A DNA stretch of 22,529 nt, from IMG/VR virus record IMGVR_UViG_3300031566_000397, positions 1-22,529 of that record. One strand, written 5' to 3'. Below are positions 1-22,529 of the stretch, one piece after another. The position numbers were made by a program, and so were the translations under genes. The DNA comes from a virus. Position 1 is the stretch's first letter, and each line of letters opens with the position of its first letter. Below the pieces are notes generated by a model. The model was not told the DNA's origin, ran no database searches, and worked only from the letters and a program-made list of their open reading frames with translations.

Positions 1-263
1 TGAGTCTTACCATAACGATGGGTATATTCCATACCCAACGCATAGCCAAGGTTCCACGCCCAATTATAATTTTCTCTGCTCTGCCTAACCCAAACTGTAC
101 ATGGGTGGTTTGCGTGAGTTGCCCTATAAGGTGCATCTAACCAAAGCCCATGTTTAACTGTACTAAGAAGCTGGGCAGTCTCTAATACCATCTTAACCAC
201 ATGTTTATCACAGTGGAATAATGCGGCTTTGTGTGGGGATGTGTCTAATACAAAAATGTTCAT
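1..263 (-). CDS. Conserved phage protein of unknown function, 3' end cut by window
   Basis: The reverse strand reads an open frame beginning MNIFVLDTSPHKAALFHCDK and continuing to the window edge (87 codons visible, no stop). The N-terminus, with a CDKHVVKMVLETAQLLST stretch and later NHPCTVWVRQS and YTHRYGK, looks like a family of short proteins I recall from many T4-like phages; I know of no proven function. Earlier in-frame ATGs at 281, 275 and 272 lie inside a sigma-70-type promoter, so the ATG at 263 is chosen. It sits 8 nt after the -10 box, implying a leaderless or nearly leaderless mRNA. Reading-frame confidence is high; function is unknown. Confidence 0.75.
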   Translation of the reverse strand, partial: MNIFVLDTSPHKAALFHCDKHVVKMVLETAQLLSTVKHGLWLDAPYRATHANHPCTVWVRQSRENYNWAWNLGYALGMEYTHRYGKT

Positions 264-270
264 ACTAAAC

Positions 271-299
271 ATCATACCCATGTAAAATTAAAAAGTCAA
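271..299 (-). promoter_or_regulatory. Sigma-70-type promoter for the gene at 1-263
   Basis: On the reverse strand TTGACT (299-294), a 17-nt spacer and TATGAT (276-271) match the -35 and -10 consensus at 5/6 each. The predicted start is at about 264-263, the A of the ATG. Confidence 0.7.
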
Positions 300-308
300 G
301 ATGTTCGT

Positions 309-384
309 TGGCTGGCCTACTAGGAGTCGAACCCAGAACCTTCTGACTCAGAATCAGACGCTCTACCAATTAAGCTATAGGCCA
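309..384 (-). tRNA. tRNA-Gln(CTG)
   Basis: The reverse complement folds as a full cloverleaf: acceptor TGGCCTA/TAGGCCA, D arm with GG, anticodon stem TCTGA/TCAGA with loop TTCTGAG (anticodon CUG, codon CAG), T arm with TTCGACT, discriminator G and encoded CCA. The U1-A72 pair and G73 are normal glutamine identity features. Confidence 0.93.
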
Positions 385-388
385 ATTG

Positions 389-396
389 TATAAATA
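389..396 (+). promoter_or_regulatory. T4-type late promoter, TATAAATA
   Basis: An exact TATAAATA lies 5 nt before the ATG at 402. In T4 this box covers -13 to -6, so the start would fall on the A of that ATG and give a leaderless late mRNA. Confidence 0.7.
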
Positions 397-401
397 CTTA
401 C

Positions 402-986
402 ATGAAACTACATGAAATCATAAACCGTGCAGACATAGCCCGTGACGACAATCCCGAAGAGTCCATGGTGGGGTGGGCGTATAGCACCGCTAAACAGAAG
501 GACGCCAAACAAATAGGCTCCCTCAAATCAAACTTAGACACCGAAGTATATAAATTCCCAGATCATCTTAAAATTTTTGTCATGAATGGTGGGAAACCTG
601 TTGTATATCTAGCACTTGCCACATTTAAAGATGGGTTTAAAGTAAATGTTGTGAATGCCGAGTTAGAAGTAAAGGGCAAAGGCTTGGCCATACAGCTATA
701 CAAAGCTGTAACAAGTAGTACCAACAAACCCATATACAGTGACAGTACCCAAACTGCTGCAAGTAAACATGCTATCTGGAATAAGTTAATACAACAGTTC
801 CCAAATAAAGTAGTTGCCTACGATCAAAGAACCGGTGAAGACTTGCCAATAACTATGACAAAGCAAGGGCCAGCTATAAACGGCAATCAACCAATATATA
901 CTGATCCTAAACGAAACACCGCCGGGGTTAAGGCACCCACAGATGCACAAACACAAAGAACTAGGTTATTGAAACTACTACCATAA
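402..986 (+). CDS. Putative GNAT-type acetyltransferase-like phage protein
   Basis: A 194-residue soluble protein. The central part has an alternating strand pattern (HLKIFVMNGG, PVVYLALATF) followed by VKGKGLAIQLYKAV near residue 91, which resembles the acetyl-CoA binding (Q/R)xxGxG/A motif of GNAT enzymes, and then IYSDSTQTAASKHAIWNKL, a pattern I associate with phage GNAT-like proteins. The substrate is unknown. The N-terminus MKLHEI is shared in form with two other late proteins here (MKLSEI at 5407, MKLSEL at 13610). It is driven by a late promoter only 5 nt upstream and shows no Shine-Dalgarno. It is flanked by tRNA genes on the opposite strand, ending 2 nt before one of them. The enzyme assignment is tentative. 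Confidence 0.6.
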   Translation: MKLHEIINRADIARDDNPEESMVGWAYSTAKQKDAKQIGSLKSNLDTEVYKFPDHLKIFVMNGGKPVVYLALATFKDGFKVNVVNAELEVKGKGLAIQLYKAVTSSTNKPIYSDSTQTAASKHAIWNKLIQQFPNKVVAYDQRTGEDLPITMTKQGPAINGNQPIYTDPKRNTAGVKAPTDAQTQRTRLLKLLP

Positions 987-988
987 TT

Positions 989-1062
989 TGGAAGCCCCCC
1001 TCAGATTTGAACTGAAATTTTTCTGCTTCAAAGGCAGACCACTTTGCTTAAGCTATGAGGCT
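989..1062 (-). tRNA. tRNA-Gln(TTG)
   Basis: The reverse complement has acceptor AGCCTCA/GGGGGCT (one A-G mismatch, one G-U), anticodon stem TCTGC/GCAGA with loop CTTTGAA (anticodon UUG, codon CAA), T arm TTCAG-TTCAAAT-CTGAG and encoded CCA. The discriminator is U and pair 1-72 is A-U, both unusual for glutamine tRNAs, and the D stem is weak, so charging efficiency is uncertain. Confidence 0.8.
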
Positions 1063-1067
1063 ATTGT

Positions 1068-1859
1068 TTAAGTACGTTTAAAACATATTTCTTCATGTAA
1101 GTCTGGTAAATTTGCACGCATCCACTCAGAGCCCATAACCCTAGCTGGAAATCCAAGCAATTTAGCAACCTTTATAGTCCATCCCGGCTTAGAAAAATCT
1201 ATACCAGAAGATAAAACCTCTTTCTTCTGCCGTTCTTTAAGCATTTCCTTTTCCACTTTCCTATCATGTTGACCTTTTAATCGCCGTTGGTGTACACCAT
1301 CCGGTTTGGACAATGACTTACTAACCTTCTCTCGGTGTGCGTCAGATACAACCCGTCCAGTATTGTTATGTGAGGCGGCACATGAACTATTACAAAACCT
1401 ATTCTTTCGTTTATCATACTCGAAAGGTGCATCACAGTGCAGACATACAGTAGGGTTGAGATTGTACGTGCCAATCCGTTTAAGCCTTTTTTCTGCTTGC
1501 ACTTCATTCCCCATTTTAGCTGCCTTAATATAATTTGCCTTATGCCTTCCAGATTGATGATATTCAGTATTCCTAATATCAAGTGAACCACGCTGCCCAC
1601 CTGTACATATATTGTATGTGTCCTTATCTGCAACAAACTCTTCATTAACTAATAACGCTTCAGTATCCCACATATCCTCGGGGTTGTCAAACACCGATAA
1701 TATTTCCTTTTTAAAATTTTCACGCCCATATTTTTTATATGCCCGTTTTAATACCGTACCAGAGCCGCCATATCCATCATTTATATTCTCTGTCTTATGG
1801 GCTCCTATATAAATTTTACCTGTTATGTTGTTCGTTATTTTATAAACTAAATAATGCAT
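1068..1859 (-). CDS. GIY-YIG homing-type endonuclease (Seg-like)
   Basis: A 263-residue protein. Residues 1-90 form a GIY-YIG nuclease domain: LVYKITN (4-10) as the GIY strand, KIYIGAHKT (15-23) with YIG at 17-19, then GxGSGxxLKRAxxxYGRENF and a conserved-looking Glu (E67) in DTEALLV. Residues 139-160 carry C-x2-C and C-x3-C (C139, C142, C156, C160), a small zinc finger, followed by a basic C-terminal DNA-binding region. Free-standing phage GIY-YIG enzymes of this layout (T4 Seg family) are mobile endonucleases that cut intron-less or gene-less alleles. It lies inside the tRNA array, 5 nt from tRNA-Gln(TTG). A late promoter and a good GGAG ribosome site precede the ATG. Confidence 0.88.
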   Translation of the reverse strand: MHYLVYKITNNITGKIYIGAHKTENINDGYGGSGTVLKRAYKKYGRENFKKEILSVFDNPEDMWDTEALLVNEEFVADKDTYNICTGGQRGSLDIRNTEYHQSGRHKANYIKAAKMGNEVQAEKRLKRIGTYNLNPTVCLHCDAPFEYDKRKNRFCNSSCAASHNNTGRVVSDAHREKVSKSLSKPDGVHQRRLKGQHDRKVEKEMLKERQKKEVLSSGIDFSKPGWTIKVAKLLGFPARVMGSEWMRANLPDLHEEICFKRT

Positions 1860-1890
1860 CCAAGTGTCTCCAAACTGTTATTCTTGGATG

Positions 1891-1898
1891 TATTTATA
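1891..1898 (-). promoter_or_regulatory. T4-type late promoter for the GIY-YIG gene
   Basis: TATAAATA on the reverse strand (1898-1891). Predicted start near 1885, giving a 26-nt leader that includes GGAG 8 nt before the ATG. Confidence 0.65.
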
Positions 1899-1937
1899 TG
1901 GTGGGTTCAAGTCTGTCTATAAACTTAAGCCTCGCAT

Positions 1938-2011
1938 TCTCCCCGGTCAGATTTGAACTGACGATTTCCACCTTCCAAAGATGGCCGCATACCAGACTTG
2001 CGTACAGAGAG
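1938..2011 (-). tRNA. tRNA-Pro(TGG)
   Basis: The reverse complement has acceptor CTCTCTG/CGGGGAG, D stem CGCA/TGCG, anticodon stem CCATC/GGTGG with loop TTTGGAA (anticodon UGG, codon CCA), T arm GTCAG-TTCAAAT-CTGAC and discriminator A. C1-G72 and A73 fit proline. CCA is not encoded. Confidence 0.9.
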
Positions 2012-2027
2012 TTGTTCTTTTACTGTT

Positions 2028-2105
2028 TGGTCGGCGTGGTGAAATTCGAATTCACGGCCCCTCGTCCCCGAAACGAGTGCTCTGACCAGACTGAGCTACA
2101 CACCG
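2028..2105 (-). tRNA. tRNA-Pro(CGG)
   Basis: The reverse complement has acceptor CGGTGTG/CACGCCG, D stem GCTC/GAGC, anticodon stem CTCGT/ACGAG with loop TTCGGGG (anticodon CGG, codon CCG), T arm GTGAA-TTCGAAT-TTCAC, A73 and encoded CCA. Confidence 0.94.
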
Positions 2106-2111
2106 ATAAGT

Positions 2112-2138
2112 GGGCAGACTTTTCTAGTCTCTCTGCCC
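2112..2138 (-). other. Hairpin between the Arg-rich gene and tRNA-Pro(CGG)
   Basis: GGGC + AGACT (2112-2120) pairs with AGTCT + GCCC (2126-2130 and 2135-2138) around a TTTCT loop with a 4-nt bulge. It lies just after the stop codon of the Arg-rich gene. There is no strong T-run, so an mRNA 3'-end or processing structure is more likely than an intrinsic terminator. Confidence 0.4.
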
Positions 2139-2149
2139 TGAGATTTGGC

Positions 2150-2320
2150 TTATAATGATCGTCGCTTCTTGAGCAAACGCTTATACCTTCTCTTACGGTT
2201 ACGTCCAGCATGATTACGCATTGTCATCTTATGACGACGACGCCATGCCATGCGGCGTTTCTTTTGCCCTTTCTTTCTACGACCATTGTGGACCTTAGTC
2301 CTATCATGTCGTGAAACCAT
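2150..2320 (-). CDS. Very basic 56-residue Arg/Lys-rich protein
   Basis: The reverse strand encodes 56 residues starting MVSRHDRTKVHNGRRKKGQK and ending YKRLLKKRRSL. I count 17 Arg and 10 Lys (48 percent) plus 4 His, with a single acidic residue (D6). There is no hydrophobic core, membrane segment or Cys; the sequence is protamine-like and should bind nucleic acid. AGGAG stands 7 nt before the ATG, a strong ribosome site. The site overlaps the last arm of an alternating inverted repeat (2329-2393), so translation is likely controlled by RNA structure. The gene sits between tRNA-Tyr and tRNA-Pro genes on the same strand. I do not recognise it; ribosomal protein L34 was considered but its signature is absent. 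Confidence 0.75.
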   Translation of the reverse strand: MVSRHDRTKVHNGRRKKGQKKRRMAWRRRHKMTMRNHAGRNRKRRYKRLLKKRRSL

Positions 2321-2328
2321 TTCGGTTC

Positions 2329-2393
2329 TCCTAACTGGTGACTCTTTCAGTTAGGATGTTTAAGTCCTAACTGGCCAAAATGACTCCAGTTAG
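2329..2393 (-). promoter_or_regulatory. Leader with four alternating inverted-repeat segments, overlapping a ribosome binding site
   Basis: In transcript order (reverse strand): S1 CTAACTGG (2393-2386), S2 CCAGTTAGGA (2374-2365), S3 TCCTAACTG (2356-2348), S4 CAGTTAGGA (2337-2329). S1:S2 pair over 8 bp, S2:S3 over 9 bp, S3:S4 over 9 bp. S3:S4 would bury most of the AGGAG (2332-2328) of the Arg-rich gene; S2:S3 would leave it free. This is the geometry of an attenuator or translational switch. The palindromes could instead be protein-binding operators on DNA. Confidence 0.65.
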
Positions 2394-2414
2394 AACAATG
2401 TTAATATAGGACAT
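2367..2414 (-). CDS. Putative 15-residue leader peptide ending in UAG
   Basis: ATG at 2414 is preceded by AGGAG with 7 nt spacing. It opens a 15-codon frame, MSYINIVLTGVILAS, whose UAG stop (2369-2367) lies inside repeat segment S2 of the leader of the Arg-rich gene. A ribosome on this frame would disrupt S1:S2 and affect S2:S3. Readthrough of the UAG would add 11 codons and meet a second UAG (2333-2331) inside S4. An in-frame ATG at 2420 is too close to the ribosome site. This is a positional inference without protein-level evidence. Confidence 0.45.
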   Translation of the reverse strand: MSYINIVLTGVILAS

Positions 2415-2438
2415 ATCCATTCTCCTTTAATGATCAGT

Positions 2439-2520
2439 CTTATGCAACAGGTGTGTTGCTTTGTAACCTTCGTGTTGCTTTAAAGCCACTTATGCAACAC
2501 ATATGTTGCATTAAAGCCAC
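2439..2520. repeat. Cluster of GCAACA/TGTTGC inverted repeats and two direct repeats
   Basis: CTTATGCAACA occurs at 2439-2449 and 2489-2499. TTGC(T/A)TTAAAGCCAC occurs at 2475-2489 and 2506-2520 (14/15 identical). GCAACA...TGTTGC dyads are at 2444-2459 and 2494-2509, the latter extended to ATGCAACA-CATA-TGTTGCAT. It lies between tRNA-Tyr and the leader of the Arg-rich gene; it may be a protein-binding site array or processing hairpins. Confidence 0.6.
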
Positions 2521-2523
2521 ATT

Positions 2524-2599
2524 TGGTGAAGAGGGTAGGACTCGAACCCACTATAGTAAGGGTTACAACCTTACGCTTATCCACTTTAGCTTCCTCTCC
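2524..2599 (-). tRNA. tRNA-Tyr(GTA), short variable loop
   Basis: The reverse complement has acceptor GGAGAGG/CCTCTTC (one G-U), anticodon stem TAAGG/CCTTA with loop TTGTAAC (anticodon GUA), T arm GTGGG-TTCGAGT-CCTAC, A73 and encoded CCA. The variable loop is only 5 nt, whereas bacterial tRNA-Tyr normally has a long variable arm. Position 8 is A instead of the near-universal U, and one D-stem pair is mismatched. Confidence 0.82.
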
Positions 2600-2606
2600 A
2601 TATATT

Positions 2607-2694
2607 TGGTACCACTGGTCGGACTCGAACCGACACGCCCATTACGGACAAGAGATTTTAAATCTCCCAAGACTACCAATTCCATCACAGTGGC
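2607..2694 (-). tRNA. tRNA-Leu(TAA)
   Basis: The reverse complement is a class II tRNA: acceptor GCCACTG/CAGTGGT, anticodon stem GGAGA/TCTCT with loop TTTAAAA (anticodon UAA, codon UUA), long variable arm, T arm GTCGG-TTCGAGT-CCGAC, A73 and encoded CCA. Confidence 0.94.
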
Positions 2695-2705
2695 ATTACA
2701 TTGTT

Positions 2706-2781
2706 TGGTACACTAGGTCGGATTCGAACCGACGTTCCTCTGATTGAAAGTCAGAGCTATTTGCCGCTATAGTACTAGTGC
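2706..2781 (-). tRNA. tRNA-Glu(TTC)
   Basis: The reverse complement has acceptor GCACTAG/CTAGTGT, D stem CTAT/ATAG, anticodon stem TCTGA/TCAGA with loop CTTTCAA (anticodon UUC), T arm GTCGG-TTCGAAT-CCGAC, A73 and encoded CCA. Confidence 0.92.
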
Positions 2782-2791
2782 ATTAATAAGT

Positions 2792-2879
2792 TGGTACCGC
2801 TGGTCGGACTCGAACCGACACGCCCATTACGGACAAGAGATTTTGAATCTCCCAAGACTACCAATTCCATCACAGCGGC
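2792..2879 (-). tRNA. tRNA-Leu(CAA)
   Basis: A class II tRNA nearly identical to tRNA-Leu(TAA) at 2607-2694. It differs by a pair in the acceptor stem (GCCGCTG/CAGCGGT) and in the anticodon loop TTCAAAA (anticodon CAA, codon UUG). The two are evident duplicates. CCA is encoded. Confidence 0.94.
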
Positions 2880-2886
2880 ATTAATT

Positions 2887-2970
2887 TGGTACCTCTGGAG
2901 GGAGTCGAACCCACACACCCGAAGGCACGAGCTTCTAAAACTCGCATGGCTACCGTTACAACACAGAGGC
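2887..2970 (-). tRNA. tRNA-Leu(TAG)
   Basis: The reverse complement is class II: acceptor GCCTCTG/CAGAGGT, anticodon stem CGAGT/GCTCG with loop TTTAGAA (anticodon UAG, codon CUA), variable arm GCC-TTCG-GGT, T arm with TTCGACT, A73 and encoded CCA. Confidence 0.9.
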
Positions 2971-3023
2971 ATCACTTGCGTATAGTATCAAAAAATGATA
3001 CTTTATGTAAAGATGTGCTACTT

Positions 3024-3096
3024 TCACTCAGCATAAGAACAGCCATACAGCGTGTAAGGCCACTTGTCGGCCATTACGTCACGCGGCTCAGAGTGA
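3024..3096. other. Long imperfect hairpin inside the tRNA array (candidate structured RNA)
   Basis: Nested pairings on either strand: TCACTC 3024-3029 with GAGTGA 3091-3096; AGCC 3041-3044 with GGCT 3085-3088; GCGT 3050-3053 with ACGC 3081-3084; GTAA 3054-3057 with TTAC 3074-3077; GGCC 3058-3061 with GGCC 3069-3072, closing a 7-nt loop. That is 22 pairs in all. There is no T-loop motif, so it is not an ordinary tRNA. No open frame of note covers it. Confidence 0.5.
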
Positions 3097-3146
3097 TCAT
3101 GTATACATAACCACAACTGGTACAACCTAATAACACATCTATAATT

Positions 3147-3222
3147 TGGTGGAACCCCTCGGGATCGAGCCGAGATATTCTGCGCTTCAAGCAGTTGCAT
3201 GAACCATCATTGCTAGAGTTCC
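3147..3222 (-). tRNA. tRNA-Phe(GAA)
   Basis: The reverse complement has acceptor GGAACTC/GGGTTCC, D stem GCA/TGC, anticodon arm with CTGC/GCAG pairing and loop TTGAAGC (anticodon GAA), T arm CTCGG-CTCGATC-CCGAG, A73 and encoded CCA. The outermost anticodon-stem pair is A-A and position 54 is C instead of U. Confidence 0.87.
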
Positions 3223-3224
3223 AA

Positions 3225-3232
3225 TATAAATA
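3225..3232 (+). promoter_or_regulatory. T4-type late promoter for the sulfotransferase gene
   Basis: Exact TATAAATA. Predicted start near 3238, giving a 17-nt leader that contains AGGA before the ATG at 3255. Confidence 0.7.
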
Positions 3233-3254
3233 GAATCATATAATAGGATATCAT

Positions 3255-3941
3255 ATGACTAGGGATAAGATTTTAATATTTTTACATCATCAACGTTGTG
3301 GTGGCACCACGTTCCGAGAAATAACCAAACAGATACATGTAGTACCATATAGAACACTCACCGTTGATAAGTTAATAGATAAGGCCGTTGCCGTAAACCC
3401 ACCGTGTATTGAAGTGGAGCCCGGGCTATATTTCGATACCAAATATGATTTCGATTATTGCACCACAATACGAGATCCAATTGACCGGTTATTAAGTTTT
3501 GTTGAACTTCATAGTAGAAAGGGAATTATCAAACTTCCCGGTAGAGACGGTATAAAAACAAATGATGAGTTCTGGGTAAGTGGTATTAAATATCTCGAAT
3601 CGCTTCGGCAATGTAATGTTTTCATTAGATCTATATCCATGAAAATAAGAAGCACCCTAACAGCAGAAGATGTGGGCTTGGCTATGACCCGCCTAAGTAA
3701 TATGCCCATTCTGGCATTTCATAAAAAAACATTTCCAGAAGATATATCTGTATTTCTAAATGTACTGGGCTTAACTCAAAGGAAGCCAGTAGATGTGTAT
3801 ATGAAGGGTAGTGATGAATTTGTAGATGCTATTCCATCTTGGGTTAGGCCAGTGTTAGAAAACCTTAATATGCATGATATTCAATTGTGGCGTTGGTTAA
3901 ATTCTGTTACAAATAGTAACAACATCTATATTCCTAATTAA
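3255..3941 (+). CDS. Sulfotransferase-like protein
   Basis: A 228-residue protein with the two PAPS-binding signatures of sulfotransferases. Residues 9-20, FLHHQRCGGTTF, match the 5'-phosphosulfate loop seen in carbohydrate sulfotransferases (H-x-RxGGTT). Residues 71-82, TIRDPIDRLLSF, match the 3'-phosphate site RDPxxRxxS (R73, D74, P75, R78, S81). These enzymes move sulfate from PAPS to hydroxyls, usually on glycans. No signal peptide or membrane helix is seen, so it should be cytoplasmic. The gene has its own late promoter and ribosome site and is followed by a terminator, so it is a single-gene late unit. Probable roles are modification of host surface glycan or of virion glycans; the acceptor is unknown. 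A distant P-loop kinase is a less likely alternative. Confidence 0.75.
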   Translation: MTRDKILIFLHHQRCGGTTFREITKQIHVVPYRTLTVDKLIDKAVAVNPPCIEVEPGLYFDTKYDFDYCTTIRDPIDRLLSFVELHSRKGIIKLPGRDGIKTNDEFWVSGIKYLESLRQCNVFIRSISMKIRSTLTAEDVGLAMTRLSNMPILAFHKKTFPEDISVFLNVLGLTQRKPVDVYMKGSDEFVDAIPSWVRPVLENLNMHDIQLWRWLNSVTNSNNIYIPN

Positions 3942-3972
3942 AACCACCTATTATTTCACCGGGTGGAGACAG

Positions 3973-4000
3973 ATACCCCATGGAGTTGGGGATTCTTTTT
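3973..4000 (+). terminator. Intrinsic terminator after the sulfotransferase gene
   Basis: CCCCA (3976-3980) pairs with TGGGG (3987-3991) across a 6-nt loop, with flanking AT pairs, followed by ATTCTTTTT. It lies 30 nt after the stop codon. Confidence 0.6.
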
Positions 4001-4009
4001 CAGAGGCGC

Positions 4010-4148
4010 TGATCGAACGATCAATGTTATCCTCGTGGCTGGCAACATGATTACCACATCATGTTGAGTTCCGTAATGTAGAGAGGGGCATTTCAGCACT
4101 TGCTCCGGTAATTGGTTTAACCGGGAGACTCTAAGTCTCTATCTACAT
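4010..4148. other. Hairpin-rich non-coding stretch (candidate structured RNA)
   Basis: No convincing gene lies between 3942 and 4224. Visible structures are: a dyad TGATCG-AA-CGATCA (4010-4023); a perfect 9-bp hairpin CAACATGAT/ATCATGTTG (4043-4051 with 4058-4066); and a multibranch element closed by ATGTAGA 4076-4082 with TCTACAT 4142-4148. Inside the last are GGGGCA/TGCTCC, CCGGT/ACCGG (sharing two bases with the previous arm) and GAGACT/AGTCTC hairpins. The 7-bp closing stem with three arms recalls a cloverleaf, but there is no T-loop, anticodon-sized loop or CCA. A strong terminator follows at 4171-4196. It may be a small RNA or a decayed tRNA. Confidence 0.5.
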
Positions 4149-4162
4149 AACCCTAAATCTTG

Positions 4163-4200
4163 TCCAAAAAAAAGCGGCCTCTAGTTGGGCCGCTTTCTCT
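4163..4200. terminator. Strong bidirectional intrinsic terminator
   Basis: AAAGCGGCC (4171-4179) pairs perfectly with GGCCGCTTT (4188-4196) around an 8-nt loop. On the minus strand it is followed by a run of eight T, so it should end the transcript of the small gene at 4225-4362. On the plus strand it is followed by CTCTT, a weaker tract. Confidence 0.85.
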
Positions 4201-4224
4201 TGGAATTCTTTTGGTCCTATTCTA

Positions 4225-4362
4225 TCATTTTAGTGGACCGACTCCTGAGAAAGCGGAGATTCTATCATAATTTTCGCGTACAATTTCCACACACAGTGGG
4301 GCTGACGCGAGAATCGCGGGCTGTAACTGTTGTATAAATTGTTTACGTGCTAAAATTTTCAT
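4225..4362 (-). CDS. Small 45-residue protein, unknown
   Basis: The reverse-strand frame starts MKILARKQFIQQLQPAILAS and ends SAFSGVGPLK. It is too short for family recognition and has no clear membrane segment. Support comes from context: a consensus sigma-70 promoter 76 nt upstream, a GGAA weak ribosome site before the ATG, and a strong terminator 29 nt after the stop on the same strand. Two small hairpins (GGGC-AATAAA-GCCC and CAGG...CCTG, around 4385-4415) lie in the leader. Probably an early accessory protein. Confidence 0.55.
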   Translation of the reverse strand: MKILARKQFIQQLQPAILASAPLCVEIVRENYDRISAFSGVGPLK

Positions 4363-4437
4363 AATTTCCGTTTCTGTAATATTGGGGCTTTATTGCCCAC
4401 AGGGGTAAAACCTGTTTGTTCTTTAAGTTATTTATGC

Positions 4438-4466
4438 ATCTTACAACATTTTTTTAAGCGTGTCAA
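4438..4466 (-). promoter_or_regulatory. Sigma-70-type promoter for the 45-residue ORF
   Basis: Reverse-strand TTGACA (4466-4461), a 17-nt spacer and TAAGAT (4443-4438). A late-like CATAAATA (4436-4429) overlaps just downstream, so this unit may be read by both polymerase forms. Confidence 0.65.
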
Positions 4467-4471
4467 GCTTT

Positions 4472-4696
4472 TTAGTAAAATTCGTTCAAAATAGTTATTA
4501 CTTCTCTACTTCCATCTTGGTGTTCCATTATTAATTTTCCACCAGTCTCGGATAACATCCTGTCCATATCTGCTAAAAAGTTTAATGCGGCACTTATGGC
4601 AGATGCCTTGTTCCGTGTACAGTACCTAAGCTGAAGATACTCTGTATTGGCAATATCCCTAGCTGTCATACCCATTGTAACTTTTTTAGTTTTCAT
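4472..4696 (-). CDS. Small protein, possible ribbon-helix-helix DNA-binding fold
   Basis: 74 residues from the ATG at 4696; a TTG codon at 4702 lies upstream of the predicted transcription start and is rejected. The segment YCTRNKASAISAALNFLADM resembles the helical part of ribbon-helix-helix regulators (small residues spaced with ASAISxALxFL), followed by a short beta-like tail. The upstream sigma-70 promoter is near-consensus and its -10 box ends 8 nt before the ATG, so the mRNA is leaderless or starts at a later in-frame ATG (4675 or 4669). Possibly an early phage regulator; the fold call is weak. Confidence 0.6.
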   Translation of the reverse strand: MKTKKVTMGMTARDIANTEYLQLRYCTRNKASAISAALNFLADMDRMLSETGGKLIMEHQDGSREVITILNEFY

Positions 4697-4703
4697 TTGC
4701 AAG

Positions 4704-4732
4704 AGTATATATCATTAAAAATATCATGTCAA
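4704..4732 (-). promoter_or_regulatory. Sigma-70-type promoter, near consensus
   Basis: Reverse-strand TTGACA (4732-4727), a 17-nt spacer and TATACT (4709-4704). Predicted start at about 4697, one base before the ATG at 4696. Confidence 0.8.
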
Positions 4733-4741
4733 CATAAATTA

Positions 4742-5407
4742 TCATGCAAATCCAAACGGATCAGTAAATACCAACTGTACCCCAACCGGGGTACGCCTAT
4801 ACATAACATTATCAGCATGTAAATCAAGAGAGCCAATATAACCATACTCCCCATTCACGATGTCCTTTAAAAAGTCCAACGCCCATTTAAATTCATCATT
4901 ATTAACAATAAACCTACCATGGTTTTTATTCCAAAAATAAGAAATACAATATAAAGGAATCTGTTCAGCATACTCAAGTAGGGGTGTAAATTTACCAGAT
5001 AGAAAGCGGTTAATCTCCGGCCCCCTGAAATATCGTGAAATCAATTCTCTTAATTCTTCCTCACTAACATTCTTCCACGATACTAATTTTTCCATAGTCC
5101 AATCACGGAACACGCGGCCTTCCGCATCCTTGTCATCGTTTGTGACATATATTCGGGGGAAGTGTATGTTTTTGTTCCATATCTTTTTCTTTTTAAGTAA
5201 CTTCGCATATGAGACAAACGCATCCCCCATTTCATCAGGACGCCTATGGTATTTCGTAATCATATGTGGCTCATCTTCGTCGTGTTTCACAAAGGAAAAA
5301 TGGCCGGGGTCATTAGACAATCCATATTCTTCAGGGTGGCCGCGTTCTTTCGGGTCAAATTCCCGGTGTTTTCTTGTATGTTTTGTTGTTATTTCTGACA
5401 GTTTCAT
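4742..5407 (-). CDS. Kinase-fold (APH/protein-kinase-like) phage protein
   Basis: A 221-residue protein whose C-terminus has the layout of a kinase catalytic centre: GSLDLHADNVMYR (192-204), matching D-L-H-x-x-N of aminoglycoside-phosphotransferase-type enzymes (D195 and N200), then VFTDPFGF (213-220) with D216 in place of the DFG metal-binding Asp. The N-lobe is short and has no clear glycine loop, though K43 or K52 could serve as the ATP lysine. The N-terminus MKLSEI resembles two other proteins in this window. A GATAAATA late-type promoter ends 5 nt before the ATG with no ribosome site, suggesting leaderless late expression. The target is unknown; it could be packaged or act late in infection. 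The fold is moderately sure, activity unproven. Confidence 0.6.
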   Translation of the reverse strand: MKLSEITTKHTRKHREFDPKERGHPEEYGLSNDPGHFSFVKHDEDEPHMITKYHRRPDEMGDAFVSYAKLLKKKKIWNKNIHFPRIYVTNDDKDAEGRVFRDWTMEKLVSWKNVSEEELRELISRYFRGPEINRFLSGKFTPLLEYAEQIPLYCISYFWNKNHGRFIVNNDEFKWALDFLKDIVNGEYGYIGSLDLHADNVMYRRTPVGVQLVFTDPFGFA

Positions 5408-5412
5408 AACAA

Positions 5413-5420
5413 TATTTATC
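5413..5420 (-). promoter_or_regulatory. Late-type promoter GATAAATA for the kinase-like gene
   Basis: GATAAATA on the reverse strand, 5 nt from the ATG at 5407; by T4 spacing the start is the A of that ATG. One-base variant of the T4 consensus at the first position. Confidence 0.6.
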
Positions 5421-5432
5421 TACACGCCAGAC

Positions 5433-5561
5433 TTAAATCTTTAATATTTCATCTGAGTCACTTGGTGTCATGTGTATCATTAAAAATATCAACGTCATAG
5501 GCCACCCCACACTTACACCAGTAGCACAAAATATTAATACGATTGTTGTTAATGTATCCAT
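5433..5561 (-). CDS. Small single-pass membrane protein
   Basis: 42 residues, beginning MDTLTTIVLIFCATGVSVGW. Residues 5-30 are almost entirely hydrophobic, followed by an acidic polar tail (SDSDEILKI), so it should sit in the inner membrane. A sigma-70 promoter ends 7 nt upstream of this ATG, placing the start exactly on its A; the ATG at 5564 is upstream of that start. No Shine-Dalgarno is present. It lies between the glycosyltransferase and kinase-like genes. No family recognised; early host-membrane action is a guess. Confidence 0.6.
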   Translation of the reverse strand: MDTLTTIVLIFCATGVSVGWPMTLIFLMIHMTPSDSDEILKI

Positions 5562-5567
5562 CATATA

Positions 5568-5596
5568 AGTATATATTACCCTAAAGTCACTGTCAA
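5568..5596 (-). promoter_or_regulatory. Sigma-70-type promoter for the small membrane protein
   Basis: Reverse-strand TTGACA (5596-5591), a 17-nt spacer and TATACT (5573-5568). The -35 box contains the TGA stop of the glycosyltransferase gene. Confidence 0.8.
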
Positions 5597-6201
5597 CCCT
5601 TTCCAATTTTTCCCTTTGCCTTATACAATGCTTTACTATCGCCCTTAGATGCCCTATGGCATATAATAGCGTGCCTGCTGGGTTCGGGATTATTCACCCT
5701 AAGCATTTCAAAGTAGTCTTCGGGTAATTCATCTACCCGTAAGTTCGTGATAATTTTACCAGAACTCTTCCACATATCATCCAATGATAACTCATCAGAC
5801 CACGTATCCTCGGATATTCTACGGTTCCACTCCTGTAAAAAAGAAAGGGCAGCGTCTGTATAATTTAAATACAATGTACCAACCTGCCATATACGTTTCC
5901 TATGGGGGGCCATTTTTCGTGCGGCAAAGTCAAAGGGGTAATCCCCCTTAAACAGTTCTGGTAATTTCATAAGAGAACCATCCACATCTATCCACAGTAC
6001 CGGGGTCTTTAACTCCTGTAGAGTCTCATAAATAAAGACTGGTTTCATTCGGGTATTTGCAAGGTAATCACCTGTGTCTTTACGTTCAACGATATGATGA
6101 TTCAACCCCATTCGCTCACAATCTCGTATCATTAGACCGGCATACTTCGGATATTTCCATGATCGTGTAAAGAAACTTATAATTGTTGGATACTCATTCA
6201 T
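5593..6201 (-). CDS. Putative GT-A type glycosyltransferase
   Basis: A 202-residue protein. Residues 5-10 give an initial strand, and VLWIDVDGSLMKLP (68-81) contains a DxD motif (D72, D74) that in GT-A enzymes binds the metal and nucleotide sugar. The later GTLYLNYTDAALSFLQEW and SDELSLDDMW segments resemble the acceptor-site region of nucleotide-diphospho-sugar transferases. There is no membrane segment. Its start overlaps the stop of the pyruvyltransferase gene by 8 bp, so the two are translated from one mRNA and probably act on the same glycan. Donor and acceptor are unknown. Confidence 0.7.
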   Translation of the reverse strand: MNEYPTIISFFTRSWKYPKYAGLMIRDCERMGLNHHIVERKDTGDYLANTRMKPVFIYETLQELKTPVLWIDVDGSLMKLPELFKGDYPFDFAARKMAPHRKRIWQVGTLYLNYTDAALSFLQEWNRRISEDTWSDELSLDDMWKSSGKIITNLRVDELPEDYFEMLRVNNPEPSRHAIICHRASKGDSKALYKAKGKIGKG

Positions 6202-6973
6202 TTAAATATGCCTGTAATGGTTTCATTATCTTATTTACATCTATATCTATATCCACTTGGTAGTTAAACTTTCCCAAATCCTCTGGTGGTATACGCTGTT
6301 GGAAGTCAATACACTCAGGAATCAATTTTACAGACTGGAAATAGTCCTTAAATTTCAAACCATCCCCGTTTAGTTTATCAGAATGCTTAACCCATACAGC
6401 GGGTATACCATAAGCGTGGGCTATGATAACTCCATGTAAGGAACTACTGATTATCTTCTCACACTCCAGCACTTGGGCTATGACACGCAGTGGGTTGTGA
6501 TCTAAGGGGTTTATTACCTTTATGTTAGGCAAACCAGTGTACCACTTAGAAACTTGATCTGTGTCAACATAATGAGCAAAGAACCCATATTCATATTTCT
6601 TCTGAACATCTGGTTTGTTAAACACTTTAGGCATAAGCAGTGCCGGGTCACCAAACACAGGATTACATGGTATGCGTTTCTCTTTAAGCTTTTCGTATGT
6701 TAATGGCCCGCGTACGGACAGATACAAAGCATCTCGCTTTAATGTGTCGTTGTCACGCATCATCCCACTACCCCACACTATGGTGTTACTACCCGCATGA
6801 TTAATAATACTGCCAACCCCAATCAATGTTCCAGAGGGAAACGGGCGATGCGTATATACACACTTATATCCAAATAGGCTGTCTAATAGAATGGGGGTTA
6901 GTATGTCTCCGAAGTTCCCGGGTTGTGGACCTTTGGACCACCACGCATTGATTGTACGTTCTGTCTTATTCAT
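6194..6973 (-). CDS. Polysaccharide pyruvyltransferase family protein
   Basis: A 259-residue protein with the recognisable landmarks of the polysaccharide pyruvyl transferase family (CsaB/ExoV type): GNFGD (19-23), IVWGSGMM (65-72), SVRGP (86-90), GDPALL (108-113) and SSSLHGVIIAHAYGIP (176-191). Members transfer pyruvate from phosphoenolpyruvate to sugars, forming ketals on cell-wall or exopolysaccharide. It is cytoplasmic by sequence and the length is somewhat shorter than typical. It is translationally coupled to a glycosyltransferase. A GCTAAATA box 6 nt before the ATG resembles a late promoter and would give almost no leader. A role in altering host envelope glycan or decorating the virion is inferred. 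Confidence 0.82.
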   Translation of the reverse strand: MNKTERTINAWWSKGPQPGNFGDILTPILLDSLFGYKCVYTHRPFPSGTLIGVGSIINHAGSNTIVWGSGMMRDNDTLKRDALYLSVRGPLTYEKLKEKRIPCNPVFGDPALLMPKVFNKPDVQKKYEYGFFAHYVDTDQVSKWYTGLPNIKVINPLDHNPLRVIAQVLECEKIISSSLHGVIIAHAYGIPAVWVKHSDKLNGDGLKFKDYFQSVKLIPECIDFQQRIPPEDLGKFNYQVDIDIDVNKIMKPLQAYLNE

Positions 6974-6979
6974 GTTACA

Positions 6980-6987
6980 TATTTAGC
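6980..6987 (-). promoter_or_regulatory. Possible late-type promoter GCTAAATA
   Basis: GCTAAATA on the reverse strand (6987-6980) differs from the T4 box at two positions. Predicted start at 6974, next to the ATG at 6973. Confidence 0.4.
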
Positions 6988-7030
6988 ATTCCTATTTACA
7001 CGTGAAATTTACACAAAAAAGGTATATTAC

Positions 7031-7038
7031 AATAAATA
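7031..7038 (+). promoter_or_regulatory. Late-type promoter AATAAATA
   Basis: AATAAATA, 29 nt before the ATG at 7068; predicted start near 7044, giving a 24-nt leader that contains AAAGG. Confidence 0.55.
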
Positions 7039-7067
7039 CTTCTATAATCTATCAAAGGTGTCTTATT

Positions 7068-7856
7068 ATGGAACTGTTAAACGAACTTACATCCAACTGG
7101 GAAATTGCGTCTCTAACTGAAGAGATGGATATAGTACTGGCAGAATATAAAGAGTTAATCCTCTTTACTCAACTAAATGAAGGGGTACTAGATGACCTAG
7201 GTGACGAAATAGGTCAGCGGGCCGCTGAAATACAACGTAGAATTGACGTTATAACTAAGGCTAGAGACATAGTAGCTAATCTACAAAAGAACGGGGAGTT
7301 GACGCCGGAACAAATTAAATGGCATAAAAACAACTTGACTAAAAATAGAAAGTCTTTAAGCTCTGCCCTTAAGCGTACATCCTCTAAGATGAAAGCATTT
7401 AAGAAAGCTGCGGCAAAGGCAGTTAAGCAAGCGAAGAGTGATAAACCTAGCAAGAGCCCAGTAGTCGATACCCCTGTTGCTAACCCCGCTGATGACCCTG
7501 TTGATGGTGGACGTGATGTTGATCTAGCAAACGAATTATCTCAACTACACAAACTAGCCCCCATAACATTGAGCAGAATAAAAAGCGGAAGTATAGATCC
7601 TAATAATGTAGATATGGATGATAATAACTATGAGGCTAAAATGGATGCCATAGAAGCCTTGGAAGATGGTGGGTATTTGGCTATGAACGGTAAGCTTACA
7701 GATAAAGGAGAGGCTACTGTGACTGCTATTAGAGGTAAACAACGAACTAGAAGCAGCATAAACCGCTCAAGTGACCCAATAAGTGCCCTTGCGGATATGG
7801 GTGATGATGATGAAATGGATGGAGACTCCCGTCTAAATAAATTAAACTTCAACTAA
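7068..7856 (+). CDS. Late protein with coiled-coil region and C-terminal helical domain (paralogue of the next gene)
   Basis: 262 residues from the ATG at 7068, chosen because it has an AAAGG ribosome site at good spacing and because the N-terminus MELLNELTSNWEIASLTEEM then aligns with that of the next gene. Residues 1-130 are helical and charge-rich, with a Lys/Ala-rich stretch near 115-135. After a Pro/Asp linker, residues about 170-240 form a domain (LHKLAP... LTDKGEATVTAI) similar to one in the protein at 11202-11636. L16-T17-E18 fits the (L/I)xE cleavage rule of T4-type prohead protease, and the homologous position in the next gene also fits. An internal head protein is plausible; no family recognised. 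Confidence 0.7.
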   Translation: MELLNELTSNWEIASLTEEMDIVLAEYKELILFTQLNEGVLDDLGDEIGQRAAEIQRRIDVITKARDIVANLQKNGELTPEQIKWHKNNLTKNRKSLSSALKRTSSKMKAFKKAAAKAVKQAKSDKPSKSPVVDTPVANPADDPVDGGRDVDLANELSQLHKLAPITLSRIKSGSIDPNNVDMDDNNYEAKMDAIEALEDGGYLAMNGKLTDKGEATVTAIRGKQRTRSSINRSSDPISALADMGDDDEMDGDSRLNKLNFN

Positions 7857-7865
7857 GAGAATATC

Positions 7866-8477
7866 ATGCTGCTACTGAATGAACTTACTGATAAATTTGA
7901 AATATCTGCCCTAGCGGAAAGTATTGATTCTATATTACGAGAATATGATGATATAGTTAAAAAAATTCCAATACGGGAGGGTATGTATAGTATGACAGAT
8001 GAGCTAACCAGAAGTCTAGCTCTTCTAGATAATCAAATACAAGAAATAAAAAGTGTCCGGGCGAAAACTAAAGAATTATATCAAAAGGGTGATACCTCTA
8101 AGGAAGACGCCATCCTTTCCCGTAGAGGCCATGTGGCTAAGATGAGAAAGTCGGTAAGTTCGGTTACTGAGTTACTACAAAAGTTCCGCAAATCTATTGA
8201 TGTTTACCTTAACGACAGCAATGAATATCTGAAAACTTCCAAGAACACAATGTTTAAACACGCCAAGAACGATGGTGATATGTCAACAAAAATGCCACGG
8301 AAGGATATAAGAAAAATGCAACAGCAACGCAGTCAGCGAATGGGTAATAAAGGTGAGCAACAACCTACCAATCGACGAAAGTCTATGGCAGCAAAAACAG
8401 ATGTACCGACGTTACGGCAAAAACCGGATCAACGTCGGGGTGAAAGACGAAGGTCTATGGCTACGAGAAACCCTTAA
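7866..8477 (+). CDS. Late basic protein, paralogue of the preceding gene
   Basis: 203 residues, starting MLLLNELTDKFEISALAESI, which matches the preceding protein at about half of the first 30 positions including LLNELT and L-x-E at 16-18. The middle is helical. The C-terminal 50 residues are strongly basic with two related motifs, RRKSMAA and RRRSMAT, suggesting DNA contact. The gene follows its paralogue by 9 bp with AAGAGA as ribosome site, so they are co-expressed late. Its 3' end overlaps the convergent gene by 17 bp, and a perfect palindrome AACCCTTAAGGGTT (8469-8482) covers the stop. Packaged DNA-binding head protein is a reasonable guess. Confidence 0.7.
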   Translation: MLLLNELTDKFEISALAESIDSILREYDDIVKKIPIREGMYSMTDELTRSLALLDNQIQEIKSVRAKTKELYQKGDTSKEDAILSRRGHVAKMRKSVSSVTELLQKFRKSIDVYLNDSNEYLKTSKNTMFKHAKNDGDMSTKMPRKDIRKMQQQRSQRMGNKGEQQPTNRRKSMAAKTDVPTLRQKPDQRRGERRRSMATRNP

Positions 8478-8934
8478 GGGTTGCTTTAATAACGATACGA
8501 GACACTAAGCCCTGTAGTGTATTCACAATTGGGGTATTTGACTTACTTGCTATAAACTCTATGTATCCATGTAGTTCGTAACTATCATCCAATTTAATAA
8601 TATCATCGGACTTCATGTGCGTTCCCATCTCTACTAAAGTAATGGGGGCCATTGATTTACCAGAAAAATTAAAAACCCTAAGATTTGCCTTACTCAGTGA
8701 ATCGTGTTCCCATGATACTTGAGTTATATACTTGGGGTTCGTAAAGGTCTCTTCCCCCACATAAGTTTCCCAATCATCAACGGTTGGATCTAATATAACC
8801 AAATCTGGAATTTTTGCTTCGGCTAAGAGATCACATAATTCTTTACGCCAAGGCGTTTTCATATCCCCGGCTAAGAATACTGCGAATTCATTAGCCTCCA
8901 CGTCGTATGTATCTTTCGGTGTTAATGTTCTCAT
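8461..8934 (-). CDS. Nucleoside 2-deoxyribosyltransferase-like protein
   Basis: 157 residues. FLAGDMK (20-26), DPTVDDW (49-55), SWEHDSLSKA (74-83) and SMAPITLVEMG (94-104) follow the order of motifs in the nucleoside 2-deoxyribosyltransferase-like family, where the last motif (usually GPxTxxExG) contributes the catalytic Glu (here E102). Family members exchange bases on deoxyribonucleosides or hydrolyse them; in a phage this could serve salvage or removal of nucleotides. The stop is UAG, rare in this window, followed after one codon by a second UAG. A TATAAATA box lies 5 nt before the ATG, predicting a leaderless late mRNA. Confidence 0.7.
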   Translation of the reverse strand: MRTLTPKDTYDVEANEFAVFLAGDMKTPWRKELCDLLAEAKIPDLVILDPTVDDWETYVGEETFTNPKYITQVSWEHDSLSKANLRVFNFSGKSMAPITLVEMGTHMKSDDIIKLDDSYELHGYIEFIASKSNTPIVNTLQGLVSRIVIKATLKGFS

Positions 8935-8939
8935 AGATG

Positions 8940-8947
8940 TATTTATA
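8940..8947 (-). promoter_or_regulatory. T4-type late promoter, TATAAATA
   Basis: Exact TATAAATA on the reverse strand (8947-8940); predicted start at 8934, the A of the ATG. It overlaps the last codons of the phosphoesterase gene upstream at its first base only. Confidence 0.7.
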
Positions 8948-9496
8948 TCAATGATGTGATTTCATCTCCCTCTTTGCCATGAACCTCTTTATTTCCTCAA
9001 AGGCGTAGGGTCTATATTCGGGGGATATCTCCTTACTATCAACTCCCACATCAACCGACTTACAGTTTGGTGGTAGTGACCCATGAGAATGCCCATATAG
9101 ATGCCACGAGCCGTGGTGTGCTCTATTCCATACCCTCATTCCATAATGGAACAAGACCATGTGCTGCTTCTCTATGGTCACCTCTCGGTAATGATAGATA
9201 GCGTCAAGCAACCCACTGCCAATAAAGTTCCCACTATGTTTGGCAAGAGCCTTATCGTGGTTTCCTAGAATGAGACTCTTCTTCCCATTCAAACGCCGTA
9301 AGGTGTTTTGTATTTGATTTTCAGGCATGAACCCGAAGTCTCCTAAAAACCACACAACATCACCCGGTCGGACGACATTGTTGTGTTCATTTATCAGTGC
9401 CTCATTCATTTCCTCTACGGATGTGAATGGCCTATCTGCGAACCGGCAGATGTTTTTATGACCAAAGTGTTGGTCGCCTGTAAAAAATGTATCCAT
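8948..9496 (-). CDS. Calcineurin-like metallophosphoesterase
   Basis: 182 residues with all metallophosphoesterase motifs: GDQH (7-10), GDFG (52-55), GNHD (78-81), a later His in LFHYG (H117) and GHSHG (135-139). These bind two metal ions and hydrolyse phosphoesters. The short single-domain form is common in phages and prokaryotes, where substrates (cyclic or linear nucleotides, RNA ends) are mostly unproven. A strong AAAGGAG site precedes the ATG. It lies downstream of the gene at 9559-9870 on the same strand and probably belongs to the MazG operon or a promoter in the short gap. Confidence 0.88.
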   Translation of the reverse strand: MDTFFTGDQHFGHKNICRFADRPFTSVEEMNEALINEHNNVVRPGDVVWFLGDFGFMPENQIQNTLRRLNGKKSLILGNHDKALAKHSGNFIGSGLLDAIYHYREVTIEKQHMVLFHYGMRVWNRAHHGSWHLYGHSHGSLPPNCKSVDVGVDSKEISPEYRPYAFEEIKRFMAKREMKSHH

Positions 9497-9558
9497 AAAT
9501 TTCTCCTTTAGTTATATACATTCTTTACCCCTGTGGTTGGCATTATTGCCCTATCTTG

Positions 9559-9870
9559 TTACCTATTGTTACGATAATCATAATCAAGTGGGTATTTATT
9601 TATATCCAGATCAGTAACCTCAAACTCAGGAAACACCTCCATGATAGCATTTAGACCCTCTTCCATATCAGAAAAGTAGAAACACTTACCATCATCTTGC
9701 CCGGTCATAAAAAACTCTGTGATATCATCTACCTGTAGCTCCCGGTCCTCACATATTTCCTGATATAGTTCTATATCTTCAGGTTCAACGAAGCCACTAC
9801 ATTCAGCCCACCGACATCCAAGCCGCTCAATATCCAGCTTAGAACTAGAGTCTACAATAATACCCTTCAT
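9559..9870 (-). CDS. Hypothetical acidic protein, 103 residues
   Basis: A soluble acidic protein with many Asp/Glu and four Cys (C19, C24, C45, C63), including a WAEC segment. No family recognised. GGGGGAGAG stands before the ATG, and the ATG overlaps the TGA of the upstream gene (ATGA), so it is translationally coupled to it. Part of the minus-strand operon that begins with the MazG-like gene. Confidence 0.75.
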   Translation of the reverse strand: MKGIIVDSSSKLDIERLGCRWAECSGFVEPEDIELYQEICEDRELQVDDITEFFMTGQDDGKCFYFSDMEEGLNAIMEVFPEFEVTDLDINKYPLDYDYRNNR

Positions 9871-10196
9871 ATTCTCTCCCCCGAGTTATATTTTAATATA
9901 CATGCGTCTGATATACGATACGCTAATACCGCATCCTGACAATAATATTTGATCGTAAGATCTATAATGCTATTTATGTCATCCCTTGTACACATGATTC
10001 TTACTGGAATCATCCTTTCTTTAAATAATACATCATCTGGATTAACCCACTGCCCAGTGACTGGCTTTAAGACGGTTAGCCCGGAAGAAATTGCACGCAC
10101 CTTAGCATCCCACACCCTGTGATATCTGGTATGTATAGGTTTGCCGGTGTTGCTTATTGTGGGTACAAGTATCTCCCACATGCTATTTTCTTCCAT
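9867..10196 (-). CDS. Hypothetical phage protein, 109 residues
   Basis: A soluble protein beginning MEENSMWEILVPTISNTGKP, with IHTRYHRVWDAKVRAISSGL and QWVNPDDVLFKERMIPVRI segments. It has the look of a conserved phage protein but I cannot name a function. GGA lies 8 nt before the first ATG; a second in-frame ATG at codon 6 is possible. It ends in an ATGA overlap with the next gene. Confidence 0.75.
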   Translation of the reverse strand: MEENSMWEILVPTISNTGKPIHTRYHRVWDAKVRAISSGLTVLKPVTGQWVNPDDVLFKERMIPVRIMCTRDDINSIIDLTIKYYCQDAVLAYRISDACILKYNSGERI

Positions 10197-10252
10197 TTTC
10201 AGTATCCATAATTTAAAGATGGCAGCATGATATCACAATAATATTTGAATGT

Positions 10253-10492
10253 CTATAGGGGGGTATTATCTAATACTTTATCTGATGTTCTGCGGTGATG
10301 ATCACCACAGCGGGTTTTATCTAGGTCTTTAACCCAATTGGTTTGGGTTTCATATACACATACCTTAGCCTTCAATTCCTCGACATGATTAAAAAACCCC
10401 CTAACCTTATTGTACAGAGGGATAAAAAAAACGTATAATACTAATAAACTAAAAACAGCTATTAGTATATAATTAATTGTCTGATAATCCAT
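10253..10492 (-). CDS. Small membrane protein ending in UAG
   Basis: 79 residues. Residues 7-27 (NYILIAVFSLLVLYVFFIPLY) form one transmembrane helix near the N-terminus; the rest is a charged, partly helical domain with two Cys and a His/Arg cluster (CGDHHRR). The layout resembles small phage membrane proteins such as spanin components, but no lysis motif is clear. It overlaps the preceding gene by 20 bp and has AGAGG before its ATG. The stop is UAG; readthrough would add 17 residues before UGA. The same operon encodes an anticodon-CUA tRNA. Confidence 0.7.
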   Translation of the reverse strand: MDYQTINYILIAVFSLLVLYVFFIPLYNKVRGFFNHVEELKAKVCVYETQTNWVKDLDKTRCGDHHRRTSDKVLDNTPL

Positions 10493-10652
10493 TATATACC
10501 TCTGGAGGATTTGCTAAAATCTGATCAGTAATAGAGTGCATTTCACGTACATTTTCAATGTCCATAGCAAAATAAACACCGGCCTTCCTAATAATATATA
10601 CCACTTTGCCATCTTTTTTCATGGTTTTATACAACTCAACCTTATTATCCAT
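10473..10652 (-). CDS. Hypothetical 59-residue protein
   Basis: The start is taken at 10652 because AAGGGG lies 5 nt upstream; an ATG at 10667 lies against the tRNA 3' end and has no ribosome site. Sequence begins MDNKVELYKTMKKDGKVVYI and contains a beta-like hairpin (VVYIIRKAGVYFAM) then a helix. Unknown function. It directly follows the suppressor-type tRNA and overlaps the next gene by 20 bp. Confidence 0.65.
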   Translation of the reverse strand: MDNKVELYKTMKKDGKVVYIIRKAGVYFAMDIENVREMHSITDQILANPPEVYNGLSDN

Positions 10653-10668
10653 ACGTACCCCTTTCATT

Positions 10669-10745
10669 TGGCGCTTCGGGTGGGAATCGAACCCACGACG
10701 CAGGATTTTAGAGATCCCCGCTCTGTGCCACTGAGCTACCGAAGC
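10669..10745 (-). tRNA. tRNA with anticodon CTA (amber-suppressor type)
   Basis: The reverse complement is a complete, well-paired cloverleaf: acceptor GCTTCGG/CCGAAGC, U8-A9, D stem GCTC/GAGC, anticodon stem GGGAT/ATCCT (outer G-U), loop CTCTAAA with U33 and anticodon CUA, T arm GTGGG-TTCGATT-CCCAC, G73 and encoded CCA. CUA reads UAG. The loop equals that of E. coli tRNA-Trp (CUCCAAA) with one change, as in the known su7 amber suppressor. It lies between the MazG-like gene (6 nt) and a small gene. The amino acid charged cannot be told from sequence alone; G73 fits Gln, Trp, Arg(UCU) or several others. Confidence 0.9.
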
Positions 10746-10751
10746 ATATAA

Positions 10752-11117
10752 TCATTTACCTAACAACTCATCAAACTTAGACCGAACCTTAGCCGCCCAC
10801 TTCTCATTCTTCTTATTTATAGCGTGATGCACCAATGTACAAAGCTGTGCTGGAGACATATTCGGATAGACCCTAGCCAGCACATCTAATATACACTGAA
10901 TAGAATCAGCAGCCTCATAGAAGGGGGCGTCCATGATTCTAGGTTTATTTGTGATTTTACCACGCTCTATCATAACAGCCTCGGCAAACTCACCAACCTC
11001 TTCTGTGATTTTAATTTGAGAATCCGCAATAGTCCAGTCTACGGCCTCATTAAGGGGTTGCAATTCCCGGGATAATTTGATAGTATCAAACATTGCATCG
11101 TTAATATGTTCGGGCAT
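10752..11117 (-). CDS. MazG-like nucleotide pyrophosphohydrolase
   Basis: 121 residues, all-helical. KITEEVGEFAEAV (37-49) carries the E-E-x-x-E metal-binding motif (E39, E40, E43), paired with EAAD (68-71) on a later helix and KNEKW near residue 103, the standard layout of MazG-type NTP pyrophosphatases. These split (d)NTPs or alarmones to monophosphate and pyrophosphate; phage versions may tune host nucleotide pools or ppGpp signalling. It is the first gene after a strong sigma-70-type promoter (11175-11147), so it is early, and it heads an operon that continues with the anticodon-CUA tRNA and at least four small genes. Confidence 0.82.
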   Translation of the reverse strand: MPEHINDAMFDTIKLSRELQPLNEAVDWTIADSQIKITEEVGEFAEAVMIERGKITNKPRIMDAPFYEAADSIQCILDVLARVYPNMSPAQLCTLVHHAINKKNEKWAAKVRSKFDELLGK

Positions 11118-11146
11118 TAGTTCTTTTCTCCATTAATTGAAAAGAT

Positions 11147-11175
11147 ATTATAAACGATATTGACAACCTTGTAAA
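11147..11175 (-). promoter_or_regulatory. Sigma-70-type promoter of the MazG/tRNA operon
   Basis: Reverse-strand TTTACA (11175-11170), a 17-nt spacer and TATAAT (11152-11147). Predicted start near 11140. It is interleaved with the plus-strand promoter at 11160-11188. Confidence 0.8.
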
Positions 11176-11188
11176 GGATAAATATAAT
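11160..11188 (+). promoter_or_regulatory. Full-consensus sigma-70-type promoter overlapping a late-type box
   Basis: TTGACA (11160-11165), a 17-nt spacer and TATAAT (11183-11188) match consensus at 12/12. A late-type GATAAATA (11177-11184) overlaps the -10 box, so the downstream gene may be read by both early and late polymerase. Confidence 0.88.
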
Positions 11189-11201
11189 AAGAACAACACT
11201 T

Positions 11202-11636
11202 ATGGAACCAATTATGAAAATAAATGACATGATAAACGAACAAGAATACTTGACACTGGAAAATGATCTCAGTTTCAATGATCTATCTTCCCTCCATATC
11301 GCCGCACTTAGGGCAATAGACGAAGGTCGGATGGATGTGGATAATGCGTCGGACCGAATGATGTTTGTGCTATATGAATTACAGGAATTCACGCTGGTTG
11401 ATGATGAATATAACTTAACACGAATGGGGTACAAAGCTATAATGCTTGCTCATCGGCTAGGTGGAAGCTTAGAACGGCGCAGAGCTGGCACCCAGAAAGA
11501 CATTGATCTAGATGATATTGAAGACATTGAATTTGATCCGAATGATGTTTATGATGATGATTATGCGGGGTACGATAGTACTCTAGATGACTATGATTCT
11601 ATATTCAATATGAATCGGACAGGTTCTATACGATAA
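11202..11636 (+). CDS. Acidic protein with winged-helix-like domain
   Basis: 144 residues from the first ATG; an ATG at 11214 (MKINDMINE) with GGA 7 nt upstream is an equal alternative. Residues 25-90 (LSSLHIAALRAIDEG, then LVDDEYNLTRMGYKAI) form a helical domain with a small wing-like hairpin, similar to residues about 170-240 of the protein at 7068-7856. Residues 100-135 are extremely acidic (runs of Asp) and could mimic DNA. Expressed from a full-consensus promoter and ended by a hairpin terminator, so it is a single-gene unit. Function unknown; regulatory or DNA-mimic roles are guesses. Confidence 0.72.
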   Translation: MEPIMKINDMINEQEYLTLENDLSFNDLSSLHIAALRAIDEGRMDVDNASDRMMFVLYELQEFTLVDDEYNLTRMGYKAIMLAHRLGGSLERRRAGTQKDIDLDDIEDIEFDPNDVYDDDYAGYDSTLDDYDSIFNMNRTGSIR

Positions 11637-11637
11637 A

Positions 11638-11659
11638 AAAGGGGGCGATTGCCCCCTTT
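11638..11659. terminator. Bidirectional terminator between convergent units
   Basis: AAAGGGGGC (11638-11646) pairs perfectly with GCCCCCTTT (11651-11659) around GATT. T-rich tracts follow on both strands (TTTCTTATTT on plus; six T on minus). It separates the acidic gene from the 3' end of the protease gene. Confidence 0.9.
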
Positions 11660-11669
11660 CTTATTTACC

Positions 11670-12305
11670 TTATGGTAATATACTCGAAAAACTCTTTAAA
11701 ATCAATTTCTTGAGATACGCTTGAGCCTTTGGATCATGTTTAACAGCCTCAGCTAATGTCAAAATCTGACGACCAGCCGCATCCTGTTGTAATGATTCAT
11801 AGATTGGGGATGGCATTGCACCGGCGGCTGATGGAGTTACCACCAAGTCACAAGTAACAAAGTTGAATCCACTTACGTTACCATCATCACCAACATCACC
11901 AGTACCTCTACTGGATACTCCATAACGAGCACCACTCTCGGCCATTACCTGTGCAATCTGACCCATCGGGGTGTCTAGGAGCACTGCTTTACCTACAGCA
12001 TTAGTACCATCCATGTACAACTCTTTAATAACATGAGACACTCTGTCCATATTAATTGTCAAAGTCTGTGGATGATCAAGCTCTCCGAAAATACCACCAT
12101 GTGTTTTTATAGTATTTGCGGCGTTATTAACAGCGGTCGCAATCTCAGACAGTGGATATTTACGCTTATTCCTATTCTCAACAACGGCCTGCATAAAAAT
12201 GCCTTTCAGATAGGTCCGTTTAGACCCATCTGCGCCCTTCACACTTTCAGTAATAATATTACCTTCATGTGGCTCTAATGTTTCGATTAATAAATTAGTA
12301 CGCAT
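11670..12305 (-). CDS. 21: Prohead core protease, T4 gp21 family
   Basis: 211 residues, close to the T4 length. The family pattern is clear: GIFGELDHP (71-79) with the catalytic His H78, NMDRVSHVI (85-93), a Gly/Pro turn LLDTPMGQ (109-116), then GVSSRGTG (129-136) holding the catalytic Ser, and VTCDLVVTPSAAG. This serine protease sits in the prohead core, matures itself and cuts scaffold and internal proteins after (L/I)xE sites. Its own N-terminus contains I18-T19-E20, a likely self-processing site. AGGAGG precedes the ATG. It is the last gene of the minus-strand prohead block. Confidence 0.92.
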   Translation of the reverse strand: MRTNLLIETLEPHEGNIITESVKGADGSKRTYLKGIFMQAVVENRNKRKYPLSEIATAVNNAANTIKTHGGIFGELDHPQTLTINMDRVSHVIKELYMDGTNAVGKAVLLDTPMGQIAQVMAESGARYGVSSRGTGDVGDDGNVSGFNFVTCDLVVTPSAAGAMPSPIYESLQQDAAGRQILTLAEAVKHDPKAQAYLKKLILKSFSSILP

Positions 12306-12314
12306 GGTACCTCC

Positions 12315-13031
12315 TTATTTTTGTGCGTTCTTACTATGCTCTTTCCTGACATCATGGGCGTCATATCCGCCATCTGTTTCAAGATCAGAAGCACCACCCG
12401 CGTGAGCGGGCTCAGAACCACCCTTAATAGGGTCTTTTTGTACTTTACGTGGGTCTTTACTGTCGTAATAACCTTTCTTATTGCGGGCATCAGTCTCGTG
12501 ACCACTATGGGCAGGAGAGTTGTCACCTTTGATAGGGTCGTCATAACCATCTTTCTGACCACCATCGTAAGTTCCAGCCTTACCATCTTTGTTACCCAAG
12601 TTCTTAGAGTCAGCCAATCTCTTCATACGGGCCGCTCTACCTGCTTCCTGTTTGGAAACGGCAGGTGAAACTCGTGCAATCTGAGACTCCTCATTGATGG
12701 CATCCTCATTCACTTTGTACTTTTCAGATACAAATTTGTACATGCTATCTAATGTATCAAAATCTTCCTCAAATTTACCATCAGTAGATACGAATTTAAT
12801 ACCGGTTGTTTCGTCGTCGATATCGTTCGTAATTGAACCGATTTTCTTTCCAGCAATGATTACATCATCACCTTCAAGTTTAATCTTGTTTTCTACAGAA
12901 GCTTCTAAAGTCTTCTTAGACTTTTCACTAATGTATGCTGACATTGACTCACGTTCAGCGTCTTGATCGCCATATGCTACGGCATCCACAAAGCTTGAAA
13001 GTGATTCGTATAATTCTGTTTTCTTATCCAT
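12315..13031 (-). CDS. Prohead core/scaffold-like protein
   Basis: 238 residues. The N-terminal 40 residues (VDAVAYGDQDAERESMSAYI...SEKSKK) resemble the ALSRGDHEAA...VMASKM module of the three paralogues upstream and the N-terminus of T4 prohead core protein gp67. Residues about 125-238 are polar, Gly/Asp/Lys-rich and likely disordered, with a repeat DPIKGDNSPAHSG / DPIKGGSEPAHAG. Position just before the protease gene matches T4 core genes 67/68/22. A scaffolding or core role is inferred from position and composition; only the module similarity is seen directly. Confidence 0.65.
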   Translation of the reverse strand: MDKKTELYESLSSFVDAVAYGDQDAERESMSAYISEKSKKTLEASVENKIKLEGDDVIIAGKKIGSITNDIDDETTGIKFVSTDGKFEEDFDTLDSMYKFVSEKYKVNEDAINEESQIARVSPAVSKQEAGRAARMKRLADSKNLGNKDGKAGTYDGGQKDGYDDPIKGDNSPAHSGHETDARNKKGYYDSKDPRKVQKDPIKGGSEPAHAGGASDLETDGGYDAHDVRKEHSKNAQK

Positions 13032-13044
13032 TTTAGTTTCCTAG

Positions 13045-13284
13045 TTAATCGCCTACATTAGAGATTTCCATATAGTTCAGGAATTTGGTAGGATTGTATT
13101 CCTCCTTTCCATCACCTTTGGTAACCTCTTGTTCGGCGCGTTTTTGCTTCTGAGCCCTTCTTCCATTTCTGGTAGGACTATCTATTTTGGTTAACTCGTC
13201 GTCTTCTTTATCAACTACATCAGAAAACGAATTAACATATTCATAGTATTCTTTCAAATACTCCTTAAAACTCTGCTTACTCAT
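13045..13284 (-). CDS. Small highly charged prohead-region protein
   Basis: 79 residues, starting MSKQSFKEYLKEYYEYVNSF, helical at first, then mixed charge with a basic patch (RNGRRAQKQKR). GGTGGAG stands before the ATG, which follows the stop of the Gly/Ala-rich gene by 2 nt. Size and place recall small T4 prohead core proteins, but no sequence family is recognised. Confidence 0.65.
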   Translation of the reverse strand: MSKQSFKEYLKEYYEYVNSFSDVVDKEDDELTKIDSPTRNGRRAQKQKRAEQEVTKGDGKEEYNPTKFLNYMEISNVGD

Positions 13285-13286
13285 AT

Positions 13287-13610
13287 TTATGCTCCACCTC
13301 CGGCTCCACCACCAGCACCACCACCAGCACCACCTCCGGCACTCCCAGCGGCTCCACTTCCAGCGGCTCCTCCGCCGTCTCCGGCTGGGGCTCCACCATC
13401 ACCTGTGGGGGCTGCACTATTTCCATCACCACTGTCACCAGTGTCAATGGCCATTTTTGTTCCACCTACACCATACATATCTTTCTGTTTGGTACGTGGT
13501 ACTTTGCTGATTGCCTCAGCATTGTCCGTATATACGTTAGGTAGTGGACCACCTGATAAATTAGTTTCATTACCCGGGGACACTACATTAGCAAGTTCAC
13601 TCAATTTCAT
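13287..13610 (-). CDS. Gly/Ala-rich low-complexity prohead-region protein
   Basis: 107 residues. The N-terminal 55 are ordinary (MKLSELANVVSPGNETNLSG...), and L3-S4-E5 fits a prohead protease site. The C-terminal half is almost only Gly, Ala, Asp, Pro and Ser and ends in tandem GGGA units, so it is flexible. The ATG overlaps the end of the upstream gene (TAAATG) with AGGA as ribosome site. Function unknown; a core filler or linker protein is possible. Confidence 0.65.
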   Translation of the reverse strand: MKLSELANVVSPGNETNLSGGPLPNVYTDNAEAISKVPRTKQKDMYGVGGTKMAIDTGDSGDGNSAAPTGDGGAPAGDGGGAAGSGAAGSAGGGAGGGAGGGAGGGA

Positions 13611-14183
13611 TTAACTAATCCTATCGTCCATATCACGAGTTCCACGATCCATCATGTCGTCGTCACCTAGGTCATCATTATAATTATGAGAAACTTCGGG
13701 GTCTGTGTGCGGCTTTGCTTTCATTTTTAATTCTTCAATTGCAGCCCTAATGTTCTTAGCTGGCTTAGAATTTCTCCCACCATTACGAACTATGCTATCC
13801 AAGCTCATTGTCAAGTTATCAATGTCTCGTTGAATGGCATCGGCATCTTGGAATTCTGGATCATCTGCGGCATTATAACCGTAATCCTGTCGGGCCATTC
13901 CCATGCTATCCATATCTGCATCCATATCTGGATCGCTAAAAGCATCGTATTCACGAATACGACTACGACCACGTACTCCACGTTCAGCACCTCGTTTCAT
14001 ATTAGCATGGCGATTCCCACCACCCATACGATTCATACGTGCTCTCATAGGGTTGCCTTCTGTTAACTCTGCCGACTTAGCCATTTTACTAGCCATGACT
14101 TCAGATGAAGCCTGCTGTGCTGCCTCGTGGTCACCACGGGACAATGCCATTACCATATCTCTAATTTTATCTCTATCTGCCAT
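13611..14183 (-). CDS. Prohead-targeted cargo-like protein A (shared N-terminal module)
   Basis: 190 residues. Residues 5-34 (DKIRDMVMALSRGDHEAAQ... to ASKM) are nearly identical to those of the next two genes, with an L-T-E site at 40-42. The following part is Arg/Met/Asp-rich, with MRARMNRMGGGNRHANMKR and later DMDADMDSMGM, and is unlike the other two. The module resembles the gp67-type prohead core N-terminus (helix, GD turn, AA helix). I infer that the module guides the protein into the prohead core and is cut off by the gp21-like protease, leaving the C-terminal part inside the capsid. Confidence 0.72.
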   Translation of the reverse strand: MADRDKIRDMVMALSRGDHEAAQQASSEVMASKMAKSAELTEGNPMRARMNRMGGGNRHANMKRGAERGVRGRSRIREYDAFSDPDMDADMDSMGMARQDYGYNAADDPEFQDADAIQRDIDNLTMSLDSIVRNGGRNSKPAKNIRAAIEELKMKAKPHTDPEVSHNYNDDLGDDDMMDRGTRDMDDRIS

Positions 14184-14998
14184 TATCTTTCCTATTAGCT
14201 ATTGTTACCAATCATTGGCGGCATCACGATCATCGCCCCAAGGGTCTGGATCATCGTCACCGGGTAAATGATCAAATGTATTTCTGGCACCAGTCCACTC
14301 CCCGGACATCTCAGCGTCTGGGTATGCTGCCTTGGCTTCTTCATAACTATCAAACGAATCTAAAAACTGAATTAAGTCTTGACCAGCTAATACTGAATTA
14401 GGTCCGTACCCGTCTTGTTTTATACCCTTTACGTCAAACCCATCACCGTGCTTAGACCTATGTATTTCATAATAGTCATAGTCTCTTTCGGATCTACGTG
14501 ATTCGGTAATTCCAGCCATTTTACTAGCCATAACCTCAGATGAAGACGATTGTGCTGCCTCGTGATCACCACGGGACAGTGCCATTACCATTTCTCTAAT
14601 TTTATCTTTGCCACTCATTTTAATTTCCTATTTCTCTATTGAAATAATCCAAATCAGCACGTGTGTTACCACCCGCTTCTTGTTCAGCGGCGCGATGTAT
14701 ATCATCCTTAGCCTCTGGGGATAATTTATCCCAAAAATTTTCTATTCCTCCGCTAATTTCTCCGTTCTGATACTTATCGTTCAGTTCATAATGAGTATCA
14801 TCAGACACCCCCGATATATCTTCCCATCCGTAACCTTGGAATATTTCTGGGTATTCGTCCATTCCATTGCCCGGACGATCATGGTGGGCCTCATTCATAG
14901 TTTTAGACATTTTACTAGCCATAACCTCAGATGAAGACGATTGTGCTGCCTCGTGATCACCTCGTGAAAGGGCCATTACCATTTCTCTAATTTTATCT
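14082..14998 (-). repeat. Three 91-bp copies encoding the shared N-terminal module
   Basis: Copies at 14082-14172, 14517-14607 and 14908-14998, each exactly 91 bp. The second and third are almost identical in DNA; the first is more diverged. Sequence between copies is unrelated, so the module was duplicated or exchanged on its own. Confidence 0.85.
14205..14618 (-). CDS. Prohead-targeted cargo-like protein B (shared N-terminal module)
   Basis: 137 residues. Residues 5-34 repeat the DKIREMVMALSRGDHEAAQ...ASKM module, with I37-T38-E39 as a candidate protease site. The rest (about 98 residues) begins SRRSERDYDYYEIHRSKHGD and looks like a small folded domain with mixed charge, ending in an Asp/Trp-rich tail (DPDPWGDDRDAANDW). 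No family recognised. AGGA lies before the ATG. It stands between two genes with the same module, co-transcribed with portal-proximal genes. Confidence 0.72.
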   Translation of the reverse strand: MSGKDKIREMVMALSRGDHEAAQSSSSEVMASKMAGITESRRSERDYDYYEIHRSKHGDGFDVKGIKQDGYGPNSVLAGQDLIQFLDSFDSYEEAKAAYPDAEMSGEWTGARNTFDHLPGDDDPDPWGDDRDAANDW

Positions 14999-15012
14999 GT
15001 ATCATTACTCAT
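14620..15012 (-). CDS. Prohead-targeted cargo-like protein C (shared N-terminal module)
   Basis: 130 residues. Residues 6-35 repeat the module, followed by M39-N40-E41, a weaker match to the (L/I)xE cleavage rule. The C-terminal 88 residues form an acidic globular-looking domain with several Trp/Tyr (IFQGYGWEDISG, FWDKLSPEAKDDIHRAAEQE), unrelated to proteins A and B. The start overlaps the upstream gene by 8 bp. Function of the cargo part is unknown; by analogy with T4 internal proteins it could be delivered into the host. Confidence 0.72.
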   Translation of the reverse strand: MSNDTDKIREMVMALSRGDHEAAQSSSSEVMASKMSKTMNEAHHDRPGNGMDEYPEIFQGYGWEDISGVSDDTHYELNDKYQNGEISGGIENFWDKLSPEAKDDIHRAAEQEAGGNTRADLDYFNREIGN

Positions 15013-15445
15013 TGAACATTTCCTCTAAATTTACTTTGCCTTTTTTAAGATCGTTGTAAAAGGCTAATGCAAGCCCTTCTATCACAATCTGACGAACCTT
15101 TGATGGAAATATTGATTCCCACAACCGGGCTTCTTTAATAACATCCTGTGCATACTTTTTAGCACCATCAGAAACAAGGCGACCCCATGCTCTTTCAGCT
15201 AGTGGTCCGTTGTACTCACCTTTCTTCCAATGTTTGAATACTGTTTTCTTTATATCTGGTATTTGTGAACTTATTGAATCATTGCTTTCAATAAATAGAG
15301 CAAGCTCTTTGGCCAACGATTTAGTATCAGAGCCCTCTCTGAGGGATTTCATCTTACTATATCCATGAAGAAAACTACCGAACGACTTGCCGGTAACCTT
15401 CCCTGAACTTTCTGTAATAACATCGTTTAATAATGAATCTTTCAT
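15005..15445 (-). CDS. Helical prohead-region protein, unknown
   Basis: 146 residues, mostly helical, beginning MKDSLLNDVITESSGKVTGK with I10-T11-E12 as a possible prohead protease site. Contains FGSFLHGYSKMKSLREG and KYAQDVIKEARLWESIFPSK segments. First gene of a transcript with a CATAAATA late-type promoter and a GAGG ribosome site. Its placement between portal and the core-like genes suggests a head role; no family recognised. Confidence 0.68.
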   Translation of the reverse strand: MKDSLLNDVITESSGKVTGKSFGSFLHGYSKMKSLREGSDTKSLAKELALFIESNDSISSQIPDIKKTVFKHWKKGEYNGPLAERAWGRLVSDGAKKYAQDVIKEARLWESIFPSKVRQIVIEGLALAFYNDLKKGKVNLEEMFNE

Positions 15446-15478
15446 CGTTGCCTCATCATAAATAGGTAATCTTTTAAT

Positions 15479-15486
15479 TATTTATG
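15479..15486 (-). promoter_or_regulatory. Late-type promoter CATAAATA for the prohead gene block
   Basis: CATAAATA (15486-15479 on the reverse strand), predicted start near 15473, with a 28-nt leader carrying GAGG before the ATG at 15445. Confidence 0.6.
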
Positions 15487-15512
15487 GATTCGGGGCATTT
15501 TACCTGTAAAAG

Positions 15513-17213
15513 TTACGCCGTTCCGGGTGCTGGTGCCTCTGAACCTTGGCCTAATGGCTCCTCTCCGCCAACCGCACCAATCTCTTTATTATCACCAGTA
15601 TCTTCATCACCCATCTCTTCATCACCTAATTCTGATTCCCCTTCTGGTGGTGCACCACCCGGGGCACCTCCACCCATACCACCATCAAGACCACCAGCCT
15701 CTGCGTCTTCTGGTTGATATATCAAGGACAAATCCCTATCATCACCCTCTGAATCCAATCCCTTCTCTTTACGGATCATATTTTCATTGAGTCTAATTTC
15801 ATCTTTACTCAGACCAGCATAACGTTCTAATATGAATCGCTTAGACAAGTATGGTACGCCATCGGCGGTACTAAAGTTATTAAGCATATCAGCGTCCATG
15901 GCCTGTTGACGAGATTGATGATACTCAGAACACTCAGGTAATGTAATACGGTACAGGGTTGCATCTATATGTACACCGGAATCATATACCCATCGTTTGA
16001 ACTCAGCATCCAATACATCCTCTACATACCTCTGTAGTCGTTGTATGAACTGTGAGAACTTAATCTCCTGTACATATGCCAACCCAACTCTGGATTCGTT
16101 CTCGATAGCCTGACCGTCTTCGGTGGATGTACCAAGATAAGATGCCGGGATACGTAATGCTCTCCACATCTTACGGTAAAAATAATCCAATTCTGTTAAT
16201 TCACCAAGACCCTGTCCGGCTGGGAGTGTTTCTACCCTTGAGCTATTACCGTTTGGTCTTGTTGCGAAATAGAAATCCTCGTTCATGCTCTGTGGGTTAT
16301 AGACAGATTCAACCTGCCACTTACCACCATAGCGAACTGGAGTTTTCTTTTGTTTGATTTGATTTCTAAACTTTTCTAATACACCGGGTACCAAATGATC
16401 CGGGCGATTACCAACATCTATATAAAACACCCGCTTTTCGGGGGCTCTAGATATTCGGTAAATTAAAATGGAGTCTTCTAATAATTCCTTCTGCTTAAAC
16501 ACGCGGTATGCCGGTCTTAACACGGATATACCAAACGGTGCTTCCTCAGACATATCATCTGTAATGCTGAAACGAATTATCTTATCCTTATCCATAGGGG
16601 TAACATTGTAATCTGCTATGTCACCATGGGTCTGGAATGAGAGGCTTGCTTGCCAATACTGATTGGGCTTCTTATATTCCTGTTGAACATACCACCCACG
16701 AATGTCTGTGAGATCATCCTCAGAGACGATGGCACCTATAACGTGCTTAGGGTGAATATATTTGAACGGCTTATTCTTATCCTTGCCTCTTTCAAAGAAG
16801 CAATCACCATACTTTATCATGTTTCTGGATAAGTGAAATAATCGACCACTCTGCCAGTGATGTATTTTACACCAAGTTTTAAGGGCCGCTCGGAGGGTTG
16901 CAAACACATGACCGGGCACATTCTCTTCTGATCCAGCCTCAACCATTATGTTGAGAGGCATACGAGTTTTAGGGTTGTTACCCGCCATCTCCTCTGCCAT
17001 TATGTCCAAAGCCCGGGCTACGTCAATGTCATTATCCATCACATCATATTCGCGATAACGCACTAGACGTGTCGTTGAACCCTGTATAACTCGCTGGTAC
17101 CAGCCATGATTGCCGTATAAACCCCTACCACCAGAGATGTCCTGATTATTTGAAATCGCAACATTCGGTGACTGAGGTGATATTACTTTAAAGTATGTTT
17201 GTATTGTGCTCAC
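15513..17213 (-). CDS. 20: Portal vertex protein, T4 gp20 family
   Basis: 566 residues against 524 in T4. The N-terminal region (YREYDVMDNDIDVARALDIMAEEM, 53-76) is the standard start of the gp20 portal core, followed by the clip/stem region (EDSILIYRISRAPEKRVFYIDVGN, KKTPVRYGGKW, LPAGQGLGELTELDYFYRKM). The last 60 residues are a disordered Gly/Pro/Glu-rich extension. The portal forms the dodecameric ring through which DNA enters and leaves the head. The start is GTG at 17213 with AGGA 7 nt upstream; the overlapping ATG runs straight into TGA. A late promoter lies 27 nt upstream. The identification is firm. Confidence 0.95.
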   Translation of the reverse strand: MSTIQTYFKVISPQSPNVAISNNQDISGGRGLYGNHGWYQRVIQGSTTRLVRYREYDVMDNDIDVARALDIMAEEMAGNNPKTRMPLNIMVEAGSEENVPGHVFATLRAALKTWCKIHHWQSGRLFHLSRNMIKYGDCFFERGKDKNKPFKYIHPKHVIGAIVSEDDLTDIRGWYVQQEYKKPNQYWQASLSFQTHGDIADYNVTPMDKDKIIRFSITDDMSEEAPFGISVLRPAYRVFKQKELLEDSILIYRISRAPEKRVFYIDVGNRPDHLVPGVLEKFRNQIKQKKTPVRYGGKWQVESVYNPQSMNEDFYFATRPNGNSSRVETLPAGQGLGELTELDYFYRKMWRALRIPASYLGTSTEDGQAIENESRVGLAYVQEIKFSQFIQRLQRYVEDVLDAEFKRWVYDSGVHIDATLYRITLPECSEYHQSRQQAMDADMLNNFSTADGVPYLSKRFILERYAGLSKDEIRLNENMIRKEKGLDSEGDDRDLSLIYQPEDAEAGGLDGGMGGGAPGGAPPEGESELGDEEMGDEDTGDNKEIGAVGGEEPLGQGSEAPAPGTA

Positions 17214-17239
17214 ATTCCAATCCTATGTGTTCTTTGGTA

Positions 17240-17247
17240 TATTTATA
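17240..17247 (-). promoter_or_regulatory. T4-type late promoter for the portal gene
   Basis: Exact TATAAATA (17247-17240 on the reverse strand); predicted start near 17234, giving a 21-nt leader before the GTG. Confidence 0.75.
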
Positions 17248-17268
17248 CCCCAGCCTCTGAAGTGATCC

Positions 17269-19080
17269 TTATATCAGGTCATCGTTGCGTTTTAATTGCA
17301 ACATCTGAGTAAATGATCGAGATTGATCACCACTCCCAAACATATTAACCACCCTCGTAATATGATAGTAGTCATCATAATAGAATCGCTGTGGTACGTC
17401 CGAATCCTTTTCTGCCATAGGTTTAAGGTATATTGTGAGCTTTAAACCCATAGGGTCTGTTTCTGGTTTTGAATAATAGTGTTTAACACCCTCACTATCG
17501 GAGGCCACATCCTTTGGGTTTCGGTTAACATCCGAAAGAAGATATGGGTTGCCACGTATACTCATCACAAAATCAGTTGTTTGGATATATGTATATCTAT
17601 CCATTAAATTTAAAATATCACTAGCCCGTTGAGCACTTTCCAACCCATCATTAACATATGTGCCTATCATAACCCGAACACCACTATACATAGTTTCAAA
17701 AAAGTCCAAATCCGGCTTACGTTCCGCAGAACCCTGTTCCCTATCCGCATAAATAATACCAGCACCATCCGCATCACTTTGTTTCTCAAGCATTTTATCA
17801 CCAACCCTATAATTAATATGGGATTTAAATTCTATTACATCCATGTCTTTTGGTTCTGAGGTATTTACAAAAAAATGTAAAACCGTAGGCATGTTTTCTC
17901 TTGGTAATTCATATTGCCTAATTTTAATAGTAACTTCATATCTATTCGTTGTTTTTCTAATCGCAGTTATGGTAGTTTTGAACGTTTTAGGTTTTTCATC
18001 AACGGCGTCGTCAGCGACCGTTTTAGATAACAACATTATATTTGATATTAAATTAACAAGGGTAGTACCGGTTCGCACGGGGAACGTTCGAACCCCCTTA
18101 TTATCTTGTAAAATATCAGGTTGCTCAAATGGCATATTTCTATTATCAATAGGATACGACTCATATTTTGAATCTAGATCTATTACATAATCTATAGGTA
18201 ATTTTTCTGGATCTGGTTTCTTTGTTTGCTTGGGAACCACAACAATTTTATCAACACTATCCGTGCGTACCTCTCGCATCCATTGCTGTAACTGTGCTTT
18301 ATGTGCATATTTTACCTGATTTAAATCAGCCTCAAGACCATCAAATATATCCTTAAGGGTTGTCATCGGCTTAGATAAATCATTTCTATCCTTCCTGTTT
18401 GATGTATTCGCTGCGTTTTCAATGGCTCTCGTGTCGAGACTCAATATTGTACCGTCACCCTTTGGTATAGTATCATGTAAATTACCGTCCTTATGAGTTA
18501 TATTCATCTGGAATAAACTAGAAAATGATCGCAACTCACCTAGTGTATTAGATGCACCAATTGCATATAATATGTGTGTATGTGGAGCCGGAGATGGTTG
18601 TAATATCGTAGCGGAAACAGACTCTATACTTGCTAAATTAAAGTAATAGGGGGCCGGAGCAATAATCTCATCGTTGTTATTGAATATAGTTTTAAGCATA
18701 AAGGTTGCGTGGGAAAGAGACATCGGACCGCTTTTAAGGAAATGACCTAATACTGTGTTATGTAAAAAATTTAAAAAAGTATATTGGGCCGTCTTATCAG
18801 CTATAACTATTTTTCCAACACTTGTTGACGTACTTACCCCCATAACAGGAGCAAAATCAAAATCCCAGATGGCTTCGGGTATGGTAAAATTCTTCTCACG
18901 GGCCTCATTAACTACCACAATATTATTACCAACCGCTCCCACCGCTGGCTTCCCCACCGCTGAATTTTCTATATCAACGTTTACAGTATTAAATGCATCC
19001 TCGGCAAATTTAAAAGCTATGAGAATATGTCGATGTGCTGTCGTGTTACCTACATCTATGGGGTTTTGTGGGATAGACAT
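17269..19080 (-). CDS. Large virion structural protein, possibly baseplate hub-like
   Basis: 603 residues, no membrane segment or enzymatic motif. The C-terminal part, with MGLKLTIYLKP followed by FYYDDYYHITRVVNMFGSGD and FTQMLQLKRND, resembles the closing strands of phage tail hub proteins (pattern: bind/tissue strand, then V-x-F-x-x-G-x-x-x-F-x-Q-x-L-x-L-x-R). The central region is charged and may be an insertion. It is encoded between a gp53-like baseplate wedge gene and the portal gene and is likely co-transcribed with the tail-tube family gene from the promoter at 20014. Virion role is likely; hub identity is only a suggestion. Confidence 0.6.
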   Translation of the reverse strand: MSIPQNPIDVGNTTAHRHILIAFKFAEDAFNTVNVDIENSAVGKPAVGAVGNNIVVVNEAREKNFTIPEAIWDFDFAPVMGVSTSTSVGKIVIADKTAQYTFLNFLHNTVLGHFLKSGPMSLSHATFMLKTIFNNNDEIIAPAPYYFNLASIESVSATILQPSPAPHTHILYAIGASNTLGELRSFSSLFQMNITHKDGNLHDTIPKGDGTILSLDTRAIENAANTSNRKDRNDLSKPMTTLKDIFDGLEADLNQVKYAHKAQLQQWMREVRTDSVDKIVVVPKQTKKPDPEKLPIDYVIDLDSKYESYPIDNRNMPFEQPDILQDNKGVRTFPVRTGTTLVNLISNIMLLSKTVADDAVDEKPKTFKTTITAIRKTTNRYEVTIKIRQYELPRENMPTVLHFFVNTSEPKDMDVIEFKSHINYRVGDKMLEKQSDADGAGIIYADREQGSAERKPDLDFFETMYSGVRVMIGTYVNDGLESAQRASDILNLMDRYTYIQTTDFVMSIRGNPYLLSDVNRNPKDVASDSEGVKHYYSKPETDPMGLKLTIYLKPMAEKDSDVPQRFYYDDYYHITRVVNMFGSGDQSRSFTQMLQLKRNDDLI

Positions 19081-19087
19081 TTAAATA

Positions 19088-19441
19088 TTACCCTATACCT
19101 GAAGTCTGTCGGGTTAATATATCGTAAAACACCCTGTTTCTAGATGGTAATGAAATTACCTTACCTACAGCAAGTTCCTCATTTATATCAACAATATTAT
19201 TATATTGTAATACAATCCACCCTAGATCATTCCTCCCATAATACAAATATGCAATTGCGTCTGGCGCACCTGCATACCGCAGCTCAATTGTATATATTAT
19301 GTCAGTAATATCATCGCGTTGTATGGGTGTTCTCTCCCACCACCTGATAAATTTTTCACCAACATCAGAAAAACCCCCCTGCACATATCTAGAGGTCTTT
19401 TTTAATACTGAACTTTTATCATCATATAGTTTAAATGCCAT
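19088..19441 (-). CDS. 53: Baseplate wedge protein, T4 gp53-like
   Basis: 117 residues, shorter than T4 gp53 (196). FIRWWERTPIQRDDITDIIY (31-50), then YAGAPDAIAYLYYGRNDLGW and VLQYNNIVDINEELAVGKVI follow the gp53 pattern: a tyrosine/aspartate strand, YG-x-x-x-LGW, N-x-I-x-D-x-x-EE and a final P-S/T motif. In T4, gp53 joins wedge units into the baseplate. It lies between the tail-tube family gene (2-nt gap) and the large structural gene. Confidence 0.75.
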   Translation of the reverse strand: MAFKLYDDKSSVLKKTSRYVQGGFSDVGEKFIRWWERTPIQRDDITDIIYTIELRYAGAPDAIAYLYYGRNDLGWIVLQYNNIVDINEELAVGKVISLPSRNRVFYDILTRQTSGIG

Positions 19442-19443
19442 AA

Positions 19444-19992
19444 TTAATATCCCGGTAATGTACCTGCCTTAAATTGGGCTAAATCAAAATCACCACCAGT
19501 TGATACTGAGTCTCCTCCCCGGTATCCCAATCCGTGGGCTTCTATTAGAGAGATGGTTACCTCATGTATAATTGGCATCATTGCCTGATTACCCGCCTCC
19601 TCAATATAATCAACATCCTCCGGAAACGATATACTCAAATCACTCATAACAACAGGTATACTGTAGAACTGCTCCTTATATCCAGTAAATTTAAGAATAG
19701 GGGGCTTACCTATAAGGAACGTTGCATTATCCTCTGGGAGCATCCATGCCCGCAACAAATTCAGGCTCTTATAATTATCTTTCCCCTCTAGTATTGTTCT
19801 AGAAAGAAAGCGGGCGTTAATAGTCCATGATCTATTTTGTGTAACTCTATAAACAGTAACAGCCGTGGAGGATGGTAGTCCTTGATTGACATAATCCGCT
19901 GATCTACTTTCGGTAATCGTCGGAGTAATCGCAAACATGACAAATTCCCCGGGGTTAGATGAATTACTTAGTGTTATCTCGTGTGTTCCCAC
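19444..19992 (-). CDS. Tail tube / baseplate tube-cap family protein (gp19/gp54/gp48-like)
   Basis: 182 residues from GTG at 19992. An upstream TTG at 20013 is rejected: it lies upstream of the predicted start of the late promoter, whereas GAGGAG stands 6 nt before the GTG. The segment RAWMLPEDNATFLIGKPPIL, the tail-tube-like TGYKEQFYSIPVVMSDLSIS and FPEDVDYIEE followed by EVTISLIEAHG match the tube-fold pattern (PP-x-L-x-F-x-G/A-Y, IPVV, FP-x-DVDY, vPv/MPi strand, ISL). Tube, tube initiator and tube terminator share this fold, so which one it is remains open; a gp53-like gene next to it hints at baseplate tube components. Confidence 0.65.
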   Translation of the reverse strand: MGTHEITLSNSSNPGEFVMFAITPTITESRSADYVNQGLPSSTAVTVYRVTQNRSWTINARFLSRTILEGKDNYKSLNLLRAWMLPEDNATFLIGKPPILKFTGYKEQFYSIPVVMSDLSISFPEDVDYIEEAGNQAMMPIIHEVTISLIEAHGLGYRGGDSVSTGGDFDLAQFKAGTLPGY

Positions 19993-20013
19993 AATATGCT
20001 CCTCATATACCAA

Positions 20014-20021
20014 TATTTATA
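20014..20021 (-). promoter_or_regulatory. T4-type late promoter for the tail gene block
   Basis: Exact TATAAATA (20021-20014 on the reverse strand); predicted start near 20008, giving a 16-nt leader with GAGGAG before the GTG at 19992. Confidence 0.75.
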
Positions 20022-20054
20022 TCATTACACAACACTTGCAAATACACGATTTAC

Positions 20055-20083
20055 TTGGCTTTTTTATCGTAGTATGGTATAAT
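20055..20083 (+). promoter_or_regulatory. Sigma-70-type promoter for gp55
   Basis: TTGGCT (20055-20060), a 17-nt spacer and full-consensus TATAAT (20078-20083) with an extended -10 TGg (20075-20077). Confidence 0.85.
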
Positions 20084-20096
20084 AGGATTTCTTAGG

Positions 20097-20104
20097 TATA
20101 AATA
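20097..20104 (+). promoter_or_regulatory. T4-type late promoter box upstream of gp55
   Basis: Exact TATAAATA; predicted start near 20110, 25 nt before the ATG. With the sigma-70 promoter just upstream, gp55 may be transcribed early and then by its own product. Confidence 0.6.
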
Positions 20105-20134
20105 GAGGGTATATAACAATAATAAGGAATCCCG

Positions 20135-20644
20135 ATGATACAGAAGTCCCAAGTTACTGAAGATAATATCCCAACCCCTAAGAAAAAAGAGGTTGTAAAA
20201 AAGAATGAACCGAAACCCAAGAAGAAAAAGAACTATCTGAATAATAAAGATATGATGGCCCAACTTCGGTTGTGTCATGAACAAGATAAAATGACAGATG
20301 AGTTCGCTAAGATGATTATGCTTCTTGCTGAACGGTATGGTAGTAGATATGAATACTCTGATTACAGTCCTCACATTGAAGATATGAAAGCGGTTGCTGT
20401 TACAAATGTCGTACGGGCTTGGCGTAGCTTCGATCTGGAAAGATACAATAATCCATTTGCGTACTTCACACAGGCCATAAAACATACCTTCTGGCAATAT
20501 GTTTCACAAGAAAAGAAACATAGATTAAACCGAGATACCATCCTCATTAGTATGGGGGAGTTGCCTTCTGATACTTACATGGAAGATTATCGAAAAGAGC
20601 TGCTTGAATTAAAGAACGAAGCAAAGGGTACCGGTGGCGAATAA
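20135..20644 (+). CDS. 55: Late transcription sigma factor, T4 gp55 family
   Basis: 169 residues against 185 in T4. After a Lys/Pro-rich tail of about 33 residues, the sigma region-2-like core is clear: NYLNNKDMMAQLRLCHEQ (33-50), MTDEFAKMIMLLAERY, then DMKAVAVTNVVRAWRSFDLE and NPFAYFTQAIKHTFWQYVSQ EKKHR. In T4, gp55 binds host core polymerase and, with gp33 and the gp45 clamp, reads TATAAATA promoters; those boxes are present across this window. AAGGA precedes the ATG. It is the first gene of the plus-strand block and directly upstream of gp47. The basic N-terminal tail is unlike T4. Confidence 0.9.
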   Translation: MIQKSQVTEDNIPTPKKKEVVKKNEPKPKKKKNYLNNKDMMAQLRLCHEQDKMTDEFAKMIMLLAERYGSRYEYSDYSPHIEDMKAVAVTNVVRAWRSFDLERYNNPFAYFTQAIKHTFWQYVSQEKKHRLNRDTILISMGELPSDTYMEDYRKELLELKNEAKGTGGE

Positions 20645-20665
20645 CAATAATTAAAGGAAATCAGA

Positions 20666-21703
20666 ATGAAAGGCAAAGCAGCCTGTTTTACTGATATACA
20701 CTGGGGAAGAAAGAATAATAGCGAACTACACAACCAAGATTGTATCCGGTTTATAAAGTGGTTTTGTGACAATGTAAGGGCAGATGATCAGATAGACCAT
20801 ATCGTGTTTATGGGTGACTGGTTTGAACACAGATCAGCTATCAATGGTTTGACGCTGGACTATGCCTATGAAGGGGCATGTATGTTACGTGACCTCAATC
20901 TCCCTGTATATTTCCTCGTTGGCAATCATGATCTCTATTATCGTACCACGCGGGATGTTCACTCAACCCGCTCCTTTGATTCTCTGGGCTTCACCGTGGT
21001 TAATACACCTACAGTGTTTGAAGACATTGGACAGAAGGGCACCTTGATGTGTCCATTCCTCTTTGAAAATGAGTATGCTGATTTAGCACAACACTTCAAT
21101 GTCCCCATATGGTTTGGACACTTTGAATTTAAGGGGTTTATCCTCACTGGTGAAACTAGGATGAAAGAACACGGGCCCGACCCACTGGACTTCAAACGTC
21201 CCACTAGAATATTCTCCGGACACTTCCATAAGCGTCAAACAGGAACCAACATCACATATATTGGAAACGCGTTCCCTGCTGACTTCAGTGATGCAAATGA
21301 TACAAGCAGGGGAATGATGGTATACGAACATGGATTAGATGATGTATTATTTATCGACTGGCCCGAGTGTCCTAGTTACATCAAAACGAAACTATCAGAC
21401 TTGGTCGCTGATGCCCCTTCTATTTTACGGAAGGATGGTATTGTAAATTGCATTGTTGATATGGACATCAACTATGAACAGAGCATCAAACTGAAAGAAC
21501 AACTAACAACGAAATATGAATTAAGAGAGATTACGTTGCATGAAAGTGCGGAACAAATGGAAGCCCTTGAAGGTACAAACGTGGATGAATTAGAATTAGA
21601 AACCCTCGATACCACAAGTGCCATGATAATAAACATGCTCAGTAAAATAGAAGCAGAATCCATAAACAACGATACTCTCATAAAAATTTTCGAGGAATTA
21701 TAA
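20666..21703 (+). CDS. 47: Recombination nuclease subunit, T4 gp47 (Mre11-like)
   Basis: 345 residues, near the T4 length (339). Mre11-type phosphoesterase motifs in order: FTDIHWGRKN (8-17), MGDWFEHR (49-56), VGNHDLYYR (85-93), FGHFEFKG (150-157) and SGHFHKRQ (184-191). With gp46 it forms the nuclease that resects DNA ends for recombination-dependent replication and helps degrade host DNA. AAAGGA lies 7 nt before the ATG. The stop overlaps the gp46 start (TAATG), giving translational coupling. Confidence 0.95.
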   Translation: MKGKAACFTDIHWGRKNNSELHNQDCIRFIKWFCDNVRADDQIDHIVFMGDWFEHRSAINGLTLDYAYEGACMLRDLNLPVYFLVGNHDLYYRTTRDVHSTRSFDSLGFTVVNTPTVFEDIGQKGTLMCPFLFENEYADLAQHFNVPIWFGHFEFKGFILTGETRMKEHGPDPLDFKRPTRIFSGHFHKRQTGTNITYIGNAFPADFSDANDTSRGMMVYEHGLDDVLFIDWPECPSYIKTKLSDLVADAPSILRKDGIVNCIVDMDINYEQSIKLKEQLTTKYELREITLHESAEQMEALEGTNVDELELETLDTTSAMIINMLSKIEAESINNDTLIKIFEEL

Positions 21704-22529
21704 TGAGCACACCGATTAAATTTAAAGAACTCACCTTACGTAATTTCATGTCATATGGAAATAATGTGACTACCATAAATCTCGAATTCAATGAACCGAC
21801 ACTGGTTATAGGTCACAACCTTGATGCCGTGGTAAATGGTCAGATTGACAGTAATGGTGCTGGCAAGTCTGCAATATTGGATGCCCTGTCATTCGTTTTA
21901 TATGATAGAACCATCTCTGGTATTGATAAAGCCGATTTAATTAATAATGTAAATAAGAAAAACCTTGAAGTATCGTTACTGTTTGAGAAAAATGGATTGT
22001 TATATAAAATTATTAGATCTCGTAAATCCAAGACCAAGGGAGATGTTAAGTTCCTTGTCGAAGATAAAGAAGGTGTGTTACAAGATAAAACCCCAGACAG
22101 TGTAGCGAATACCAATAAAGAAATCGAACGTATCGTTGGTGTCCCCTTTGAAGTGTTCTCCCGTATCATTGTATTCAGTGCCACATTTGAACCATTCCTG
22201 AAGTTACCTAGTCGCCACGTCAGTAAAGCCAATCAGACAGGTATCATGGAAGAGTTGTTTGGTTACACTGAACTTACAGATAAAGCCGAAACCCTTAAAG
22301 AAAAGATCAAGGGGGTGCGTGTTGAATTTACACACCTTGAGGACCTACAACGACAGATTGTCCTAGAGATGGAACGCCACACGAAACAGATTGAGTTAAC
22401 TGAACATAGGATACGTGATTGGGATAAAACACAACAGAGTAAAATATCCCTTCATAAACAATCACTTGAAGAGCTTTCCTTAGTGGATTTCGATAGTGAA
22501 CGTGCAGCTTTGGAACAAATAAATGATAT
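21703..22529 (+). CDS. 46: Recombination nuclease ATPase subunit, T4 gp46 (Rad50-like), 3' end cut by window
   Basis: 275 codons are visible, with no stop. The protein begins MSTPIKFKELTLRNFMSYGN, the usual first strand of SMC/Rad50 ATPases. The Walker A region has GHNLDAVVNG (37-46), then NGAGKSAILDALSF (51-64), with the T4-like insertion between the first Gly and GKS. After the globular head (with FEVFSRIIVFSATFEPFLKL), the coiled coil begins near residue 180 and is rich in Glu, Lys and Gln. GAGG stands before the ATG, which overlaps the gp47 stop. The hook, Walker B and signature motifs lie beyond the window. Confidence 0.95.
   Translation, partial: MSTPIKFKELTLRNFMSYGNNVTTINLEFNEPTLVIGHNLDAVVNGQIDSNGAGKSAILDALSFVLYDRTISGIDKADLINNVNKKNLEVSLLFEKNGLLYKIIRSRKSKTKGDVKFLVEDKEGVLQDKTPDSVANTNKEIERIVGVPFEVFSRIIVFSATFEPFLKLPSRHVSKANQTGIMEELFGYTELTDKAETLKEKIKGVRVEFTHLEDLQRQIVLEMERHTKQIELTEHRIRDWDKTQQSKISLHKQSLEELSLVDFDSERAALEQIND

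Follow-up and report, generated by a model that had tools for sequence, protein, structure and literature searches.

In phage T4, the internal proteins are packaged via an N-terminal propeptide, the capsid targeting sequence (CTS) of 10–19 residues, which binds the core and is then removed, the T4 protease cleaving after L/I-x-E (PMC9026906). Foreign proteins fused to this propeptide are packaged and delivered, and the internal proteins are basic (PMC9026906). In the CTS of IPIII, an aspartate at position 10 prevents processing while leaving targeting intact (PMC9026906). Cleavage breaks T4 gp67 and gp68 into several pieces, most of which are lost (PMC9026906), and their genes occupy the interval between portal and protease. 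Moreover, head proteins of the giant phages SPN3US and phiKZ carry longer propeptides that are removed by the prohead protease and have been proposed to target ejection proteins (PMC5694885).

Here we describe three tandem genes, A, B and C, of a large T4-like bacterial virus, which have in common an N-terminal module of about 91 bp and about 30 residues with sharp edges, and which differ in their remainders. We consider it probable that this gp67-type module acts as a removable propeptide that targets interchangeable cargoes to the capsid, the three products being prohead-core fusions. Such an arrangement would share with IPI, IPII, IPIII and Alt of T4 an N-terminal propeptide on different proteins and exchangeable cargo (PMC9026906); the L/I-x-E triplet of the T4 proteins is matched by LTE of A and ITE of B, and by MNE of C only loosely. 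However, in contrast to the short CTS and the basic internal proteins, the tag has about 30 residues, is apparently of core-protein origin and sits in the core-gene block, and the cargoes are acidic. The best reading is that the module works like the T4 CTS without being homologous to it. The SPN3US and phiKZ propeptides, likened to the module by description, share with it a position at the N-terminus and a length well beyond the CTS, yet most of them exceed 100 residues (PMC5694885).

The portal–protease interval

The window analyzed here is a whole virus record of 22,529 bases, representing a genome fragment. Between the portal (phrog_213) and the prohead protease (Peptidase_S77), the gene order is ORF146, C, B, A, ORF107, ORF79 and ORF238 (Table 1). 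All three reading frames are open and terminate in TAA, rendering a stop-codon or frameshift explanation superfluous. ORF238 carries a diverged N-terminal module of the same family, with a pairwise module score of 49 compared to a shuffle maximum of 37. Judged by the protease, the nearest named phages are XacN1, RAS14, PA5oct, Atu_ph07 and Phosso, all large T4-like phages. An identical A/B/C arrangement was recovered in a second contig, L004, with 99.99% identity and one mismatch over 15.8 kb, perhaps representing the same virus population.

Table 1. Coordinates in the window of the three fusion genes, their parts and neighboring head genes
Feature	Position	Strand	Remark
Gene A	13611–14183	−	ORF, 190 aa
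Module of A, gp67-like, residues 5–34	14082–14171	−	DKIRDMVMALSRGDHEAAQQASSEVMASKM
Predicted protease site of A, LTE 40–42	14058–14066	−	L/I-x-E rule (PMC9026906)
Linker of A, residues 40–82	13938–14066	−	basic; common to L006 and L008 long copies
C-terminal part of A, residues 83–190	13614–13937	−	common to L008; different sequence in L006
Gene B	14205–14618	−	ORF, 137 aa
Module of B, gp67-like, residues 5–34	14517–14606	−	included in AlphaFold2 helix-turn-helix 3–15 / 19–44
Predicted protease site of B, ITE 37–39	14502–14510	−	
Cargo of B, SVLAGQ-family domain, about residues 48–128	14235–14477	−	occurs alone on plasmids and in unrelated viral contigs
Gene C	14620–15012	−	ORF, 130 aa
Module of C, gp67-like, residues 6–35	14908–14997	−	
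Possible protease site of C, MNE 39–41	14890–14898	−	weaker rule match
Cargo of C, 89 aa	14623–14889	−	sole relative found is the near-identical contig
Prohead protease, gp21 type (Peptidase_S77)	11670–12305	−	family match
ORF238, prohead-core protein with diverged N-terminal module of the same family	12315–13031	−	profile E = 0.00019
Portal protein, gp20 type	15513–17213	−	family match

A shared module with the features of a gp67 N-terminus

The sequence-only reading had proposed that A, B and C begin with an almost identical stretch, encoded by 91-bp copies with unrelated flanks, and both observations hold. N-terminal alignment scores of the three proteins reach 143–144, compared to a shuffle maximum of 48, and the 91-bp repeat was recovered mechanically from the DNA. 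BLASTN of B against C returned a single ungapped match of 91 bp at 95.6%, and identity per 10-bp bin amounts to 7–10 of 10 within the repeat and 0–6 of 10 beyond it. From IR onward the module of C equals that of B at the protein level, the DNA differences being purely synonymous. In the AlphaFold2 model of B, the module forms two helices, comprising residues 3–15 and 19–44.

In nearly all other T4-like contigs and phages examined, the same interval encodes between one and three proteins that resemble the module at their N-terminus and in many cases continue into an acidic tail. We built a distant-family profile exclusively from 31 of these proteins and ran it against every six-frame ORF of the window and its relatives. 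ORF238 and the module proteins outranked all other ORFs: short copies scored E = 4e-6 to 1e-5, ORF238 0.00019, C 0.0013, B 0.012, A 0.02 and the L050 copy 0.27, with the first other ORF at 0.74. The lineage module profile matched the distant-family profile with P = 8.7e-9. Moreover, the joint family profile aligned to T4 gp67 in hhalign with P = 2.5e-5 and a probability of 75.1 over 34 columns, while shuffled gp67 reached at most 2.9, in support of the resemblance to the gp67 N-terminus suggested earlier. The direct HMM score against T4 gp67 is 7.4, with a shuffle maximum of 5.6, a match that is distant and in register. PHROG 1064, the gp67 family, matched neither the three proteins nor the short module copies. 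The two profile comparisons identify the module as a divergent N-terminus of gp67.

With T4 gp67, the three genes thus share the location between portal and protease, about 34 N-terminal columns in register and an acidic character. However, gp67 is a protein of 80 aa with an acidic tail, whereas the module here heads proteins of 130–190 aa with different domains, and a small stand-alone form is seen in the relatives L005, L006 and L008 only (51, 59 and 61 aa, respectively). In another lineage, represented by L020, the module is fused to about 90 residues, and a close relative, L021, has a 47-aa stand-alone copy. A separate domain, EDHxxxMTxExMxxxL..., recurs in this interval and in most cases follows the module (L009 7766, L010 7784, L018 6280, L019 5621, L020 4586, L058 3791 and L059 9787), and is not present in the 47-aa copy of L021. 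A pattern scan of genome contigs for the module yielded one match only, in L032, which was dismissed as a coincidental antisense hit in a bacterial contig of high GC content.

Cargo parts of B, C and A

Behind the module, B carries a domain of a family of small stand-alone proteins, here called SVLAGQ, found on plasmids and in 12 further unrelated viral contigs. The members share YxxxSVLAGQ...FxDxFxxxEEA...YPxA...HLP with the cargo of B, the plasmid proteins of pBVIE05 and pAWOD_2 being 53% identical over 58 aa and 47% over 66 aa, respectively. A profile of 13 members made without B, searched against the ORFs of the window and relatives, retrieved B with E = 1.6e-22. In contrast to B, all other members found are stand-alone, the module being absent from all 11 tested viral contig records with the domain; conversely, none of 20 relatives of the phage contains the SVLAGQ domain. 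Since the other members found stand alone and lack the module, B is, on this distribution, a real fusion of tag and cargo. The string GPNSVLAGQ in L093 and L094 falls within other proteins and does not represent the domain.

Pfam, NCBIfam and PADLOC contain no match to the SVLAGQ family above cut-off, B has no PHROG match, and the motif is not printed in the literature searched. AlphaFold2 predicts the cargo of B as a domain of three strands, a helix and a strand, with a pLDDT of about 81–89 in the core. Foldseek returned no PDB match at E ≤ 0.001, and an AP2-like fold was discarded as not significant (WRINKLED1, Foldseek probability 0.63, E 0.67; ERF096, profile E 0.22). The best match in the viral library is A0A6J5N932, an unnamed phage protein of 78 aa (E 4.8e-3, probability 1.00).

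The cargoes of C and A found nothing in phage searches and 20 relative records, nor did that of C in plasmids, and the AlphaFold2 model of C is of low confidence past the module. Searches for defense or counter-defense families returned no match. Past their xE sites, the cargoes of A, B and C are acidic, with pI values of 5.1, 4.2 and 4.3, respectively. The earlier proposal that the C-terminal parts are unrelated is sustained for A versus B and A versus C (shuffle p 0.89 and 0.74). It is less clear for B versus C, which gave a shuffle p of 0.0055, yet the B-family profile detects C with just E = 8.5.

Past the module, A matches L008 with 62% over 146 aa, and L006 over 45 aa only, followed by a different C-terminus; by alignment, the C-terminus has been swapped behind module and linker in L006. 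Together with the stand-alone occurrence of the B cargo, this bears out the suggested exchange of C-terminal parts, and across the related genomes module and C-termini do not always co-vary.

Predicted protease sites

An xE triplet behind the module in all three proteins had been put forward as fitting the rule of the gp21-type protease. The positions are correct (LTE, ITE and MNE; Table 1) and the triplet is conserved in relatives, but MNE of C breaks the strict L/I-x-E rule. Among the distant proteins, 24 of 31 have an [LI]xE starting at residues 30–42, compared to a shuffle mean of 8.1. Within the lineage of the window, six of ten have one starting at residues 30–45 (shuffle mean 1.4, p 0.0002), a range picked after sites at 43 had been noticed, and four of ten in the narrower range of 30–42 (p 0.02). 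The rule has exceptions in this lineage: neither C, with its MNE, nor the short copies from L006 and L008 have a strict site. A contains two additional [L/I]xE sites, the internal IRE and IEE, while the cargo of B has no additional [L/I/M]xE.

Evolution of the module copies

Module copies are closer to each other within a genome than to copies with orthologous cargo elsewhere, and a tree that groups the A-type modules by cargo type was rejected (AU p 0.001, with 90 columns and few taxa). The modules of B and C differ by four synonymous and no nonsynonymous changes, and the two copies of L006 encode an identical protein with two synonymous differences. In this small data set, selection for one protein sequence together with recent duplication or conversion would explain the uniformity of the module.

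Proposed role and alternative explanations

As prohead-core fusion proteins, A, B and C would engage the assembling scaffold core through the predicted helical hairpin of gp67 type, and any sequence fused behind the hairpin would be incorporated into the prohead. As the head matures, the gp21-type protease would cut after the xE triplet just behind the module, and the cargo would be packaged, retained and ejected. The cargo is envisaged as exchangeable, that of B being a domain possibly drawn from a pool of small phage and plasmid accessory proteins. Because the portal–protease interval of the contig, itself a fragment of a genome that may hold a stand-alone module gene elsewhere, contains no such gene, the fusions may also perform the structural job of gp67. 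At the sequence level, the proposal is carried by the module family, the synteny, the conservation of xE, the fusion and exchange of cargo, and the apparent selection on the module protein. PA5oct has a module-bearing protein at the same place, annotated in its record as found by ESI-MS/MS, which supports the presence of such proteins, or their fragments, in virions.

Alternatively, A, B and C could be ordinary gp67-type scaffold proteins, whose tails fill core volume, get degraded and diverge under little constraint, with no cargo delivery. They are indeed gp67-like, acidic and located in the core-gene block, and many relatives have just an acidic tail after the module. Likewise, a module-bearing protein need not survive, as T4 gp67 and gp68 are themselves fragmented and largely lost (PMC9026906), and A contains the internal IRE and IEE. 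These extra sites, the acidic cargoes, the MNE of C and the absence of a strict site from two short relatives (L006, L008) count against the tag–cargo reading. However, the tail of B is predicted to be a folded domain, is conserved and found alone in plasmids and other viruses, and lacks further triplets, while that of A is kept in L008; we regard the scaffold explanation as rather unlikely. The array may also be a by-product of duplication or recombination at an expansion-prone locus, where a new gene behind the module keeps the promoter and start of a head gene and no targeting role is selected. The sharp repeat edges fit such an origin, as do further small genes inserted into this block in L008 and L050. 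The two module pairs, with 0 nonsynonymous versus 6 synonymous differences, nevertheless require protein-level selection, and conservation of the xE site that follows the module extends to distant phages, making this explanation highly improbable.

Returning to the module as a removable capsid-targeting propeptide, a wider scenario can be advanced tentatively. In this phage lineage, the gp67-type core protein itself may have become the cargo carrier, with a core built of tag–cargo fusions, accessory proteins shared with plasmids and phages captured behind the tag and virion-delivered, and tag copies kept uniform by within-genome recombination. Head-carried phage proteins are otherwise hard to recognize, and a gp67-type module followed by xE and a foreign domain between portal and protease offers a sequence-only handle for finding candidates for such proteins in large phages. 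The unnamed SVLAGQ family would represent a candidate virion-delivered protein. Moreover, the locus suggests that scaffold-core genes, besides T4-type CTS genes, may evolve into cargo loaders.

Other features of the window

In this lineage and other T4-like phages, many ORFs have a start of the type MK[LITVF]xx[LIFVM], often with xE within 22 residues. The frequency is 7.6% of ORFs, while unrelated phages reach 1.5% and internal Met positions 0.3%, and the start is possibly a second, short, CTS-like tag; examples are 13287–13610(−), 4742–5407(−) and 402–986(+) in the window, 2824 and 4238 in L008, and 10682 and 11467 in L050. A second tandem pair, 7068–7856(+) and 7866–8477(+), also has a common N-terminal stretch (MELLNELTSNWEIASLTEEMD / MLLLNELTDKFEISALAESID) followed by divergence, with an N-terminal score of 87 and a shuffle maximum of 45.

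The region 5593–6973(−) encodes a polysaccharide pyruvyl transferase (PF04230, E 4.6e-16); the adjoining gene may encode a nucleotide-sugar transferase, with a PF03407 match (E 3.7e-4) that narrowly misses the cut-off. Nine tRNA genes (Gln, Pro, Tyr, Leu, Glu) are clustered at 309–2970(−), with a similar cluster in L006, where other repeats of about 80–96 bp turned out to be tRNA genes. A further tRNA at 10669–10745(−) has the amber-reading anticodon CTA and is called Pyl by ARAGORN; a TAG stop is found in just 2 of the 31 likely genes of the window.
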